This document shows, piece by piece, positions 1 to 64,000 of a DNA stretch of 64,000 bases. Position numbers and translations under genes: made by a program. The DNA comes from Cryobacterium melibiosiphilum (GTDB taxonomy: Bacteria > Actinomycetota > Actinomycetes > Actinomycetales > Microbacteriaceae), in contig NZ_QZVS01000095.1 in the NCBI RefSeq assembly GCF_003602235.1, positions 62,356-126,355 on the forward strand. The letters run 5' to 3'. The notes under the pieces are model-generated. The model did no database searches. It was not told where the DNA came from and was given only the letters and a program-made list of their open reading frames with translations. The first letter of the stretch is position 1; the number at the start of each line of letters is the position of its first letter.

Positions 1-140
1 CCGACGACCTCATCATCATCGGCGGCGGGCGCATCCTCGCCCAGGGCAGCCAGACCGAGCTGCTCGCCGGAGTCTCCGGGCTCGAAGAACTGTTCCTCGA
101 CCTGACGGCCGACACCGCTCGAGAGGGCGTGGCCGCATGA
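1..140 (+). CDS. ABC transporter ATP-binding protein, C-terminal fragment
   Basis: This is the last 45 codons of an ORF that enters from outside the window (frame beginning at base 3). The visible residues, DDLIIIGGGRILAQGS followed by a Leu- and Glu-rich tail ending in FLDLTADTA, match the end of an ABC ATPase, where the last strand of the nucleotide-binding domain is followed by a short helical tail. Its TGA overlaps the ATG of the next gene (ATGA), so the two are translationally coupled and form an ABC-2 type exporter. Walker motifs lie outside the window, so the call rests on the tail and the partner permease. Confidence 0.8.
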   Translation, partial: DDLIIIGGGRILAQGSQTELLAGVSGLEELFLDLTADTAREGVAA

Positions 141-922
141 GTACCCTGACCATGACGATTCCTTCCCGGCAGCGCAGCGCCACCACCGGCATCCCCTTCG
201 CCCGACTCTGCGGGGTCGAACTGCGCAAACAGGTCGACACCCGCGCCGGACTCTGGCTGCTGATCGTGATCGCCCTGGTGAACACGGCGCTGCTCGTGCT
301 GACGCTGACCACCGCGCCACCCGCGGAGCTGACCTGGTCCAACCTGACGTCGGCTGCGTCGCTGGCGCAATTCGTGCTCTTGCCACTCATCGGCGTGATG
401 GCCGCAACGAGCGAATGGTCCCAACGTACGGGCCTCACGACCTTCGCCCTCGAACCGCGGCGTACCCGGGTGAACCTGGCCAAGCTGGCATCCGCCGGCC
501 TGCTCGGGCTGCTCGTCATGCTGCTCACCGCTGTCATCGGCGCCGTGCTCAACGTGGTCGGCATCGTCTTTCGCGGGGGAGACGGATCGTGGGCGATGGA
601 CTGGTCACTGCTCGCCGGCGCCGCGCTGGCCTTGCTGTTGCTCGTCGCGCAGGGTGTGGCCTTCGGTCTGGCGTTTCTGAGCACGCCGATTGCGATCGTG
701 GCCTACCTCGCGCTGCCGATCGTCTGGACCACGCTCACCGTGTTCATTTCCGGGCTGGTCGGGCCGTCGAAATGGCTTGACATGAACGTCACGATGCTGC
801 CACTCATGATGGGCGAGATGAGCGCGACGGGCTGGGCGCAGCTGGCCACATCCGTCGCAGTGTGGGTCGGGGTGCCGCTCGCTGTGGGCCTCTGGCGCAC
901 GTCCCGCCGTGACGTGGCCTAG
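137..922 (+). CDS. ABC-2 type transporter permease
   Basis: A 261-residue integral membrane protein with about six hydrophobic segments (roughly residues 40-60, 75-95, 110-145, 155-180, 185-210, 230-252). The soluble N-terminus contains RQRSATTGIPFARLCGVELRK, a common way for ABC-2 permeases to begin, and the segment TFALEPRRTRVNLAKL after the second helix is also typical (the coupling loop before 'kll a'). It overlaps the upstream ATPase by 4 nt. Together they would form a dimeric exporter of the bacitracin/antibiotic-resistance or lipid type; the substrate cannot be read from sequence. Confidence 0.85.
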   Translation: MSTLTMTIPSRQRSATTGIPFARLCGVELRKQVDTRAGLWLLIVIALVNTALLVLTLTTAPPAELTWSNLTSAASLAQFVLLPLIGVMAATSEWSQRTGLTTFALEPRRTRVNLAKLASAGLLGLLVMLLTAVIGAVLNVVGIVFRGGDGSWAMDWSLLAGAALALLLLVAQGVAFGLAFLSTPIAIVAYLALPIVWTTLTVFISGLVGPSKWLDMNVTMLPLMMGEMSATGWAQLATSVAVWVGVPLAVGLWRTSRRDVA

Positions 923-928
923 CGTGAT

Positions 929-1513
929 GTGGACCACGAAGGCGGGCCGATCGTGATCCTGTCTGTTCTCATCGCCTGTGAAATCGCCTTGTGGGTCGTC
1001 ATCGTGTTGGGCCTGCTCGCCCGATACCTTCTCAAGGCCCGCACGCTCGGACTCATTCTGCTGGCTGTGGCGCCGGTCATCGACCTGGTCCTGCTGATCA
1101 CGACCGCCGTGCATCTTCGATCCGGGGCCGAAGCGGAGTGGGTGCACGGCCTGGCCGCGGTTTACGTCGGGTTCTCGGTCGCGTACGGACACCAGATGAT
1201 CCGCTGGGCCGACATCCACTTTGCCCACCGGTTCGCCGATGGCCCGGCACCGATTCGGCTTGCGGGAACCGAATACACCCTGGCCTGCTGGCAAGACGTC
1301 GCACGAACCCTGCTCGCCGCAGCGATCTCCGCCCTCGTCTTGGTGGGCCTGACCTGGTTGGTCGGCAACGCCGCGCAGACGGTCGCCCTGCAAGGCTTGT
1401 ACCGCATTCTGCTGCTGATCTGCGGTATTGAGCTGCTCTGGGCCGTGGGATACACGATTTGGCCCCGGGTCGGCTTTCGGCCCAAACCGGGTGCTGCGAG
1501 AACGGATGCCTAA
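929..1513 (+). CDS. Hypothetical multi-spanning membrane protein
   Basis: 194 residues with about five predicted membrane segments (near 8-28, 35-58, 70-85, 125-150, 160-178). It starts at a GTG 6 bp after the exporter permease; a second in-frame GTG at 953 would drop eight residues and start just before the first helix, so the start is uncertain. A short hydrophilic loop contains FAHRFADGPAP and EYTLACWQD. No enzyme motif is visible. Position suggests it is read through from the ABC-2 operon, possibly as an accessory membrane subunit. It resembles small uncharacterised YmcC-like proteins, but that is only an impression. Confidence 0.7.
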   Translation: MDHEGGPIVILSVLIACEIALWVVIVLGLLARYLLKARTLGLILLAVAPVIDLVLLITTAVHLRSGAEAEWVHGLAAVYVGFSVAYGHQMIRWADIHFAHRFADGPAPIRLAGTEYTLACWQDVARTLLAAAISALVLVGLTWLVGNAAQTVALQGLYRILLLICGIELLWAVGYTIWPRVGFRPKPGAARTDA

Positions 1514-1516
1514 ACT
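1511..1516 (+). promoter_or_regulatory. -10 element TAAACT of a leaderless promoter
   Basis: TAAACT ends 6 nt before the ATG at 1523, and no purine-rich ribosome binding site precedes that ATG. Its first three bases are the stop codon of the preceding gene. Confidence 0.55.
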
Positions 1517-1522
1517 GGGGCG

Positions 1523-2089
1523 ATGCTCTCCGGTCACGACGCGCTGCCTCATCGACCTCGACGGGTGCTCGTGGCCGGGGTGTCCGGCGCCGGAAAAACC
1601 ACACTCGCCCGACGGATCGCGGCCGTCACGGGAGGACTACACACCGAGATTGACGCTCCATACCACGGCCCGGGCTGGGTTGCCCGGCCGGAATTCGTCG
1701 CCGACGTGCACGCGTTCATGAACGCGGAGTCCTGGACAACCGAGTGGCAGTACACCGAGGCGCGTCCGCTTCTGGCCGAACGGGCGGACCTGCTGGTCTG
1801 GCTTGATCTGCCGTTCGTGAGGGTGACGCTGCCCCGGGTGGTGGGGCGCACCATCCGTCGTCGAATTCGGCGTTCGCAACTGTGGAACGGCAATATCGAG
1901 CCGCCGTTTCGGACGATCTTCACGGATCCGGAGCACATCGTGCGCTGGGCGATCTCGACGCGGCGTTCCTACGACCAGCGGGTGCCGCCGTTGGAGGCCC
2001 GTTACCCGCAGCTCGTGGTCGTGCGGCTGCGGTCGCAGCAGGAAGTCGGGCAGTGGTTCGCGGGGCCGCTGCGCCGGGCGACGCGCTGA
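1523..2089 (+). CDS. P-loop NTPase, adenylate-kinase/FlaR-like
   Basis: 188 residues. A Walker A motif GVSGAGKTT sits at about residues 16-24, directly after a short strand VLVAG. It is followed by ARRIAAVTGGLHTEIDAPYHGPGW, a pattern in the 'topology modulation protein' / adenylate-kinase-like family where the residues after the P-loop contact the substrate. A later LLVWLDLPF strand is the expected Walker B-like strand, followed by the Arg-rich lid VGRTIRRRIRRSQLWNGN. These small kinases are soluble; the phosphate acceptor is unknown. The gene appears to have its own leaderless promoter. Confidence 0.8.
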   Translation: MLSGHDALPHRPRRVLVAGVSGAGKTTLARRIAAVTGGLHTEIDAPYHGPGWVARPEFVADVHAFMNAESWTTEWQYTEARPLLAERADLLVWLDLPFVRVTLPRVVGRTIRRRIRRSQLWNGNIEPPFRTIFTDPEHIVRWAISTRRSYDQRVPPLEARYPQLVVVRLRSQQEVGQWFAGPLRRATR

Positions 2090-2134
2090 GCCGGGCGCGT
2101 CAGCGGAACCGGGCGAACATGCGCAGCGGGCTGG

Positions 2135-2180
2135 GAGAGGGGTGTACGACCGCCAAACTCGGCGGTCGTGCACCCCTCTC
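2135..2180. terminator. Long hairpin at a convergent gene junction
   Basis: Arms 2135-2154 and 2161-2180 pair over 20 bp with a single T/G mismatch around a 6-nt loop. It lies between the ends of two convergent genes, so it probably stops transcription from both sides. No T-tract follows on either strand. Confidence 0.7.
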
Positions 2181-2196
2181 GAGTGAGCCAGGGAAT

Positions 2197-3162
2197 TTAG
2201 TCGGTCACGCGGTCGCTGACCGGGCCGAACATGGCGTCGACGTCGGCGAGTTCGAGGTCGGCGGTCGCCTGAATGAGCGCGAGCAGCTCCGGGTCGAGGC
2301 CGGGAGCGAACTCTTCGAGGCGTTCCGGGGAGATCAGCGAGGGGACCCCGGCGGGCGCCTGCTCGGTCGCGTCGAGCTCGGTGCCGTCGTTCGAGGGCGA
2401 CATACCCCGATAGATCTTGCCCGCCTCGGACTGCCCGGCCAGGTCGAACGTGTACTGCTTGCTCTGCAGCCCCAGGTCGACGAGCTTCTTGACCTCCGGA
2501 AACTTCTCCGCGTTGGTCTTCGGAATCGGCAGCAGCGTCTTCCAGTTCACGCCGAGGGTCTCGAGGGCCTTCGCGAAACCGTTCTCGTGGGCCTGGTCGC
2601 GCACAATCAGATAGGAGATCGTCGAGCGGGCGGTGGCGTTGTCGGTCATCTCGTAGATGCGGCACTTCTGCAGCCGGCCGGTGGATTCGAGCATCAGGTT
2701 GTAGAGCAGGTCGAGCACGAGGTTGCCGGAGTTGTAGACGTAGCTGCCGCTCCACGGGTTGCCCACGGAGTCGACGGGCAGGGCACCCTGCGCGCCGACG
2801 AGGTAGTGATGGATATTGCCCTGCGTGAGCGCGAGTTCCAAGGGAATCTTGCCACCGGATGCGGGGGTGTCGAGCGGATCGGTCGGCTTGCCCTGGTAGC
2901 GCGGCGAGCCATCGAGCAGCCGTGAGATGGTGGTGCCGATCAGCTCGACGTGGCTGATCTCTTCGGTGCCGATGCCCTGGATGAGGTCGCGGTACGGCTT
3001 GGCCGCCGCTCCGCGAAAGTTCATCGACTGGAACAGGTACTGCATCATCGTGCGCATCTCGCCGAACTGGCCGCCGAGCCCTTCCTGCAGGGCGTTCGCG
3101 GCGGCGGGATCCGGTTCGTCATTGGCGATCTCGTTGATCAGGAGCTGAGTGTGAAAGTACAT
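2197..3162 (-). CDS. Manganese catalase
   Basis: 321 residues, close to the usual ~300 for the dimanganese (non-haem) catalases that turn hydrogen peroxide into water and oxygen in the cytoplasm. The start MYFHTQLLINEI is the family N-terminus. Metal ligands are recognisable: the Glu in GQFGEM (residue 35), Glu and His in TEEISHVE (about 68 and 71), the Glu in MLESTG, and the His in RDQAHENG. A ribosome binding site AAGGGG lies 5 nt before the ATG. The C-terminal ~80 residues form the acidic tail seen in actinobacterial members. It is monocistronic and convergent with the P-loop gene. Confidence 0.95.
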   Translation of the reverse strand: MYFHTQLLINEIANDEPDPAAANALQEGLGGQFGEMRTMMQYLFQSMNFRGAAAKPYRDLIQGIGTEEISHVELIGTTISRLLDGSPRYQGKPTDPLDTPASGGKIPLELALTQGNIHHYLVGAQGALPVDSVGNPWSGSYVYNSGNLVLDLLYNLMLESTGRLQKCRIYEMTDNATARSTISYLIVRDQAHENGFAKALETLGVNWKTLLPIPKTNAEKFPEVKKLVDLGLQSKQYTFDLAGQSEAGKIYRGMSPSNDGTELDATEQAPAGVPSLISPERLEEFAPGLDPELLALIQATADLELADVDAMFGPVSDRVTD

Positions 3163-3302
3163 CGGTTCCCCTTACGTTGGTGGCGCAGTGAGTGTGACGT
3201 CGTGCTGGTGCGTGCGAGACGCATCACTAAGACGACGAGACGCTGGCCCGATTCGTCACGTCGCTGCTGAAAATCAGCGAAGAATTCTGTTGTGCGCTTA
3301 TG

Positions 3303-4826
3303 TCAGGCGCCAAGCGCCCGAATGCGCCGCAGCGCCCCGGCGGCCACGCCAACTGCGGCGAGGGCGAGCCAGACGGCCGCTCCGAGGCCGTGGGCATGAA
3401 AGTTCACCGTGAGGCCGCCGGCTACGGCGACAATGATGAGGAGGGCATCCGCTTGCCAGACGATGGCGTTCAGAATCGACACATCGCCCAGAGGTGTCGG
3501 CACCGGCAGCAGCAGGGTGATCGGCATCGGACCCTTCGCGCTGTCGAGAACGCGCACGAGCACGATGAAGACGGCCAGGAGCAGCCACCACGGGAAGGCC
3601 GTACCGGATGCTCCGGCGACCAGGACGCCCAGCCCGCCGAAGGCGAGTGCGGCGACACACGGCAGAAGTGAATGGCAGCCGATCATCGTGAGGGCGCTTC
3701 GGCCATACATCGACCCGGGACCGGCGTTTTCGGCGGCGTTGCGCAGGCCGTCACAGTAGACGCCCACGGCCAGGTATCCGATCGACGCTCCGGCGAGGGC
3801 GGTCAGCCAGGTGAGGCCGTCGGGTGCCGTTGACGTTGTGGCCGTGAGCCAGCCGGCGCTGACCAGCGCGAGGGAGCCGACGGCGATGCGCAGAGGAAAT
3901 CGGCAGACTGCGGCAAGATCGCGTCGCAGAATTGCCCACGGAAGCGGCCCGGCCAGGGGGATGCGAATGCGCCGGCCTCGGGTGGGCGGGTCGCGCAGCG
4001 CGCCAGAGGCCCCGGCGATGTCGCCGGTCTGCACCAGGGTGCCGATCGACTGCCAGCGCCGCGACTGCGCCATGATCTCGGAGCCGCGCAGGTTGTTCAG
4101 CAGTGCTGGCACGGCCAGAAGGGAGAGCAACGACAGAGCGAGGGCGATGGCCGGCCACCAGACGGGCGTGCCCGCACCCAGCGATTGCCAGAGCACGGCG
4201 AGCCATCCGCCGGGGGTGACCCAGAGCACGCCGTCACTGCCGGCCAGGGGACCCGCCGCGATGACAGCCACGGCCAGGGTGACGGTGATGCGGCGCGGCA
4301 GGCCCTGCCCCATCAGCCACAGCACGGCGAGCACGATCGCGAACGCGAGGAAGCCGAAAACGACCAGAACCATTGAGACGGATGCCGCCTCCCCGCCCAC
4401 GATTCGGGCCCCGATCACGAGGCCCGCCACGGTCACGACCGAACCGGCGAGCACGGTCGCGGTGGCCATGAACGCCCGACGCAGGGTGGAGTTGCGCGGC
4501 AGATCGCTGCCAACCAGAAACTCGGTGAGGAACGGGCTCGGCACCACGGCGCCGCGGGTGCGCCCGAGCAGCAGGGCGGTGGCGGCGAGCAGCGCCGCGA
4601 CCACGGCGACGACGCGATAGCTGCCAGGGGAGTCCAGGGCGGCGAGAACCTGCGGTTGGGCGACCCCGCGCACGATCGACACCGCGGCCGGCACCGCGAC
4701 GAGGACGACGGTCAGGAATACGAGGTAGATCAGGTAGCCGGTGTCACCGGCGGTTCTGGCGGATGCGCCGCTGCGGGCGGCCAGCACCGTTCGGGCCTGG
4801 GCGAGCACCCGGCGCTGCCCACTCAC
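3303..4826 (-). CDS. ABC transporter membrane protein, about 12 TM segments
   Basis: 507 residues, strongly hydrophobic throughout, with alternating helices and short charged loops; a central cytoplasmic stretch (about residues 245-290) contains LRDPPTRGRRIRIPLAG. It starts at a GTG that overlaps the stop of the ATPase gene upstream (GTGA), so it is the third gene of a tightly coupled operon 6018-3303. By context it is the large permease of an ABC exporter. I do not recognise a named family, and the substrate is unknown. Confidence 0.75.
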   Translation of the reverse strand: MSGQRRVLAQARTVLAARSGASARTAGDTGYLIYLVFLTVVLVAVPAAVSIVRGVAQPQVLAALDSPGSYRVVAVVAALLAATALLLGRTRGAVVPSPFLTEFLVGSDLPRNSTLRRAFMATATVLAGSVVTVAGLVIGARIVGGEAASVSMVLVVFGFLAFAIVLAVLWLMGQGLPRRITVTLAVAVIAAGPLAGSDGVLWVTPGGWLAVLWQSLGAGTPVWWPAIALALSLLSLLAVPALLNNLRGSEIMAQSRRWQSIGTLVQTGDIAGASGALRDPPTRGRRIRIPLAGPLPWAILRRDLAAVCRFPLRIAVGSLALVSAGWLTATTSTAPDGLTWLTALAGASIGYLAVGVYCDGLRNAAENAGPGSMYGRSALTMIGCHSLLPCVAALAFGGLGVLVAGASGTAFPWWLLLAVFIVLVRVLDSAKGPMPITLLLPVPTPLGDVSILNAIVWQADALLIIVAVAGGLTVNFHAHGLGAAVWLALAAVGVAAGALRRIRALGA

Positions 4827-5464
4827 TGTTCGCCGAGACTCACGGTCGTGTCGGCGAGCGAATTCACCATCTCGGCGTTGTGGCTCGCGAAAACGACGGA
4901 GGCCCCACGGTCGATGTGCGCGCGCACGGCCGCGACCACGAGACCCCGGCGGTGTGCGTCCAGGCGCTGCTCGGGCTCGTCGAGAACCAGCACGTCGAAG
5001 GGCCGCACGAGGGCTGTCGCGAGCGACAAGAGCTGGGTCTGCCCGGAGGACAGCTCATTCACGAAGCGGTTGCGAAGGGGCCTGATCTCGAGGGATTTCA
5101 GGGTGGCGTCGGCGGCATCCGTCGCGGTGGAGCCCGTGCGACCCCAGGTCGTGGCGATGAAACGCAGGTGTTCGTGGGCGGTCAGTTCGCGCGCGAAGGC
5201 GGGGAGGCCGATGCGGGCGGAGATAGCCCGGCGGGCGCCGCGGTTGCGCTCATCGAGGGGGTGGCCGTCGAACAGTGCCTGGCCGTCGGTCGGCCGCAGC
5301 TGGCCACTCAGGATGCGCAGCAGCGTGGTCTTGCCCGAACCGTTGCGCCCCTGAATAGCGAGGGCCGTGCCGGGGGTGACGGTGAGCGAGGTCGGGGCCA
5401 GCAGCACTTCGGAGTCGATCGACGCGGAAACTGCGCGGGCTTCGAGGTGGGGCACCGTACTCAT
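4823..5464 (-). CDS. ABC transporter ATP-binding protein
   Basis: 213 residues, a minimal ABC ATPase. Walker A QGRNGSGKTT lies near residue 37, the signature is ELSSGQTQL (a degenerate LSGGQ), Walker B is VLVLDEPEQR, and the H-switch is in VFASHNAEM. The start at MSTVPHLEARAV is chosen because it overlaps the upstream gene's stop by 4 nt. It would energise the membrane proteins on either side. The second residue after the Walker B Glu, Gln instead of the more usual Thr/Ser, is mildly atypical. Confidence 0.88.
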   Translation of the reverse strand: MSTVPHLEARAVSASIDSEVLLAPTSLTVTPGTALAIQGRNGSGKTTLLRILSGQLRPTDGQALFDGHPLDERNRGARRAISARIGLPAFARELTAHEHLRFIATTWGRTGSTATDAADATLKSLEIRPLRNRFVNELSSGQTQLLSLATALVRPFDVLVLDEPEQRLDAHRRGLVVAAVRAHIDRGASVVFASHNAEMVNSLADTTVSLGEQ

Positions 5465-6018
5465 CCTCTGGTGGGTGCGTTCGGGTTGAGCCTGGCGGCG
5501 GACGCCCGCAGCGCGAACGCGAAGGCGACCAGCACGACCCCGGTGAACCACCCGCTTGCCGCCGCGCCTGCGGGCCACACCGAAAGACAAGCGACGCCGC
5601 CGATGACGAGGACCCCGGCAAGGACGGCGAAGAGCCGCATGCCGTAGAGAAAGACGAACGGCAGGTAGTGAGCTCCGACGACGATCATGCTGGCGGGAAA
5701 GAAGAGTGCCGGCTCGGTCAGCCCGACCACGATGGCGACGATCATGCCCAGCGGCACGGTGAAGGCGATCTGCATCGCCAATGCGGCAAACGGATGCCCC
5801 TTCGGCAGCCCCGCAGGCCCGCCGGCCGCGCTCAAAACGACCGTGGTGATCGGGAAGATCAGCGTGCCGCCGAGGAAGAGGGCTGCCATCGACGCCGTCG
5901 GTGAGATCCAGGTCGCGACCGCAGCAGCGAGCAGCCAGATGCCTCCGGAAACGAGCTGGCCCACGAAACCGCCACGGTAGATTCGGCGCACATCGAGTTG
6001 AGCCGCGGCGATGTGCAT
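5461..6018 (-). CDS. Small membrane protein of the ABC operon
   Basis: 185 residues with about five membrane segments. It begins MHIAAAQLDVRRIYRGGFVGQ, an amphipathic N-terminus, and ends with a basic tail. It is the first gene of the operon and overlaps the ATPase gene by 4 nt. A CAAACT hexamer 6 nt before its ATG resembles the leaderless -10 elements elsewhere in the window but begins with C. It resembles the DUF7010-like small membrane proteins found next to ABC ATPases, which is only a tentative resemblance. Confidence 0.65.
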   Translation of the reverse strand: MHIAAAQLDVRRIYRGGFVGQLVSGGIWLLAAAVATWISPTASMAALFLGGTLIFPITTVVLSAAGGPAGLPKGHPFAALAMQIAFTVPLGMIVAIVVGLTEPALFFPASMIVVGAHYLPFVFLYGMRLFAVLAGVLVIGGVACLSVWPAGAAASGWFTGVVLVAFAFALRASAARLNPNAPTRG

Positions 6019-6055
6019 GGTGTCAGTTTGGCGTTAGTGCCGGTCGCGGGGCAAA

Positions 6056-7102
6056 TCAGCCGGCCAGGAACGCCGTGATCGTGGCGGCCATCGTGTCGGA
6101 CTGGGTCCAGTGCAGGTAGTGGCCCCCGTCGAGCTCGACGAGCTCATGTCGCGTCACGTTCTGCAGTTGGGTCTGGTGCAGCTCGCGCCAGTGCGGAATC
6201 GTGGTCAGGCTCTCGGACGCAAGAAAGGTCAGCACGGGCAGATCGGCGGGGTAGCTGATGTCCTGCAGCTTCTGGGCGTTGCTTCCCATCAGGGCGGTTT
6301 CGTTGACGACGGCATCGTTGCCGAAGTTCCAGCTCGTCATCAGCCGGATGCGCTCCCGCTCGCTGGCCGTGAAGGCGTCACCGGCGGGTTCGGCCAGGGT
6401 AGGCGCGAGCGTGTTGGCGACGCGCACGAGACCGGTGGTGGAGAGCATCCGCTGCCAATTCGGTCCGGCTGAAGCTGAGAGATCTGCGGCGGGTGTCGCC
6501 GTTTCGGCCTTCGCTGCGGGCACGGTTGGGTCGATGCCCACGACCGCGGCCACTTCGCTCGGGTAGGTGTGGGCGTAGTGGAGCGTGTAAAAACCCGCGA
6601 TGGAGTGCCCGATCAGGGTGTACGGCTGGGGGATGTCGAGTTGGGTGATGACGTCATGCAGTTCGGCGGTGATGTTCTCGACGGTGCGGGCGGGGGCGTT
6701 CTGGTCGCTGTAGCCATAGCCGAACTCTTCGACGACGGTGACGCTGTAGTCATCGAGTTGCCGGATCAGCGGGGCGAAGTCGAGGCCGGGGGCCGCGGTT
6801 CCCAGGCCGGTGAGCAGCACGAGGGGAGGGCCGGAGTGTCGGTTCTGCACGACGTTGAGCGTGCCGCCGTCAACGTCGACACGCTGGCCGTAGGGGGCGA
6901 TCTGGGACTGTTCGGCGCGTTCCAGCAGCAGATTGGTCGCGGCCCCGGCGATCAGCGCCGCGGACATCACGATGCCGACGATGCCGACGAAGCGCAGAAG
7001 GCCACGGGTGCGGCGCGGCGGCCGCGTGGCTGCATCCCGGGTTGGAACTGCACTCGTTGTCGGGACTGCACTCGTTGTCGGAACTGAACTGAGCCGGGTC
7101 AT
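6056..7102 (-). CDS. Membrane-anchored alpha/beta hydrolase
   Basis: 348 residues from the chosen ATG, which has a GGAGG ribosome binding site 7 nt upstream. A longer reading frame would start inside the operator at 7125-7144 and is rejected. A hydrophobic helix (about residues 35-60, RFVGIVGIVMSAALIAGAAT) anchors the protein, with the catalytic domain probably outside. The nucleophile elbow is GHSIAGFY (Ser), the oxyanion region is LLTGLGT, and the likely catalytic His is in LDGGHYLHW. A short repeat, SAVPTTSAVPT, sits near the N-terminus. The TetR gene next door and a matching operator indicate regulation by that repressor. The substrate is unknown. Confidence 0.85.
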   Translation of the reverse strand: MTRLSSVPTTSAVPTTSAVPTRDAATRPPRRTRGLLRFVGIVGIVMSAALIAGAATNLLLERAEQSQIAPYGQRVDVDGGTLNVVQNRHSGPPLVLLTGLGTAAPGLDFAPLIRQLDDYSVTVVEEFGYGYSDQNAPARTVENITAELHDVITQLDIPQPYTLIGHSIAGFYTLHYAHTYPSEVAAVVGIDPTVPAAKAETATPAADLSASAGPNWQRMLSTTGLVRVANTLAPTLAEPAGDAFTASERERIRLMTSWNFGNDAVVNETALMGSNAQKLQDISYPADLPVLTFLASESLTTIPHWRELHQTQLQNVTRHELVELDGGHYLHWTQSDTMAATITAFLAG

Positions 7103-7124
7103 GGCGGGCCTCCGAATCTTCAAA

Positions 7125-7144
7125 TTCAAACACGGTTGTTTGAA
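7125..7144. promoter_or_regulatory. Palindromic operator upstream of the hydrolase gene
   Basis: TTCAAACACGGTTGTTTGAA is an inverted repeat about 23 bp upstream of the hydrolase ATG. The core CAAACANNGTTGTTTG recurs in front of the tetR gene at 7813-7828, so both are likely bound by that regulator. Confidence 0.7.
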
Positions 7145-7207
7145 TTATTCCGATAATAACTCCAACATGACTGTACGAGAAGGGGTTTTCGGGAGATTCT
7201 CTCCGGA

Positions 7208-7798
7208 CTATTCCTGCGTTCCTGCGGCGGAGACCAGCGCGCGAAGAGTTTTCGGAATCGCAGTGGCCGCCTCCATGTCGCTGAGTCGGCCGGCCCGAAC
7301 CTCGGCGGCGGCGCCGTGCAAAATTGCGAAGTAGCAAGCGGTCAGCCAGGAAGCGGATTGGTCGGCTCGGCAGGCGTTGTCGGCCTGGCCGCGTTCGATC
7401 AGGTCGCGAACTCGGTGCAGGGTTTGGTCGTGATGCTCACGAATTCGATCGGATCCCAGCTCTTGCTCTGCCGCTGCAACGAGACCTTCGACGCCGTCGA
7501 GGAGTCGCCACGACGCACTGGCGAGCAGCAGCAGCGCCTCCAGGGGATCGCCGTCGAGGGCCAGGGGGGACAGCTCCGCTTCGACTCGGGTCATGGTCTG
7601 GTGTGCCGCGGCGTCAATGAGCTCTCGGCGCGAGGCGAAGTGCCCGTATAACGTGACGCGACCCACGCCCGCGGCGTGGGCGATCTGGGTCATGCTGGCG
7701 CGCGGATCGACGGCAAGGCAGCGCAGCGTGGCGTCGATGATCAGTGCCCGATTGCGTTGCGAATCGGCGCGCGGCGAGCGTACGGCGGGAATGGTCAT
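7208..7798 (-). CDS. TetR-family transcriptional regulator
   Basis: 196 residues. The N-terminal helix-turn-helix is clear: IIDATLRCLAVDPRASMTQI followed by AHAAGVGRVTLYGHFASRRELIDAA, the classic TetR DNA-binding region. The rest is an all-helical ligand-binding and dimerisation domain. The start MTIPAVRSP is preferred because the longer frame begins within the palindrome at 7813-7828. That palindrome matches the one before the hydrolase gene downstream, implying autoregulation and control of the hydrolase. Confidence 0.9.
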   Translation of the reverse strand: MTIPAVRSPRADSQRNRALIIDATLRCLAVDPRASMTQIAHAAGVGRVTLYGHFASRRELIDAAAHQTMTRVEAELSPLALDGDPLEALLLLASASWRLLDGVEGLVAAAEQELGSDRIREHHDQTLHRVRDLIERGQADNACRADQSASWLTACYFAILHGAAAEVRAGRLSDMEAATAIPKTLRALVSAAGTQE

Positions 7799-7812
7799 GC
7801 TTGACAATATCT

Positions 7813-7828
7813 CAAACAGCGTTGTTTG
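7813..7828. promoter_or_regulatory. Palindromic operator upstream of tetR
   Basis: CAAACAGCGTTGTTTG ends 14 bp upstream of the repressor start. It differs from the 7127-7142 core only in the two central bases. Confidence 0.7.
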
Positions 7829-7869
7829 CAATGGACGCCGATGAAACGGATGCGCTGCTCAGCCTGAGA

Positions 7870-8001
7870 TCAGCGGCGCCAGAAGAACGCGATCTCGAAT
7901 GCGCTTTCACCGACTTCGCGCCCTACGCTGGCGACCCTCGTCGCCCAGCGGTGCATCCGCTCGCGCAGGGTCGGGTGAGAGGGCGGTGACTGATTGGCCA
8001 T
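7870..8001 (-). CDS. Possible 43-residue protein
   Basis: An ORF too short for most gene callers, starting MANQSPPSHPTLRERMHRWA and ending AFEIAFFWRR. It has an amphipathic basic helix in the first half and a hydrophobic, aromatic end, and may bind the membrane surface. A TAGACT -10 element ends 6 nt upstream of its ATG, as for many genes here, which is the main reason to list it. There is no recognised family. Codon third positions are GC-rich as in genuine genes. Confidence 0.5.
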   Translation of the reverse strand: MANQSPPSHPTLRERMHRWATRVASVGREVGESAFEIAFFWRR

Positions 8002-8007
8002 GGTCGG

Positions 8008-8013
8008 AGTCTA
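8008..8013 (-). promoter_or_regulatory. -10 element TAGACT, leaderless
   Basis: TAGACT (minus strand) with a 6-nt gap to the ATG at 8001. Confidence 0.45.
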
Positions 8014-8123
8014 GGACCTGCGGGTCGGGCCGTAACACCAGATGGTGAGGCACTGGGGGAGAAATATCTGCTAATACTATGAGATCTACTCATGTATAGT
8101 CTCGAACTTCAGTTCTATTCGGG

Positions 8124-8129
8124 TAAACT
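8124..8129 (+). promoter_or_regulatory. Surviving -10 element of a dead gene
   Basis: TAAACT lies 6 nt before an ATG at 8136 that opens only an 8-codon ORF. It appears to be the intact leaderless promoter of the broken DUF222/HNH gene downstream. Confidence 0.45.
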
Positions 8130-8135
8130 GAGAAT

Positions 8136-8875
8136 ATGTCATTGACACTCCCGTCGGACTGACGCGGGTGTCGGTGCGCGAGGTGCGTCGGCGCCTGGCG
8201 CTGGGCAACTTCACCGCCGTGCGCGCCGGCGTGGGCGCGCCGCTGCCGGTGCGGTATCCGGGTTCGTGGCGGGGGCCCGCGACCCCGGCGCACCCAGCAT
8301 CGGCGGCGCCGCCCCCACCGTCGTGGTGCACGTCAACGCTGCCGACCTCGACACCGGCACCGGCGTCGGCTGGATCGACGGCCTCGACGCCCCCCTCCCT
8401 CACCACCGTCACCGACCTCATGAAAATCAGCACCGTCGAACCCATCGTCTACAACACAAACGGCCAGCTCGTGCAGGTCGGCAGCCCACAGAACCGCCGC
8501 AAACGCCTCTTCGACCACCTCCAACGCCGCGCCATCACCGCCCGCGACGGCGGCTGCGTCATCCCCGGCTGCACCGTGCCCGCCTACTTCTGCGAACTCA
8601 ACCACGTCATCCCCTACAGCCAAGGCGGAGACAACGTCATCTCCAACGGCTGCACCATCTGCTGGTGGCACCACCAAAGCCTCGACAACCTCGGCGGCCG
8701 GCGCGTCCGCATGATCAACGGCCAACCCCACGTCACAGCACCACACTGGCTCGACCCCACCGACACCTGGCGACCACCCCAAAAACACCGCGCCAGCACA
8801 CCCAGCACACCCAGCACACCCAGCACACCCAGCACACCCAGCAGACCCAGCAGACCCAGCAGACCCAGCAGCTAG
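8136..8875 (+). pseudogene. Broken DUF222/HNH endonuclease-like gene
   Basis: Fragments of one DUF222-HNH protein lie in three frames. The start ATG (8136) reads into a stop after eight codons. From about 8138 another frame encodes VGLTRVSVREVRRRLALGN and PLPVRYPG, matching the mid-DUF222 region of the paralogue at 56827. From about 8263 a third frame encodes PTVVVHVNAADLDTGTGVGW. Near 8395 the reading shifts by one base to give the intact HNH domain (CVIPGCTVPAYFCELNHVIP, then CWWHHQSLD). The N-terminal part of DUF222 and a central segment are deleted. The tail is a 9-nt repeat encoding STP/SRP units. A shortened protein from the GTG at 8168 could still contain the HNH domain. Confidence 0.8.
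8794..8871 (+). repeat. 9-nt tandem repeat CAGCACACC / CAGCAGACC
   Basis: Five CAGCACACC units are followed by three CAGCAGACC units and a partial one, in frame with the HNH fragment and encoding STP/SRP repeats. The gradient from one variant to the other points to slippage-driven growth. Confidence 0.9.
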
Positions 8876-8897
8876 AACGTAGGCCAGCAGCTAGAAC
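8865..8897 (+). repeat. Direct repeat that includes a stop codon
   Basis: CCAGCAGCTAGAAC occurs at 8865-8878 and 8884-8897. The first copy contains the TAG that ends the HNH fragment. Confidence 0.85.
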
Positions 8898-8922
8898 CCA
8901 GGCTCACGCGGCCCGCCAAGCG

Positions 8923-9885
8923 CTACCGCAGGGCAGCGGCCACATCGAGGCCCGATCGCACGGCGCGGGCGACGCCCGTCGGATGTTCGACATCGCGCTC
9001 CAGGCCGAAGGCGTCGCCGGCCAGATAGATGCCGGGCGCGCCCTGGTTCGCGTCGAAGGTCGTGTTCGGCACCGTGACGCGGGCGTTGGCGTAGCGCCAG
9101 CGTTTCAGGTCGGAATTCATGACTCGGGCCCCGGGATACAGGCGACGCAGTTCGTGCAGCAGCAGGGCGTGCGCAAAGTTCGCGTCAACGTTGGCGTTCA
9201 GGGCGCTCCACTGGCTGTTCGCGAACAGTTCCAGCCACACCAGGCCGGTGTCGTCGCGGTGCCGCATCCGAATCAGGTCGATGACCGCGGACTCATCGAG
9301 AAAGTGCTCGCTCTTTTCCGGGCCGACCACGACGCAGAGCAGCACGTCGCGCCGTGCGTATCGGACTGCGGCCAATGGCGCGGTGACATCGACCCCGCTC
9401 AGCCGCAGAATCTCGGCGCTCTGCGGCATCGGTGCGGTCAGCACGACCTGTTGGGCAGCAATCGGGTCGCCGGTGCCGTGGGGCACGACGTGGATCAGGC
9501 CGTTGTCCTGCACATCGAGGTGGGTGACAAAGGTGCGCTGCACGACCGCGCCGGCGGCCCACAGCTCGGCGATCTCGCCGGCGGGCTTCCTAAACGCCCA
9601 CTCGCTCGCCCAGTCGCTGTCGGCGACGCGCGTGAAAGTGGCCCCCGTGCGACGACCGATCTCGGCGATCACCCCGGCATCCTCTGTCGTGATGCTGGCG
9701 ACGGATGCGTTCAGCAGCATTCCGCCGAGCGGACGACTGGCGAGGCGGCCGCCGGGGCGAGACCCCTTGTCGAGAAGCAGCACCGACTGCCCCCGGGCTT
9801 TCAGCGCATGGGCGATGGTGAGCCCGCACACGCCCGCTCCGACGACGACGACATCCCACGTGTGTAGTTCCCCAGGCTTCGGCAT
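8923..9885 (-). CDS. Renalase-like FAD-dependent oxidoreductase
   Basis: 320 residues. The N-terminal Rossmann motif VVVVGAGVCGLTIAHAL (about residues 11-27) and the following LLLDKGSRPGGRL bind the FAD ADP moiety, as in the renalase / amine-oxidase-related flavoproteins. A C-terminal FAD motif GIYLAGDAFG also fits. The length matches bacterial renalase-like proteins, which oxidise isomeric dihydronicotinamides or remain uncharacterised. The middle section HLDVQDNGL and VVLTAPMPQSAEIL matches the substrate-domain layout. It appears monocistronic, with a leaderless start. Confidence 0.85.
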   Translation of the reverse strand: MPKPGELHTWDVVVVGAGVCGLTIAHALKARGQSVLLLDKGSRPGGRLASRPLGGMLLNASVASITTEDAGVIAEIGRRTGATFTRVADSDWASEWAFRKPAGEIAELWAAGAVVQRTFVTHLDVQDNGLIHVVPHGTGDPIAAQQVVLTAPMPQSAEILRLSGVDVTAPLAAVRYARRDVLLCVVVGPEKSEHFLDESAVIDLIRMRHRDDTGLVWLELFANSQWSALNANVDANFAHALLLHELRRLYPGARVMNSDLKRWRYANARVTVPNTTFDANQGAPGIYLAGDAFGLERDVEHPTGVARAVRSGLDVAAALR

Positions 9886-9891
9886 GAGCGA

Positions 9892-9897
9892 AGGCTA
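9892..9897 (-). promoter_or_regulatory. -10 element TAGCCT, leaderless
   Basis: TAGCCT (minus strand) is 6 nt before the flavoprotein ATG at 9885. Confidence 0.5.
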
Positions 9898-10047
9898 TTG
9901 CACGCGCACGCACGTTGCATCCACGGCGCATTCCCTGCGCGCGGGCGCTGTGCGCGGTTCCACGTAGCGGTGACGGATCAGGTACTCCCAAGTCCCCAAG
10001 CCGGCCCGTTCACGGCAACGATCGAGCGCAGCGCCCCCGGCGCTGGC

Positions 10048-10108
10048 GCCGCTGAGTGGCGCCGCTGAGTGGCGCCGTTGAGTGGAGCCGCTGAGTGGAG
10101 CCGAGTGG
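10048..10108. repeat. 13-nt tandem repeat GCCGCTGAGTGGC
   Basis: Four imperfect copies (10048, 10061, 10074, 10087) plus a partial copy, in the divergent gap between the flavoprotein gene and malQ. The last two copies share a C-to-A change, showing stepwise duplication. Confidence 0.85.
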
Positions 10109-10157
10109 CCGCCCGCTTGGGGGCCACCACCACCCCTGACCGGCCGAAGTCGCCCAA

Positions 10158-10163
10158 TAGAGT
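10158..10163 (+). promoter_or_regulatory. -10 element TAGAGT, leaderless
   Basis: TAGAGT is 6 nt before the malQ ATG at 10170; the in-frame GTG at 10164 would lie within the spacer. Confidence 0.55.
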
Positions 10164-10169
10164 GTGCGT

Positions 10170-12473
10170 ATGAACACCGTTCCCCTGAACGACGACGTCG
10201 TCGACGCCCCGAATCTTGACCCGCACGATTCGGCTGATTCGGTAGGTCCGGCAGGTCCGGCAGGTCCGGCAGGTCCGAGCGAGGAGTTGCTCGCCCTGGC
10301 CCACGACCACGGCGTGGATACCTGGTTCTGGGGTGGCGATGGCGCGCAGATCTCGGTGAGTCGCAGCACCTTGCTCGCCGTGCTCGCCGCCCTCGGTGTC
10401 GCTGCCGAGACCGCCGATGATGTGGCGGCTGCCCGCCGGGAGTTCGCCCTCGCGCCCTGGCGCCGCCTGCTGCCGCCGGTTGTCGTCGTGCAGGACTCGT
10501 CGATTCAAAACGGCACGGCCGCGGGCGTGCCGGTACACGCGCGGCAGGGAGCATCCGTCGATGTCTGGCTGATCTGCGAAGACGGCAGCCGCCGCGATCT
10601 GCTCCAGGTCGACGAATGGTGGGACACCCAGACCATCGACGGGGTCACGGTGAGTCGGCGCATCTTCGAGATTCCCGGCGACCTGGGGCTCGGGTGGCAT
10701 GTGCTGCACGCTGAGAGCGAGGGTGCCGAGGGTGCCGAGGGGAGGGGCGGGAGCGGAGCGACCGACGGAGACGCCGCGAGCCGGCGCGAGGCATCCGCTT
10801 TTCTGGTGGTCACGCCGAGCCACCTCGACAACCCGCCGGCGCTCGACGGGCAGCGGGCGTGGGGCCTGATGGCGCAACTGTATTCGGTGCGGTCGACGCG
10901 GTCGTGGGGCATCGGGGACTTCGCCGACCTCGCCGACCTGGCCGCGATCGGCGGAGCCCAGTACGGTGCCGGTTTCGTTCTGGTGAACCCGCTGCACGCG
11001 GCCGCACCGGCACCGCCCGTGGAACCCTCGCCCTACCTGCCGACCAGCCGTCGGTTCTTCCACCCGATCTATTTGCGGGTCGAAGACGTGCCCGAATACG
11101 CCTATCTGCCGGCGGATGCTCGCACTCGCATCGATGACCTGGCCGAGCGGATGCACGCCGCCAACGCCGATCCCGACCGGCTCGACCGTGACGCGACCTA
11201 CAGCGCCAAGCTCGAGGCCCTCGCCCTGATTCACGATGTGCCCCGGCGTGCGGCCCGTCAGCAGCAGTTCGCGGCCTTCCGCGCCCGCGGCGGGGACGCG
11301 TTGGCGGATTTCGCCCTCTGGTGCGCCCTCACCGAGAAGTTCGCGCCAGATGCCCCGGAGTGGGACGTGCAGCCGAGCGGGCCGCGCAGTGCCTTCGCAC
11401 TCGGGCAGAAAGACGAGCTTGCCGATCGCATCGAGTTCCACAGCTGGCTGCAGTGGCTGTGCGACGAGCAGCTCGAGAGCGCGCAGCGCTCCGCCCTGAA
11501 GGCTGGCATGCCGCTCGGCATCGTGCACGACCTGCCGGTGGGCGTTCAGGCCAGGGGAGCGGATGCCTGGACCCTGCACGGCGTGCTGGCCGCCGGGGTG
11601 ACCGTGGGCGCTCCGCCGGACATGTTCAACAATCAGGGGCAGAACTGGTCGCAGCCGCCGTGGCACCCGTCCCGGCTCGCCGAGACCGGCTATGCGGCCT
11701 ACCGGGACATGCTGCGCAGCGTTCTGCGGCATGCCGGCGGTATTCGGGTCGACCACGTGCTGGGGCTGTTTCGGCTGTGGTGGATCCCGGCCGGTGCCAG
11801 CCCGACGCAGGGCACCTACGTGCACTACGACCACGAGGCCCTGATCGGTATCCTCGCTCTCGAGGCCCAGCGGGCCGGCGCGATCGTTGTCGGCGAGGAC
11901 CTCGGCGTGTTCGAGCCGTGGGTGCGCGATTACCTCGTGGAACGCGGTATTTTCGGCACCTCGATCCTCTGGTTCGAACGGTATAACGGCGTTCCACTGG
12001 CGCCCGAACACTACCGCCAGCAGTGCCTGACGAGCGTGAACACGCACGACCTGCCGCCCACGACCGGGTACCTCGCCGGAGACCACATCACCCTGCGCGA
12101 ATCCCTCGGCATTCTCGCACGCCCGGTCACCGAGGAACGCGCCATCGACGCCGCCGAACAGCAATCGGTGCTGGCGCTGGCACGAGAGCGAGGGTTGTTG
12201 CCGGGTGCGGCGACGGATGCCGCGCCATCCGTTCAGCAGACCGTCGAGGCCTTGTACGCACTCACCGCCCTCACCCCCTCGACGCTGCTCGGGGTCGCTC
12301 TCGTCGACGCGGTCGGCGAGCGACGCACCCAGAACCAGCCCGGCACGGTGGATGAGTACCCGAACTGGCGGGTTCCGCTCGCCGGACCGGACGGTCGCCC
12401 GGTACTCGTCGATGACCTGCCCACCAGTGAGCGATTCGCCGCCCTCGTGCGTGCAATCGGCGGCATCCGCTGA
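10170..12473 (+). CDS. malQ: 4-alpha-glucanotransferase (amylomaltase)
   Basis: 767 residues, the long actinobacterial form of GH77, which transfers maltosyl/glucan chains between malto-oligosaccharides in the cytoplasm. Signature sequences are present: the nucleophile Asp in GIRVDHVLGLFRLWWIP, the acid/base Glu in VVGEDLGVFEPWV, and the transition-state Asp in NTHDLPPT. The first ~170 residues form the N-terminal beta-rich domain typical of this form, preceded by an in-frame GPA repeat encoded by 9-nt units (10245-10277). A second low-complexity patch, EGAEGAEGRGG, follows near residue 185. It stands alone without other maltose genes. The ATG is chosen over the GTG two codons upstream because of the leaderless -10 spacing. 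Confidence 0.95.
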   Translation: MNTVPLNDDVVDAPNLDPHDSADSVGPAGPAGPAGPSEELLALAHDHGVDTWFWGGDGAQISVSRSTLLAVLAALGVAAETADDVAAARREFALAPWRRLLPPVVVVQDSSIQNGTAAGVPVHARQGASVDVWLICEDGSRRDLLQVDEWWDTQTIDGVTVSRRIFEIPGDLGLGWHVLHAESEGAEGAEGRGGSGATDGDAASRREASAFLVVTPSHLDNPPALDGQRAWGLMAQLYSVRSTRSWGIGDFADLADLAAIGGAQYGAGFVLVNPLHAAAPAPPVEPSPYLPTSRRFFHPIYLRVEDVPEYAYLPADARTRIDDLAERMHAANADPDRLDRDATYSAKLEALALIHDVPRRAARQQQFAAFRARGGDALADFALWCALTEKFAPDAPEWDVQPSGPRSAFALGQKDELADRIEFHSWLQWLCDEQLESAQRSALKAGMPLGIVHDLPVGVQARGADAWTLHGVLAAGVTVGAPPDMFNNQGQNWSQPPWHPSRLAETGYAAYRDMLRSVLRHAGGIRVDHVLGLFRLWWIPAGASPTQGTYVHYDHEALIGILALEAQRAGAIVVGEDLGVFEPWVRDYLVERGIFGTSILWFERYNGVPLAPEHYRQQCLTSVNTHDLPPTTGYLAGDHITLRESLGILARPVTEERAIDAAEQQSVLALARERGLLPGAATDAAPSVQQTVEALYALTALTPSTLLGVALVDAVGERRTQNQPGTVDEYPNWRVPLAGPDGRPVLVDDLPTSERFAALVRAIGGIR

Positions 12474-12500
12474 CCGCCGCTGACCGCCGCCGACCGCCGA
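12471..12500 (+). repeat. 10-nt tandem repeat starting at the malQ stop codon
   Basis: TGACCGCCGC occurs twice, followed by CGACCGCCGA. The first three bases of the first unit are the malQ stop codon. Confidence 0.85.
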
Positions 12501-12591
12501 CGCCCGGGCGGCTGCCCTCACGCTGGCCCTCACGCTGAGCGCGAGTGTTGCGCCGCTCAACGTGGCCAGCTGTCCAACGTTCAGGGCCGAG

Positions 12592-12655
12592 CGCGGGTAC
12601 TGCGCCGCTGCGCGGGTGCTGCGCCGTTACGCGGGTGCTGCGCCGCTACGCGGGA
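12592..12655. repeat. 19-nt tandem repeat
   Basis: Three copies of CGCGGGTGCTGCGCCGYTA plus a partial fourth, in the gap between malQ and the acetyltransferase gene. Nothing else is seen in that gap apart from the promoter at its end. Confidence 0.85.
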
Positions 12656-12690
12656 AGTGTGCCGAACAGGTCACTTCCTACCCGGCTTGG

Positions 12691-12696
12691 TAGCGT
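12691..12696 (+). promoter_or_regulatory. -10 element TAGCGT, leaderless
   Basis: TAGCGT is 6 nt before the ATG at 12703. Confidence 0.5.
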
Positions 12697-12702
12697 CGGA
12701 CC

Positions 12703-13209
12703 ATGCTGATTCGTGCCTACGACGCCCGGGATATCCGGGACGCCGAGGCGAGCCTCGCCGTGTTCCAGCGGGCAATTCGGGTCACGGCCAGCCGGGACTA
12801 CTCGCCCGAGCAGATCGCGGTCTGGGCGCCGGACAACGTGAACATCACTGTCTGGGCGGCGAAACGGGTGGCGGCAGGCACCGTCGTGGCCACGATCAAC
12901 GGCCGCGTCGTGGGTTTCACCGACGTCGACGATCGCGGCTACATCGACATGATGTTCGTGGATCCGAGTGTCTCCGGTCGCGGCGTCGCGACCGCTTTGC
13001 TGGCGTGGGTCGGGGAGTTGGCCCGGAGCCGCGGCATCCGTCAGCTGACCAGCCACGTCAGCCTCACGGCCCAAGCATTCTTCGAGAAGAACGGGTTTGT
13101 CGTCGTCGAGGAGCGGCATCCGGTGCGAGGAGGTGTGGCCCTGACGAATTTCCTGATGCGGCGCGCAGTGATTGACGCGCCGGTCGACACTGCCCCGGTC
13201 GCAACCTAG
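12703..13209 (+). CDS. GNAT-family N-acetyltransferase
   Basis: 168 residues. The acetyl-CoA pyrophosphate-binding loop is visible as VSGRGVATALL (the Q/RxxGxG/A motif), preceded by the beta-4 strand YIDMMFVDPSV. The C-terminus, SLTAQAFFEKNGFVVVEE, matches the YafP-like branch in which 'A..fYek.GF' closes the fold. The acceptor substrate cannot be deduced. Its TAG is the first half of the -10 element for the next gene, which begins 11 nt later. Confidence 0.9.
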   Translation: MLIRAYDARDIRDAEASLAVFQRAIRVTASRDYSPEQIAVWAPDNVNITVWAAKRVAAGTVVATINGRVVGFTDVDDRGYIDMMFVDPSVSGRGVATALLAWVGELARSRGIRQLTSHVSLTAQAFFEKNGFVVVEERHPVRGGVALTNFLMRRAVIDAPVDTAPVAT

Positions 13210-13212
13210 GCT
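13207..13212 (+). promoter_or_regulatory. -10 element TAGGCT sharing a stop codon
   Basis: The TAG of the acetyltransferase gene forms the first half of TAGGCT, which lies 7 nt before the ATG at 13220. Confidence 0.5.
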
Positions 13213-13219
13213 GGCAGCC

Positions 13220-13840
13220 ATGACCGGCAAGAAGGACCGCAGCGATTCCCGACTCAATGTCGCCCGCTATCAGATTGAGCGGATGCTCTCGCCCGAGGAA
13301 CTCGCGGATCGCCCGGAACCGGAACCCGAGCAGAACCAGGCCGGGCAATCCATGATGGAGGCCCGCGCCCAATACGTGGAAATGGCCATTCAGCAGGCGA
13401 TTCGCCGGGGCGAGTTCGACAACCTGCCCGGCGCCGGCAAACCGCTCGCCAACCTGGAGCACGGCTACGACCCGGACTGGTGGATTCGCCAGAAGATCGA
13501 GCGAGAGAAGATCACCGGCCTCGGGCCACCCGCCCTCACCCTGCGCACCGAGAACGCCGAACTCGATGCGCGGCTCGACCGGGCACCGTCCGAGTCAGCG
13601 GTCACGGGCATCCTGACCGACTTCAATGCCCGGGTGGTGGCGGCCCGGCGGCAGCTTCAGGGCGGTCCGCCCGTGGTCACGCCGACCCGCGATGTCGCCG
13701 AGCAGGTCGTGCTCTGGCGAGAGCGACGGGCCGCCCGTGCCGAGGCGGCACAGCAGCAGCGCGCGCGTGACGCGGCCGAGCTCGCCGCCATGACCTGGCG
13801 TGACCGCCGTCGGGCCGCGCGCGCCCGGTCTCGCGGCTGA
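13220..13840 (+). CDS. DUF1992 / DnaJ-homologue-subfamily-C-28-like protein
   Basis: 206 residues. The DUF1992 core is unmistakable: QQAIRRGEFDNLPGAGKPL followed by the acidic WWIRQKIEREKITG stretch. The C-terminal third is an Ala/Arg-rich coiled-coil-like helix (VLWRERRAARAEAAQQQRAR). The family is widespread in bacteria and homologous to part of the eukaryotic DNAJC28; no activity is established. An upstream in-frame start would lie inside the acetyltransferase gene and is rejected in favour of MTGKKDRSD. Confidence 0.9.
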   Translation: MTGKKDRSDSRLNVARYQIERMLSPEELADRPEPEPEQNQAGQSMMEARAQYVEMAIQQAIRRGEFDNLPGAGKPLANLEHGYDPDWWIRQKIEREKITGLGPPALTLRTENAELDARLDRAPSESAVTGILTDFNARVVAARRQLQGGPPVVTPTRDVAEQVVLWRERRAARAEAAQQQRARDAAELAAMTWRDRRRAARARSRG

Positions 13841-13876
13841 GGCGCGCGATCGCTGCAGCGTGCGATCGCTGCTGCG

Positions 13877-13943
13877 CAGGGCCGCTGAGGTGCAGGGCCG
13901 CTGCTGCGCAGGGCCGCTGAGGTGCAGGGCCGCTGAGGTGCAG
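13877..13943. repeat. 16-nt tandem repeat CAGGGCCGCTGAGGTG
   Basis: Four units (13877, 13893, 13909, 13925), the second carrying GCTGCG in place of GAGGTG. The repeat lies in the convergent gap before the terminator. Confidence 0.85.
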
Positions 13944-14014
13944 AGAAAACACCCTTGATACCGTCGCGAGGGCACGTTATCCGTACCTCGGCCACAATGG
14001 GCGGTGCACGGCAC

Positions 14015-14071
14015 TGAGATACGGAAAAAGCACCCTCGTCGTCACAACGAGGGTGCTTTTTCCGTATCTCA
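14015..14071. terminator. Bidirectional terminator, hairpin family member
   Basis: Perfect 25-bp arms 14015-14039 and 14047-14071, extended outward by further pairs after one mismatch. The GC-rich core is followed by TTTTTCC on both strands, which fits intrinsic termination in both directions between the convergent DUF1992 and helicase genes. The left arm TGAGATACGGAAAAAGC belongs to the repeat family seen at 32864, 33016, 33108, 34181 and 38262. Confidence 0.85.
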
Positions 14072-14114
14072 CTGCCGGTTACCCGAGAACCGAAGTGCCC
14101 GGGCGAGCGGATGC

Positions 14115-15929
14115 CTAGCGGCTCGCGCCACCCTTGTCGGCGCGCAGCTCAATGAGCTTTCCGCTGATGCGGGTCGCGGAGAGCTTCGAGAAGACATCGC
14201 TCGACAGGTCGGCCGGCAGCTCGACGAGCGAGAACTCGGGAAGAATCTTGATGTGCCCGAAGTCGTCGCGGCTCAGGCCGCCCTCGTTCGCGAGCGCTCC
14301 CACGATCTGGCGCGGCTCCACCTTGTGGCGCTTGCCGACCTCGATGCGGTACTGGGCCATCGGCTTGCCGCTCGAGCGCACGGGACGCTCGCTGCGCGGG
14401 GCGTGCTCGCGGTCGCCGCGGTTGCCGCGGTCCCCGTAGCTGTCGCGGTTGTCGCGACGGTCATCACGTCCACCACGGTCGTTGCCGCGATCGTTACGGT
14501 CGCCGTAGCGCTCGTTGCTGCGTTCGGTGCGCTCTTCGCGGTCGTGGCGCTGCTGGGCGCGCACGTCTTCGGCGTTCAGCAGCAGGGGAGTCTCGCCCTG
14601 GCCGACCACCGCGAGGGCGGCGGCCACGTCGACCTCGGGCACGTCGTGGTGGGACACGTAGTGCGCGATGATGTCGCGGAACTTCGAGATGCGGTCGGTC
14701 TCGTCGAGCGCGGCGGTGATGGCGTCGTCGAAGCGGGTCAGGCGTGTGACGTTCACGTCTTCGACGCTCGGCAGCTGCATCTGCGTCAGCGGCTGGCGGG
14801 TGGCCTTCTCGATCGCGGTCAGCAGGCGACGCTCACGCGGGGTGACGAAGCTGATGGCCGCACCGCTGCGTCCGGCGCGGCCGGTGCGGCCGATGCGGTG
14901 CACGTAGGACTCGGTGTCGATCGGGATGTCGTAGTTGATGACGTGGCTGATGCGCTCCACGTCGAGGCCGCGAGCGGCGACATCCGTTGCGACCAGAATG
15001 TCGAGCTTGCCGCTCTTGAGCTGGTTCACGGTGCGTTCGCGCTGTACCTGCTGCACGTCACCGTTGATCGCCATCGCCGAGTAGCCGCGGGCGCGCAGCT
15101 TCTCAGCGAGCAGCTCCGTCTCGCTCTTGGTGCGGGCGAAGATAATCATGCCCTCGAAGTTCTCGACCTCGAGGATGCGGGTCAGCGCGTCGAGCTTCTG
15201 GCCGTAGGACACGATCAGGTAGCGCTGGGTGGTGTTCACGCTGGTCGTGGTCTTGTTCTTGACCGTGATCTCGGCGGGGTCGTTCAGGTACTTCTTCGAG
15301 ATGCGGCGAATCTGCGCCGGCATCGTCGCCGAGAACAGGGCGACCTGCTTGTCGTCGGGGGTGTCGGCGAGGATCGTCTCGATGTCCTCGACGAAGCCCA
15401 TGTTCAGCATCTCGTCGGCCTCATCGAGCACGAGGTACTTCAGCTCGGAGAGGTCGAGGGTGCCCTTGGCGAGGTGGTCCATGATGCGTCCGGGGGTACC
15501 GACAACGACGTGCACCCCGCGACGCAGGGCGGACAGCTGCTGGCCGTAGCCCTGTCCGCCGTAGACGGGCAGCACGTGCACGCCCTTCATGTGGGCGGCG
15601 TACTTCTCGAACGCCTCGCACACCTGCAGGGCCAGTTCGCGGGTCGGCGCGAGCACGAGGGCCTGTGGGTTCTTCTGCGACAGGTCGAGGCGGTTCAGGA
15701 TCGGCAGCGCGAACGCGGCCGTCTTGCCGGTACCGGTCTGGGCGAGTCCGACGACGTCGCGGCCGTCGAGAAGCGGGGGGATCGTCGCGGCCTGAATGGC
15801 GGACGGTGTTTCGTAGCCGACGACCTTGAGCGCCTTGAGCATGGCGTCATTGAGTCCGAGATCGGCGAAAGTGATCGCAGTTGAGGCAGCGTCGGCCTCG
15901 CCCTGCGTGGTGGTGTCAGAAAGCGTCAT
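14115..15929 (-). CDS. deaD: DEAD-box ATP-dependent RNA helicase (DeaD/CsdA type)
   Basis: 604 residues. All helicase motifs are in order: Q-motif FADLGLNDAML, motif I AQTGTGKT, Ia PTRELALQ, Ib TPGRIMD, II DEAD, III SAT, V ATDVAARGLDV and VI HRIGRTGRAGR. An Arg/Asp/Gly-rich linker follows (NERYGDRNDRGNDRGG and repeats). The last ~80 residues form a DbpA-like RNA-binding domain (RIEVGKRHKVEPRQIVGALA). Such enzymes unwind structured RNA during ribosome assembly and in the cold. The start MTLSDTTTQ is chosen because the longer frame would run into the 12-nt repeat region at 16029. Confidence 0.95.
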   Translation of the reverse strand: MTLSDTTTQGEADAASTAITFADLGLNDAMLKALKVVGYETPSAIQAATIPPLLDGRDVVGLAQTGTGKTAAFALPILNRLDLSQKNPQALVLAPTRELALQVCEAFEKYAAHMKGVHVLPVYGGQGYGQQLSALRRGVHVVVGTPGRIMDHLAKGTLDLSELKYLVLDEADEMLNMGFVEDIETILADTPDDKQVALFSATMPAQIRRISKKYLNDPAEITVKNKTTTSVNTTQRYLIVSYGQKLDALTRILEVENFEGMIIFARTKSETELLAEKLRARGYSAMAINGDVQQVQRERTVNQLKSGKLDILVATDVAARGLDVERISHVINYDIPIDTESYVHRIGRTGRAGRSGAAISFVTPRERRLLTAIEKATRQPLTQMQLPSVEDVNVTRLTRFDDAITAALDETDRISKFRDIIAHYVSHHDVPEVDVAAALAVVGQGETPLLLNAEDVRAQQRHDREERTERSNERYGDRNDRGNDRGGRDDRRDNRDSYGDRGNRGDREHAPRSERPVRSSGKPMAQYRIEVGKRHKVEPRQIVGALANEGGLSRDDFGHIKILPEFSLVELPADLSSDVFSKLSATRISGKLIELRADKGGASR

Positions 15930-15936
15930 AGTATCA

Positions 15937-15942
15937 ACGGTA
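15937..15942 (-). promoter_or_regulatory. -10 element TACCGT, leaderless
   Basis: TACCGT (minus strand) is 7 nt before the helicase ATG at 15929. Confidence 0.4.
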
Positions 15943-16028
15943 GTCGAAGTCTGCGGCCGAAGCCGCCTCGAAGCGCTCGTGCGCGGGTTCGCAAGCCCCT
16001 TTGTAGGTCTGTTACGGGTAGATTTAAC

Positions 16029-16064
16029 GTTCAACCCACTGTTCAGTCCACTCTTCAACAGCGC
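16029..16064. repeat. 12-nt tandem repeat in a divergent promoter region
   Basis: GTTCAACCCACT, GTTCAGTCCACT and a degenerate third unit follow one another between deaD and the solute-binding-protein gene. They could be spaced protein-binding sites or simple slippage products. Confidence 0.6.
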
Positions 16065-16119
16065 CTGTGTTGATCAAACTGCTCGCCTGGGCGACCATCC
16101 CACGAAAGTGACACCGTCT

Positions 16120-17793
16120 ATGCGCGTTCGCGCCCACCTCTCATCCGTTCGAGCGGCCCTGGCAGTGTTCGTCACCGTCGCCGTGGTCAGCGGATGCAGC
16201 GCCACCGCCCCGAACGCGGCCAGCGCCGACAGCACCCTCACCTACGCCATCAACGGCGGCACCCTCAGCGGCGGCAAGATGGACATCCACTCCTCCGCCT
16301 TCCAGGCCACCGCGCTCGTGATGCGCAACTCCTTCGACTCTCTCGTCTACCAGCAGGCCGACGGCTCGTTCGTGCCCTGGCTCGCCGAGTCGTGGGACGT
16401 GAGCGCCGACGGCCTGCAATACACCTTCCAGCTGCGCGAGGACGTCACCTTCCACGACGGCGAGGTCTTCAACGCCGAAGCCGTGAAGGCCAACTTCGAC
16501 CACGTCGTCGCCCCCGAAACCGCGTCAGCGGATGCCGCGAGCCTGATCGGGTACGCCGAAACCGGCGGGTTCTATGCGGGCACCGAAGTGGTCGACGAGT
16601 ACACCGTGCGCGTGGACTTCAACCAGCCCTACGCCCCGTTCCTGCAGGCCGTCAGCACCGCCAAGCTCGGCTTCTACTCACCGGCGACCCTGCGCGACAA
16701 CGCCGCGCAGCTACCCGCCGGAGGCCCCGACATCTCCGTCGGCACCGGGCCCTACGTGCTGAGCGCCTACACGCCAGACCAGAGCATCACCTTCACCGCC
16801 AATGAAGACTACGACTGGGCTCCCGAAGGCAGCGGCCACGAAGGCGCCCCGGCGATTGAGACGATCGAGTTCCGTATTCTTCCCGAGTCGGCGGTGCGCA
16901 CCGGTGCGCTGACGAGCGGCGAAGCCCAGATCGCCAGCGACATCACCGCGAACACGGTTGCGCAGATCGGCGACGACTTCGAGGTCGAGAATTACACGAT
17001 GCCCGGGCTGCCGTACACGCTGTTTTTGAACGAGAAGAACAGCACCCAGGCGAACGTCGCCGACAGCGTCTTCGCCGACCAGAACATGCGCCAGGCCTTC
17101 GCCCTCGGCGTGGACGTCGGCCCGGCCGTCGAGAGCATCTACCAGGGCCAGGCCGAGCGGGCCTGGAGCATCCTCTCGCCGGCCACGCCCGACTCCTATG
17201 ACCCGAGCCTCGAAGACAGCTGGGCGTATGACCCGGATGCCGCCAACGCCCTGCTCGATGAGGCCGGCTGGACCGAGCGGGACTCCGAGGGCTACCGCGT
17301 GAAAGACGGCGTTCGCCTGAGCGCCCGCTGGCTGGCATACAACCCGGTCTCCGACGCCAACGCGAGCCTCGGCGACGTCGTGCAGAGCGACCTCAAGCAG
17401 CTCGGCTTCGAGATCGTGCGCGACAACCTCGAGGTCGCCTCGTACTACGAAGACTTCAACGCCCGCGCGTACGACCTCTCCGACTGGAGCTTTCCGAGCG
17501 TCGACGCCGACGTGCTGCGCGCCCACCTGCACACCGGCGGTTACAAGAACGGCTCCTCGACGGCCGATGCGACCGTCGACCAGCTGCTCGACGGCGCGAT
17601 CGCCACGAGCGACCCCGCCGAACGCGAAGCGCTCTACCAGCAGATTCAGCAGTGGAATGCGACCCACGTCGCCATGGTTCCGATCACCGTGCCCTCGGCC
17701 ATCACGGCCTACAGCCCCGTCATTGAGAACCTGAGCTTCGACCTTTACGGCCAGCCGCTCTTCTACGAGGCCTCGCTCAGCACGGTGCGGTGA
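16120..17793 (+). CDS. ABC transporter substrate-binding lipoprotein, family 5
   Basis: 557 residues. The N-terminus is basic, then hydrophobic (VRAALAVFVTVAVVSGCSA), with lipobox VSGC, so the protein is lipid-anchored outside the membrane. SBP family 5 features follow: LVYQQADGSFVPWLAESWDV near residue 70, LREDVTFHDGEVFNAEAVKANFDHV, and the final ~60 residues DPAEREALYQQIQQWNATHV. The family binds peptides, nickel and some oligosaccharides. It is the first gene of the transport operon 16120-21269. The chosen ATG precedes the signal sequence directly; a GAAAGTG lies 10 nt upstream. Confidence 0.92.
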   Translation: MRVRAHLSSVRAALAVFVTVAVVSGCSATAPNAASADSTLTYAINGGTLSGGKMDIHSSAFQATALVMRNSFDSLVYQQADGSFVPWLAESWDVSADGLQYTFQLREDVTFHDGEVFNAEAVKANFDHVVAPETASADAASLIGYAETGGFYAGTEVVDEYTVRVDFNQPYAPFLQAVSTAKLGFYSPATLRDNAAQLPAGGPDISVGTGPYVLSAYTPDQSITFTANEDYDWAPEGSGHEGAPAIETIEFRILPESAVRTGALTSGEAQIASDITANTVAQIGDDFEVENYTMPGLPYTLFLNEKNSTQANVADSVFADQNMRQAFALGVDVGPAVESIYQGQAERAWSILSPATPDSYDPSLEDSWAYDPDAANALLDEAGWTERDSEGYRVKDGVRLSARWLAYNPVSDANASLGDVVQSDLKQLGFEIVRDNLEVASYYEDFNARAYDLSDWSFPSVDADVLRAHLHTGGYKNGSSTADATVDQLLDGAIATSDPAEREALYQQIQQWNATHVAMVPITVPSAITAYSPVIENLSFDLYGQPLFYEASLSTVR

Positions 17794-17834
17794 CGGGCGG
17801 TGCAGTGACGGGCGGCGCTGTGACGGGCGGTGCG
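17790..17834 (+). repeat. 15-nt tandem repeat carrying three candidate start codons
   Basis: GTGACGGGCGGTGCA is repeated three times with small changes. Each unit begins with an in-frame GTG, and the first GTG overlaps the stop codon of the upstream gene. Confidence 0.9.
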
Positions 17835-18776
17835 GTGGGCCAGAACCGACCCGTCTCCCGCCTGGTGGGCCGGCTCGGCGGCATGGTGCTCGTCGTCTGG
17901 GGCGCCGCCACGGTCGGCTTCTTCGCGCTGCGCCTGATCCCCGGTGACCCGGTGACGGTGCTGGTCGGCCTCGGCAGCGTGTCCGAACAGGTACGCGAGC
18001 AGATTCGCGCCGACTGGGGCCTCGCCGATCCACTGGCCGTCCAGTACCTTTTCTACCTCGGTCGACTGGTGCGCGGCGATCTCGGCACCTCGTACCGCAT
18101 GCAGCAGCCCGTCGCCGACCTGATCGGCCAGCAACTGGCCCCCACCCTGCAGCTGATGGGGCTGGCTATGGTTTTCGCGGTGCTCCTTGCCCTCGCCGCT
18201 GCCCTGTTCGGTCGCGGTCGCCGTTCCACCCCGTTCGTCGGGCTGCTCGAGCTGGTGGCCGTTTCGGCGCCCACCTTCTGGATCGGCCTCGTGCTCATCA
18301 CCGTTTTCGGCTTTGGGCTGGGCTGGTTTCCTGTCGTCGCCTCGGGCGGTTTCGGTGCCCTCGTGCTGCCCGCGATCACCCTCGCCATCCCCACCGCCGG
18401 AATCCTCGGCCAAGTGCTGCGGCAGGGCCTCGACGCCGCGGCGATCCTCCCGTTCGTGGACACCGTGCGCGCCCGCGGCGCGAGCCACACCCGTCTCGTG
18501 CTGCGGCACACCCTGCGCCACGCGGCCGCCAACAGCGTGACCCTGACCGGCTACATCGCCGGTTCCCTGCTCGGCGGATCGGTGCTCGTCGAAACCGTTT
18601 TCGCCCGGCCGGGCCTCGGACGTGTCGCCCTCAACGCCATCACCGACCGGGACATCCCGGTCGTGCTCGGCATCATCGTGCTCGCCGCCGTTCTGTTCTC
18701 CGTCATCAACCTGATCGTCGACCTGGTCGCCGATCGTCTCGACCCCCGCATGGCCACGGCAGAGGCGTACTCATGA
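17790..18776 (+). CDS. ABC transporter permease (DppB-like)
   Basis: Up to 328 residues. The N-terminus VTGGAVTGGAVTGGAVGQNR is a 15-nt repeat product offering three GTG starts; a start at 17790 would couple to the substrate-binding gene through GTGA. The protein then shows the DppB pattern: a first helix ending GFFALRLIPGDPVTVLVG, the periplasmic loop SEQVREQIRADWGLADPL, and five further helices. The EAA-like loop is TVRARGASHTRLVLRHTLRHAA. The GSVLVETVFARPGLG segment is diagnostic for this family. Confidence 0.92.
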   Translation: MTGGAVTGGAVTGGAVGQNRPVSRLVGRLGGMVLVVWGAATVGFFALRLIPGDPVTVLVGLGSVSEQVREQIRADWGLADPLAVQYLFYLGRLVRGDLGTSYRMQQPVADLIGQQLAPTLQLMGLAMVFAVLLALAAALFGRGRRSTPFVGLLELVAVSAPTFWIGLVLITVFGFGLGWFPVVASGGFGALVLPAITLAIPTAGILGQVLRQGLDAAAILPFVDTVRARGASHTRLVLRHTLRHAAANSVTLTGYIAGSLLGGSVLVETVFARPGLGRVALNAITDRDIPVVLGIIVLAAVLFSVINLIVDLVADRLDPRMATAEAYS

Positions 18777-18790
18777 GTGCACGCGCATGA
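18773..18790 (+). other. Five-codon minicistron between two permease genes
   Basis: ATGAGTGCACGCGCATGA encodes MSARA. Its ATG overlaps the stop of the first permease and its stop overlaps the start of the second (two ATGA junctions in 18 nt), so it could pass ribosomes from one gene to the next. Alternatively the two near-identical ATGAGYGC strings are simply a duplicated start. Confidence 0.4.
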
Positions 18791-19677
18791 GCGCCCTGAC
18801 CGCCACGAAGGCCTTGGCGAAGCGGATGCCTACCCCGGGCCGCGGGGCCACCGTGGGTTTCTGGGCCGCCGTGGTCTTCCTGGCCGCGCTGGTGCTTGCG
18901 GCGCTGCTGCCGGGACTCTTCACGGCTGCCGATCCGGTGCGCACGGACATCGGCGCGGCGCTGCTCGCACCGAGCCCGGCGCATCCGTTCGGAACCGACC
19001 AGGCCGGCCGGGACGTGTTCGCGCGCGTGCTGTACGGGTCGCGTTACTCGCTCATGATCGGCTTCGGGGCGACGCTGATCGCCCTCGTCGCGGGACTCAT
19101 GATCGGCGCGATCGCCGGGCTGTCCCGGCGGGTCGGTGACGGCGTGCTCAGCCGGGCGATCGAGATCATCATGGCGTTCCCGGAATTTCTGCTGGCGCTG
19201 ATCGTGATCGCGATCATCGGCCCGGGGGAGACGAGCCTGCTGGTCGCCGTCGCGATCGCGGTGGTGCCCGCCTACGCCCGCGTCGCCCGGGTGCAGACCC
19301 TCGTCGTGAAACGTGCCGGCTACGTGGAGGCGGCCCGCACCCTCGGAGTCTCCCCGGTGCTGACCGTGCTGCGACACATCGTGCCGCACACGATCGGCCC
19401 GCTGCTGGTGATGGCGACGATGGGCGTGGGAACGGCCATCACCGCCGCCGCCGGCCTCAGCTTTCTGGGCCTCGGCCCGAAACCGCCGACCCCGGAGTGG
19501 GGGCTCATCCTCTCCGACGGCCGCAACTTTTTGGCTACGGCGTGGTGGATCGCGGTGTTCCCCGGCCTGGTCATCACCGCCACGGTCGTCTCGACGAGCA
19601 CGATCGGTCGGCACCTGCGGTTGCGCGGCGCCGGCCGCGGGGCCGGGGCGACACACCGGGCCGGGAGACGGCCGTGA
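18787..19677 (+). CDS. ABC transporter permease (DppC-like)
   Basis: 296 residues. Family markers are PSPAHPFGTDQAGRDVFARVLYG after the first helix, six predicted membrane segments, the EAA loop VKRAGYVEAARTLGVSP, and the C-terminal GLSFLGLGPKPPTPEWGLIL. It forms the translocation pore with the 17790 gene product. The C-terminal tail is unusually basic ([20 protein letters not shown]) and overlaps the start of the ATPase gene by 4 nt. Confidence 0.93.
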   Translation: MSALTATKALAKRMPTPGRGATVGFWAAVVFLAALVLAALLPGLFTAADPVRTDIGAALLAPSPAHPFGTDQAGRDVFARVLYGSRYSLMIGFGATLIALVAGLMIGAIAGLSRRVGDGVLSRAIEIIMAFPEFLLALIVIAIIGPGETSLLVAVAIAVVPAYARVARVQTLVVKRAGYVEAARTLGVSPVLTVLRHIVPHTIGPLLVMATMGVGTAITAAAGLSFLGLGPKPPTPEWGLILSDGRNFLATAWWIAVFPGLVITATVVSTSTIGRHLRLRGAGRGAGATHRAGRRP

Positions 19678-21269
19678 GCGTCGTCTCGGTGCGCGACCTG
19701 TGCGTGACGCTCGCCGGCACGACGATCGTCGACGGCGTCTCGTTCAGCATCGAGGCCGGACGGTGCCTCGGCATCGTCGGGGAATCCGGGGCCGGTAAGA
19801 CCGTCACCGCGCGCAGCCTGCTCGGCCTGGCACCGGCCGGCGCGATCGTGACGGCGACCGAGCTCAGCGTCGCCGGCGTGGACGCCCGCGCCCTGACCGA
19901 GGCGCAGTGGCGGGCCGTGCGCGGCGCCCGGGTCGGGCTCGTTAGCCAGGACGCCCTCGTCTCCCTCGACCCGCTGCGCCGCGTCGGCGCGGAAGTCATC
20001 GAACCCCTTGCGATCCACGAATCGGGGCTCGGCCGCGTCGAACGCCAGCAGCGGATGCTTCGCCTGCTCGAGCAGGTCGCGCTGCCCGAACCGGCCGTGC
20101 GCGCGCGGGACTACCCGCACGAGCTCTCCGGCGGGTTGCGCCAGCGGGCGCTGATAGCCTCGGCCCTCGCCGCGACGCCCGCGCTGCTCGTCGCCGACGA
20201 ACCGACCACGGCACTGGATGCGACGGTGCAGGCGCAGGTCATCGCCCTGCTGCACGATCTGAAACGGCAGGGCCTCGCCCTGCTGCTGATCAGCCACGAC
20301 CTGAACGTCATCCGTGCCCTGGCCGACGACATCGCCGTCATGAAAGACGGCCGGTTCGTGGAGGTGGCGCCGACCGCGGCGCTGCTGGCCGCGCCGCAGC
20401 ATCCGTATACCCGGGAGCTGCTCGCGGCGGCCGCCCTCGATCGGGCCCCCGAGTCGGCACCGGCCGGCCCGGTCGTGCTCGCCGCACGCGACCTCGGTCG
20501 CACCTACCGTACGCCGGGACGCTTCAGAGGGGGCACGGCTCGACAGGCTGTCACCGGGGTCTCGTTCGACCTTCTCGCCGGGCATACCCTGGGCATCGTC
20601 GGCGAGTCGGGTTCGGGCAAGAGCACGCTGGCACGGATGCTGCTGGGTATCGAAAAACCGGACTCCGGCGTCGTTCTGCTGCACGGCGAACCCTGGAGTG
20701 CCCTGCCCGAGTCGCAGCGCCGGGCCCGCCGCGGGCAGATCCAGCTCATCCACCAGGACTCGGTGAGTGCGTTCGACCCCCGTTTCACGGTGCTGCAGAT
20801 TCTGAGTGAGGCGATCGCCGTCGACGGCACGCCGCGCCGCGCTCGGCGGGCCCGGGCGGCCGCGCTGCTGCAACGGGTGGCCCTGCCGGAGGCCCTGTTG
20901 CCGCGCCGGGCGCACGAACTCTCCGGCGGGCAACGGCAACGGGTCGCCATCGCCCGGGCACTCGCCCGGGCGCCGCGCGTGCTGGTCTGCGACGAGCCCG
21001 TGTCCGCCCTCGACGTGTCGATCCAGGCCCAGGTGCTCGACCTGTTGGGCGAGCTGCAGCGGGAGACCGGACTGGCGCTCGTGTTCATCTCCCATGACCT
21101 CGCCGTGGTGCGGGCGCTCAGCCACGACATTCTGGTCATGAAAGACGGGGTCGTCGTGGAGCAGGGGGGCGCGGCGGCGGTGCTGGACGCCCCGGAGCAT
21201 CCGTTCACCCGTGCCCTGCTCGCCGCGGGACCAGGCCCGAGCAGCGCGGGGGACACCCACCCGCGATAA
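19674..21269 (+). CDS. Fused double ABC ATPase of the DppD-DppF type
   Basis: 531 residues carrying two complete nucleotide-binding domains. Domain 1 has Walker [10 protein letters not shown] (about residue 37), signature [10 protein letters not shown] and Walker [13 protein letters not shown]. Domain 2 has GESGSGKST (about residue 306), [10 protein letters not shown] and [12 protein letters not shown]. Oligopeptide-type importers usually use two separate ATPases; the single-chain fusion is common in Actinobacteria. Signature 1 has Leu for Gln (LSGGL), a usual asymmetry. GTG start, overlapping the permease stop (GTGA). Confidence 0.92.
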
Positions 21270-21317
21270 TTCGCACGATCGTAACCTGCGTATCACGCCG
21301 ACGATAAATGCGGGTTC

Positions 21318-21323
21318 TACGCT
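21318..21323 (+). promoter_or_regulatory. -10 element TACGCT for the GH92 leader ORF
   Basis: TACGCT is 6 nt before the ATG at 21330, suggesting that transcription and translation begin at the short leader ORF. Confidence 0.5.
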
Positions 21324-21329
21324 CAGACG

Positions 21330-21368
21330 ATGGATACGCGACGCACACCAGTGGGCAGAAACGCATGA
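21330..21368 (+). CDS. 12-codon leader ORF coupled to GH92
   Basis: MDTRRTPVGRNA, starting leaderless at 21330. Its TGA overlaps the ATG of the mannosidase gene (ATGA at 21365-21368). The mannosidase ATG itself has no clear ribosome binding site, so it may depend on ribosomes finishing this ORF. The peptide contains three Arg codons (CGA, CGC and the rare AGA). Confidence 0.5.
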   Translation: MDTRRTPVGRNA

Positions 21369-23608
21369 CGGGGTCGGTCGACCCGTTCATCGGTACCGGC
21401 GTCACGCAGCTTCCGCCGCGCAGCGGTCTCGCCGCCACCTGGTGGTGGCCGAAGCCGCAGATCGGCAACACCCATCCGGGAGCCACGTTTCCGCTCGGCA
21501 TGGTGTCGGCGTGCGCCTATTCGGGCGGGTACCCCACCGGTTACGGGCCTTTTGACCTGTCGCTCGACGGCGTTCCGGTGCGACTGCACGAGGGGCAGCT
21601 CGCGTCGGGTTTCACCCACTTTCAACAGTCCGGCACCGGCGCGATTCGCAAGTACTACAACTACTTTCGGGTGACGCCGATGGTGGAACCCCTCGACGTG
21701 CTCGGCCGCACCTGGGAGCTGTCCGACGAGCAAGCCGAACCGGGCTGGTACTCCGCGAGCCTGGACTCGGGAATCACCGCCGAGCTGACCGTCGGGCCGA
21801 AAAGCGCCGTGCACCGTTACACCTTCCCCAAACACAAGAACGCCCGCATCGTGATTGACTTCTCGCTCGGCGGGCTGTCGATTCCGTACGGCGCCACCGT
21901 CCCGCTGCGCGCGCACATCGAATGCCTCGAGCCGGGCGTGGCGTGCGGCCAGATCACCGCCGAGGGAGTGCCGCTCTCGGTCTACATCGAGTGCGACACC
22001 CCGCAGTGGCGGCAGATGCTCTGGTATGACCGACGCCTGATGCCCGGCGGCACCCGCCTCGACTTCGACCACATTCGCCCCACCACCCTGCGCACCTTCG
22101 GCCTGATGTGGGCCGGCCCGAGCGAACAGGGCGAGACGATCGAGCTGCGCATCGGGTTCTCGTTGCGCGGCGTCGAGCAGGCCCAGAAGAACCTCTATGC
22201 GGACTCGCCGCATTCAAACTCGGCGCATTCCGGCTCAGCGCCCGCCGCCAACCGATTCACGGCCCGGCGCGCCCTGACCCAGGAAGCCTGGGGCAGCCTG
22301 GTGGATGCCATCACCGTCGTGACCCCGTCGGCCGACCGCCAGACGATCTTCTCGACGGCGCTCTACCACTCGCTGATCAAGCCCTGCCTGGCGCCGTCGG
22401 AGAGCCCCTTTTGGCCCACTCCCGGCCCGTTCGCGTTCGACATCAGCACGATGTGGGACATCTATCGCACCCAGCTGCCGTTGCTCACCGCGCTGATGCC
22501 CGAGCGCGCGGTAGAACTGGCCGCCGCCCTGCTCACCATCTGCGAGGAGGAGGGCAACTTTCCGATCGGCTACCGTATGGCCCGGGGCAGCGACCGGTTC
22601 TCCCGGCAGGGCAGCGCCCTCGCGCACACCTTCCTGGCCGACCTCTGCCAGCTCGGGCTGCCCGGCATCGACTGGGACTGGGCGCTCATCCACATGTCCG
22701 ACGACCTGCGTCGCACCTACGGTGAGGAATTCCTGCTGCGCGGCGAGGCGCATCCGATCAGCCATACCCTCGACCTGGCATTCGGGTACTGGTGCACGGC
22801 GAAGGTCGCCGAACATCTCGGCGACACCACGCTCGTCACCCAGTTCACCGCTCTTGCCGCCCGGTGGCCCAACGCCTTCGACCCTGAACTGGGCCTGCTG
22901 AAGGACTCCACGTTCTACGAGGGCAGCCGGCACAACTACTCCTTTCGGTTGACCCACGACATGCCCGGACGCATCGCTCTGAGCGGCGGCCCGGAGCGAT
23001 ACATGGCGCAGCTCGACACCTTCTTCGGCTACGGCGCCGACCCGGTGCAGCAGATGGGGCAAGCCCCGGGTGCCGCCGAGGTGCTCGCCGGCTACAACCT
23101 CGGCCGGTTCGAAGGGCTCAACAACGAGCCCGACATGGACGTGCCGTGGGCCTACCACTACGTCGGCCGCCCCGACCGCACCGCCGAGATCGTGCACAAC
23201 GTGCTGCACCAGCAGTTCGGCACCGGCCGCGGCGGGCTCCCGGGCAACGACGATTCCGGAGGACTCAGCTCGTGGTTCGTCTGGGCGTCGCTCGGCCTGT
23301 TCCCGGTCGCCGGCCAGAACATGTTCCTCGTCAACGCGCCGTCCTTTCTCGAGTCGTCGATGAAGGTGGGGCGACACACCTTCACGATCCGCACCCGCGG
23401 ATTCACCGAACCCGTTCCCGGTGGACCGGTGCAGTATGTGCAGGCCGCCGAGTTCAACGGTGAGCCGCTCACCCGCACCTGGCTGCGCGCCACCGAACTG
23501 CACCGCGGCGGCGAACTCGTCGTCGAACTCGGCCCCGAACCCAGCGACTGGGGAACCGTCGAACTTCCGTCCCAGGCCAACCTCTCCCACATATCGTCCC
23601 ATCCCTGA
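21365..23608 (+). CDS. GH92 alpha-mannosidase
   Basis: 747 residues. The family N-terminus VDPFIGTG and GNTHPGATFPLGMVSA are present. The C-terminal catalytic half has GFNNEPD-like NNEPDMDVPWAYHYVGRP and GNDDSGGLSSWFVWASLGLFP, which match the GH92 blocks holding the catalytic acid and calcium site. GH92 enzymes are calcium-dependent exo-alpha-mannosidases, mostly 1,2-specific. No signal peptide is seen, so the enzyme is probably cytoplasmic and acts on imported oligosaccharides. It lies 95 bp after the family-5 ABC operon. Confidence 0.93.
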   Translation: MTGSVDPFIGTGVTQLPPRSGLAATWWWPKPQIGNTHPGATFPLGMVSACAYSGGYPTGYGPFDLSLDGVPVRLHEGQLASGFTHFQQSGTGAIRKYYNYFRVTPMVEPLDVLGRTWELSDEQAEPGWYSASLDSGITAELTVGPKSAVHRYTFPKHKNARIVIDFSLGGLSIPYGATVPLRAHIECLEPGVACGQITAEGVPLSVYIECDTPQWRQMLWYDRRLMPGGTRLDFDHIRPTTLRTFGLMWAGPSEQGETIELRIGFSLRGVEQAQKNLYADSPHSNSAHSGSAPAANRFTARRALTQEAWGSLVDAITVVTPSADRQTIFSTALYHSLIKPCLAPSESPFWPTPGPFAFDISTMWDIYRTQLPLLTALMPERAVELAAALLTICEEEGNFPIGYRMARGSDRFSRQGSALAHTFLADLCQLGLPGIDWDWALIHMSDDLRRTYGEEFLLRGEAHPISHTLDLAFGYWCTAKVAEHLGDTTLVTQFTALAARWPNAFDPELGLLKDSTFYEGSRHNYSFRLTHDMPGRIALSGGPERYMAQLDTFFGYGADPVQQMGQAPGAAEVLAGYNLGRFEGLNNEPDMDVPWAYHYVGRPDRTAEIVHNVLHQQFGTGRGGLPGNDDSGGLSSWFVWASLGLFPVAGQNMFLVNAPSFLESSMKVGRHTFTIRTRGFTEPVPGGPVQYVQAAEFNGEPLTRTWLRATELHRGGELVVELGPEPSDWGTVELPSQANLSHISSHP

Positions 23609-23722
23609 AACCGACCCTGAAACCGGCCCCTGAAACCAACCGGCACCTGAAACCAACTGGCACCTGAAACCAACTGGCACCTGAAACCAACCCTGTATCC
23701 AGCCTGAAACCACCCCTGAACC
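23605..23722 (+). repeat. Degenerate tandem repeat around CTGAAACC
   Basis: CTGAAACC recurs at least seven times with 10-17 nt spacing; the clearest unit is CTGAAACCAACTGGCAC. The first copy contains the TGA stop of the GH92 gene. Confidence 0.85.
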
Positions 23723-23735
23723 TAGGAGCGATCGC

Positions 23736-25088
23736 ATGGAAACCACCGCCGTCAGCAGCACCGCCGCCAGCACCACCCCCGTGGCTCACGACCGCCCGAT
23801 CGACAAGCGCCTCGTCATCGTCGTGCGCGCCGATCCCGTGATCTGCGGGCACTCCGTCGAGGCCCGCAACCTGGCCGAAACCGCCCTCGAGCGCGGCTTC
23901 GAAGAGGTGCGCATCGTCACCTGGCCCATCGAACAGCTGCAGAAAAGCGGCCTGCCGCTGAAACCGCTCGACTCGGTCCTCGCCTACAGCCCCGGCATCT
24001 TCGTCGAACGCCCCGAACCGATCGGCGACTACAAGGTCATCGACGGCCGCCACCTGGCCGGCATCACCGGCCGGCTCATCGAACTCTTCACCGACGGCGT
24101 GCCCACCGTGTGCCTCTCGCTCTACCTCAGCCCGCACACCCTCGCGGTGACGGATGCCGTGCGCGCCGCCCGCGGCACCGGCCTGCCGGTGAACGTGACC
24201 ACGATCGCCGAAGCCGTGGGCAGCGACGTCACCAACGTCGTGCGTACCGCCGTTGACGCCGGCCGCTTCGGAGCCGCCGCGCACATCCTCTCGAGCTATC
24301 TCAGCCAGGACCACTGCGTTGCCGTGTCGCAGTACACCCGAGAGCTGATCATCGCCGAGTCCGCCCTCGTCGACGCCCAGCACGGCACCCGGTACGCCGC
24401 CCAGTGCCGCGACCGCGTCTCGATCTCCTACCCGGCGATCGACGCCGACTCCTACCTCGACCTCGACGAATCCGTACTCGTCGACGTGCTCGCGGCCCGC
24501 GGGCTACAGCCGGGCAGCTACATCCTGTTCCTGTCTCGGCTGACAGCGGCGAAAGGGGTGGACGACTTGATGGCCGGGTACGCGCTGAGCGCCTCGAGCC
24601 AGAACAAGATCCTCGTCATCGCCGGCCGGGGGCCGCAGGAACAGAACCTGCGCGACCTCGCCGCGCAGAACCCGTTCGCCGACCGCATCCACTTTCTGAC
24701 CGACGTCGGCGACGCCGAGAAGCCCTACCTGATGGCCGGCTGCGCGGCGTTCGTGCTGCCGAGCAAGCCGCGGCCGGAGTTCGTGGAGACCTTCGGCATC
24801 GCCCTGGCCGAGAAGATGCTCGCCGGCGGTGGGCCCGTGATCACGACCCTGACCGGCGGCATCGGCGAGGCCGTCGGTGACCACGCGATCATCGTGCCGG
24901 TCGAGGATCCGCGGGCGATCGCATCCGCCATCGACCACGCCCTGCTCGAGACGAGCGACGACGAGCGCACCGACTGGGCGGCCCGCGCCCGCGCCTACGC
25001 GATGCAATTCGACCGCCGCGTCGTCTTCGACCGGATGTTCTCACTCACCACCCACACAACCGGTGCCGCCGCTGCTGCCCGCGACTAG
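23736..25088 (+). CDS. GT4-family glycosyltransferase
   Basis: 450 residues with a GT-B fold. The C-terminal Rossmann half shows YILFLSRLTAAKGVDDLMAGY (donor-site strand and 'KG'), VIAGRGPQEQNL, and the E-x7-E-type motif VETFGIALAEKMLAGGGPVIT. The N-terminal half contains GHSVEARNLAETAL, as in sucrose-phosphate-synthase-like GT4 enzymes. The ribosome binding site AGGAG is 8 nt upstream. Acceptor and donor are unknown. It may be unrelated to the mannosidase gene, from which the repeat tract separates it. Confidence 0.85.
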   Translation: METTAVSSTAASTTPVAHDRPIDKRLVIVVRADPVICGHSVEARNLAETALERGFEEVRIVTWPIEQLQKSGLPLKPLDSVLAYSPGIFVERPEPIGDYKVIDGRHLAGITGRLIELFTDGVPTVCLSLYLSPHTLAVTDAVRAARGTGLPVNVTTIAEAVGSDVTNVVRTAVDAGRFGAAAHILSSYLSQDHCVAVSQYTRELIIAESALVDAQHGTRYAAQCRDRVSISYPAIDADSYLDLDESVLVDVLAARGLQPGSYILFLSRLTAAKGVDDLMAGYALSASSQNKILVIAGRGPQEQNLRDLAAQNPFADRIHFLTDVGDAEKPYLMAGCAAFVLPSKPRPEFVETFGIALAEKMLAGGGPVITTLTGGIGEAVGDHAIIVPVEDPRAIASAIDHALLETSDDERTDWAARARAYAMQFDRRVVFDRMFSLTTHTTGAAAAARD

Positions 25089-25110
25089 CCCATCCCGCGC
25101 CTGACGTCTC

Positions 25111-25172
25111 CCGCGAGTGAGCACTTTATGCACTACCCGCGCTCGGGAAGTGCATAAAGTGCTCACTCGCGG
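25111..25172. terminator. 24-bp perfect hairpin at a convergent junction
   Basis: Arms 25111-25134 and 25149-25172 are exact reverse complements with a 14-nt loop. The right arm contains the last codons and stop of the hydrolase gene. There is no T-tract. Confidence 0.8.
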
Positions 25173-25957
25173 ATTGAGACAGGGGCGCGGAGGAACTCCA
25201 GGGCGGCGTCGCGGAAGGCCCGCGCGGTGGGCGCGTTGAAGTGGTTGCGTCCGGGGATCTCGAAGAAACTTCCCTGCGGAGCGGCCGCGGCGAGTGCGCG
25301 GGACGCAGCGAGGATCGTGTCGTCGCTGCCGGTCGCGAAGAGCAACGGCTGGGCGGGGGCGTTCTCGGCGCTCGGCTGCGGGCCGCCGCGCATTCCCTCG
25401 ACGAGTGCGACCAGGGCGGGCAGGTCGTTGCTCGGCAGCGTCTTCGCCATCTTCAGGTAGACCCCGGTGAGGTGGTCGGTGACGTCGGTTCCGTGTTCGA
25501 GGTGGGCGCGGGCATCCGCGATCTGAAAGCGTTTGAGCGGATCGCCGTCGGGGATACCGCCGAGCACGGCCCGGCTGATGCGGGCGCCGAAGTCGCGGGC
25601 GGCCTGCCAGCCGACGCGGGCGCCGAGGGAATAGCCCACGTAACTGGCTTCGCTGACGAGGTAGGCGTCGAGCACCAGTTCGATATCGGTGACGAGCTGG
25701 TGCATCGTGTACGCGTCGGGGGAATGCGGCTTGTCGCTGGCCCCGTGGCCGCGCTGGTCGATCGCGATCAGGTGCAGGCCGGCGCGCACGAGGTCGCGGG
25801 TCCAGCCGGTGGCGTGCCAGTTCGCCACGGCGCTCGACGCGAAACCGTGCACGAGCAGCACCGTCGGGTTGACCGGGTCGCCCAGTTCGTAGGTGGCGAT
25901 CTGCACGCCGTCGTTGCTCGTGACGAAGCGGTGAGGCGGTGCGGTACGCGGGGACAT
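25163..25957 (-). CDS. Alpha/beta hydrolase
   Basis: 264 residues, cytoplasmic. Motifs are LLVHGFASS (oxyanion region), IAIDQRGHGASDKPHSP, nucleophile elbow VGYSLGARVG, a likely catalytic Asp in LFATGSDDTI and the His in PGRNHFNAP. The arrangement matches esterase / haloperoxidase-like hydrolases. A much longer frame upstream lacks these features and overlaps the divergent acyl-CoA ligase gene, so MSPRTAPPHRF is taken as the start. Confidence 0.88.
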   Translation of the reverse strand: MSPRTAPPHRFVTSNDGVQIATYELGDPVNPTVLLVHGFASSAVANWHATGWTRDLVRAGLHLIAIDQRGHGASDKPHSPDAYTMHQLVTDIELVLDAYLVSEASYVGYSLGARVGWQAARDFGARISRAVLGGIPDGDPLKRFQIADARAHLEHGTDVTDHLTGVYLKMAKTLPSNDLPALVALVEGMRGGPQPSAENAPAQPLLFATGSDDTILAASRALAAAAPQGSFFEIPGRNHFNAPTARAFRDAALEFLRAPVSIRE

Positions 25958-26038
25958 CCGTCTATTCCACCACGTGCACAGCACGGATGTCCGCACCCGC
26001 GGTTCATTGCGGCCGTCGGTTCGCGGGAGGATGGGAAC

Positions 26039-27730
26039 ATGGCGAATACGACAGAGCAGCCCTGGGTCACCAACTATCAGCCGGGAGTGCCGGCCGAGAT
26101 CGAACTGCCCCGGGAGTCGCTGATCGACATGCTCGACCGGTCCGTCGCCGAGGCCGGCAGCGCCCCCGCCCTCGAATTCTTCGGGCGCCGCACGAGCTAC
26201 ACCGAACTCGGTGACCAGATCGACCGCGCGGCGGAGGGCCTGCGCCACCTCGGTGTGCGCGCCGGCGACCGGGTCGCGCTCATCCTGCCGAACTGCCCGC
26301 AGCACGTGGTGGCGTTCTACGCGATCCTGCGCCTGGGCGCGGTCGTGGTGGAGCACAACCCGCTCTACACCGCCCCCGAACTGCGGCACCAGTTCGAAGA
26401 CCACCAGGCCCGCGTGGTGATCACCTGGGACAAAGTCGTGGCAACCGTGCGCGACTTTCCCGCCGACATCGAAATCGACCACGTCGTCGCGGTCAACCTG
26501 CTCACCGAGTTTCCCACTGTGAAACGCCTCGCGCTCGGCCTGCCGGTGAAAAGCCTGCGGGCCTCCCGGGCGGCGCTGACGGCCAAGGCTCCGGGCACGA
26601 TCGCGTGGAAGGACCTGCTGGGCCACGGACACCTCGACCCCGAGCACCCGCGCCCGAGCGTGCATGACCTCGCCGCGATCCAGTACACCTCCGGCACCAC
26701 GGGCCGCGCCAAGGGCGCCATGCTCACCCACTTCAACCTGTACTCCAATGCGCTGCAGGGCGAAGCGTGGATGCACGGCGCCGAGTACCGCAAGGAGATC
26801 TTCTACGCGATCCTGCCGATGTTCCACGCCTTCGGCCTCACGCTCTACCTGACCTATGGCATCCGCAAGCAGGCGCTGCTCGTGCTGTTTCCGAAGTTCG
26901 AGCCGAAGATGGTGCTTGACGCGATGAAGAAGTCGCCGGCGACCGTCTATTGCGCGGTCCCGCCGATTTACGAGCGCACCGCTCGCGCCGCGCAGGAACG
27001 CGGTATCTCGCTGCGCTCCTGCAAGTTCTGCATCTCGGGGGCGATGAACCTGCCCGACCACGTCGTCGAACTGTGGGAATCGGTGTCCGGCGGCCTGCTC
27101 GTCGAGGGCTACGGCATGACCGAATCCTCCCCGGTCGCCCTCGGCAACCCGTTCCACGCCACCCGGCGGCCCGGCACGATCGGCGTGCCGTTCCCGTCGA
27201 CGCTCATGAAGGTCGTCGACCTCGACGACCCGACGGTCGAGGTCGCCCAGGGCGAACCCGGTGAGCTGCTGCTCAAGGGCCCGCAGGTGTTCCAGGGCTA
27301 CTGGAACAATCCCGAAGAGACCGCCGCGACCCTGTTGCCAGACGGATGGCTCCGCACCGGTGACGTCGTCACCGTCGACCCCGACGGGTTCACCACGATC
27401 GTCGACCGGGCCAAGGAACTCGTGATCACCGGGGGTTTCAACGTCTCACCCTCCGAAGTCGAGACGGTGCTGCGGCTGCATCCGTCGGTCGTCGATGCGG
27501 CCGTCTTCGGCAAGCCGCTCGAGCGCGGGGGCGAACTGGTGGTCGCCGCAGTCGAGCTCGCGCCGCGCGCCACCCTCGACGAAGACTCGCTGCGCGAGCA
27601 CTGCCGCGATCACCTCGCGGCCTACAAGATCCCGCGCCGCATCGTGCAGATCGAGAACACCCCGCGCTCGCTGCTCGGCAAGATCCTGCGCAAACAGGTG
27701 CGCGAACAGGTGCTGCCGACCCTCAACTGA
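26039..27730 (+). CDS. fadD: Long-chain fatty-acid-CoA ligase
   Basis: 563 residues of the ANL adenylating superfamily. The AMP/P-loop motif is IQYTSGTTGRAKGAMLTH (about residue 217), followed by GYGMTESSPVALGN, the GDVVTVDPDGFTTIVDR motif, and the C-terminal hinge and catalytic lysine region LITGGFNVSPSEVE ... LLGKILRKQVRE. It activates fatty acids to acyl-CoA using ATP. A GGAGG ribosome binding site is 8 nt upstream of the ATG, which decides this start. It is divergent from the hydrolase gene. Confidence 0.95.
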   Translation: MANTTEQPWVTNYQPGVPAEIELPRESLIDMLDRSVAEAGSAPALEFFGRRTSYTELGDQIDRAAEGLRHLGVRAGDRVALILPNCPQHVVAFYAILRLGAVVVEHNPLYTAPELRHQFEDHQARVVITWDKVVATVRDFPADIEIDHVVAVNLLTEFPTVKRLALGLPVKSLRASRAALTAKAPGTIAWKDLLGHGHLDPEHPRPSVHDLAAIQYTSGTTGRAKGAMLTHFNLYSNALQGEAWMHGAEYRKEIFYAILPMFHAFGLTLYLTYGIRKQALLVLFPKFEPKMVLDAMKKSPATVYCAVPPIYERTARAAQERGISLRSCKFCISGAMNLPDHVVELWESVSGGLLVEGYGMTESSPVALGNPFHATRRPGTIGVPFPSTLMKVVDLDDPTVEVAQGEPGELLLKGPQVFQGYWNNPEETAATLLPDGWLRTGDVVTVDPDGFTTIVDRAKELVITGGFNVSPSEVETVLRLHPSVVDAAVFGKPLERGGELVVAAVELAPRATLDEDSLREHCRDHLAAYKIPRRIVQIENTPRSLLGKILRKQVREQVLPTLN

Positions 27731-27827
27731 CACCGAGCGCGACACGCTCCGGTATCAGATCAGCGCCGACGAGACGCAGAATAGAGAGGTCGCCCGACGG
27801 GCGTCAAACTGTCGACAGGAGTGACCG

Positions 27828-28256
27828 GTGACCGAGCACGCAGCAGAACCCTCCAGCACCAGCCCGAGCACCGCCGTGATCGACGGTGTCTTCGAGCTCG
27901 CCCGCGAGGGGCACACCGGCCAGCTCGGGGAGATGCTCGACGCCGGCGTGCCGCTGAATATGCTCAACGGCCGCGGTGACTCCCTGCTGATCGTCGCGAG
28001 CTATGCCCAGCACGCGGACACCGTGCGGGATCTCCTGCGGCGGGGCGCGGCGACATCCGTCGTGAATGCGATGGGGCAGACCGCGGTGGCCTGCGCCGTC
28101 TTCCGTAACAACGAGGCAATTCTCCGGCTTCTGCTCGAAGCGGATGCCGACCCTGCCCTGGGCGCGCACCCCGCGGCGCAGATCGCCGACCAGTTCGGTC
28201 TGCCGCGGATGCGCGAGGTCATCGAGTCCTTCGGTTCGGCCGGCAGCACACACTGA
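27828..28256 (+). CDS. Ankyrin-repeat protein
   Basis: 142 residues. Ankyrin units are seen as VFELAREGHTGQLGEMLDAG, NGRGDSLLIVASYAQHADTV and NAMGQTAVACAVFRNNEAIL, each with the G-x-T/S-x-L and helix pairing of the motif. The GTG start follows AGGAG at the usual distance. Such solo cytoplasmic ankyrin proteins next to or near catalases and oxidative genes are common in bacteria, but the partner here is unknown. It lies 97 bp after fadD in the same direction and may be co-transcribed. Confidence 0.85.
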   Translation: MTEHAAEPSSTSPSTAVIDGVFELAREGHTGQLGEMLDAGVPLNMLNGRGDSLLIVASYAQHADTVRDLLRRGAATSVVNAMGQTAVACAVFRNNEAILRLLLEADADPALGAHPAAQIADQFGLPRMREVIESFGSAGSTH

Positions 28257-28263
28257 GTAGCCG

Positions 28264-28314
28264 CACACACACAGATCGCGCCTTCGGAATTCGAAGGCGC
28301 GATCTGTGTGTGTG
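28264..28314. terminator. 23-bp hairpin at a convergent junction
   Basis: Arms 28264-28286 and 28292-28314 are perfect reverse complements around GAATT. The outer part is a CA/TG dinucleotide run. It lies between the ankyrin gene and carD. Confidence 0.75.
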
Positions 28315-28339
28315 CGTGTGTGTTTGTGCGGGTGCGGGG

Positions 28340-28864
28340 TTAGACCGCAGCGACCTCGACGGGTGCCTGCTCGGTGGAGACGTTCACGAGAACGTCCTTG
28401 AGCAGCAGCTCGCCGGCTTCTTCATCGGTCAGGCCCTGGGCGAGGGCGAGCTCGGAGACGAGGATCTGGCGGGCCTTTTCGAGCATCCGCTTTTCGCCGG
28501 CGGAGACGCCCTTGTCCTGGTCGCGGCGCCACAGGTCGCGCACGACCTCGCTGACGCGGTAGACGCTGCCGCTGGCCATCTTTTCCTGGTTGGCCTTGTA
28601 GCGACGCGACCAGTTTCCGGGCTCTTCGGTGAACGGGTTCTGCAATACCTCGTAGACGGCCTGCACGCCGGCGGCGTCGATGACGTCGCGCACTCCGACG
28701 AGTTCGACGTTGTCCACGGGAAGCTGAATTGTCAGCTCGCTGGTGTGCACGTTCAGGGTCATGAACTGCTTCTCTTCGCCCTTGATGGTGCGGGAGCTGA
28801 GCGCCGTGATGGTGACCGCGCCGTGGTGCGGGTATACGAGAGTTTCGCCGACTTCAATATTCAT
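28340..28864 (-). CDS. carD: CarD-family RNA polymerase-binding regulator
   Basis: 174 residues, slightly above the usual ~160. The N-terminal Tudor-like RNAP-interaction domain is clear ([18 protein letters not shown] then [19 protein letters not shown]). The C-terminal helical DNA-binding part contains [16 protein letters not shown], including the conserved Trp that contacts the upstream edge of the -10. CarD stabilises open complexes at rRNA and many other promoters and is usually essential in Actinobacteria. The ispD/ispF genes that often follow carD are absent here. An acidic, Val/Ala-rich tail extends the C-terminus. Confidence 0.95.
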
Positions 28865-28967
28865 AGATTGGCCTTGTTTTCTGTAGGTTGTGCAACTGGA
28901 TGGTGCACCGGGTAAGTGATCAAGAGCGGGGGTTGAGCAGGGGTTGAGCGGGGGATAAAAGTGGGGG

Positions 28968-29657
28968 TCAGGGCTGGGGCTGGAGTATCCAGCTGGGCAG
29001 CAGCGCGACGAGCTGGTCGACCAGGTCGTCGTCGGAGACGTCGAGCTGGCCGCGCATCCAAGCGCTGATCAGGGTGAGCGCGCCGCCGGCGACATAGGTC
29101 GTGACGAGTTCGGCGTTCACCTCATCGGGGATCGAGTCGGGCACGAGCACCGATTCGAGCATTTGGGTGGCGTAGGCGTCGACGATCTGGTCGTAGGCGC
29201 TGCGGGTCAGTGGCAGGGCCAACACACTCGCGTAGAGCGGAAAATTCTCGACCATGTGCGCTACAAGCCGGGTGTAGCCGATGCGGGCGGCGTTCTCGCC
29301 GGTCGCCACGTCGTTGCGCAGGTGGGCCGAATCGAGATCCGTGAACTGGGCCCGCAGATATTCGGCGGCGAGCACATCGAGGCTCGCGAAGTGAGCGTAG
29401 AACGAGCTGCGACTGATGCCGGCGATGCGCACGATGTCGGGCACCGAGACGGATGCCGACTGGTCGGCGATCAGCGTGCGGATGGCGGTGAAGATGAGCT
29501 GACGGGTGCGTTCAGCCCGCGGGTCGGGGGCTGTGCGTGTTTCGGGATTGCGGGGTTCGGTCGTGCGGGCTTCGGAGGTGCGGGGTTCGGCCCTGCGAGT
29601 TTCCGGTGCGCGAGCCTCGGAGCGTGTGCTCGCGAGGGAGTTGCTTCCGAAGGCCAT
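28968..29657 (-). CDS. TetR-family transcriptional regulator
   Basis: 229 residues. An unusual Arg/Glu/Thr-rich N-terminus (about residues 10-45, with repeated [20 protein letters not shown]-type units) precedes the [36 protein letters not shown]. The C-terminal domain is a typical helical ligand pocket. The start MAFGSNSL is set by a TATACT -10 six nt upstream. A perfect palindrome (29673-29696) directly upstream of that -10 indicates autorepression and possibly control of the divergent methyltransferase-like gene. Confidence 0.9.
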
Positions 29658-29663
29658 CAGATC

Positions 29664-29669
29664 AGTATA
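29664..29669 (-). promoter_or_regulatory. -10 element TATACT, leaderless
   Basis: TATACT (minus strand) is 6 nt before the TetR ATG at 29657, with the operator abutting it upstream. Confidence 0.6.
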
Positions 29670-29672
29670 GCA

Positions 29673-29696
29673 CTTATCGGACAGGTGTCCGATAAG
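29673..29696. promoter_or_regulatory. Perfect palindromic operator of the TetR repressor
   Basis: CTTATCGGACA, two bases, then TGTCCGATAAG. It sits where the -35 region of the tetR promoter should be. Confidence 0.75.
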
Positions 29697-29756
29697 AGGG
29701 CGGAAGTGCGCCGGGCGGCCCGCGGAGACCGGTGCGCACGGGGTGGTCGTGCGGCA

Positions 29757-29762
29757 TATCCT
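29757..29762 (+). promoter_or_regulatory. -10 element TATCCT, leaderless
   Basis: TATCCT is 6 nt before the ATG at 29769. Confidence 0.5.
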
Positions 29763-29768
29763 CGAACC

Positions 29769-30236
29769 ATGAACCGTTCCCTCGCGCGCGGCCTCGTCGC
29801 CCTGCAGGTAGTGCTGCTCCTCACGCTGTTGCTCCTGCCCGCCGGGTCGCTCTGGCCGCCCAGTGGGGGTGTGCTCGCCGCGGAGATCGTGCTCGCCGCA
29901 ACCGGGCTCGGGCTGGCACTGCTGGGCGCCATCGGGTTGGGGCGCTCGCTCACGGCCAGTCCTATTCCGCGCGAGGACGCGGCGCTGGTCACCTCGGGCG
30001 TTTACGCGGTCGTGCGCAGTCCCATCTATACCGGCCTGATGACCGGAGGTTTCGCGCTCGTGCTGACCGGGGCATCCGTCGCCCACGTTGTGGCCTGGAT
30101 CGCGCTCGTCGTGCTGCTGGCCCTGAAGGCGCGCTGGGAAGAGCGGATGCTGCTCGTCGCCTACCCGGCATACCGTGCCTACGGCGCCCGGGTCGGTCGA
30201 TTTCTGCCGTGGGTTGGCCGCTTGCGGGCCGATTGA
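29769..30236 (+). CDS. Isoprenylcysteine methyltransferase-like membrane protein
   Basis: 155 residues with about four membrane segments. The conserved PEMT/ICMT-type end is present: LVTSGVYAVVRSPIYTGLM, then EERMLLVAYPAYRAYGARVGRFLPWVG, where the His/Arg-Pro and Glu-Glu motifs bind S-adenosylmethionine (here Arg-Ser-Pro replaces the more usual Arg-His-Pro). Bacterial members are uncharacterised lipid or quinone methyltransferase-like proteins. It is transcribed divergently from tetR across a shared 110-bp region containing the TetR operator, so it is the likely target. Confidence 0.8.
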   Translation: MNRSLARGLVALQVVLLLTLLLLPAGSLWPPSGGVLAAEIVLAATGLGLALLGAIGLGRSLTASPIPREDAALVTSGVYAVVRSPIYTGLMTGGFALVLTGASVAHVVAWIALVVLLALKARWEERMLLVAYPAYRAYGARVGRFLPWVGRLRAD

Positions 30237-30280
30237 CGCGCGGCTGAGGGGAGCCGTCGCGGACTCGCCTCGGCCGGGTA

Positions 30281-30463
30281 CTAGATGATGCCGTCGGCGG
30301 GCCAGACGAGAACTTCGGCGCCGTCCCGCGTGGCGTGCGTATCGTCGTGGCCGCTCTGCCGGCGGCAGAGCACGAGGTCGGCGTCGTCGGTGAGATAGGG
30401 ATCTCGGCAGGACATTGCGTAGCCGGTGTAGTCCATTTCAAGCAGAAGTTCGTCGTCGGTCAT
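30281..30463 (-). CDS. Small putative zinc-binding protein
   Basis: 60 residues beginning MTDDELLLEMDYTGYAMSC. The spacing C-x(12)-C-RRQSGHDDTH-A resembles the Cys/Cys/His/His patterns of small actinobacterial and phage proteins that contain C-x(n)-C-x(4)-GH-x(2)-H, probably a zinc site. The longer in-frame extension upstream is basic and out of keeping with this acidic protein, so the inner ATG is used. No function is known. Confidence 0.6.
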   Translation of the reverse strand: MTDDELLLEMDYTGYAMSCRDPYLTDDADLVLCRRQSGHDDTHATRDGAEVLVWPADGII

Positions 30464-30606
30464 GGTTCGTGTTTCTGTTCGGTTCCGTTGGAGCTGCGCG
30501 TAATCGCGTGAGCTGTGTGCGGCAAGCGTAGGTCGGCTGCGCACCGAACACCGCGAGGAACACGAGACTTAATCAGTTTGTAACAGCGCCGGCCGGTGTT
30601 CCGGGC

Positions 30607-31308
30607 TCAGGTTCCCAGATAGCGGCCCGGACGGTGGTTGAGGGCGAGCACGAGATTCAGCACGACCGCGCCGGCCGCCGAGAGCAGCACGACCAGCGGT
30701 GACACCACGGTGAGCGCCGCGAGCACGATCACCACGTCAAGGGTCATCTGCACGTAGCCGGCGCGCCAGCCGAGGCGTTCCTGCACGATGAGTGCGAGGA
30801 TGTTGAAGCCACCGAGGCTCGCCTTGTGGCGAAAGAGCACGAGCAGCCCGACGCCGATCACGAGGTTGCCGAGCAGCACGCCGTAGACCGGGTTCAGCGT
30901 GTCGACCTGCAGCAGGATCGGGTGCAGCGACGAGAACAGTGAGACCAGCGCCACGGCCGCGACGGTGCGCAGGGTGAAATTCCAGCCCTTCTTCCAGATG
31001 GCCAGGAGGAAGAAGGGCACGTTCACGGCGAAGAACAGCACGCCGAACGGCACCGCGCCGACGTAGCTGAGCAGCAGGGCGAGGCCGGCGGTGCCGCCCG
31101 TGACGGCGGCGCTCGACTTCAGCAGAAAGAGACCGAAGGAGGCGATCACGGTTCCGGTGAGGATGCCGAGCACGTCTTCGAGCACGGAGTGGCGCGGGGC
31201 GGGCGGGGCCAGCGGCGCCCGGAACGCCTCGGGAGTCGGCGGAGTGTCAGGGCGGGTGTCGCTGCCGGTGTCGGGCAGGGTGGGGTCTGAAGCGGTGGGA
31301 TCTAGCAC
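30607..31308 (-). CDS. YitT-family (DUF161) membrane protein
   Basis: About 233 residues from the GTG at 31308; a longer version starting at 31422 would overlap the divergent gene and is less likely. Five to six membrane segments are visible, with [20 protein letters not shown] in the first third and [20 protein letters not shown] near the end, the repeated glycine-rich motif of YitT/YczE-like proteins. An N-terminal Pro/Thr/Asp-rich, presumably cytoplasmic stretch precedes the first helix. The role is unknown. Confidence 0.8.
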
Positions 31309-31402
31309 TGTGACATTTTCGGTGACGGTCCGCGCCAGCGCAACTTGGCCGCAAGTCGGCGCCTGCGGTAACGATTTGTGGTGCTGCGCGGTTAGGCCCA
31401 GT

Positions 31403-32437
31403 ATGACGATTCCGCTGTCCATTCTTGACCTCGCCCCGATCGCCCCCGGGCAGACCGTTGGGCAGAGCTACGCCGCCAGTGTCGCGCTCGCCCAGACCGC
31501 CGAAAAGCACGGGTACACGCGGGTCTGGTACGCCGAACACCACAACATGCCGACCATTGCGTCGTCGGCGACGAGCGTGTTGGTGGGCCATGTGGCGGGG
31601 CAGACCCGGAGCATCCGTCTGGGATCGGGCGGAGTGATGCTGCCGAACCACTCGCCGCTCGCGATCGCGGAGCAGTTCGGCATGCTGGCCGAGCTCTACC
31701 CCGACCGCATCGACCTGGGCCTCGGGCGCGCGCCCGGCAGTGACCAGACCACCGCCCGTGCGATGCGCCGTGATGCCCGCGCGTCGGACCAGTTTCCACA
31801 GGACGTGATGGAGCTGCAGGCCTATCTGCGCGACGAGTCCATCGTTCCGGGCGTGCGCGCGGTGCCCGGCGCCGGCACCAACGTGCCGCTGTACATTCTG
31901 GGTTCCTCACTGTTCGGCGCGGGCCTGGCCGCCGCGCTCGGCCTGCCCTACGCCTTCGCCTCGCACTTCGCGCCGGACTCGCTGCACGAGGCGATCGCGC
32001 TCTACCGCCGTGACTTCGTGCCGTCGGCGCAGCTGGCCGCGCCGCACCTGATCGTGGCCGTCAATGCGATCGCGGCCGATGAGGCAGCGGATGCGCAGGC
32101 CCAGTTCCAGACGATGCGTCGCTCCCGGGTGCGCAGCATGATGGCGCGTGGCCCGGCGAACCCCGAATACACCGACGCCCAGATCGACGACTTTCTCACC
32201 ACCCCGAACGGACACCAGATCGCCAATATGATGCGCTACACCGCGGTCGGCACGGCGGGCGAGGTGGGTACCTTCCTGACCGATTTCGCCGCCGAGACCG
32301 GGGCCGACGAGCTGATCATCGCGCACGCGTCGCAGCAGATTGACGCCCGGCTGCGGTCGGTGGTGCTGACGGCGCAGGCGATGGGCGTGGCGGAGATGAC
32401 GGAGCCGCAACTGGTGGGAGCGGGCGCGGGCGCCTAG
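31403..32437 (+). CDS. Luciferase-like (LLM class) flavin monooxygenase
   Basis: 344 residues forming a TIM barrel. Signature segments are [12 protein letters not shown] at the start, [20 protein letters not shown], and [23 protein letters not shown] with [15 protein letters not shown], all standard for the MsnO8 / bacterial luciferase-like group using FMN or F420. The substrate is unknown. Its TAG doubles as the start of the next gene's -10 element, and that gene follows after 10 nt. Confidence 0.92.
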
Positions 32438-32440
32438 TCT
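32435..32440 (+). promoter_or_regulatory. -10 element TAGTCT sharing a stop codon
   Basis: The first three bases are the stop of the luciferase-like gene; the ATG of the next gene is 7 nt downstream (32448). Confidence 0.5.
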
Positions 32441-32447
32441 CGTGGGC

Positions 32448-32801
32448 ATGACCCCCGATGCCCTGGTCGACCTCTGCCTGAGCCTGCCGCAGGCGATCGA
32501 GACGTTCCCGTTCGGCGAGGAGACGAGCGTCTTCAAGACCAGCGGCAACAACAAGATCTTCGCGCTGAGCGCCCTCGCGGGCGACCCGTTCACGGTGTCG
32601 CTCAAGTGCGACCCCGAGGAGAGCCGAGCGCTGCGCGAGGAGTTTCCTGCGCTGATCACCCCGGGATATCACCTGAACAAGAAGCACTGGATCACGGTCG
32701 TGCTCGATGGCGGGGTTCCTCACGAGCTGGTCGAGCAGCTGGTGCGGGACAGCCACGCGCTCGTGCGCCCCACAGTGCCGCGCGCCCCGCGCGAAAAGTA
32801 G
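32448..32801 (+). CDS. MmcQ/YjbR-family protein
   Basis: 117 residues. The CyaY-like fold shows as LCLSLPQAIETFPFGEETSVFKTSGNNKIFAL, then VSLKCDPEESRALREEFPALITPGYHLNKKHWITVVL, the standard MmcQ/YjbR layout including the conserved Lys-Cys-Asp and the Tyr-His-x-Asn-Lys-x-His-Trp motifs. Some members bind DNA; the function of most is unknown. Confidence 0.92.
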   Translation: MTPDALVDLCLSLPQAIETFPFGEETSVFKTSGNNKIFALSALAGDPFTVSLKCDPEESRALREEFPALITPGYHLNKKHWITVVLDGGVPHELVEQLVRDSHALVRPTVPRAPREK

Positions 32802-32820
32802 CTCCCTCGGCACCAGCATG

Positions 32821-32862
32821 GCGTGGGGCGTGGGGCGTGGGGCGTGGGGCGTGGGATGTGGG
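32821..32862. repeat. 7-nt tandem repeat GCGTGGG
   Basis: Five perfect units and a sixth variant (ATGTGGG), starting 19 nt after the MmcQ/YjbR gene and ending directly before the hairpin at 32864. Confidence 0.9.
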
Positions 32863-32863
32863 T

Positions 32864-32919
32864 TGAGGTGCGGAAAACGTGCCTTTGCGGGTGCCCCGGG
32901 CGCACGAAGTCCGCACCTC
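32864..32919. terminator. Imperfect hairpin, repeat-family copy 1
   Basis: Left arm TGAGGTGCGGAAAACGTGC, right arm GCACGAAGTCCGCACCTC. Ten outer and five inner base pairs flank a 3-by-3 internal loop (AAA facing GAA). On the minus strand the core is followed by TTTT, so it may stop minus-strand transcripts. Confidence 0.7.
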
Positions 32920-32945
32920 GCCACTGATGTTGCCGTGGCGCCGCT

Positions 32946-32995
32946 GCGGGGTGGCGTCCTTCGGCGGGGCGCGGGGTGGCGTCCTGCGGCGGGGC
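32946..32995. repeat. 25-nt direct repeat
   Basis: Two copies differing at one position, G-rich, adjoining a shorter GCGGGGC run up to about 33008. Confidence 0.85.
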
Positions 32996-33015
32996 GCGGG
33001 GCGCGGGGTGTTGGG

Positions 33016-33072
33016 TGAGGTGCGGAGAACGTGCCTTGGCACACCCCACGTAGGCACGAAGTCCGCACCTCA
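33016..33072. terminator. Imperfect hairpin, repeat-family copy 2
   Basis: TGAGGTGCGGAGAACGTGCC pairs with GGCACGAAGTCCGCACCTCA except for a three-base internal loop (GAA facing GAA). Confidence 0.7.
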
Positions 33073-33107
33073 GGGTCTCACTCCGCGAGGTTTGTGGGCG
33101 GCCTCGG

Positions 33108-33164
33108 TGAGGTGCGGAAAACGTGCCTTCGTTCTCCAAATAAGGGTGCGAAGTCCGCACCTCA
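33108..33164. terminator. Imperfect hairpin, repeat-family copy 3
   Basis: TGAGGTGCGGAAAACGTGCC with right arm GGGTGCGAAGTCCGCACCTC. Outer pairs are kept and the inner part has diverged. It is the third copy within 300 bp; the next gene begins 90 bp later. Confidence 0.65.
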
Positions 33165-33253
33165 GCTGAGTGCGCGGGCCCTAACAGGGACCCCGCCGAA
33201 CTCACCCTGTTGATAACCTCCTGGCTGGGCGGGCAGCAGAGCATCCTCAGTGC

Positions 33254-34183
33254 ATGACCTCACGCATCCCCCTTCCAGACGAGCTCCGAGGCACGCCGTT
33301 TCGAGTGCGCGACGGCTACACGGCGGGCGCAGGCCGGTCGCGGCTCGACGGGGGCGATCTCGCCAGGCCATGGTGGGGCATCCGGTCGCAGGTTCCTTTT
33401 GACCGCTCCACCGCCGAATATTGCCGCGCTGTGAGGCCGCGGATGCCCGCCAACGCTTTCTTCAGTCACCAGACCGCCGCGCAGCTCCTCGGCATTCCGC
33501 TGCCCGCACGTCGGGAGCTCGCGCTGCCACTGCACGTCAGCGTCGTCGACCCGGCTCGCGCGCCCGACGCCCGCGATATCGTCGGACATCGGCTCACGAT
33601 CGAGCCCGCCGAAATCATCCTCTGGCGGGGGCTGCCGATCACCGGGCCGGCCCGCACCTGGATGGACCTCGCGGCAGTGCTCGACCTCGCAGACCTTGTG
33701 GCGGCGGGAGACTACCTGCTGTCGCGGCGGCATCCACTCACGACCCTCACTGCGCTGACGGATGCCCTCGCCCACTACCCCGGTCGGCGCGGCTTGGTCA
33801 CCGCCCGCCGCGCCCTGCCCCTGCTGCGCGACGGCGCCGAGTCCCGGCGGGAGTCGCTGCTGCGGGTCGTCATTGTGGAAGCCGGGCTGCCCGAACCGGA
33901 GTGCAACGCCACTATCTACGATGCGCACGGGCTGTTTCTGGCGCGGGGCGACCTCGTGTATCGCGAATACCGGTCACTTCTCGAGTATCAGGGGGACTAC
34001 CACCGCACCGATCGGGGGCAGTGGCGCCGCGACATCCGTCGTCTCGGCACGCTCGAGGACAACGATTGGCTCATGCAGCAGTTCACCGATGATGACCTTG
34101 CTGCCCCGGTCGAGCTCGTGAACCGCATCGAGCGCCGCTTGCGGGCTCGCGGTTGGTCTGGTCAGCGGATGCCGCGTGGGTGA
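33254..34183 (+). CDS. PD-(D/E)XK nuclease-like protein (DUF559-type C-terminus)
   Basis: 309 residues. The C-terminal part has DLVYREYRSLLEYQGDYHR, which has the D-x(n)-E-x-Q spacing of DUF559 / very-short-patch-repair-type nuclease domains in actinobacterial proteins, with Gln in place of the usual Lys. The N-terminal two thirds contain FFSHQTAAQLLGIPLP, as in AbiEi-like antitoxin proteins (winged-helix plus C-terminal domain). The family is abundant in Microbacteriaceae and uncharacterised. No toxin partner is adjacent, so a toxin-antitoxin role is unproven. The stop codon is the first triplet of hairpin copy 4. Confidence 0.65.
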   Translation: MTSRIPLPDELRGTPFRVRDGYTAGAGRSRLDGGDLARPWWGIRSQVPFDRSTAEYCRAVRPRMPANAFFSHQTAAQLLGIPLPARRELALPLHVSVVDPARAPDARDIVGHRLTIEPAEIILWRGLPITGPARTWMDLAAVLDLADLVAAGDYLLSRRHPLTTLTALTDALAHYPGRRGLVTARRALPLLRDGAESRRESLLRVVIVEAGLPEPECNATIYDAHGLFLARGDLVYREYRSLLEYQGDYHRTDRGQWRRDIRRLGTLEDNDWLMQQFTDDDLAAPVELVNRIERRLRARGWSGQRMPRG

Positions 34184-34237
34184 GGTGCGGAGTTCGTGCC
34201 TTCGCGCGGCCAACGACGGCACGAAGTCCGCACCTCA
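34181..34237. terminator. Hairpin, repeat-family copy 4, including a stop codon
   Basis: TGAGGTGCGGAGTTCGTGCC pairs with GGCACGAAGTCCGCACCTCA with one mismatch. Its TGA ends the upstream gene. It lies between convergent genes. Confidence 0.8.
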
Positions 34238-34259
34238 GCGGCAGGGGTGGTGCCGAGTG

Positions 34260-35771
34260 CTACTTCAGCAGGGCGACCAGGGTCTCGCGGGCGCCGACCG
34301 TGTGCAGCAGCTCGAGCGCACGGTCGTAGGCCGCCACGAAGGTGGCATTGTCGATGAGGTCGCCGAAGAGGTCGCGATCCTGCAGAAAAGAGTGCCGGTC
34401 GGCGGCGAATCCCGCGGCATTGAGCATGACGCGGTCACGCAGGCGGTCGGCGACCTCGATGGGCTGACCCTGCTCATCCGTTCCCTCGGCGTAGCGTGCC
34501 CAGCTGGCGACGATGGCCGCCGAGAGCTCAACCGAGCGGCCGGCGGCGAGCTGGTCGACGATCACGGGCACGAGCCACTTCGGGATGCGGTCGGAGGTCT
34601 CATTGCAGAGCCGGGCGACGGTGTCGCGCACGTTCGGGTTGGAGAACCGCGCGATGAGTTCGCTCTTGTAGGCCTCGAGGTCGATGCCGGGAACCGGCTT
34701 GAGGGTGGGGGTGCCCTCGCGGTCCATGTAGGCGCGCAGGAATCCGGCGATGAGCGGGTCGGCGGCGGCGTCGTGCACGAGCCGGTAGCCCATGAGGTGT
34801 GCGAAATAGCACAGGCCCTGGTGGCTGGCGTTGAGCAGACGCAGTTTCATGAGTTCGTAGGGCTCGACGTCGGCGACCAGCTGGGTGCGCACCTGCTCGT
34901 AGGGCGGGCGGCCGTCGGTGAAGGAGTCCTGCAGCACCCACTGGAAGAAGGGCTCGCAGACCACGGGCCAGGCGTCGATCACGCCGAAGGTTTCGGCGAC
35001 GAGGGCGCGGTCGGCATCCGTCGTGCCGGGGGTGATGCGGTCGACCATACTGTTCGGAAAGCTCACGTTCGCGTCGATCCAGGCCGCGAGTTCGGTGTCA
35101 CGGGCGGTGGCGAATGCCAGGAAGGTGCGGTGGGCGACCTCGCCGTTGTTCTGAAGGTTGTCGCAGGACATGACGGTAAACGGGGTCACGCCGCGGTCGC
35201 GGCGGCGACGCAACGCCTCGACGGTGATGCCGAAGACCGTGGCGGGGGCGGCGCCGGGCACGAGGTCGGCCTGGACCTGGGCGTTGCCGATGTCAAAAGC
35301 CCCGGTCACCGGGTTGATGTTGTAGCCGCCCTCGGTCACGGTCAGGGAGACGATTTTCACCTCGGGGCTGGACATCCGCTCGATGACGGCTTCGACGTCG
35401 TCGGGCGCGAACATGTAGTCGATGATCGAGCCGATGACGCGACCTTCGAGGTGTCCGTCGGCGTGCTTTTCGACGAGGGTGTAGAGGCCGTTCTGGGCGG
35501 CCATCACATCGCGCATGTGGGCGTCGCCGGGCAGCACGCCGATGCCGCAGATAGCCCAGTCGCGGGCGAGGCCCTGCGTCTCGGGGTCGTCGCTGCTGAG
35601 CAGGTCGTCGATCATGAGCGCCTGGTGGGCGCGGTGGAAGCCGCCGACACCGAAGTGCATGATGCCGGCCGTGAGCGCGGTGCGGTCGTAGGCGGGAACC
35701 CGCACGGTGGCGGCGAGGGCGGGAAGGGCATCCGTGGTGAGGGCGATGCCGGGAAGGGTGAGAGTGGTCAT
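34260..35771 (-). CDS. Mannitol/polyol 2-dehydrogenase, long-chain type
   Basis: 503 residues. The NAD-binding segment is GIMHFGVGGFHRAHQALM (about residue 36). The catalytic K-x(5)-N-x(2)-H motif appears as KLRLLNASHQ at about residues 296-305. The family oxidises mannitol, arabinitol or related polyols to ketoses with NAD in the cytoplasm. It is the second gene of an operon with the MFS permease, 43 bp downstream of it. The DeoR gene on the other side of the permease likely controls both. Confidence 0.93.
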   Translation of the reverse strand: MTTLTLPGIALTTDALPALAATVRVPAYDRTALTAGIMHFGVGGFHRAHQALMIDDLLSSDDPETQGLARDWAICGIGVLPGDAHMRDVMAAQNGLYTLVEKHADGHLEGRVIGSIIDYMFAPDDVEAVIERMSSPEVKIVSLTVTEGGYNINPVTGAFDIGNAQVQADLVPGAAPATVFGITVEALRRRRDRGVTPFTVMSCDNLQNNGEVAHRTFLAFATARDTELAAWIDANVSFPNSMVDRITPGTTDADRALVAETFGVIDAWPVVCEPFFQWVLQDSFTDGRPPYEQVRTQLVADVEPYELMKLRLLNASHQGLCYFAHLMGYRLVHDAAADPLIAGFLRAYMDREGTPTLKPVPGIDLEAYKSELIARFSNPNVRDTVARLCNETSDRIPKWLVPVIVDQLAAGRSVELSAAIVASWARYAEGTDEQGQPIEVADRLRDRVMLNAAGFAADRHSFLQDRDLFGDLIDNATFVAAYDRALELLHTVGARETLVALLK

Positions 35772-35813
35772 GGCGGATCTCGATTCAGTCGTACGAGGTG
35801 TTTCGAAAGTGGG

Positions 35814-37211
35814 TCAGTGCTGCCGGGTACCGGCGGGGGCGAGGGCGGGGGCGTCATCCATCGGGATACGGGCTGGCACGCCGTGGAAGCCGGGCTGCGT
35901 TCCGCGCAAGACGGATGCCATCACCGCGGCCACGAGGTACAGCGCGGCGAAGAGCACCACGAGTCCGAGCGCGCCGAGGGTGCCGTAGAGCAGGGCGACG
36001 AGCAGCGGGCCGGCGAACACGGCCGCGCCGATGCCGAGGTTGTAGGAGCTCATTGCGGCGCCCGGCTGCTGCGGGGCGAGCGAGACGGCGATGGCGGACA
36101 GCGGAACAAAACCGGCCAGGCCGATGCCGAAGATGGCCCCGACGATGAGCGTGAGGCCGTAGGCGAAGGGCCAGCCCTGTTCGATGGCGTAGACGGGCAC
36201 GACGTAGAGGCCGATCATCGAGACGGCACAGAGCACGGCGCCGAACCAGGTGACGGTGCGGCTCCAGCCGAAGCGGTCGCCGAGCGCACCGAAGAAGAGG
36301 TTGAAGGGAATGTTCACCGCGTAGATGACGGTGGTGAGAATGAGGAACTGGCCGATGGTCCAGTCGAAGCGGTCGACGAACAGGGCCGGGAAGAAGATCG
36401 CCATGCCGTAGGTGGGGATGGAGTTGATCATGCGGGTGAGCATGACGAGCAGCACCTTGGGCTTGGTCGCGAGCAATTTCAGGCCGTAGGTGAGAACCTT
36501 GACGACCTCCTCGGGATTGTCGACGAGGGGCCGGCGGCCGATCTTCTCCTTCACGCCGATGAAGGCGACGAGGGCGCCGACCACGACGAGCACGAGGGAG
36601 ACCCAGAGGGTTTCGTACATGGACAGGTGGAAGATGTCGAGCGCGCCGGTGGCGACGAGGGCGCCGAGGGTCGGGAGTCCGGCGGTGAAGGCGACGTAGA
36701 ACCAGCCGATGGAGCTCGCGAGGTGCTTGGGGTTCGCGGTCGCCGTGATCCAGACCAGAAAACCGTAGGCGAAGAAGGGGTAGCCGAAGCCGCGCAGGCC
36801 GTAGGTGATGAAGATCAGCATCACGTTGCTCGAGGTGAGGGCGACGGTGAGAAAGAGCAGGTTGAAGACGACCCAGATGGCGGCGCCGATCATCATCACG
36901 CGGCGCGGGCCCCAAAGGTCTGAGAGGGCGGCGGAGAGGAAGGCGGCGATCGCCACGGCCACGCCGTAGACGGTGACGAGGGTGCCGACGAGGGGAATGC
37001 TGAAGCCGTGGTCGCCGGTGAGGTAGGGCGAGAGGATGTTGGTTTCAACGCCGTCGCCGATCATGAACAGCGCCAGCCCGATGTACCCCCAGAGCAGCGG
37101 TTTCGGCAGGCCGACTCGGTCGAGCAGGCTTTCCCGGGCCGTGCCGCCGATCGTGCCTGCGGGGGCGGCGTGGGTCGTGCCTGCTGGGTGGGTGAGAGCC
37201 GGAGCTGCCAT
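35814..37211 (-). CDS. MFS polyol permease
   Basis: 465 residues with twelve predicted membrane segments. MFS motifs include LSAALSDLWGPRRVMM (motif A) between helices 2 and 3 and the duplicate FFGALGDRFGWSRTVTWFG. It matches the polyol-permease branch (ribitol/arabinitol transporters), which is consistent with the dehydrogenase downstream. AAGGA lies 9 nt before the ATG at 37211, which sets the start over a longer frame that overlaps the DeoR gene. Confidence 0.9.
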   Translation of the reverse strand: MAAPALTHPAGTTHAAPAGTIGGTARESLLDRVGLPKPLLWGYIGLALFMIGDGVETNILSPYLTGDHGFSIPLVGTLVTVYGVAVAIAAFLSAALSDLWGPRRVMMIGAAIWVVFNLLFLTVALTSSNVMLIFITYGLRGFGYPFFAYGFLVWITATANPKHLASSIGWFYVAFTAGLPTLGALVATGALDIFHLSMYETLWVSLVLVVVGALVAFIGVKEKIGRRPLVDNPEEVVKVLTYGLKLLATKPKVLLVMLTRMINSIPTYGMAIFFPALFVDRFDWTIGQFLILTTVIYAVNIPFNLFFGALGDRFGWSRTVTWFGAVLCAVSMIGLYVVPVYAIEQGWPFAYGLTLIVGAIFGIGLAGFVPLSAIAVSLAPQQPGAAMSSYNLGIGAAVFAGPLLVALLYGTLGALGLVVLFAALYLVAAVMASVLRGTQPGFHGVPARIPMDDAPALAPAGTRQH

Positions 37212-37292
37212 TCTTCGCGTCCTTACGATGGGTCCAGTGATCACGAGGTACCAGTGATCGAGCGAACCAAAACTAACACACGATCTTTCATA

Positions 37293-37353
37293 TTTAACAC
37301 CGAGTCTGTTAGATCCTTGCGTGTCAGAGGCGGATACTTTCTCCGATTTAACA
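37293..37353. promoter_or_regulatory. Candidate DeoR operators in the divergent region
   Basis: TAACA (37295-37299) and TGTTA (37307-37311) form an inverted repeat, TTTAACACCGAGTCTGTTA, and TTTAACA recurs at 37347-37353. A further TAACA lies near 37274. The spacing between the first two suits a dimeric DeoR protein. Confidence 0.5.
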
Positions 37354-37370
37354 TGAAGCGCGCGGGCATC

Positions 37371-37376
37371 TATCAT
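37371..37376 (+). promoter_or_regulatory. -10 element TATCAT of the deoR-type gene
   Basis: TATCAT is 7 nt before the ATG at 37384. It overlaps the alternative start at 37375. Confidence 0.4.
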
Positions 37377-37383
37377 GGCGACT

Positions 37384-38238
37384 ATGAAGCTTGCCTCCGT
37401 CAATGACGACGATGCCCCCGACTCCGCCCCTGATTCAGCACGCGACGGCCTGACCGCCCCGGTACGCCGCAGCGAGCTGGTGCGCCACATCGAGGCCCAC
37501 GGCCCCGTGCGACTGGAAGAACTCGTCGAGACCTTTCGCGTGAGCGCCATGACAATTCACCGTGACCTCGACTTTCTCGCGCGCGAGGGTCTCATCGAGC
37601 GGGTGCGGGGCGGCGCGCGCGCGAAGGCGCATCCGTTTGCCGAACAGGACGTGCGCTTGCGCCGCACGACCCGGGTGCCCCTGAAGGCGGCCCTCGCCGC
37701 CGAAGCGGCCCTGCTCATCCAGCCCGGCGATGTCGTGGCCTTCGACGACTCCACGACGGTTGCGGCCATGCTCATCCACCTCGCCGAGCGGGCACCGAGC
37801 GCGGTGGTCACCCACGCGCTCGGGCTGATGCGCGAACTGACGCTGACGCATCCGCAGATCACCCTCGTGGGCCTCGGCGGCCAGTACGTGCACGAGACGG
37901 ACTCGTTTCTCGGCGCCGTCGTCGTGGAGCAGCTCGGCCGGGTCTCGGCCGACGTGGTCTTCGTGTCGACCACGGCACTGAAGAACGACGCGCTGTTCCA
38001 CCCGGATGCCGCGGCCGCCGAAACGAAGCGGGCCCTGCTCGCGCGGGCCGACCGTAAGGTTCTGCTGCTCGACGACACCAAGTTCGAGGGCAAGGGCCTG
38101 TACCACGTGGCGGACCTGGCCGACTTCGACGACGTGGTCGTCAACGCCGAACTCGCCGCCGAGCACCGCGCGGGCCTCGACGCCCTCGCGGCGCGCGTGC
38201 CCACCCTGCGCATCCACTACGTCCCGACCCCCGGCTGA
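37384..38238 (+). CDS. DeoR-family transcriptional repressor
   Basis: 284 residues. The winged HTH RRSELVRHIEAHGPVRLEELVETFRVSAMTIHRDLDFLAREGLIERVRGG fits the DeoR signature (about residues 28-75). The sugar-phosphate-binding domain follows with VVAFDDSTTVAAMLIHL, LVGLGGQY and LLLDDTKFEGKGLYHVA. Such proteins repress polyol or sugar operons until a phosphorylated sugar binds. It is divergent from the permease and dehydrogenase genes. A start at 37375 would add MAT. Confidence 0.93.
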   Translation: MKLASVNDDDAPDSAPDSARDGLTAPVRRSELVRHIEAHGPVRLEELVETFRVSAMTIHRDLDFLAREGLIERVRGGARAKAHPFAEQDVRLRRTTRVPLKAALAAEAALLIQPGDVVAFDDSTTVAAMLIHLAERAPSAVVTHALGLMRELTLTHPQITLVGLGGQYVHETDSFLGAVVVEQLGRVSADVVFVSTTALKNDALFHPDAAAAETKRALLARADRKVLLLDDTKFEGKGLYHVADLADFDDVVVNAELAAEHRAGLDALAARVPTLRIHYVPTPG

Positions 38239-38265
38239 GGCAGGGGGCTGAGGCAGGGGGCTGAG
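38233..38265 (+). repeat. 13-nt repeat including the deoR-type stop codon
   Basis: GGCTGAGGCAGGG occurs twice (38233, 38246) and a third GGCTGAG opens the following terminator hairpin. The first copy contains the gene's TGA. Confidence 0.85.
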
Positions 38266-38318
38266 CTACGGAAAACGCACCTTCATTTCGACAACGAAGG
38301 TGCGTTTTCCGCAACTCA
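38262..38318. terminator. Bidirectional terminator, hairpin family member
   Basis: TGAGCTACGGAAAACGCACC pairs with GGTGCGTTTTCCGCAACTCA with two weak mismatches. The core stem is followed by TTTTCC on both strands, between convergent genes. Confidence 0.85.
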
Positions 38319-38350
38319 ACCCCAGCGGGGACTAAACGAAGGCCAGCGGG

Positions 38351-39277
38351 CTAGATCAGGCCTTCGGCGGTCAGCCACTCGGTCGCCACGTCGCGCGGCT
38401 CTTCGCCGTCGTTGTCGACCTGGCCGTTGAGAACGGTGATGACCTCGCTCGTGAGCGCGGCGCTGATCGGCGCCATGATCGACTCGATCGCGGGGTTCGC
38501 GTCGAGCGTTTCCTGCCGCAGGGTCAGCGCGCCCTGGTACTGCACGAAGAAGCCCAGGTCGTCGCTGAGCACGGCCAGGTCGTTCGAGACGATGCGGGCA
38601 TCCGTCGAGAAGACCTCGCCGAAGTTGCAGGACTCGCCGACCTGCGTGTAGATCAGGTTGAGGTCGAGCTGCACGACCTCGGAGAACTCGAAGCCGTAGG
38701 CGGTCTGCAGGCCCGGCAGTCCGTCGTCGCGGTTGATGAACTCGGCGGCGGCGCAGACGGCCGCCTCCGACGGGTTCGCCTCGATGTAGGCGGCGGCGTC
38801 GCTCATGGTGACGAGGTCATTGTCCTCCGCGAAGGCCGTGGGAACCGCGATTCGGTAGGTGTTCTCGAACGGGGCCGGTTCGAGCCAGGCCACGCCATTG
38901 GCGGCGTCGGCCTCGGAGACGGCGGCGTACAGGTCGTCGGGGACTTCGTCGGTGCTGTTGCCGAGGATGTTGACCCAGCCGGTGCCGGTGTAGTCCCAGT
39001 ACAGGTCGATCTCGTCGCTGACGAGGGCCTCGCGCACGGTCGCGCTGCCCGAGATGCCGGTGCGGTCATCCACGCTCGCGCCGGCATTTTCGAGGGCGAC
39101 GGATGCGATCTGCCCCAGCAGGATGGACTCGGTGAACTCCTTGGAACCCACCGCGAGCTCGATTCCGGCGAGTTCCCCGGTGCCGGTGGCCGTGTCGGTG
39201 TCGGCGGCGCCGCATCCGCTGAGCAGAACGGCCATGCCGGCACCGAATGCCGTGAGAAGGGTGGCCTTGGTCTTCAT
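38351..39277 (-). CDS. Osmolyte ABC transporter substrate-binding lipoprotein (OpuCC-like)
   Basis: 308 residues with lipobox LLSGC near residue 22. It matches the glycine-betaine/carnitine/choline binding proteins of the OsmF/OpuC group: VGSKEFTESILLGQI at the start of the mature protein, GISGSATVREAL, DLYWDYTGTGWVNILG, and DLAVLSDDLGFFVQYQGALTLR. It is the last gene of the operon 42045-38351. Ligand aromatic-cage residues cannot be assigned without a model. Confidence 0.92.
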   Translation of the reverse strand: MKTKATLLTAFGAGMAVLLSGCGAADTDTATGTGELAGIELAVGSKEFTESILLGQIASVALENAGASVDDRTGISGSATVREALVSDEIDLYWDYTGTGWVNILGNSTDEVPDDLYAAVSEADAANGVAWLEPAPFENTYRIAVPTAFAEDNDLVTMSDAAAYIEANPSEAAVCAAAEFINRDDGLPGLQTAYGFEFSEVVQLDLNLIYTQVGESCNFGEVFSTDARIVSNDLAVLSDDLGFFVQYQGALTLRQETLDANPAIESIMAPISAALTSEVITVLNGQVDNDGEEPRDVATEWLTAEGLI

Positions 39278-39317
39278 GTTTCTTCTTTCGTAGGGGTGAA
39301 TCGATCCAGCGGGGTCA

Positions 39318-40106
39318 TCAGAGCCCGTGCGGGCGCAGGAAATCTTCGGCGAGGCCGGCGAGGTAGTCGATCAGCAGGGCCAGCACCGCGGTGAGCACGG
39401 CGCCGACCACCTGCACGAGCACCCGGTTGGTGCTGAGGCCGGCGACGATCACGTCGCCGAGGCCGCCGGCGTTGATGTAGGTGGTGAGGGTCGCGGTGCC
39501 CACGTTGATGACCAGGGCGGTACGCACCCCGGCGAGGATGATCGGCACGGACAGCGGAAGTTCGAGGCGGCGCAGCACTCCGAAGGCGGACATGCCCATG
39601 CCGCGGCCGGCTTCGAGCACGGACTCGTCGACCTGCTCGAGCCCGACCATCGTGTTGAGCAGCACCGGGATGATCGCGTACAAGACGAGGCCGACGACGG
39701 CAGCCTGGAAGCCGAGGGACAAAAACGCGACGGCGAGCAGCACGAGTACCGCGATCGTCGGCACGGCCTGGGCGATCGTGAGCAGGGTCAGCAGGTAGGG
39801 GCGCAGCCGGCGGGCGAACGGCCGGGTCAGCACCACTCCGAGCGGCACGGCGACGGCCAGGGTGATGACCGTCGAGACTGCTGTGAGCTGAATGTGTTGC
39901 CACACTGCGGTGCCGAGCGCGGTCGCATTCAGCGCGCGGGTCTCGATCGAGTCCAGCTCCTGCGCGGTGACGAACAGGTACAGGCCCAGGCAGACGGATG
40001 CGAGGATCAGCGGCATCGCGAGGTAGCCGGCCAGCGAGCGTCGCGCGGTGTGCTCGGGCTCAGGCGCCAGCACCTCGGGTCGTGGATTCTGGAGGACCGT
40101 GCTCAC
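39318..40106 (-). CDS. Osmolyte ABC transporter permease (OpuCD-like)
   Basis: 262 residues. After a hydrophobic N-terminal helix it has the OpuC permease core with LLTIAQAVPTIAVLVLLAVAF, and the EAA loop LEAGRGMGMSAFGVLRRLELPLS, then LVINVGTATLTTYINAGGLGDVI. Its start overlaps the ATPase stop by 4 nt. It pairs with the 41401-42045 permease to form the membrane pore. Confidence 0.92.
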   Translation of the reverse strand: MSTVLQNPRPEVLAPEPEHTARRSLAGYLAMPLILASVCLGLYLFVTAQELDSIETRALNATALGTAVWQHIQLTAVSTVITLAVAVPLGVVLTRPFARRLRPYLLTLLTIAQAVPTIAVLVLLAVAFLSLGFQAAVVGLVLYAIIPVLLNTMVGLEQVDESVLEAGRGMGMSAFGVLRRLELPLSVPIILAGVRTALVINVGTATLTTYINAGGLGDVIVAGLSTNRVLVQVVGAVLTAVLALLIDYLAGLAEDFLRPHGL

Positions 40107-41404
40107 GAGGCGGTCACCGGGGCGTCGGCAGCGGGATCGGCAGTGGGATCGGCAGCGGGATCGGCGGGATCGGAGGGGGCGCCGACAGTGGGGTCGGTAG
40201 CGGGGTCGTCGGTGAAGCGGGCGCGTGCCCGGGCGACGGCGGCGCTGCGCATCGAGCGGATGGCGTCGGTGATCTGGTCGATGTCGACCACGCCCTGGTA
40301 GACCCCGCGGGCATCGACGACGATGCTGACGCTGAACCGGGCCGCGATCAGTTCGTTCAGGGCGTCGCTCAGGGTGGCATGCGGTTCGACGACGGCCTCG
40401 GGCACGAGTCCGATCTGGTCGAGGGGCTGTCCGGGATGGCGGTCGAGATCCTCGGCGGCGACCCAGCGGCGGGGTCGGTCGGCGTCATCGAGCACGAGCA
40501 CGGCGCCCTTGTCCGAGCGGCGCAGCACGTCGAGCACCTCGGCGTTGTCGGCGCCGACCCGCACGGTGGGCCACTGGGTGAGGGTGATGTCGGAGACGTG
40601 GCTGAGGTCGAGGCGTTTGAGGGTGGCGCCGCGTCCGATGAAATCCGAGACGAAGTCGCTCGCCGGAGCGGTCAGAATCTGCTCGGGGGTGTCGTACTGG
40701 GCGATCTGCGACGGCCCCTGCAGGATGGCGATGCGGTCGCCCATCTTCAGGGCCTCGTCGATGTCGTGGGTGACGAAGACGATCGTCTTGCGCACCTCGC
40801 GCTGCAGGCGCAGAAACTCGTTCTGCAGGCGGTCGCGGGTGATCGGGTCGATGGCGCCGAAGGGTTCGTCCATGAGCATCACGTCGGGGTTCGCGCCGAG
40901 CGCCCGGGCCACGCCCACGCGCTGGCGCTGGCCGCCGGAAAGCTGCTTCGGGTAGCGGTCGCGGAAGGTTTCCGGCGCCATGTTGACCATGTTCAGCAGC
41001 TCATCCACGCGGGCGGCGACGCGGGCTTTGTCCCAGCCGAGCAGCTTCGGCACGGTCGCGACGTTCTCGCCGATGGTCTGGTGCGGAAATAGCCCGACCT
41101 GCTGGATCACGTAGCCGATGCGGCGGCGCAGGGCATCGGGGTCGGTGGTGGTGACGTCTTCGCCGTCGAGGATGATGCGGCCCGACGTGGGCTCGACGAT
41201 GCGGTTGATCATCTTCATGGTGGTGGTCTTGCCACAGCCGCTCGGCCCGACGAGCACGACGATCTCGCCCTCGTAGATGTCGAGGGAGAGGTTGGAGACG
41301 GCATCCGTCGCCTGGCCCGGGAAGCGTTTGGAGAGGTTCTCGAGCCGAATCATGACCTTGCCGGTGCTGCCGGTGCTGCCGGTGCTGCTCGTGCTGAGTG
41401 TCAT
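40103..41404 (-). CDS. Osmolyte ABC transporter ATPase with CBS domains (OpuCA-like)
   Basis: 433 residues. Walker A is GPSGCGKTT, signature LSGGQRQRV, and Walker B VMLMDEPFGAIDPITR, the OpuCA-type 'GAIDP'. The C-terminal third carries a CBS pair (from about residue 265, VRVGADNAEVLDVLRRSDKG ... HATLSDALNELIAARFSVS), which senses ionic strength in related transporters. The final ~30 residues are an ADPTADPAADPT-type low-complexity tail encoded by short DNA repeats; an STGSTGSTG repeat sits near the N-terminus. ATGA overlap with the upstream permease gene. Confidence 0.93.
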   Translation of the reverse strand: MTLSTSSTGSTGSTGKVMIRLENLSKRFPGQATDAVSNLSLDIYEGEIVVLVGPSGCGKTTTMKMINRIVEPTSGRIILDGEDVTTTDPDALRRRIGYVIQQVGLFPHQTIGENVATVPKLLGWDKARVAARVDELLNMVNMAPETFRDRYPKQLSGGQRQRVGVARALGANPDVMLMDEPFGAIDPITRDRLQNEFLRLQREVRKTIVFVTHDIDEALKMGDRIAILQGPSQIAQYDTPEQILTAPASDFVSDFIGRGATLKRLDLSHVSDITLTQWPTVRVGADNAEVLDVLRRSDKGAVLVLDDADRPRRWVAAEDLDRHPGQPLDQIGLVPEAVVEPHATLSDALNELIAARFSVSIVVDARGVYQGVVDIDQITDAIRSMRSAAVARARARFTDDPATDPTVGAPSDPADPAADPTADPAADAPVTAS

Positions 41405-42045
41405 CGGATTCCTTCGGACGTGGTGAGCTTGCGGATGACGTAGAACAGCACGTCGAAAAGGATGGCGAGGATGACCACGCCGAGGGTGCCGGCCAGCACG
41501 AGGTTCACGGCGACCGGGGTGCCGACGCGGGCGAGGCCGGTGAAGATCAGGTCGCCGTAGCCCGGTCCGAGCACGATCGAGCCGATCGCGGCGATTCCGA
41601 GCAGCACGAGGGTCGTGACACGCACGCCGGTGATGATGACGGGCCAGGCCAGCGGAAGCTCGATCTGCCGCAGCACCTGGCCGCGGCTCATGCCCATGCC
41701 GAGTGCCGCTTCGACGATCGCCGGGTCGACCTCGCGCAGCCCGGTGATGGTGTTGCGCACGACCGGCAGCAGGCCGTAGAGGGTGAGGGCGACGACGACC
41801 GGCAGAAAGCCCAGGCCGAGCGGGCCGATCAGCAGGATGAACAGCGCGAACGACGGGATGGTCAGGAATGCCCCGGTGACCGCGAGGATCGCCTCGCGGG
41901 AGCGGGGCTGCCGGTAGCTCGCGACGCCGAGGCCCATGCCGATTGCGGTGGCCAGGAGTGCCGAGACGCCGACGACGGCGGCGTGTTCGAGGCCGAGTTG
42001 CAGCATGTCGTCCCCGCGGTTGATCAGGAATTCGACAAAATCCAT
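41401..42045 (-). CDS. Osmolyte ABC transporter permease (OpuCB-like)
   Basis: 214 residues and about five membrane segments. Typical features are AIGMGLGVASYRQPRSREAI, TGAFLTIPSFALFILLIGPLGLGFLP, and the EAA-type loop VEAALGMGMSRGQVLRQIELPLAWPV. It is the first gene of the four-gene operon and is followed at once by the ATPase. The promoter must lie in the 147 bp between this gene and the LysR gene. Confidence 0.92.
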   Translation of the reverse strand: MDFVEFLINRGDDMLQLGLEHAAVVGVSALLATAIGMGLGVASYRQPRSREAILAVTGAFLTIPSFALFILLIGPLGLGFLPVVVALTLYGLLPVVRNTITGLREVDPAIVEAALGMGMSRGQVLRQIELPLAWPVIITGVRVTTLVLLGIAAIGSIVLGPGYGDLIFTGLARVGTPVAVNLVLAGTLGVVILAILFDVLFYVIRKLTTSEGIR

Positions 42046-42192
42046 GCTGGTCCTTTCGCCCGTGAGCCTGTTTCAGCCGGCCACGCCAGGCGAAGATCCG
42101 ATGCGTGTGAACGCATCAGTAGTACTTAAAGGCAAGTTGCCCGTCTATAACTCTAGCTCATCGTGAAGATCCAGCCTCTGTCGGTTCCCGCC

Positions 42193-43107
42193 TTAGCGGA
42201 ATTCGGCAGCGTGTAACTTGGCGACTTCGAGCAGCGTCGCCTGAAAGGCGACCTCGGCGGCCGCACGCACGCGGTCATGCCGGTGTGCCAGCAGGATTTG
42301 CCGCGACGGCGCGGTGGTCCCGAGTGACACGATGTTCACTCCCGGATGCTTGTTCACCACGGCCGTGCGCGGCGCCAGGGCGACTCCGAGCCCCGCGCTC
42401 ACCATGGCCTGCGCTTCCTGGTAGTCGTTCGCGCGGAAGGCGATCTTGGGTGAGAAGCCGGCTGCCTGGCAGCTGCGTTGCAGCACCTCGACAACGGGGT
42501 GATTGTCGCCGCGAACGATCCATTCCTGCGTGGCGAGTTCGGTCATCTTGATGTGTTTGCGCCGGGCCAGCGGATGATCCTTCGCCACGATCAGCGCCGT
42601 CGCGTCTTCGAAAACGGGGGTCAGCGAAAACCGTTCGGGGTCGATGCGGTTCCATTCGTAGTCCCAGAGCAGCGACAGGCCGACCTGCCCGCTTTCGAGC
42701 ATCTCGATCAGGTGCTCGAAGCGGCTGCTGCGCACATCCAGGTCGATGGCGGGGTACTGCTTGCGGAAGGTGTTGATGACGATCGGCAGGAAGGATCCAC
42801 CGAGGGTCGGAAAGGTGCCCAGGGCGAGATTGCCCCGGCCGAGTCCGGCAATCTCGCCGAGATCGGCCTCGGCCGCGTCCATCTGACGCAGAATCTTGCG
42901 GGCATGGGCGGCAAGGACGTGGCGGGCCTCAGTGGGAACCATCCCTCGGGTCTGCCGCTGCAACAGTGGCTGGCCGATCTCCTGCTCGAGGCGTCGCAGC
43001 TGCTGCGAGACCCCGGAGGGGGAGTAGCCCAACTTGTCCGCTGCGGCCGTGATGGAGCCGAGCTCGACGACATCGAGCAGCAGAGCGAGTCTTCTAATGT
43101 CCAGCAT
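42193..43107 (-). CDS. LysR-family transcriptional regulator
   Basis: 304 residues. The N-terminal HTH is MLDIRRLALLLDVVELGSITAAADKLGYSPSGVSQQLRRLEQEIG, with a substrate-binding domain following (GNLALGTFPTLGGSFLPIVI ... LSLLWDYEWNRIDPERFSLT). It is divergent from prpF, and a perfect palindrome directly before its start suggests self-binding. The likely inducer is the substrate of the PrpF/ABC operon. Confidence 0.92.
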   Translation of the reverse strand: MLDIRRLALLLDVVELGSITAAADKLGYSPSGVSQQLRRLEQEIGQPLLQRQTRGMVPTEARHVLAAHARKILRQMDAAEADLGEIAGLGRGNLALGTFPTLGGSFLPIVINTFRKQYPAIDLDVRSSRFEHLIEMLESGQVGLSLLWDYEWNRIDPERFSLTPVFEDATALIVAKDHPLARRKHIKMTELATQEWIVRGDNHPVVEVLQRSCQAAGFSPKIAFRANDYQEAQAMVSAGLGVALAPRTAVVNKHPGVNIVSLGTTAPSRQILLAHRHDRVRAAAEVAFQATLLEVAKLHAAEFR

Positions 43108-43118
43108 GTCTCTCCCGT

Positions 43119-43135
43119 CTGAAGTGATACTTCAG
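43119..43135. promoter_or_regulatory. Palindrome at the LysR promoter
   Basis: CTGAAGTGATACTTCAG, two exact 7-bp arms and a 3-bp centre, ends 12 bp from the LysR start. It fits an autoregulatory LysR site. Confidence 0.6.
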
Positions 43136-43243
43136 GGTATTGAACAAAGCTACAGCATCGTTGCAGCACGAGTTTGTGCGCTTATACAGAAGGTTGCCGA
43201 CCCTGAGCCCGGAAAAACAAGCGTTTTCTCGACATTGATTGAA

Positions 43244-43255
43244 GTAAAACTTTAC
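43244..43255. promoter_or_regulatory. Second palindrome on the prpF side
   Basis: GTAAAACTTTAC (5-bp arms around AC) lies 115 bp before the prpF start, in an AT-rich stretch that may hold the prpF promoter. Confidence 0.4.
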
Positions 43256-43369
43256 TGCCGTGAATAAAAGTACGTTTGTGTTTCAGTCGAAATCCCCGCA
43301 GGATCGGTGAAACGAACGGCCCACACAAGCCGGTCAACGGCACCGACTCACACTGGCGTAAGGACGATC

Positions 43370-44506
43370 ATGGCAAGCATTCCGGCAACCTGGATGCGCG
43401 GGGGAACCAGCAAGTGCTGGGTCTTCGAACGGGCAGACCTACAGGTCGCGGGCAAGACCCTCGATGAGGTGTTACTGCGTCTTTTCGGCAGTCCCGACGA
43501 ACGGCAGGTGGACGGTATTGGCGGCGGCACGTCCACGACGAGCAAGGCCGTCATTCTCTCCGTCTCTGCGAACCCCGACGTCGACGTCGACTACACCTTC
43601 GCTCAGGTGGGCACTGCTGAGAACACGGTCGACTGGGGCAGTAATTGCGGTAACTGCTCCGCCGTCGTCGGACCCTACGCGATCGAACGCGGCTGGGTGA
43701 CCGCGCAGAACGGTACCACCGCGGTGCGCACCCTCAATACCAACACCAACCAACTGATTCTGCAGCGGGTGCCGACGCCGGATGGCGAGGTCGAACGCAC
43801 CGGCTCGCAGATGATCCCCGGTGTGCCCTTTCCGAGCATGCCGGTCGGGCTCGGTTTCTTCAACCCGGCCGGCAAGACCACCGGGCGGCTGTTCCCCACC
43901 GGTCATCCGGTCGACGAACTGACCTTCGACGGCAGCCCGGTGCGGGTCACCCTGATCGATGCCGGCGCCCCGGTGGTGATCATCGACGCCGCCGAGATCG
44001 GCCTCGGCGGGCTCGACGATCCGGCGGCCATCGACGCCGACTCCGTTCTGCTGGCCGGCCTCGAGCGATTGCGCCGCGATGCCGCCGTACGCATGGGCTT
44101 GGCCGCCACGACGGATGCCGCGGCGCGGGCCATTCCCAAGGTTGCCCTCGTGGCCCGCACACGGGCCGGTGACGATGCCGACTTCGCCGTCAGCATGCTC
44201 TCCATGGGGAGGCTGCATCCGGCGCTCGCGATCACCGGCAGCGTCGCCCTCACCATGGCTGCTCACGAAGCCGGCACCATCGTGCGGGAACTGAGCCGGG
44301 AACTGAGCCGGGAACTCGTCGGCGCCGGTGCCGGTGGTTCGACCGGGCGGACGGCGCCACGCACCGACTCACAGCTCACCATGCGCACCCCGGCCGGGCT
44401 GGTGGAGACCTTCTACGAGGATGTCGATGGCATCCCCGTCGTGGGGGCCGTGCGCAGCGCGCGTCGACTGGCCAACGCCGAGCTACTGCTGCCGGAAGTC
44501 TGGTGA
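43370..44506 (+). CDS. PrpF-family protein (aconitate/methylaconitate isomerase-like)
   Basis: 378 residues. MRGGTSKCWVF near the start and NCGNCSAVVGPYAIERGW (Cys at about residue 106) are the PrpF/DUF453 catalytic segments of this diaminopimelate-epimerase-like fold. SMGRLHPALAITGSVAL and the tail PAGLVETFYEDVDG also match. Known family members isomerise 2-methylaconitate, 4-oxalomesaconate or related tricarboxylates. AAGGA is 7 nt before the ATG. An insertion with SRELSREL repeats lies near residue 310. The ABC genes that follow probably import its substrate. Confidence 0.88.
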   Translation: MASIPATWMRGGTSKCWVFERADLQVAGKTLDEVLLRLFGSPDERQVDGIGGGTSTTSKAVILSVSANPDVDVDYTFAQVGTAENTVDWGSNCGNCSAVVGPYAIERGWVTAQNGTTAVRTLNTNTNQLILQRVPTPDGEVERTGSQMIPGVPFPSMPVGLGFFNPAGKTTGRLFPTGHPVDELTFDGSPVRVTLIDAGAPVVIIDAAEIGLGGLDDPAAIDADSVLLAGLERLRRDAAVRMGLAATTDAAARAIPKVALVARTRAGDDADFAVSMLSMGRLHPALAITGSVALTMAAHEAGTIVRELSRELSRELVGAGAGGSTGRTAPRTDSQLTMRTPAGLVETFYEDVDGIPVVGAVRSARRLANAELLLPEVW

Positions 44507-44648
44507 CCGCGCCGCTCCGAGTCGCACAGACTAGTCAGAAAGCCGCTCATATTGCCTATACAACCTGAGTCTTCAGTCACAGCGCCAGGTCACCGATACA
44601 CGCACCACAATCACACGCACCAGTTCACACGTAACAAAGGAGTTGCAC

Positions 44649-45764
44649 ATGGAAGTACACATCGAGGATCTGCGCCTGGCTTACAACGGGGTCCCGGCGA
44701 TTCGGGACCTCAGCCTCACCATCGGTGACGGCGAGTCGATCGTTCTGCTGGGGCAATCCGGCTGTGGCAAGACCAGCACCATGCGGTGCGTCGCCGGGCT
44801 CGAGGAGCCCACAGGAGGCAGCATCCGCATTGGTGACCGAGCCGTGTTCGACGCCGCCGCGAACATCAATATTCCCTCCCACAAACGCAATGTGGGAATG
44901 GTCTTCCAGTCCTACGCGGTCTGGCCGCACAAAACCGTGCTCGAAAACGTCGTCTTTCCACTGCGCATGAAGAAAGTCGGTCGCCGGGAGGCCCGGGCCG
45001 AGGGACTCAAGACGCTGGAGCTGGTCGGCCTGGGTCACCTCGCCGATCGAGGTGCCAGCCTGCTCAGCGGCGGTCAGATGCAGCGCGTCGCACTCGCCCG
45101 CAGCATGGCCATGAAGCCGAGCGTGCTCATGCTCGACGAGCCGCTGTCCAACCTCGACGCCCGATTGCGTGACGATCTGCGCGTGGAACTTCGGCGCATC
45201 CAGGTTGAACAGGGCCTGACGAGCCTCTACGTCACGCACGACCAGCAGGAGGCGCTCGCGCTCGCTGATCGCATCGCCATCATGCGCGACGGTGTCATCG
45301 CGCAGCTCGGCACCCCGCAGCAGATCTATTCCACCCCGGCTTCGGCCGCCATCGCCTCGTTTCTCGGGGTCACCAACGTCTTCCCGGTTACCGCCACTCA
45401 CTCCGCCAACCGGGTCACGCTCACCGAGCACCCGCTCGAGCTCGCGGTGGACGACCCGATCGAGTATCCCGAATCGAGTGCCTGCATTCGACCGGACGAC
45501 GTCGATGTGCGTCCGCGCGAGACTCGCATCGGCGAGCGCAACCGTTTCGGAGGCGAGGTGACGGTCGCCGTATTCCAGGGTGCCAGCATCCGCTACCAGG
45601 TCAAGCTCGCCAACGGGCCCGTGATCGACGCGATCTGCCCGCAGAACGCCCATGGAGTCCTGGCCGTCGGGACCGCCGTCGACGTGAGCATCGACCCGGC
45701 CAGCATCATGGTCCTGCCCAACGAGGTCCCCGAGGTCCGCGCCAGCGAACGGGTCGCCGCATGA
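44649..45764 (+). CDS. ABC importer ATPase (FbpC/PotA-like)
   Basis: 371 residues. Walker A GQSGCGKTS, Q-loop VFQSYAVWPH, signature LLSGGQMQRVALARS, Walker B VLMLDEPLSNLDARLR, and a C-terminal TOBE-like domain (VTVAVFQGASIRYQVKLANG). This is the iron/thiamine/polyamine-type ATPase. AAGGAG is 7 nt upstream of the ATG. It follows prpF by 142 bp and overlaps the permease gene by 4 nt. Confidence 0.93.
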   Translation: MEVHIEDLRLAYNGVPAIRDLSLTIGDGESIVLLGQSGCGKTSTMRCVAGLEEPTGGSIRIGDRAVFDAAANINIPSHKRNVGMVFQSYAVWPHKTVLENVVFPLRMKKVGRREARAEGLKTLELVGLGHLADRGASLLSGGQMQRVALARSMAMKPSVLMLDEPLSNLDARLRDDLRVELRRIQVEQGLTSLYVTHDQQEALALADRIAIMRDGVIAQLGTPQQIYSTPASAAIASFLGVTNVFPVTATHSANRVTLTEHPLELAVDDPIEYPESSACIRPDDVDVRPRETRIGERNRFGGEVTVAVFQGASIRYQVKLANGPVIDAICPQNAHGVLAVGTAVDVSIDPASIMVLPNEVPEVRASERVAA

Positions 45765-47524
45765 GCATCACGCTCGACCGCCCGCCCGTTGACAATGCCC
45801 CGCCGCCCGCACCCAGGCCCACCGTGACACCGCGGCGACGGATGCGGATCGGTCGCTTCGTGGTGAGCGGCCCGCTGCTGCTCCTGGTCGGTTTTCTCGT
45901 GCTCGTCCCCGTGGGCTTCGTCGTGCTCGCGGCCTTCAGCACCTCGGTGCCCCGGCCGGGAAACATCGATTTCGCCCTGACCCTGGAGAATTTCCGCACC
46001 CTCGCCGATCCGAGCGTGATGAAGGCAACGGGCAACTCGCTGCTCATTGCGTCGCTCGCCACCCTCCTTGCGCTGGTCATCGGCGGCTTTCTCGCCTTCA
46101 TCACGGCGAGGTCGAACGTTCCGTTCCGTGCGTTCATCTACGCCATCGGGCTGATGCCGTTGTTCCTGCCGTCGTATGTCGGCGCCCTCGCCTGGGCGAT
46201 CCTCGGCAGCCCCTCGGCGGGCCTGCTCAACGTGGCGCTGCGCGATCTTGGGCTGGCTGCCGTCGTCGACGTGTACTCATTCGGCGGCGTGGTCATGGTG
46301 ATGGCGATCTTCTATGCGCCCTATGCCTTTCTGATGATCCACAGCGCCATGTCCATGATGAACCCCGACCTCGAAGATGCGGCCGGCGTGCACGGTGGCT
46401 CGATGGCCCAGACCCTCAAGAACGTCACTTTCCCGCTCGCCCTGCCCGCAATCCTCGGCTCAGGCCTGCTCATCTTCATCCTCGTGCTGGAGAACTTTCC
46501 GGTAGCGCAGGTGCTGGCCACCCCGGCCGGCATCGACACGCTGCCGACCTACATCTACCGGGTCATGATGGCCACGCCGGCTCGGGGTAACGACGCGGCC
46601 ACCGTCGCGATCGTGCTCGTTGCCTTCGTCTTGTTGCTCACGTCGCTGCAGCGCCGCTACCTTGCCAAACGCTCGTACACGACCGTGACCGGCAAGGGCA
46701 TGAAGGCCCGCCGGGTCGACCTGGGCCGGGCTCAGTGGCCCGCGGTCGTGTTCGCCGGCGGGTATTTTCTGCTTTCGGTCGTGCTTCCCCTGCTCGCCCT
46801 GCTCCTGACCGCGGGCCGCGTCTCGCCGTACATGTCCTCGTTCCGTGACCTGGCGGCGCCCGGCGCGCTCGACTTCTCGGTTTTCGGCGAGATCCTCTCC
46901 TCCGCGTCGTTCTTCGGCGTTGCCGGTAACAGCATCTTCGTCTCCGTCCTGGCGGCGGCCCTCGGCACCGCGCTGGCCTTTGCCGTCGCGTATGTCATCA
47001 ACCGCACGCGGGCCCGCGGCCGGGCGCTGCTCGAGGGAATCTCCATGGTTCCGCTCGCGGTGCCGCACATCGTGCTCGGCATCGGACTGCTCTGGACCTG
47101 GCTCATCATGCCGATTCCGCTCTACGGCACCATCTGGGTGCTGGTGGTCGCGTTCCTCGTCGTGCAGATGCCGCAGGGGCTGCGCAGCGTCAGCGCGTCG
47201 ATCCAGGCCACCCACCGTGACCTGGAGGACAGTGCCGTGATGCTGGGTGCCCGCCGAGCAAAGGCAATCGCGTTCGTGACGCTGCCGCTCATGAAGGTGA
47301 CACTCGCGTCGTCGTTCCTGCTGCTGCTCATGCTCAGCATGCGCGAACTGACCGTGCCGCTGTTCCTGTACACGACCGACACCAAAATTCTCTCGATAGA
47401 GATTTTCGACCTCTTCGAGAACGGCGGAGCGGCCCAGGAAGCCGCCGCCATGAGCGTCATCTACTGCGTGATCATGTTCATCGTCTCCTACCTGCCGCAG
47501 CGTTTCGGCAACCAGAAGCACTGA
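45761..47524 (+). CDS. ABC importer permease, two fused membrane domains (FbpB-like)
   Basis: 587 residues and about 12 membrane segments in two halves, each with an EAA loop: LEDAAGVHGGSMAQTLKNVTFPLALP and LEDSAVMLGARRAKAIAFVTLPLM. This is the FbpB/SfuB layout in which one chain forms the whole pore. Following the ATPase and before the binding protein, it completes the importer. Confidence 0.93.
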   Translation: MSITLDRPPVDNAPPPAPRPTVTPRRRMRIGRFVVSGPLLLLVGFLVLVPVGFVVLAAFSTSVPRPGNIDFALTLENFRTLADPSVMKATGNSLLIASLATLLALVIGGFLAFITARSNVPFRAFIYAIGLMPLFLPSYVGALAWAILGSPSAGLLNVALRDLGLAAVVDVYSFGGVVMVMAIFYAPYAFLMIHSAMSMMNPDLEDAAGVHGGSMAQTLKNVTFPLALPAILGSGLLIFILVLENFPVAQVLATPAGIDTLPTYIYRVMMATPARGNDAATVAIVLVAFVLLLTSLQRRYLAKRSYTTVTGKGMKARRVDLGRAQWPAVVFAGGYFLLSVVLPLLALLLTAGRVSPYMSSFRDLAAPGALDFSVFGEILSSASFFGVAGNSIFVSVLAAALGTALAFAVAYVINRTRARGRALLEGISMVPLAVPHIVLGIGLLWTWLIMPIPLYGTIWVLVVAFLVVQMPQGLRSVSASIQATHRDLEDSAVMLGARRAKAIAFVTLPLMKVTLASSFLLLLMLSMRELTVPLFLYTTDTKILSIEIFDLFENGGAAQEAAAMSVIYCVIMFIVSYLPQRFGNQKH

Positions 47525-47592
47525 CCATGACACCCGATCATGATCACCCCACCCAGACTTCCGGCGTCGCCGGGACGGAAAGAAGGATCTCC

Positions 47593-48684
47593 ATGAAAAA
47601 ATCGCGTATTGCGTACTCAGCACTGGCGCTGGCTACCGTACTCGGACTCACGGCCTGCGGAGCCGGCACCGACGGTGCCGGCTCGGCCGCCGGCCCCACC
47701 CGCGATGTGTCCGACGGCCTCACGATCAACGGCGAACTCATCGCTGATGCCGCCCTCATGGAGGCGGCGGCCGGCGGCACCGTCGTGATGTACACCGGGG
47801 CCAGCCCCGAGTCCGAGCAGGCGGTGCTCGACCAGTTCACGGCCGAAACCGGTATCGCCGCTGAGATGACCCGGATGGCTCCCAACAAGCTCTCCGAACG
47901 GGTCATCAGCGAGAACGCGGTCGACAAGCTCAGCGCCGAGATCATTCGCACGGCCGACAAGATGATGGCCGAGGAATTCGTCGAGCAGGGGGTGTTCGTG
48001 CCCTACGAAACTCCGTTCCAGCAGAATCTCGCATCCGTCGACGGGATCGTGCAGGAGGGCAACGGATACATCACGCACGCCTACGGCACCTACGGCATCG
48101 CGTACAACACTCAACTCGTTGATCCGGCGGATGCCCCGGGTTCGTGGGCAGAGCTGGCCGACGGTACCTGGAAGAACAAGTTCGGGCTCGTCTATGCGGG
48201 TTCCGGCGGCGGCAACACCAGCCTCGCGGCCTTCCAGATCCGCAACTTCGGTGAGGACTACCTGGCCGATCTCGACGCGTTGGAGCCGCGCATCTTCGAC
48301 TCCATGTCGACGCAACTCGATGCCCTCGCTCGCGGTGAGATCGAGGTCACCCAGGTGTCGTTCCAGGGAGCCTTCGCGTCAAAGCTTGCGGGCGCACCGA
48401 TCGAGGTCATCGTGCCCGACGAGGGACTGAACGGGGTCGCCTACGGAATGGGGATCACTCCTGCCGGACTCGAGAACCCGGCCGCCCAGGTCTTCTACAA
48501 CTGGACCATGTCGCAGGCGGGGCAGGCCCTTCTCGCGGAGCAGTCTTACGCTCCGGCGCGTACCGACCTCGGCATCGAGAGCGAAGGTGCCGACGAAATG
48601 CAGGTCTACGAGGGCCCCGACTCAACCGACCTGGGTCTCGCCGCCGTCGATGCCTGGAAGCGCATCTTCAGCTACGCAGGTTAG
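47593..48684 (+). CDS. ABC importer substrate-binding lipoprotein
   Basis: 363 residues with lipobox LGLTACG. The mature start VVMYTGASPESEQAVLDQFTAETGI is the Fbp/SBP family 1 pattern. The paired tyrosines that bind iron in FbpA are not seen, and VYAGSGGGNTSLAAF resembles anion-binding loops, so an organic acid or phosphonate is a better guess than ferric iron. AAGGA is 7 nt before the chosen ATG; a longer frame from 47527 lacks a signal sequence at its start. Confidence 0.88.
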   Translation: MKKSRIAYSALALATVLGLTACGAGTDGAGSAAGPTRDVSDGLTINGELIADAALMEAAAGGTVVMYTGASPESEQAVLDQFTAETGIAAEMTRMAPNKLSERVISENAVDKLSAEIIRTADKMMAEEFVEQGVFVPYETPFQQNLASVDGIVQEGNGYITHAYGTYGIAYNTQLVDPADAPGSWAELADGTWKNKFGLVYAGSGGGNTSLAAFQIRNFGEDYLADLDALEPRIFDSMSTQLDALARGEIEVTQVSFQGAFASKLAGAPIEVIVPDEGLNGVAYGMGITPAGLENPAAQVFYNWTMSQAGQALLAEQSYAPARTDLGIESEGADEMQVYEGPDSTDLGLAAVDAWKRIFSYAG

Positions 48685-48723
48685 GCGCGTCGGTGCCGGG
48701 CGGCTCGCGCCGACCGGTACCGT

Positions 48724-49221
48724 CTAGGCGGCAGGGCCTGAGAGAGGGACGCCGGACTCCGAATCGGAGCCGGCGTCTTTCGCGGGTTCGGCGCCCACGC
48801 GATTGGTGTTCAGCAGCTCGGTGATCGATCGCAGGGTTTCTGGTGAGACGTCGCCGAGCATGCGGGCGGCGAAGCTCACGACACGTTGAACCCGCACGCT
48901 CTTGACGAATTCGAGTTGGGCATCCACTCGTTCGGGCAGGTCGTCGTCGGATCCGAGCATGTACTCCGCGGGGATGCGGAAGAACTCGGCGATGCCGGTC
49001 AGCAGCGCCGGGTCGGTGACGAGCGGCCCGTCACCGGTGATCATGTAGGCCCAGCGGGCCCGGGAGAGGGTCAGGCCGCGCTCGTTGAGCCCGGCTTCGA
49101 TCTGTCGAAAGGTGTAGGGAGTATTCCCCTCGGCGACGACGACATCGAGCAGCAGGTTGAGCTTGCGCGCCAACTCGAGTTGCGGGGTGACGTCCGACGA
49201 GCTCACGTCTGGCGCGGTCAC
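48724..49221 (-). CDS. XRE-like helix-turn-helix protein of the ImmA/IrrE operon
   Basis: 165 residues from a GTG that overlaps the stop of the membrane-protein gene (GTGA). A weak HTH is visible: LARKLNLLLDVV, PYTFRQIEAGLNERGLTLSRARWAYM, then VTDPALLTGIAEFFRIPAEYML, the layout of EspR-like actinobacterial regulators. The C-terminal half (DLPERVDAQLEFVKSVRVQR) is helical and may dimerise. It is the last gene of the operon and a likely target or partner of the metalloprotease. Confidence 0.75.
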   Translation of the reverse strand: MTAPDVSSSDVTPQLELARKLNLLLDVVVAEGNTPYTFRQIEAGLNERGLTLSRARWAYMITGDGPLVTDPALLTGIAEFFRIPAEYMLGSDDDLPERVDAQLEFVKSVRVQRVVSFAARMLGDVSPETLRSITELLNTNRVGAEPAKDAGSDSESGVPLSGPAA

Positions 49222-50231
49222 CGCGCCGACCCGACCAGGGGAACCGGTACGGATGCCCGGGGCTGCGTGCGCCGTTCGGCCTCGTCGATCAGGGCTCGCT
49301 CGACCGGTGTCACGGCGATATCGGGATGAAGCAGCAGGCTGTCGCGAATCTCGACGTGCCGCCGATACAGGTGGACTCCGGGCTCGCGCACCGTGATCAG
49401 GCGCATCGGTCGCAGGTGCCGCTCGATGCTGAGCTCGGGCGTTCGCTCGAGCAGGCGTTGCCACAACGGGGTGATGCGCCAGAGCAGTCTGCGGTCGTGC
49501 CAGTCCTTGGCGGCGGCGGCGAGGGCATCCGCTGCCGCGGTCAGGCCGAGGCCCAGGACGAGGCTGATCGGGGAGCCGAGCAGGGTCAGCGTGTAGGCGG
49601 TTCGCGCCCAGCCGACCAGCAGGTAGTCCGGGTAGAGAACGGCGAGTACGGCACTCGTCAGGCTAATGAGCGCATAGGTGAAAACCCCGAGGCAGGCCAG
49701 CAGCACCAATCCCAGCGAGACCAGCGTGACCGGGCGGCGCTGGCGGCGCAGGTCGGTGACGCAGGCGGCGCCGAAGGACACCGCGAAGATGCCCATGGCG
49801 ATCCAGGTCGTGGCCGCGTAGGCGGTGAAATCCCAGCGAGGGATGAACGACGCGGAGATGTCGTCGGTGATTCGCCAGTCGCTGCCGAAGAACAGGATCG
49901 CCTGGGCTGCAACGATCGCCGCGGTGATGAGCACCGTGGCGCGGGTGCGTGCTCGGGTGAGGCCGCGGGGCGACATGGCCTGCTGCACGATGACGTCGAG
50001 CAGGGCGATGGCCACGATGGTCAGCGCGTGGAAGATGAAATAGGTCACGTTGCCGTTGCCGAGCAGCGCATCGACGGGCCGGTACACCGGTTGGGGCATC
50101 AGGGTCATGGTCACCGCGAAGACCACCAGGAACAGCAGGAGGGGGCGGCGGTGGCCGCGAATGGCCGAGGGGACGCACACGGCGGCGGCGATCCAGAAGA
50201 CGGCCGAGAGCGTGAAAAGAATGGTCTGCAC
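49218..50231 (-). CDS. Seven-helix membrane protein (MAB_1171c-like) of the ImmA/IrrE operon
   Basis: 337 residues. About seven membrane segments fill the first ~220 residues, and the last ~110 are soluble and basic (WHDRRLLWRITPLWQRLLER, then TPVERALIDEAERRTQ). GTG start, placed immediately after the TAA of the protease gene. This matches the DUF6545 / MAB_1171c-type proteins that in many Actinobacteria sit beside ImmA/IrrE and HTH genes. Their role is not established; a sensor or small-signal exporter is possible. Confidence 0.75.
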   Translation of the reverse strand: MQTILFTLSAVFWIAAAVCVPSAIRGHRRPLLLFLVVFAVTMTLMPQPVYRPVDALLGNGNVTYFIFHALTIVAIALLDVIVQQAMSPRGLTRARTRATVLITAAIVAAQAILFFGSDWRITDDISASFIPRWDFTAYAATTWIAMGIFAVSFGAACVTDLRRQRRPVTLVSLGLVLLACLGVFTYALISLTSAVLAVLYPDYLLVGWARTAYTLTLLGSPISLVLGLGLTAAADALAAAAKDWHDRRLLWRITPLWQRLLERTPELSIERHLRPMRLITVREPGVHLYRRHVEIRDSLLLHPDIAVTPVERALIDEAERRTQPRASVPVPLVGSAR

Positions 50232-50726
50232 TTAGAGAACGCGTCCGAATCCGGTAGGGGTGCCGTGGGCCGCGTCGGGCCCATCGTGCAGCATGATGAG
50301 GGCCAAACGGTCACCGATCGCCTCGGCCAGGGCCTCCTGCTCATCGGTGAAGCCGCTTCGGGCCAGCGCGAAAGCGATCGCGTCGAGGGGGATCAGCGGT
50401 GCCAGACGGGCGATACGCTCCACCGAGATTCGCTCCTTCTTGTGGCCGAGAATCATGTGGCCGAACTCGTGGTTGATGAACTGCTGGCGATGAACCGGCG
50501 AGGTGGTGGGTGCCAGATGGATGCGCTCGAAATTCTCACCGGCCACTTCGATCCAGAGGCCGCAGACACCGGCTTCGAGCATTCGGGCGGATGCGTTCTG
50601 CACGACGATCTTTTTCCCCCGCACCGATTCCATGTGTTGGTGCAACCGCTCAGCCGTCAACGGTCGGGGTAGCCCGAGCTCGGTGACCATCAACTGCGCC
50701 TGTTTCTGGCGTGACTCGTAACCCAT
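50232..50726 (-). CDS. ImmA/IrrE-family zinc metallopeptidase
   Basis: 164 residues. The zincin motif HEFGHMILGH (about residues 87-96) is that of ImmA/IrrE peptidases, which cleave XRE-type repressors such as ImmR or DdrO. The third metal ligand may be in LAEAIGDRLAL. It starts ATG GGT at 50726 with a GGGGG box upstream. First gene of the operon 50726-48724, directly opposite the 50865 gene across a control region rich in palindromes. Confidence 0.9.
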   Translation of the reverse strand: MGYESRQKQAQLMVTELGLPRPLTAERLHQHMESVRGKKIVVQNASARMLEAGVCGLWIEVAGENFERIHLAPTTSPVHRQQFINHEFGHMILGHKKERISVERIARLAPLIPLDAIAFALARSGFTDEQEALAEAIGDRLALIMLHDGPDAAHGTPTGFGRVL

Positions 50727-50794
50727 TCGATACCCCCTATTTGCCCGCTCAGCCTACCCCCGTCGCGAGCCGGCCAGGGCGGAATACGGCCCGG

Positions 50795-50838
50795 GTACCC
50801 TGGCGCAGCCCCCGGACAGGGTACGATAGACATGTCTA
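50795..50838. promoter_or_regulatory. Divergent control region with two palindromes
   Basis: GTACCCTG (50795-50802) and CAGGGTAC (50817-50824) form an inverted repeat with centres 22 bp apart. A perfect palindrome TAGACATGTCTA (50827-50838) follows. The second arm and the palindrome cover a TACGAT -10 (50822-50827) and the probable start of transcription of the rightward gene, so binding there should repress it. Confidence 0.6.
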
Positions 50839-50864
50839 ACGCGGATCTATGGGGAGGATCAGTT

Positions 50865-51557
50865 GTGACATCGCTCGATAGCGGCGGCAACGTGGGGGCT
50901 CTGATACCGGTGCCTGGCACTCGGTATGACCGTCCAGCCATCGAGCGGGCGCTGCGTTCCGCGTGGAATTTGCGCCGGCGCCCCCGTCACGGGGGCGCCG
51001 AGACGCAGACGCCTCGAGCGGCGGTCCCCGACAGTGCGCGGGCCGATCAAATTGCGGCGCGGTGGCTGCGCGGACTCATTCCTGCCGCGCCCGATCAGAA
51101 CACGATCGTCACCTTCGACAGCTGGCACCACCCGGGTGCGGCCACCGAAATCGCCGTCGACGCTCGGGGCATCCTCGCCGTTGCCAACCTGCCCGTCGTT
51201 CACACGGCCCTGCGCATCATCAATTCCGGGCATAGCGTCGTCGTGCAGGTGAGGACCGGGCAGACCGTGCGGGTGTGGGTGTTCAATCGCAAGAGCGTGC
51301 AGGCCATCGACGCTGCAACCCTCGAACAGAATCACCTGCGCAATGGTCTGGCGCTCGACCGGGGCGATGCATCTCGGCCCACCGGCGTCCGGTTCGCGAC
51401 GGGCTGGATCGTGACCGGCGAACCGGGCGGTGCCCGACGCGCGAAACCGGCCCGGAGCGAGAAACCGGCCCGGAGCGCGAAACCGGCCCGGAGCGCACGG
51501 GCGGCCCGGCAGATGGCCGGTCGCAGAAAGCCGGCACGGCTGCCGAAATCAGCATAG
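50865..51557 (+). CDS. Uncharacterised protein with basic repeat tail
   Basis: About 230 residues. The GTG at 50865 is chosen because GGGGAGG precedes it by 8 nt; an ATG at 50832 lies inside the palindrome. The middle part (VTFDSWHHPGAATEIAVDARG ... HSVVVQVRTGQTVRVWVFNR) looks like a compact beta-rich domain. The C-terminal ~45 residues are Lys/Arg/Ala-rich with KPARSEKPARSAKPARSA repeats and could bind DNA or RNA. No family is recognised. Divergent transcription from the ImmA/IrrE operon suggests co-regulation. Confidence 0.7.
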   Translation: MTSLDSGGNVGALIPVPGTRYDRPAIERALRSAWNLRRRPRHGGAETQTPRAAVPDSARADQIAARWLRGLIPAAPDQNTIVTFDSWHHPGAATEIAVDARGILAVANLPVVHTALRIINSGHSVVVQVRTGQTVRVWVFNRKSVQAIDAATLEQNHLRNGLALDRGDASRPTGVRFATGWIVTGEPGGARRAKPARSEKPARSAKPARSARAARQMAGRRKPARLPKSA

Positions 51558-51614
51558 GGTTTCTAAGAACAGCTCTTTTTTGCGCCAAACGGGCGAGGAG
51601 CAGCAGGGAGATTG

Positions 51615-52193
51615 ATGCTTTCATTCACCAGTCCCACGCAGCGGCTCACCCTGCGTACGCTCGGCCTGCTGGCCGCGGGAACCCTCGCGGCCCTCGTCGT
51701 CGGCACCGGAGGCGCTGCCGAGCCGGCGGTCGCCGCGAACAGCAGCCATCCCATCGGCTCCTGGGAGAAATATCCGTGGTCGTCGACGCTGTACCGGGTC
51801 GGTACCGAGTTCTCCGCGACCGCCCAGACCTACGCACAATGGGAAGCGGCTGGTTTCCCCGGATATGAAACCGAACTCGTTCTGGGCAGCAGCGTCTGGA
51901 ACTACGTCACCAACTCGGACGAAATCATCGTCGGCCCCATGACGAGCGACAACCACCCGCAGTTCGACCTGCCCCACCACGTGACACCGAGCGAGTGGGT
52001 CGCGATCGGCTCGCCGATGCCCACCAGCCAGCACCGCGTCGGATTCATCAAGACGGCCTCGAGCGACAATGTCTATGAGTGTGCCGGATATGAATCCACC
52101 TACCACCCGCGTTTGTTGAGCTACGACAGCTGGGCGCGATCGGGAACGCCGACGCCGGTTGTCGTCGCGTCGATCACGGCGCGTTGCCCCTGA
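51615..52193 (+). CDS. Secreted protein with WxxxG/Y repeats
   Basis: 192 residues. A twin-basic-poor signal peptide TLGLLAAGTLAALVVGTGGA ends near AVAA (about residue 36), predicting Sec export. The mature part has three similar segments, FSATAQTYAQWEAAGFPGYE, HHVTPSEWVAIGSPMP and RLLSYDSWARSGTPTP, matching short Trp/Gly repeats in exported Microbacteriaceae proteins. GGGAG precedes the ATG by about 5 nt. Function unknown. Confidence 0.7.
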   Translation: MLSFTSPTQRLTLRTLGLLAAGTLAALVVGTGGAAEPAVAANSSHPIGSWEKYPWSSTLYRVGTEFSATAQTYAQWEAAGFPGYETELVLGSSVWNYVTNSDEIIVGPMTSDNHPQFDLPHHVTPSEWVAIGSPMPTSQHRVGFIKTASSDNVYECAGYESTYHPRLLSYDSWARSGTPTPVVVASITARCP

Positions 52194-52219
52194 CACGCCC
52201 CTGACCGCGCGCCCCTGAC
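52186..52219 (+). repeat. Repeat of GCCCCTGAC including a stop codon
   Basis: Three copies (52186, 52197, 52211). The first contains the TGA of the secreted-protein gene. Confidence 0.85.
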
Positions 52220-52315
52220 CGGGCCGCCCCACCGTGCGCTGCACCCGGGGCGGCCGGGGCGTCGCAGTGTGTGACGCCCCGATTCGCGGCCCAGTCGTCG
52301 GTCCGGCGCGCCGGA

Positions 52316-52321
52316 TACGCT
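52316..52321 (+). promoter_or_regulatory. -10 element TACGCT of metH, leaderless
   Basis: TACGCT is 6 nt before the metH ATG, leaving no room for a 5' leader or a cobalamin riboswitch. Confidence 0.55.
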
Positions 52322-52327
52322 GGGCGG

Positions 52328-55300
52328 ATGAGCGAAACACCCCGCACGGAAACACCCCGCACGGCTGGAACGGTCCCCTTTCACCCCGGCCCGGCACATC
52401 CCGGCCAGGCGCAGGCCCCGCTGCCGGCTCGCTCTGCGGCCCTGCTGCACGCACTGCGCACGACCGTCGTCATCGCCGACGGCGCCATGGGCACCATGCT
52501 GCAGGAACACAACCCCACCCTCGACGACTACCAGCAGCTCGAGGGCTGCAACGAGATTCTCAACGTGAGCCGCCCCGACATCATCGCGGCCATCCACGAT
52601 GTCTACCTCGAAACCGGTATCGACGCCATCGAGACCAATACCTTCGGCGCGAACTGGTCCAACCTCTCCGACTACGGCATCGAAGACCGCATCGAAGAAC
52701 TCGCCCGGATCGGTGCCGAGATCGCCCGCGCCAGCGCCGAGGCCTTCGAGGCCCGCGACGGCCGCGTGCGCTGGGTGCTCGGGTCGATGGGCCCCGGAAC
52801 CAAGCTGCCGAGCCTCGGGCACACCACCTACGCGCACCTCAAGGCGACGTTCGCCGAGCAGGCCCTCGGCCTGATCCGCGGCGGCGCCGACGCGTTCCTC
52901 ATCGAAACCTCGCAGGACCTGCTGCAGACCAAGAGCGCGGTGAACGGATGCAAACAGGCCGTCGCCGAGAGCGGCATCCGTCTGCCCATTTTCGTCGAAG
53001 TGACGGTCGAGACCACCGGAACCATGCTGATGGGCAGTGAGATCGGCGCGGCGCTCACCGCGCTCGAACCGCTCGGAATCGACGCGATCGGCCTCAACTG
53101 CGCAACCGGGCCGACTGAGATGAGCGAGCACCTGCGGCACCTGTCGAAGTACTCGCGGGTGCCGGTGATCTGCATGCCCAACGCGGGGCTGCCGCAGCTG
53201 ACCAAGTCGGGCGCGAGCTATCCGCTGACCCCCGACCAGCTCGCCACCGCGCACGAGCAGTTCGTGAAGGAATTCGGGCTGGGCCTCGTGGGCGGATGCT
53301 GCGGCACCACCCCCGCACACCTGACCGCCGTGGTCGAACGGTTGCGGGGGACCCCCGTGAAGGAGCGCGTGCTCGAAAGAGACCCCGGAGTCGCGAGCCT
53401 GTACCAGCACGTCAGTTTCGACCAGGACAGTGCCTTTCTCGCGATCGGGGAGCGTACCAACGCCAACGGCTCGCGCGCTTTCCGCGATGCGATGCTCGCC
53501 GAGAACTGGGACGACTGCGTCGACATCGCCCGCAGCCAGGTACGTGACGGCGCCCACCTGCTCGACGTCTGCATCGACTACGTCGGCCGCGACGGCGTCG
53601 CCGACATGAAGCAGGTCGTCTCCCGGCTCGCGAGCGCGTCGACGCTGCCGCTCGTCGTCGATTCCACCGAACCCGCGGTGCTGCAGGCCGGCATGGAACT
53701 GATCGGCGGCCGCCCCGTCGTCAACTCGGTCAACTTCGAAGACGGCGAGAGCGCCACCTCACGGTTCGGCCGCATCATGCCGCTGGTGAAGGAGCACGGC
53801 GCCGCCGTGATCGCCCTGACTATCGACGAGGAGGGCCAGGCCCGCACCGCCGAGCACAAAGTGCGCATCGCGACCCGGCTCGTCGACACGCTCGTCAACG
53901 TCTGGGGGATGCGGGTCGAGGACATCATCGTCGACGCCCTCACCTTTCCGATCGCGACCGGTCAGGAGGAAACCCGCCGCGACGGCATCGAGACCATCGA
54001 GGCGATTCGCCAGATCAAAGCCAAGTATCCCGGCATCCACACCACCCTCGGCGTGTCGAACGTGTCGTTCGGGTTGAACCCGGCGGCCCGTTCGGTGCTC
54101 AACTCGGTGTTCCTGCACGAGGCAACCGAGGCCGGCCTCGACTCGGCGATCGTGAACTCGGCCAAGATCGTGCCGCTCGCCTCGGTGCCAGACGATCGCC
54201 GCAAGGTCGCCCTCGACCTGGTCTGGGACCGCCGCGAGTACGACGCCGAGGGCACCCTCACCTACGACCCGCTCGTCGCGCTGCTCGACCTGTTCGCCGG
54301 CGTCGATTCCGCCGCCCTGAAGGACGAACGCGCCGCCGAACTCGCCGCGCTGCCGGTGGGGGAACGCCTGGAGCGTCGCATCATCGACGGTGAGGCCAAG
54401 GGCCTCGAGGCCGACCTCGACCTCGCCCGCGCCGGCGGACTGAGCGCCCTCGACATCGTCAACGTGCACCTGCTCGTGGGTATGCAGGTCGTCGGCGCCC
54501 GGTTCGGCAGCGGCGAGATGCAGCTGCCGTTCGTGCTGCAGTCTGCCGAGGTCATGAAGGCCGCCGTCGCCCTGCTCGAACCCCACATGGAGAAATCCGA
54601 GGCGGCCGGCAAGGGCACGATCGTGCTCGGCACCGTGCGGGGCGACGTGCACGACATCGGCAAGAACCTCGTCGACATCATCCTCACCAACAACGGCTAC
54701 GACGTGATCAATATCGGCATCAAACAGCCGATCGCGGAGTTCATCCGGGTCGCCGAGGAGCAGAACGCCGACGTCATCGGCATGAGTGGGCTGCTCGTGA
54801 AGTCGACCGTGGTGATGAAGGAGAACCTGCTTGAACTCGAGTCGCGCGGGCTCGCTCTGAAATGGCCGATTCTGCTCGGCGGCGCTGCGTTGACGAGGTC
54901 GTATGTCGAAGACGACCTCGACAGCGTCTTCGGCGGCCAGGTGCGCTACGCCCGCGACGCCTTCGAGGGCCTCGCCCTGATGGAGCCGCTCGTCGCGATC
55001 GCCCGCGGCGCCGACCCCGCTTCCGTGGGCCTGCCAGCGCTGAAGAAGCGCATCCACAAGAAGAGCCTGCTCACCCTGACCGAACCCGAGGAGATGCCGA
55101 CCCGCTCGGAGGTCGCCCGGGACAACACGATTCCGGTGCCGCCGTTCTGGGGCACCCGTATCGTCAAAGGCGTGGCGCTGGCCGAGTTCTCGGCCTTCCT
55201 CGACGAACGCGCCACGTTCATGGGGCAGTGGGGCCTGAAGCCCAGCCGCGCCGAAGATGGCGCGAGCTACCAGGAACTCGTCGACACGGTCGGTCGGCCC

Positions 55301-55990
55301 AGGCTGCGCTACTGGCTCGACCGCATTCTCGGGGAGGGGATGCTCGACGCATCCGTCGCCTACGGCTACTTTCCCGCCGTCGCCGAGGGCAACGACCTCG
55401 TTGTGCTGCACCACGGCGACGACCCCACCGGCCTCGTCGGCCCGGCCGGCCTGCTCGCGCCCGACGGCGGCTCGGGCGGCGTCGTCGGCAGCGACCGGCT
55501 GCGGTTCAACTTTCCCCGGCAGCGCCGCGACAAGCATCTCTGCCTGGCCGACTTCGTGCGGCCGAGAGAGAGCGCGCAGACGGATGTTGTCGCGCTGCAA
55601 CTCGTCACGGCCGGCTCCCACGTCGACTCGGTCACCGCGAAGCTGTTCGCCGATAACTCATACCGCGACTACATGGAACTCAACGGGCTCACCATGCAGC
55701 TCACCGAGGCCCTCGCCGAGTACTGGCACTCCCGCATCCGCGCCGAATTCGGGGTCGGCGGTGAAGACCCGACCGACGTCGCCGGCATGTTCAAGCTCGA
55801 ATACCGCGGCGCGCGCTTCTCGCTGGGGTACCCGGCCTGCCCCGAGATGGAGGACCGCCGCAAGGTCGTCGAGCTGCTGAAGCCCGAGCGCATGGGCGTC
55901 GTGCTGTCGGAGGAGCTACAGCTGCACCCGGAGCAGTCGACGGATGCCTTCGTGTTTCACCACCCGGAGGCCAAGTACTTCTCGGTGTAG
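52328..55990 (+). CDS. metH: Cobalamin-dependent methionine synthase
   Basis: 1220 residues, full length. Domains in order: homocysteine-binding barrel (about 35-340) with zinc Cys residues in LNCATG and GGCCGTTPAH; pterin-binding barrel (about 365-625, GERTNANGSRAF and LGVSNVSFGLNPAARS); cobalamin cap and B12-binding Rossmann domain with the axial His in VHDIGKNLVD (about 772); and the S-adenosylmethionine reactivation domain (about 930-1220, RAEFGVGGEDPTD ... YRGARFSLGYPACPE). It methylates homocysteine using methyltetrahydrofolate. A short ETPRTETPRT repeat lies at the N-terminus. Confidence 0.97.
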   Translation: MSETPRTETPRTAGTVPFHPGPAHPGQAQAPLPARSAALLHALRTTVVIADGAMGTMLQEHNPTLDDYQQLEGCNEILNVSRPDIIAAIHDVYLETGIDAIETNTFGANWSNLSDYGIEDRIEELARIGAEIARASAEAFEARDGRVRWVLGSMGPGTKLPSLGHTTYAHLKATFAEQALGLIRGGADAFLIETSQDLLQTKSAVNGCKQAVAESGIRLPIFVEVTVETTGTMLMGSEIGAALTALEPLGIDAIGLNCATGPTEMSEHLRHLSKYSRVPVICMPNAGLPQLTKSGASYPLTPDQLATAHEQFVKEFGLGLVGGCCGTTPAHLTAVVERLRGTPVKERVLERDPGVASLYQHVSFDQDSAFLAIGERTNANGSRAFRDAMLAENWDDCVDIARSQVRDGAHLLDVCIDYVGRDGVADMKQVVSRLASASTLPLVVDSTEPAVLQAGMELIGGRPVVNSVNFEDGESATSRFGRIMPLVKEHGAAVIALTIDEEGQARTAEHKVRIATRLVDTLVNVWGMRVEDIIVDALTFPIATGQEETRRDGIETIEAIRQIKAKYPGIHTTLGVSNVSFGLNPAARSVLNSVFLHEATEAGLDSAIVNSAKIVPLASVPDDRRKVALDLVWDRREYDAEGTLTYDPLVALLDLFAGVDSAALKDERAAELAALPVGERLERRIIDGEAKGLEADLDLARAGGLSALDIVNVHLLVGMQVVGARFGSGEMQLPFVLQSAEVMKAAVALLEPHMEKSEAAGKGTIVLGTVRGDVHDIGKNLVDIILTNNGYDVINIGIKQPIAEFIRVAEEQNADVIGMSGLLVKSTVVMKENLLELESRGLALKWPILLGGAALTRSYVEDDLDSVFGGQVRYARDAFEGLALMEPLVAIARGADPASVGLPALKKRIHKKSLLTLTEPEEMPTRSEVARDNTIPVPPFWGTRIVKGVALAEFSAFLDERATFMGQWGLKPSRAEDGASYQELVDTVGRPRLRYWLDRILGEGMLDASVAYGYFPAVAEGNDLVVLHHGDDPTGLVGPAGLLAPDGGSGGVVGSDRLRFNFPRQRRDKHLCLADFVRPRESAQTDVVALQLVTAGSHVDSVTAKLFADNSYRDYMELNGLTMQLTEALAEYWHSRIRAEFGVGGEDPTDVAGMFKLEYRGARFSLGYPACPEMEDRRKVVELLKPERMGVVLSEELQLHPEQSTDAFVFHHPEAKYFSV

Positions 55991-56102
55991 CTCCTTGATC
56001 TGTTGATTCTCGCGCGACCTTCACGACGCACGCCTGATCGTTGCACTCACCTCGCCGCTCGCGAGCTGGATATAGCCGTGCGAACGTGGGTTCGCGGGGC
56101 TT

Positions 56103-56492
56103 CTAGGCGCCTTGCTGGTCGACAGGGGGGTGTTCGGCGACGCAGAAGAGGTTACCTTCCGGATCGGCAAGGGTGGTCCACTCCACGTGCGGGTACTCGT
56201 CCAGGACATCCCAGTGGTAGACGGCACCGAGACGGATCAGACGTTCGACCTCCGCCTGTCGCGACCCCCACGGGACCGTCAGGTCCAGGTGAGAGGCCTG
56301 ATGTGCGGGGCGGGGAGCCGTCTCGGGCTGGAAAAACATCGCGAATCCACTCGGGCCGACAGGGGGCAGGTAGACGCTGTTGCCACCGGGAGACGGCAGG
56401 GCGCCGGTGACGGCCGCCCAAAAATCGGCAAGCGTGGTTGGATTCTGAGCCTCGAGGTTGATCGCACCGAGGGTGATCTGATGAGTCGTCAT
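56103..56492 (-). CDS. VOC-family (glyoxalase/bleomycin resistance-like) protein
   Basis: 129 residues. Typical: ITLGAINLEAQNPTTLADFWAAVTG at the start, HLDLTVPWGSRQAEVERLIRLGA in the second module and TLADPEGNLFCVAEHP at the end, with metal-ligand-like His and Glu. The dioxygenase or lyase activity is unknown. MTTHQITLG is chosen from the TATCGT -10. Confidence 0.9.
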   Translation of the reverse strand: MTTHQITLGAINLEAQNPTTLADFWAAVTGALPSPGGNSVYLPPVGPSGFAMFFQPETAPRPAHQASHLDLTVPWGSRQAEVERLIRLGAVYHWDVLDEYPHVEWTTLADPEGNLFCVAEHPPVDQQGA

Positions 56493-56499
56493 TGGAGCC

Positions 56500-56505
56500 A
56501 CGATA
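56500..56505 (-). promoter_or_regulatory. -10 element TATCGT, leaderless
   Basis: TATCGT (minus strand) is 7 nt before the ATG at 56492. Confidence 0.45.
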
Positions 56506-56826
56506 TCAAGGCCTCCACGGGGTTCACTGCGGGGTGAGAAACCACGGATGCTGAGGCCCGCCGACAGCGCGCACAGTTTTCCACAGGGTCGCGATGTGGC
56601 GAGTTATCCACAGGAAGCCCTGATCATGGGGCTTTTGTCGGAGGCGCTGTCGGAGGGAATGTCAGTGGTGGGTGAGAAAATTTCACTATGACAACCTTCC
56701 ACCGATGCCCTCCAAGCCAGCACCGCGCTCGTCGCCGCTGCTGTCGCCGCTGCTGTTGCCGCGGCGGTCGGCGGGCGGTTCTGTTGTGACGCAGATGGGG
56801 TTAGTGCCGCTCGCGATCTGGAGGGC

Positions 56827-57957
56827 ATGAGCGATGCCGAGCTGCTCACGGTCACGGACGCGATCTTCGCCGCGAAGCGGCAGGTCGAGGCCCTCGCGGC
56901 CCGGGCGGCCGGTGAGCTGGCCGACCGGTTCACGCACGACTCGGGCGCGCACGGCGTCGCGGCGAAAACCGGGTGCCGTAACGCGCGCGTGCTGCTGACC
57001 GACGTCGACCAGATCTCGATGGGCGAAGCCAGCCGGCTCTGCCGGGTCGGGTCGGCGACCCGGCCGCGGGTGAGCCTGCTCGGTGAACGGATGCCGCCCG
57101 AATACCCGCAGGTGGCCGCGGCCCTCGACGTGGACGGGATCGAACCCCGCGAAGAAGTGCTCGTCGGCCGCCGTTCATTGGTGCGCACGGTGCTGCCCAA
57201 CGGCATGAAACGCTACATTCTCGAGGCCGACCCGGTCTCGGCGGCGTTCTTCGACACCGCGATCGACGCCCTCGTCGGCGCCGAACTGCGTAAGCCCCGG
57301 TTCGAACCGACCGAGACCGCACCGTCCACCGATGAAGATGAATGCGGCGAACCACACCTGCAGCTGGCCGAGACGCGCACGATCCAGCAGATGTACTTCG
57401 ACGCGTTCGTCGAGATCGTGCGGCACGGCCTCAGCTGCACCCAAGGCCCCGGGCCGCTGAACCACACCACCGTCATCGTAAGGATGACCCTCCACTCCCT
57501 GCTCGACGGCCTCGGCGAGGCCCAACTCGACGGCATCGAACAGCCCATCAGCGCCGGAACCGCCCGCCGCATGGCCGCCGACGCCCACATCATCCCGATG
57601 GTCCTCGGCGGCGACAGCGAAGTGCTCGACTTCGGCGTCGGCCGACGCCTCTTCAGCCGCGCCCAGAAACTGGCCCTGGCCGAACGCGACGGCGGCTGCG
57701 CCACCCCCGGCTGCAACCGACCACCCAGCTACACCCAAGCCCACCATATTTTGTGGTGGAAAGCCCACGGCGGACCCACCGACCTCACAAACGGGGTCCT
57801 GCAGTGCGGACCCTGCCACCACCGCATTCACGAGGAGGGCTGGGACATCGTCGTCACACACAACGTGGTCTGGTTCATTCCGCCGACGAGCATCGATCCG
57901 AACCGCAGACCACGCCGCGGCGGACGACCACCCCTCCTCCAGCCGAAAGGACACTAG
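56827..57957 (+). CDS. DUF222/HNH endonuclease-like protein, N-terminus lost by frameshift
   Basis: 376 residues from an internal ATG. DUF222 fills the first ~270 residues. The HNH domain is intact: GCATPGCNRPPSYTQAHHIL, WWKAHGGPTDLTNGVLQC and CHHRIH. Upstream, the same frame codes for a typical DUF222 N-terminus (STDALQASTALVAAAVAAA ... SAARDLEG) back to 56692 but has no start codon; an ATG ACA ACC at 56688 is one base out of frame. The gene has therefore probably lost its start by a 1-nt indel, and the product may be shortened. An 11-codon ORF (56795) ends in ATGA at this start. These abundant paralogues have no proven role. Confidence 0.8.
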   Translation: MSDAELLTVTDAIFAAKRQVEALAARAAGELADRFTHDSGAHGVAAKTGCRNARVLLTDVDQISMGEASRLCRVGSATRPRVSLLGERMPPEYPQVAAALDVDGIEPREEVLVGRRSLVRTVLPNGMKRYILEADPVSAAFFDTAIDALVGAELRKPRFEPTETAPSTDEDECGEPHLQLAETRTIQQMYFDAFVEIVRHGLSCTQGPGPLNHTTVIVRMTLHSLLDGLGEAQLDGIEQPISAGTARRMAADAHIIPMVLGGDSEVLDFGVGRRLFSRAQKLALAERDGGCATPGCNRPPSYTQAHHILWWKAHGGPTDLTNGVLQCGPCHHRIHEEGWDIVVTHNVVWFIPPTSIDPNRRPRRGGRPPLLQPKGH

Positions 57958-57993
57958 CTGGTGCCGGTGGGCCTGCGTAGCGAACAGGTTGCT

Positions 57994-58395
57994 TCAGTTT
58001 CGCTTTACGGCGTTCGAGTTCGCGATCCCCCACACGAAGGACAGCGCGAGTAGCTGTGCAGTGGCAAGGCCCAGCAGCGGGGAGAAGAAGATCGTGGCGA
58101 GCACGAGTTCGATCACGGACAGGAACAGTGCGGCGGCGCCGACGGTTGCGAACCCCTGCCTGGCTAGGTCGCGGTCCCGTTCGTCACGATACTCGATGGC
58201 GTTGATACGGGTGATGTCGCGGGAGTTGGGGCGGCGCGCGTACAGCGCAATCCCGAGCCCCGTTATGCCGGGAATGAGCAGCAGAAGCGCGCCGAACCAA
58301 TTCTGAGTGAGAGCCGCGACAAGCGCTCCCGCGCAGAGCGTGCTGACTAAGACGAGGTTGGTGGTCGAGATGGGCGAGCGGTTACTTTTCTGCAA
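57994..58395 (-). CDS. Small membrane protein of the XRE pair
   Basis: About 133 residues from a TTG that overlaps the end of the XRE gene; the start is uncertain. Four membrane segments with a charged central loop RINAIEYRDERDRDLARQGF, in which the Asp-Glu-Arg-Asp-Arg stretch resembles the DUF2178-type proteins often paired with small XRE regulators. It is probably controlled by, or signals to, the regulator next to it. Confidence 0.65.
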   Translation of the reverse strand: MQKSNRSPISTTNLVLVSTLCAGALVAALTQNWFGALLLLIPGITGLGIALYARRPNSRDITRINAIEYRDERDRDLARQGFATVGAAALFLSVIELVLATIFFSPLLGLATAQLLALSFVWGIANSNAVKRN

Positions 58396-58579
58396 TGTGA
58401 AACACTTCCTCAACGGTGGATTCGAAGTACCGGGCCAGCCGAACGGCCAGAACCAGGGATGGATCGTAACGCCCGGTCTCGATGGCATTTATGGTCTGGC
58501 GCGACACTCCCAAGGCCGCGCCAAGGGCGGCCTGGGAGAGGCCAACGGCTTGACGCCTGACTCTGATCTCGGACTCCAT
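58382..58579 (-). CDS. XRE-family regulator (small, YozG/SinR-like)
   Basis: 65 residues, little more than one HTH: RVRRQAVGLSQAALGAALGV followed by SRQTINAIETGRYDPSLVLAV. The size and the GRYDPS motif match small single-domain XRE proteins that pair with a membrane protein. It is first in a two-gene operon. A near-perfect palindrome 30-47 bp upstream is a likely operator. Confidence 0.92.
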   Translation of the reverse strand: MESEIRVRRQAVGLSQAALGAALGVSRQTINAIETGRYDPSLVLAVRLARYFESTVEEVFHIAEK

Positions 58580-58608
58580 ATGACAAGCCTGCTTTACAGT
58601 CGCTGCTG

Positions 58609-58626
58609 TGTCAAGCTAGCTTGTCA
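58609..58626. promoter_or_regulatory. Palindrome upstream of the XRE gene
   Basis: TGTCAAGCTAGCTTGTCA: the central 12 bp CAAGCTAGCTTG are a perfect palindrome, and the outer bases pair except for one position. On the minus strand it contains TTGACA, a possible -35. A half-site TGACAAGC recurs at 58581-58588 next to the ATG. Confidence 0.6.
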
Positions 58627-58799
58627 TGTTGGCATCGCCAAGCCCCGCCCGATTGCCATTGTGTAGGGCAGCAGCCGTGGGGGTATGCGGGCACTGGACC
58701 CCGCACGACTCTGGCTCGCGCACGAGCACGAACCTTGGCGACCCGCGGTGTGAGGTTGCTGTTCGGGCGGCCTGTTGTTCTCGGGCTAGCCGGTTTCGG

Positions 58800-59171
58800 C
58801 TACCTTCCCGGGTCGGCCAGCCGACCGGTCGGATAGCTGCCGGGGTCGTACATGAATGCGCGCAACTCTTGCGAGCATCGGCAGGCGACCGCGATCGTGC
58901 GCGCCCACGCGACGGCATCCGCGCGCGTCGGCAGCTCCAAGATGGTGAACCCGCCCGTGAGCTCGCTCCCCGGGTAGGCCTGGGCGCTCACGGACCCGTC
59001 GGCGGCGACCAGCACGGGGCCCAGCTGCTCGTCGATGCCACCGCCGTAGACATAGACGCCGGCCGCTTTCGCTTCCTCGATCACGGCGCGAGACTCGGCG
59101 GCGACAATCGGGAACTCCTCGTCGGTGAGCACCATGGCTTCGCTGGGAAAAGAGATGAGGTAGGCAGTCAT
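58800..59171 (-). CDS. YCII/DGPF-domain protein
   Basis: 123 residues. A ferredoxin-like YCII fold is suggested by MTAYLISFPSEAMVLTDEEF, AGVYVYGGGIDEQLGPVLV and GGFTILELPTRADAVAWARTIA. Such proteins are common beside ECF sigma factors; none is adjacent here. The start is the ATG directly before TAYLIS. Confidence 0.85.
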   Translation of the reverse strand: MTAYLISFPSEAMVLTDEEFPIVAAESRAVIEEAKAAGVYVYGGGIDEQLGPVLVAADGSVSAQAYPGSELTGGFTILELPTRADAVAWARTIAVACRCSQELRAFMYDPGSYPTGRLADPGR

Positions 59172-59244
59172 GTGTTGATGGTGGCCCTCATCGGGCCTGA
59201 CAGCAACGGAGTTCCCTGACTCGACCGCCCCCGTCACCGCCCGA

Positions 59245-60240
59245 TCAGCGGTAGCTCTCCGCGGTGGCGAGGAGTGCCTCGTTCCACGGGGTGGCGGCGA
59301 CCCCGAGTTCGCGCTGCGTCTCGGTCGAATCGATCTCGAAGGGCACCACGAACTGGTAGCTCGACGCCCACACCTCGTGCGTGAGCGGATGCACGACCCC
59401 GAGCGAGCGCAGCAGCCACTGCGGGTAGCCGGAGACTTTCCCCCGGGTGCCGTAGTGGGCGTTGAGGTGCCCGGCGATGTCGGTGCGGCTGATGGTGGCG
59501 CTGGGAACGTGCCAGATGCGGCCCCAGCCGCCCCTGTGATCGGCACCCTTCTGCTCGGCACCCGCAGCACCTGCATGCTCGGCACCCGTCTGCTCGGCAC
59601 CCGCATGCTGAGGGCCCCTGTAATCGGCCGCGGCGATGAGCGTGGTCACGATGTCCGGCAGGTAGCTCCAGCTGTGCAGGGTGTGTGGCTTGCCTACCAC
59701 GTGCGCGGTGCTCGAGCGCAGGATCGCCCGGAAAAAACCTTCACCGAGGTGGGCGGTGCCGGTCGCTCCCGGCCCGAAATAATCGCTCGCGCGCACCTCA
59801 ACGGCCTGGATGCGTCCGGCGTCGTGCGCGGCGCGCATCCTCGCCCAGCCGTCCCGGCGAATCAGTCCTTTGGCCTCGGTGGTGGTCTCGGGGGAGTGCT
59901 CACTCATGGCCCCGGTCGGCGATCCGTAGGGGTAGAGATTGCCCATCACCACGATCCGGGAGCCCGAAGCGGATGCCGCGTCGATCGCGGCCTCAATGAC
60001 CGGCGGCCACGACGCGGCCCAATCGGTGTATGGCGGGTTGGTGCAGAGAAAAATGGTGGCGGCATCCGCTGCAGCCCGGGTGAAGGCGGCCGGATCGCTC
60101 GCATCGAGCACCCGCGCGGCGGCGCCGACCACGGCCGAGCCCGAGCGGGTGGCGACGGTTACCGTGTCGCCGCGTGCCACGAGGCGTTCGGCGAGCGGGC
60201 GGCCGATCAGGCCCGCTCCAACAACGAGGTGCGTGGTCAT
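59245..60240 (-). CDS. NAD(P)-dependent epimerase/reductase-like protein
   Basis: 331 residues. The Rossmann motif VVGAGLIGRPLAERL starts near residue 6 (GxGxxG). TIFLCTNPPY and VVMGNLYPYG follow, as in extended-SDR proteins of the NmrA/epimerase type. A Gln/Ala/Gly-rich insert at about residue 215 (QHAGAEQTGAEHAGAAGAEQ), absent from relatives' typical length, comes from short DNA repeats. Substrate unknown. Confidence 0.85.
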   Translation of the reverse strand: MTTHLVVGAGLIGRPLAERLVARGDTVTVATRSGSAVVGAAARVLDASDPAAFTRAAADAATIFLCTNPPYTDWAASWPPVIEAAIDAASASGSRIVVMGNLYPYGSPTGAMSEHSPETTTEAKGLIRRDGWARMRAAHDAGRIQAVEVRASDYFGPGATGTAHLGEGFFRAILRSSTAHVVGKPHTLHSWSYLPDIVTTLIAAADYRGPQHAGAEQTGAEHAGAAGAEQKGADHRGGWGRIWHVPSATISRTDIAGHLNAHYGTRGKVSGYPQWLLRSLGVVHPLTHEVWASSYQFVVPFEIDSTETQRELGVAATPWNEALLATAESYR

Positions 60241-60337
60241 AGGGTCATCCGTTCGGGTCCATTCGCTCAGGTCATTCGGTCGTCAGGTCGTCAGGGACGG
60301 GCCGTTTCGGTTCACGCCGAGTCTGGCAGACGCGCAC

Positions 60338-61141
60338 TCAGCGCGGCGACAGCTTCGCGCGGCGCAGGGCGGCGAGCACCGCCGGGCCCACGAGCACGAT
60401 GCCGACCACCGTCGTGATGGCCCGCACGGTATCCCACGTCAGGGTGGACGTGACGAGGGAGTACAGGGCGAAGGACGCCAGGTTCTGGCCGGGAGCGGCA
60501 TCCGCGGTGTACGAAATATCGGTGCCGCCGCCCACCGCGAACGGCCAGAACCAGAGGTTCATGACGAGGCCGAACAGGTAGGACGCGACCACGCCGTAGG
60601 CGGCGAGCAGGGTGATTTCGAGGCGTTGACCCAGACGTGAAACTCGAGAGCGGGGCAGCAGCCCGGCGCCCGCTCCGACCCAGGCGCAGGCGAACATCTG
60701 GAACGGGGTCCATGGACCGAAACCGCCCCAGAGCAGCGAGGATACCGCGATGGTGAGCAGGCCGAGCAGAAACCCGAAGCGGGCGCCGTAGGCCCGGCCG
60801 GCCAGGATCAGCAGCACGAACACGGCCTCGACGCCGCCGACGCCCGTGCCGGCGATGCGCACCGCGGCACCGATAGCGCCGAGCACTCCGAGCAGGGCGA
60901 CGGTTTTCGCGGTGTACATCTCGCGGTCGAGGGTCAGGGCGAGCGCGACGACGAGCGCGGGAACCAGGGCGAATGCGACCCACGGCACCGCGGCCTGGGC
61001 GTCGGCGGGCACCGCGGAGACGACGAACGGCCAGCCGAATGCGGCGGCGGCGAGCAGGCTTCCGGCGCCGAGTATCAGGGAGGTCCAGCGGTTTGCCGAG
61101 AGGGAGATCGGGCGGACGGCGCGACCGCGGGCTGTCGTCAT
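60338..61141 (-). CDS. ECF transporter substrate-specificity (S) component
   Basis: 267 residues with about seven membrane segments. AVFVLLILAGRAYGARFGFLLGLLTI and GGFGPWTPFQMFACAWVGAGAGL are typical of actinobacterial ECF S components proposed to take up cobalamin or its precursors. ATGA overlap with the fused EcfT-A-A gene shows that they act together. The vitamin itself cannot be read from sequence. Confidence 0.8.
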   Translation of the reverse strand: MTTARGRAVRPISLSANRWTSLILGAGSLLAAAAFGWPFVVSAVPADAQAAVPWVAFALVPALVVALALTLDREMYTAKTVALLGVLGAIGAAVRIAGTGVGGVEAVFVLLILAGRAYGARFGFLLGLLTIAVSSLLWGGFGPWTPFQMFACAWVGAGAGLLPRSRVSRLGQRLEITLLAAYGVVASYLFGLVMNLWFWPFAVGGGTDISYTADAAPGQNLASFALYSLVTSTLTWDTVRAITTVVGIVLVGPAVLAALRRAKLSPR

Positions 61142-63156
61142 GACGGCACCAGTTCCGGAACGAGCCGAGCCGCGCGCATCAGCATCGTGGTCGTGGCGAT
61201 CCCGTCGACGAAGGCCTGGTCGTGGGTGGCGAACATGACGGCGGTTCCGCTGCGCGAGGCCCGCAGCAGGGCCGACCCGACGAGGGCGCGCGCCTGCGGA
61301 TCGAGGCCGCGGGTCGGCTCGTCCACGAGCAGCAGCGCGGGGCACGCGGCGAGCTGGATCGCGATGACGAGGCAGAGGCGCTCCCCGGCGGACAGGTCGC
61401 GGGGGTGCTGGCCCAGAAGAGCGGTCAGCGGGGCGCCGGCGCTGCGGCCGAGGAGGGCGGCGAAGACCTCCGCTGTCGAGGCGCTCGCCCGCGTGGAGCG
61501 ATCGGAACGGCGGCACTCCTCGCTGACGGAGATGGAAAACAGCAGGTCATCGAAGTTTTCCGGCACGAGGGCGACGGCCTGGCGTCGGGTGCTCCGTTTG
61601 AGCGCGGAAACGTTCGTTCCATTGATGATCACGGAGTCGGGGGCGCTCGGCAGGGCGATCGCGTGCAGCAGGCTGCTCTTTCCGGCACCGTTCGGGCCGC
61701 GCAGCGCCACGATCTGCCCGGGACCGATGCTGAACGAGACGTCATCGACCACACGGGTTGTGCCGTGCGTGACGGTGAGGTGACGGATGCTGACCCGCGG
61801 CTCCCCGGGGGCGGCCACCGGGATCGCCCGCGCAAGCGGGCTCACTGAATCGTCAGCTCTCACTGAATCGTCAGCTCTCACTGAATCGTCAGCTCTCGCG
61901 TCGGCGCGTGCCCCCGGCCGGTCGCCGGCGCCGCGCACCTGCACCCGGGTGCCCTGGATCTCGAGCCAGGCATCCGCTGTGGCCGCGAATTCGGCGGTGT
62001 TGTGCTCGGCGACGACGACACAGACCTGCGCCTCGTGGGCGAGGTCAGCGAGCACCGCGCAGACCCGCAACCGGGCCGCCTCATCGAGGTCGGCGAGAGG
62101 TTCGTCGACGAGGAGCAGAATCGGCCGGGCCACGAGGGCACTGGCGATGGCGACGAGGGTGGCCTCGCCCGCCGACAGGGCGTTGATCGGGCGCGGCACC
62201 AGGGCGGTGATCTGCAGCCGGGCGGCAACCTCGAGCACCCGTGCGTGCACGATCACGGGGGCGACGCCGCGCACGGCAAGGGCGAATCCGATCTCGTCGT
62301 GCACGGTCTCGGCGGCGAAACCGAGCCGCACGTTCTGGCTGACCAGGCCGACGAACGCGGCCGTGTTGCGCGGGGGAGTGCGGGCCCGGTCGACGCCGGC
62401 GACCTCGATCACTCCGCCCTGGGTGCCGTCGAAGAAATGCTGGAACAGCCCGCTGAGGCTGTGCAGCAGGCTGGTCTTGCCCGAGCCGGTCGGGCCCGCG
62501 ATCACGGTCAGTGTGCCCGGGGCCAGAGCGAAGGCGAGGTGGTCGAGGTGCCAGGAGCCTGCGAAGGCGAGGGAGGCATCCGTCATCGTGGCCGGCCGGG
62601 CACAGTCTGCGGTCAGCGCGTCGGCAGAACCGTCGGCGGAGCTGTCGGCGGCCAGGCCGCGGGTCTCCATCGAGGCCGCGAGGGCCAGGGCGCGCTCGAT
62701 GGTCTGCTCGAAGACCGGCACGAGCAGGGCCGCGACTCCGCGTTCGCCGCGCAGCCGGCGGGCGATCCGCACCCGGCGCACCGAGTCGAGCAGCGCCGGA
62801 AAGGTCGCCCAGGCGATGACCAGGGCCCGGGAGATCGCCCGCAGCGGGCCGCGGCCGGCCCCGCGCCCGAACAACCGGCTCACGTCGACGACGGCATTGA
62901 GAGCCCCGAAAAACAGGATCACCGCGGCGACCGGAAGCGCGCTGAGGGCGGCGTTGCCGAGGCCCTGGAGCGTGATCGGGCCGAGCAGGGTGACGTGGCT
63001 GAACGGCCCGCCGAGGCGCAGCAGGGGAAGGTCGAGTAACACGGGCCCCGGGCCGCCGACCCCGCCGAAGGCGGCCCGGTAGACCACACGCAGCAGCACG
63101 AAGCCCACCGCGAGCAGCACGGCCGCCCGCAGCGGGCCCGGGCGCAGCCGAAACAC
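61138..63156 (-). CDS. Fused ECF transporter EcfT-EcfA-EcfA protein
   Basis: 672 residues. The N-terminal ~170 residues are an EcfT membrane domain with the conserved coupling motifs near RIARRLRGERG and AASMETRGLA. NBD1 (about 190-410) has Walker A GPTGSGKTS, signature LSAGEATL and Walker B LLLVDEPLAD. NBD2 (from about 450) has GPNGAGKSS, LSAGERLC and LLLVDEPTRG. The linker carries RADDSV repeats from an 18-nt DNA unit. ECF modules normally use three separate proteins. The GTG start at 63156 overlaps the stop of the DUF4430 gene (TAGTG). Confidence 0.9.
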   Translation of the reverse strand: MFRLRPGPLRAAVLLAVGFVLLRVVYRAAFGGVGGPGPVLLDLPLLRLGGPFSHVTLLGPITLQGLGNAALSALPVAAVILFFGALNAVVDVSRLFGRGAGRGPLRAISRALVIAWATFPALLDSVRRVRIARRLRGERGVAALLVPVFEQTIERALALAASMETRGLAADSSADGSADALTADCARPATMTDASLAFAGSWHLDHLAFALAPGTLTVIAGPTGSGKTSLLHSLSGLFQHFFDGTQGGVIEVAGVDRARTPPRNTAAFVGLVSQNVRLGFAAETVHDEIGFALAVRGVAPVIVHARVLEVAARLQITALVPRPINALSAGEATLVAIASALVARPILLLVDEPLADLDEAARLRVCAVLADLAHEAQVCVVVAEHNTAEFAATADAWLEIQGTRVQVRGAGDRPGARADARADDSVRADDSVRADDSVSPLARAIPVAAPGEPRVSIRHLTVTHGTTRVVDDVSFSIGPGQIVALRGPNGAGKSSLLHAIALPSAPDSVIINGTNVSALKRSTRRQAVALVPENFDDLLFSISVSEECRRSDRSTRASASTAEVFAALLGRSAGAPLTALLGQHPRDLSAGERLCLVIAIQLAACPALLLVDEPTRGLDPQARALVGSALLRASRSGTAVMFATHDQAFVDGIATTTMLMRAARLVPELVPS

Positions 63157-63695
63157 TAGCTGCCGGGCGTGGGAGTCTCGGTGCCCGTCGTGTAGACAAG
63201 GCCGAGCGTCTCGCCCGGAGCGGTCTGCAACGAGCCGAGCCCCTCCTGCGCGTAGGCCCAGTCGGCGTCGGGGGTGGGCTTCACCCAGAGCGCCCAGTAG
63301 GCGTAGGCGGCGGGCATCGACGCGCAGGCTTCCGTGAAGGAGGCTTCGCCCTCGACCTCGACGGTCTCGTCGGCGGCCGGGCGGTCGTTGACGCGGCAGA
63401 CGATCTGGTCGCCGTACTCCACGGTGCCTTCGGTCGTGATGCCCGCGGTCTGCATGACAGTGGATGCCGCGAGGCTCGCGTCGGCGTCCACGCACTCGGT
63501 GAGCGCCTCGGCGTCGAGGGTGCCGAAGTCGACGACGACGGTGACGCCGCTGCAGTCACCCGTGCTGGACAGCGGGGTGCTCGAGGGGGTATCCGAGGAA
63601 GACGCCGAGGGTGCGGCCTGGGCGCATCCGCCCAGGGCCAGCGCGGCAATCAGGGCCAGCGCGCCCGGGGCATATGTGCGCAGAGTTTTTTTCAT
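63156..63695 (-). CDS. DUF4430 lipoprotein of the ECF cluster
   Basis: 179 residues. A Lys-rich start, hydrophobic helix and lipobox ALGGC (about residue 24) predict a lipid-anchored extracellular protein. The DUF4430-like part (VVVDFGTLDAEALTECVDAD ... VCRVNDRPAADE ... YWALWVKPTPDADW) is related to the C-terminal domain of animal transcobalamin/intrinsic factor, which supports a cobalamin link. It is probably the surface binding subunit for the ECF system. Leaderless TATCCT 6 nt upstream. Confidence 0.75.
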   Translation of the reverse strand: MKKTLRTYAPGALALIAALALGGCAQAAPSASSSDTPSSTPLSSTGDCSGVTVVVDFGTLDAEALTECVDADASLAASTVMQTAGITTEGTVEYGDQIVCRVNDRPAADETVEVEGEASFTEACASMPAAYAYWALWVKPTPDADWAYAQEGLGSLQTAPGETLGLVYTTGTETPTPGS

Positions 63696-63701
63696 GGATT
63701 C

Positions 63702-63707
63702 AGGATA
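63702..63707 (-). promoter_or_regulatory. -10 element TATCCT of the ECF operon, leaderless
   Basis: TATCCT (minus strand) is 6 nt before the DUF4430 ATG at 63695; the operon therefore has no cobalamin riboswitch at this promoter. Confidence 0.5.
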
Positions 63708-63768
63708 GCGAGCGGGCGGCCGACGCCCCGCCACGTGACGTTTTGTGCGGCAATCGCAGATCCGCGCC

Positions 63769-64000
63769 TCAGTCGCGGATGCGCACGGCCGTCTCCCGTA
63801 GGTACTGGTCCACCCGGGTGTACGCGTCGCGGGTCAGCGCCTTCCAGAGCTCGACCGCGAGGCGCGGGTCATCCAGCTCGAGCTGCGCGATCGCCTCGCT
63901 CGTCAGCACCTGAAGCTGAACCGGCCCGTCGGCCTTCTCCGTCGTCTCCTGGCGGTCGGCACTGCCGAGCGCGAGCTCGCCGAAGGTCATTCCGGCGCTC
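63769..64000 (-). CDS. cNMP-binding domain protein, C-terminal fragment
   Basis: The last ~76 residues of a gene that begins outside the window. SAGMTFGELALGS is the phosphate-binding cassette of cyclic-nucleotide-binding domains (FGE-A-L), followed by DGPVQLQVLTSEAIAQLELD and a closing helix. Domains upstream (such as glutaminase or SulP/STAS in fusions of this kind) are not visible, so the full role is unknown. Confidence 0.7.
   Translation of the reverse strand, partial: SAGMTFGELALGSADRQETTEKADGPVQLQVLTSEAIAQLELDDPRLAVELWKALTRDAYTRVDQYLRETAVRIRD

What the first reader, a model, noticed from the sequence alone, without database searches (positions are those of the whole stretch)
48724..51557. 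ImmA/IrrE protease - membrane protein - HTH operon facing an unknown gene across a palindromic switch region
Seen: a coupled operon (stop/start contact at 50232/50231 and GTGA at 49221) encodes a HEFGH zinc peptidase, a seven-helix membrane protein and an XRE-like protein. Between it and the 50865 gene lie an 8-bp inverted repeat with 22-bp centres and a perfect 12-bp palindrome covering that gene's -10 and start region. Known: ImmA/IrrE peptidases cleave XRE repressors (ImmR, DdrO) to induce target genes. Inference: the membrane protein receives an outside signal, the peptidase cuts the HTH repressor, and the 50865 gene is released. The triad is common in Actinobacteria, but to my knowledge no circuit is described.
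Basis: partly seen in the sequence, partly recalled or inferred. Interest (0 to 1): 0.75.

Follow-up and report, generated by a model that had tools for sequence, protein, structure and literature searches.

The report
Protease-triad operator guards structured G-loop RNA
In the cold-loving bacterium Cryobacterium, a three-gene module (a protease, a membrane protein and a DNA-binding protein) sits beside a private DNA switch that appears to control a folded RNA with runs of G in its loops, and only in some species a protein gene; the RNA might pair with a widespread small regulatory RNA.

Summary
Triad and 12-bp palindrome are real. One palindrome alone means little (39 perfect 12-bp palindromes in this window), but in Cryobacterium it is a dedicated operator: 40 of 41 genomes with all three triad genes carry TRGACATGTCYAA there, against 9 of 195 other Microbacteriaceae genomes; off-locus hits are at chance level. 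The site overlaps the proposed -10 of a promoter whose conserved product is not the 50865 protein but a structured RNA (50828 to about 51001): helices covary, the sense strand folds far better than the antisense, and it is rich in G tracts. The 50865 protein is intact in 9 of 41 loci; its first 48 codons lie on the RNA and have lowered synonymous divergence, while codons 76-195 evolve as a protein. Where the RNA lies downstream of the HTH gene (9 genomes), the exact operator is there too. Paralogous triads mostly carry sibling CATG-centred palindromes that follow the HTH tree. Best reading: the EspR-like protein represses the RNA; the ImmA/IrrE-type peptidase, perhaps signalled by the 7-TM protein, releases it. 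Pairing of the G tracts with 6C small RNA is a suggested, unproven function. No binding, cleavage or transcript data exist here.

The parts
50232..50726 (-). PEP: ImmA/IrrE-type zinc peptidase (PF06114), HEFGH
   Evidence: HExGH columns kept at >=98% over 41 sequences
49218..50231 (-). MP: seven-TM MAB_1171c-family membrane protein with DUF6545 part
48724..49221 (-). HTH: EspR-like DNA-binding protein, proposed repressor
   Evidence: PDB sequence match to EspR; AF2 model; Foldseek probability 1.00, best E 1.3e-3, none <=0.001
50827..50839 (+). Operator TAGACATGTCTAA (12-bp palindrome 50827-50838)
   Evidence: only site in the held 4.7-Mb genome; 40 of 41 triad genomes of the genus
50822..50827 (+). 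Proposed -10 (TACGAT) of the RNA promoter, overlapping the operator
   Evidence: same geometry, TANGAT, in the 17 group-A loci; consensus match by eye only
50828..51001 (+). Structured G-rich RNA; last strong hairpin 50976-51000; ends are not known
   Evidence: 42 pairs in the alignment, 22 with changes on both sides; sense -30.5 vs antisense -11.1 kcal/mol
50865..51557 (+). DIV: optional protein gene whose first ~48 codons overlap the RNA; predicted domain at residues 55-158
50751..50756 (-). Proposed -10 (TAGGCT) of the PEP-MP-HTH operon
   Evidence: present within 60 bp of PEP in 12 of 17 group-A loci; consensus match only

Best explanation
A one-locus proteolytic switch that guards an RNA. 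(1) The EspR-like HTH protein binds the palindrome overlapping the proposed -10 of the RNA promoter (inferred, about 0.8). (2) It thereby represses a structured RNA with G tracts (RNA as a conserved element: shown by comparison in group A, about 0.93; repression: inferred) and, where present, the DIV protein coded on the same strand and probably the same transcript. (3) The ImmA/IrrE-type peptidase cleaves or removes the HTH protein (inferred from family, about 0.6). (4) The 7-TM MAB_1171c protein passes a membrane or outside signal to the peptidase (inferred, about 0.45). (5) The released RNA shows G4-G6 tracts, many of them in loops, that pair with C-rich sRNA loops, first of all 6C RNA, acting as a decoy; in DIV-bearing species the first tract is also the likely ribosome-binding site of DIV, so 6C could control DIV (about 0.35-0.4).
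For: Operator dedicated to the locus: 40 of 41 genomes with all three genes versus 2 of 16 others in the genus, Fisher p 2e-10; one of those 2 (G236) has a triad split over contigs with the sites upstream of its peptidase, the other (G219) has its site elsewhere. 9 of 195 non-Cryobacterium Microbacteriaceae. The operator goes with the RNA: in 9 of 9 group-C loci the exact site is at the RNA promoter, 30-100 bp past the HTH stop, not upstream of PEP. Operator type follows HTH type: TTGAGCATGCTCAA in 18 of 28 paralogue loci in which HTH was found (L117 one base off), TAGGCATGTCCAG-like sites in 6, neither in 3; tree groups. A genome with DIV but no triad (G243) has no operator. RNA, group A: covariation 0.368 vs shuffled 0.200 +/- 0.012 (0 of 500), slid <=0.145; G-U 105 vs A-C 20 cells. 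G5+ runs: 25 of 26 group A and C RNAs have two or more versus about 1% of background windows. Lowered Ks over DIV codons 1-48. HExGH kept. 6C at E<=0.001 in 44 of 57 genus genomes; pairing to its loop after opening cost averages -11.4 versus -7.7 kcal/mol in shuffles. In M. abscessus the 6C homologue B11 represses eccB4, whose 5' UTR has a six-G tract that could bind its C-rich loops; either loop alone sufficed (PMC10470900, passages).
Against: No transcript, binding or cleavage data. RNAs of groups A, B and C do not align with one another; model R1 finds intact B and C loci only weakly (best E 0.008) and some of its 15 hits lie on the other side or strand, so one RNA family is not shown. Covariation was tested for A, B1 and 8 of 9 C loci, not for B2 and B3 (9 loci). 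Folding z-scores are poor for several A3 and B3 RNAs. The structure counted on A1 was derived from A1. The Ks contrast is small in some pairs (L068-L074: 0.17 vs 0.22). 6C pairing is beyond shuffles (1 of 20 or better) in only 16 of 41 RNAs, 2 of 9 in group C; the window RNA scores 2 of 20. Only 3 of the 44 6C matches pass the family cut-off. In group C the opposite strand looks weakly like 6C (32.2 bits, cut-off 47); in B1 the antisense fold is nearly as good (-52.1 vs -55.8). In the window strain the tracts are only G4, G5 and a paired G5. The signal is unknown.
Confidence: 0.58

Rival explanations
1. The switch controls the 50865 (DIV) protein, and the structured region is simply its regulated mRNA leader; DIV-less loci are decaying remnants.
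For: DIV codons 76-195 are under purifying selection (Ka/Ks 0.09-0.31 in eight close pairs); G-rich SD and start kept in 9 loci; DIV-like sequence also stands without a triad (G243).
Against: DIV intact in 9 of 41 triad loci; no tblastn hit in the 4 A1 and 24 group B and C loci, where operator and G-rich sequence persist. The start position reads AGG in 3 loci that keep the fold. DIV codons 1-48 show RNA-like constraint.
Confidence: 0.17
2. The functional RNA is on the opposite strand: a 6C-like sRNA with C-loops, at least in group C, and the operator-driven transcript is its cis-antisense antagonist or a by-product.
For: Group C minus strand: weak Rfam matches to 6C, ar14 and sX13 in the one group-C locus scanned at low threshold; a hairpin followed by a T-run in most and a TAGAAT upstream, by eye. 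The window's minus strand has a chance-level sX12 match at 50970-51015 (25.2 bits, cut-off 106).
Against: The sense strand folds better in the A and C alignments and G-U exceeds A-C; I noted no such promoter and T-run in A and B, by eye only; the operator sits at the start of the sense transcript; DIV is coded on the sense strand.
Confidence: 0.12
3. The triad is a type II toxin-antitoxin pair with a membrane partner; the palindrome only autoregulates the operon.
For: Such pairs are studied as toxin-antitoxin in Brucella (PMC10538038, search listing only); B-group peptidase promoters have two sites close by.
Against: In groups A and C the exact site lies at the RNA promoter, 96-168 bp upstream of PEP or 2.0-2.1 kb downstream of its start.
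Confidence: 0.06
4. The G tracts are ribosome or protein decoys rather than 6C partners.
For: G tracts resemble Shine-Dalgarno sequences; pairing with the 16S 3' end is beyond shuffles (1 of 20 or better) in 8 of 41 RNAs.
Against: Pairing to the (recalled) 16S 3' end is weaker and near shuffles on average: -6.2 versus -5.5 kcal/mol.
Confidence: 0.2

Closest known systems
ImmA/ImmR (ICEBs1 type, recalled) and TnSmu1 ImmRA (PMC10233336, abstract); IrrE/DdrO (PMC7907104, search listing)
   Same: Zn peptidase of the M78 family beside an HTH repressor; six of seven divergent genes of sister triads that I scanned are ArdC-like or primase-polymerase, as in mobile elements
   Different: The HTH protein is EspR-like; a 7-TM MAB_1171c protein is built in; the conserved target in Cryobacterium looks like an RNA
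EspR of Mycobacterium tuberculosis
   Same: Sequence (E 3.9e-9; 1.1e-9 with profile) and predicted fold
   Different: EspR is described as a nucleoid-associated protein (PMC3315491, search listing); here one site cluster per genome
6C RNA (RF01066, B11)
   Same: Hairpins with homopolymer loops in actinobacteria; group C resembles its mirror
   Different: Loops are G, not C; on the sense strand no Rfam match; 6C itself lies elsewhere in these genomes
sRNA antagonists such as the RoxS sponge (PMC8216469) and the CJnc190 antagonist (PMC8687705), both seen as search listings only
   Same: An RNA antagonising a C-rich sRNA (that detail is recalled)
   Different: Here the RNA would be gated by a peptidase-controlled repressor

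Membership tests
ImmA/IrrE (M78) peptidase | M78 profile match and HExxH zinc motif | tested here: met
   22.4 bits vs 22, barely over; motif columns kept at >=98% in 41 sequences
ImmA/ImmR-type switch | Peptidase cleaves the partner repressor | not testable with these tools
   needs biochemistry
ImmA/ImmR-type switch | Repressor gene next to peptidase, conserved palindrome at a neighbouring promoter | tested here: met
   binding itself not tested
MAB_1171c family (NF042915) | Score over curated cut-off | tested here: met
   102.2 vs 100 bits; 7 hydrophobic segments
EspR-like DNA-binding proteins | Sequence and fold similarity to EspR | tested here: met
   model confident to about residue 90, then pLDDT 55-61
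6C RNA (RF01066) | Covariance-model score over gathering threshold | tested here: not met
   no 6C match in window 44000-58000; best 32.2 vs 47, on the opposite strand of one group-C locus
RNA sponge of 6C | Base-pairs with and titrates 6C in vivo | not testable with these tools
   complementarity computed only
Type II toxin-antitoxin | Toxic partner neutralised by the other | not testable with these tools
   no assay

The most novel reading that the evidence does not exclude
A membrane-signalled, protease-released repressor whose sole regulon is a '6G' RNA: an anti-6C decoy that frees G-rich ribosome-binding sites genome-wide when the signal arrives, with a protein-coding gene riding on the decoy in one clade.
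Probability: 0.33. Interest if true: 0.87.

Novelty: new variant of a known kind. Interest (0 to 1): 0.7.

Why it matters
It gives the functionally blank MAB_1171c/ImmA/EspR-like triad a concrete, testable target and operator code, adds a structured RNA that matched no Rfam 15 family on its sense strand, and suggests a natural counterpart for 6C, an actinobacterial sRNA for which my paper searches listed no antagonist that I recognised. It is also a neat case of a coding gene overlapping an RNA element.

Tried and rejected
The 8-bp inverted repeat was dropped: neither arm occurs in the other 40 triad loci (8 of those have some other perfect 8-bp repeat at that spacing). The palindrome by itself was judged unremarkable. 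DIV function: AF2 model mean pLDDT 53.7, no PDB fold match at E<=0.001; no hits in Pfam, NCBIfam or PADLOC. Phage-defence reading: only capH at E 0.01, capP at 0.044 and a 2TM effector at 0.12. Known RNA family: none at gathering level in window 44000-58000 or in L095, L096, L099, L103; in 8 further loci only the opposite-strand matches of L127 at E<=1. A regulon elsewhere in the genome: 4 off-locus places in 57 genomes look like chance (6 hits of the control pattern). Structured RNA beside paralogue triads: alifold -10.6 sense, -7.7 antisense, shuffled columns -2.8 +/- 1.7 over 13 loci, modest, and the stretch runs into protein genes; not pursued. RNA outside Cryobacterium: model R1, built on group A, found 3 of 199 family genomes, all Cryobacterium, with strict filters. 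A 6C pairing test timed out after 20 RNAs and was redone for all 41 with another opening-energy method. Group labels A, B, C were made by eye. L102 was left out of alignment A2 because its RNA is shorter; it is counted.
Full report
What is there. On the minus strand, peptidase (50232-50726), seven-TM protein (49218-50231) and HTH protein (48724-49221) form a tight operon. The peptidase just passes PF06114; the membrane protein passes NF042915 (MAB_1171c) and PF20182. The HTH protein has no family hit but is EspR-like in sequence and predicted fold (Foldseek probability 1.00, best E 1.3e-3). The 22 named loci are all Cryobacterium; several are the same contigs as loci of the window's genus, which is therefore Cryobacterium.

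Conservation of the triad. Of 57 Cryobacterium genomes searched, 47 have some match to the membrane protein. In 41 loci, the window included, I find all three genes in the order peptidase, membrane protein, HTH (in L075 the peptidase looks frameshifted). A 42nd genome, G236, has the three split over two contigs; G219 has a membrane protein with a stop and no peptidase or HTH hit. A second kind, in the order HTH, peptidase, membrane protein, occurs in this genus and in other Microbacteriaceae. Among orthologues HTH is the most conserved protein and the membrane protein the least.

The operator. In 31 of 32 loci of groups A and B the core RGACATGTCY lies once or twice within 168 bp upstream of the peptidase; in all 9 group-C loci it lies instead 30-100 bp past the HTH stop, 2.0-2.1 kb from the peptidase start. 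Genome-wide, TRGACATGTCYAA is found in 42 of 57 Cryobacterium genomes: 40 of the 41 with all three genes and 2 of 16 others (Fisher 2e-10). Of those 2, G236 has it upstream of its peptidase on the split contig, and G219 has it elsewhere. The one miss (G205) has two sites one base off. Only 9 of 195 other Microbacteriaceae genomes have a match. In the window's own held genome it is the only site. Four off-locus places remain in 57 genomes, against 6 hits of the control pattern. So this is a dedicated, one-locus operator.

Who binds it. Sister triads carry sister palindromes. Of 34 paralogue loci examined, HTH was found in 28: 18 have TTGAGCATGCTCAA (among them loci of other genera), L117 has it with one change, 6 have TAGGCATGTCCAG-like repeats (among them the window genome's own second triad), and 3 (L114, L118, L119) have neither. 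The HTH tree of 31 sequences keeps the operator types together (two long branches, L114 and L118, are unsure). A genome with DIV but no triad (G243) has no operator, and G219 has a one-base variant before its DIV remnant. This points to the HTH protein; binding itself is untested.

What it controls. The site overlaps a -10-like hexamer, by eye, of a promoter firing away from the peptidase (groups A and B; not clear in L077) or onward from the end of the triad (group C). In group A (17 loci) the product is a structured RNA: 42 predicted pairs, 22 with compensating changes, 91.4% of cells paired, covariation 0.368 against 0.200 +/- 0.012 shuffled and at most 0.145 when slid. The sense strand folds at -30.5 against -11.1 kcal/mol antisense, shuffled columns -8.6 +/- 2.7; G-U cells 105, A-C cells 20. 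Groups B1 (6 loci) and C (8 of 9) give the same picture more weakly: covariation 0.203 against 0.160 +/- 0.013, and 0.112 against 0.098 +/- 0.006. In B1 the antisense fold is almost as good (-52.1 against -55.8); in C it is -74.1 against -88.6. B2 and B3 (9 loci) were not tested for covariation.

The G tracts. The RNAs of groups A, B and C do not align with one another, and a model of group A finds the others only weakly. What they share is the operator at the start and G tracts, many in loops: 95 runs of five or more G in 41 RNAs, 44.4 in dinucleotide shuffles, and 4 runs of five or more C. All 26 RNAs of groups A and C have at least one and 25 have two or more, against about 11-13% and 1% of background windows; in group B 14 of 15 have one and 3 of 15 two or more, against 10% and 0.7%. 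In group A some of these runs are paired in the last hairpin.

The 50865 gene. An intact DIV frame is found in 9 of 17 group-A loci, is cut short in one (L072), has AGG at the start position in three and gives no tblastn hit in the other four; nor is there one in the 24 group B and C loci. Across the genus DIV-like sequence occurs in 12 of 57 genomes. In eight close pairs, codons 1-48 show Ks 0.08-0.20 and Ka/Ks 0.35-0.97, while codons 76-195 show Ks 0.21-0.43 and Ka/Ks 0.09-0.31; the contrast is large in some pairs (0.09 vs 0.34) and small in others (0.17 vs 0.22); between the window and L064 or L083 Ks is 0.36-0.39 against 1.05-1.09. So the N-terminal part looks held by the RNA and the rest by the protein; the model agrees, with residues 1-54 mostly below pLDDT 50 and a domain at 55-158. 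What the domain does is unknown.

A possible partner. 6C RNA lies elsewhere in 44 of 57 genomes at E<=0.001, though only 3 pass the family cut-off. In 30 of 31 such loci read both loops hold UUCCCCCCAAU; L178 differs. B1 RNAs hold GGGGAACAGG, ten bases complementary to a 6C loop, in 4 of 6 loci; L072 holds UUGGGGGGAA. Allowing for opening, pairing averages -11.4 against -7.7 kcal/mol in shuffles, 16 of 41 RNAs at 1 of 20 or better (2 of 9 in group C; the window RNA 2 of 20); for the 16S end -6.2 against -5.5, 8 of 41. A cruder duplex test agrees in direction but few RNAs stand out singly. In print, the 6C homologue B11 of M. abscessus represses eccB4, whose 5' UTR has six Gs, and either C-rich loop alone sufficed (PMC10470900, passages); a C-rich loop is likewise needed in M. 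marinum (PMC12395582, passages). The decoy idea is thus reasonable but not shown. In the window's strain the tracts are short: G4, G5 and a paired G5.

Comparison. ImmA-type switches control mobile elements (TnSmu1, PMC10233336, abstract and outline), and of seven divergent genes of sister triads that I scanned, three are ArdC-like, three primase-polymerase and one an ArsR-type HTH. The window's triad looks like such a switch turned to a chromosomal RNA. MAB_1171c itself appears in one paper of the library: its knock-out made about half the biofilm (PMC8707978, passages). Searches for print on this circuit or an anti-6C RNA; I saw listings only, and nothing in them described it, but most subscription journals are not held.

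Verdict. Observation confirmed; interpretation partly right; the target looks like an RNA first and a protein second. Shown by comparison: triad, operator, its link to triad and RNA, the RNA and its strand in group A, DIV's double constraint. Inferred: binding, repression, cleavage, sensing, pairing with 6C.

Noticed in passing
L104-L108, L110, L112, L113, L115-L117, L120, L122, L211, L214-L216, L221, L222 (upstream of HTH): Paralogous triads (HTH-PEP-MP) with TTGAGCATGCTCAA operators (L117 one base off); of six divergent proteins of this kind scanned, three match ArdcN and three Prim-Pol, suggesting mobile-element switches.
   Followed up: partly
L109 (G000:C84:21400-36300) and L121, L209, L210, L212, L213: The window genome holds a second triad with a third operator type (TAGGCATGTCCAG-like); its target was not worked out.
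   Followed up: partly
L095-L103, about 2.1-2.3 kb after the PEP start: In group C the opposite strand reads like a 6C-type RNA with two C5-C6 loops, a T-run in most and a TAGAAT; both strands may be expressed.
   Followed up: partly
window 51441-51512 (DIV C-terminus): KPARS-like repeats extend DIV in this strain only, among the nine aligned orthologues.
   Followed up: no
window 51612-52193: A small, probably secreted protein follows DIV on the same strand; no family hit over cut-off and no tblastn hit in the 60 loci searched.
   Followed up: no
window 45761-48684: An ABC permease gene and a solute-binding protein gene (SBP_bac_6) sit beside the end of the HTH gene; no tblastn hit to either in the 60 loci searched.
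   Followed up: no
L066, L069, L076: Three species read AGG where DIV starts in their relatives while keeping the RNA fold: a natural experiment in loss of coding.
   Followed up: yes
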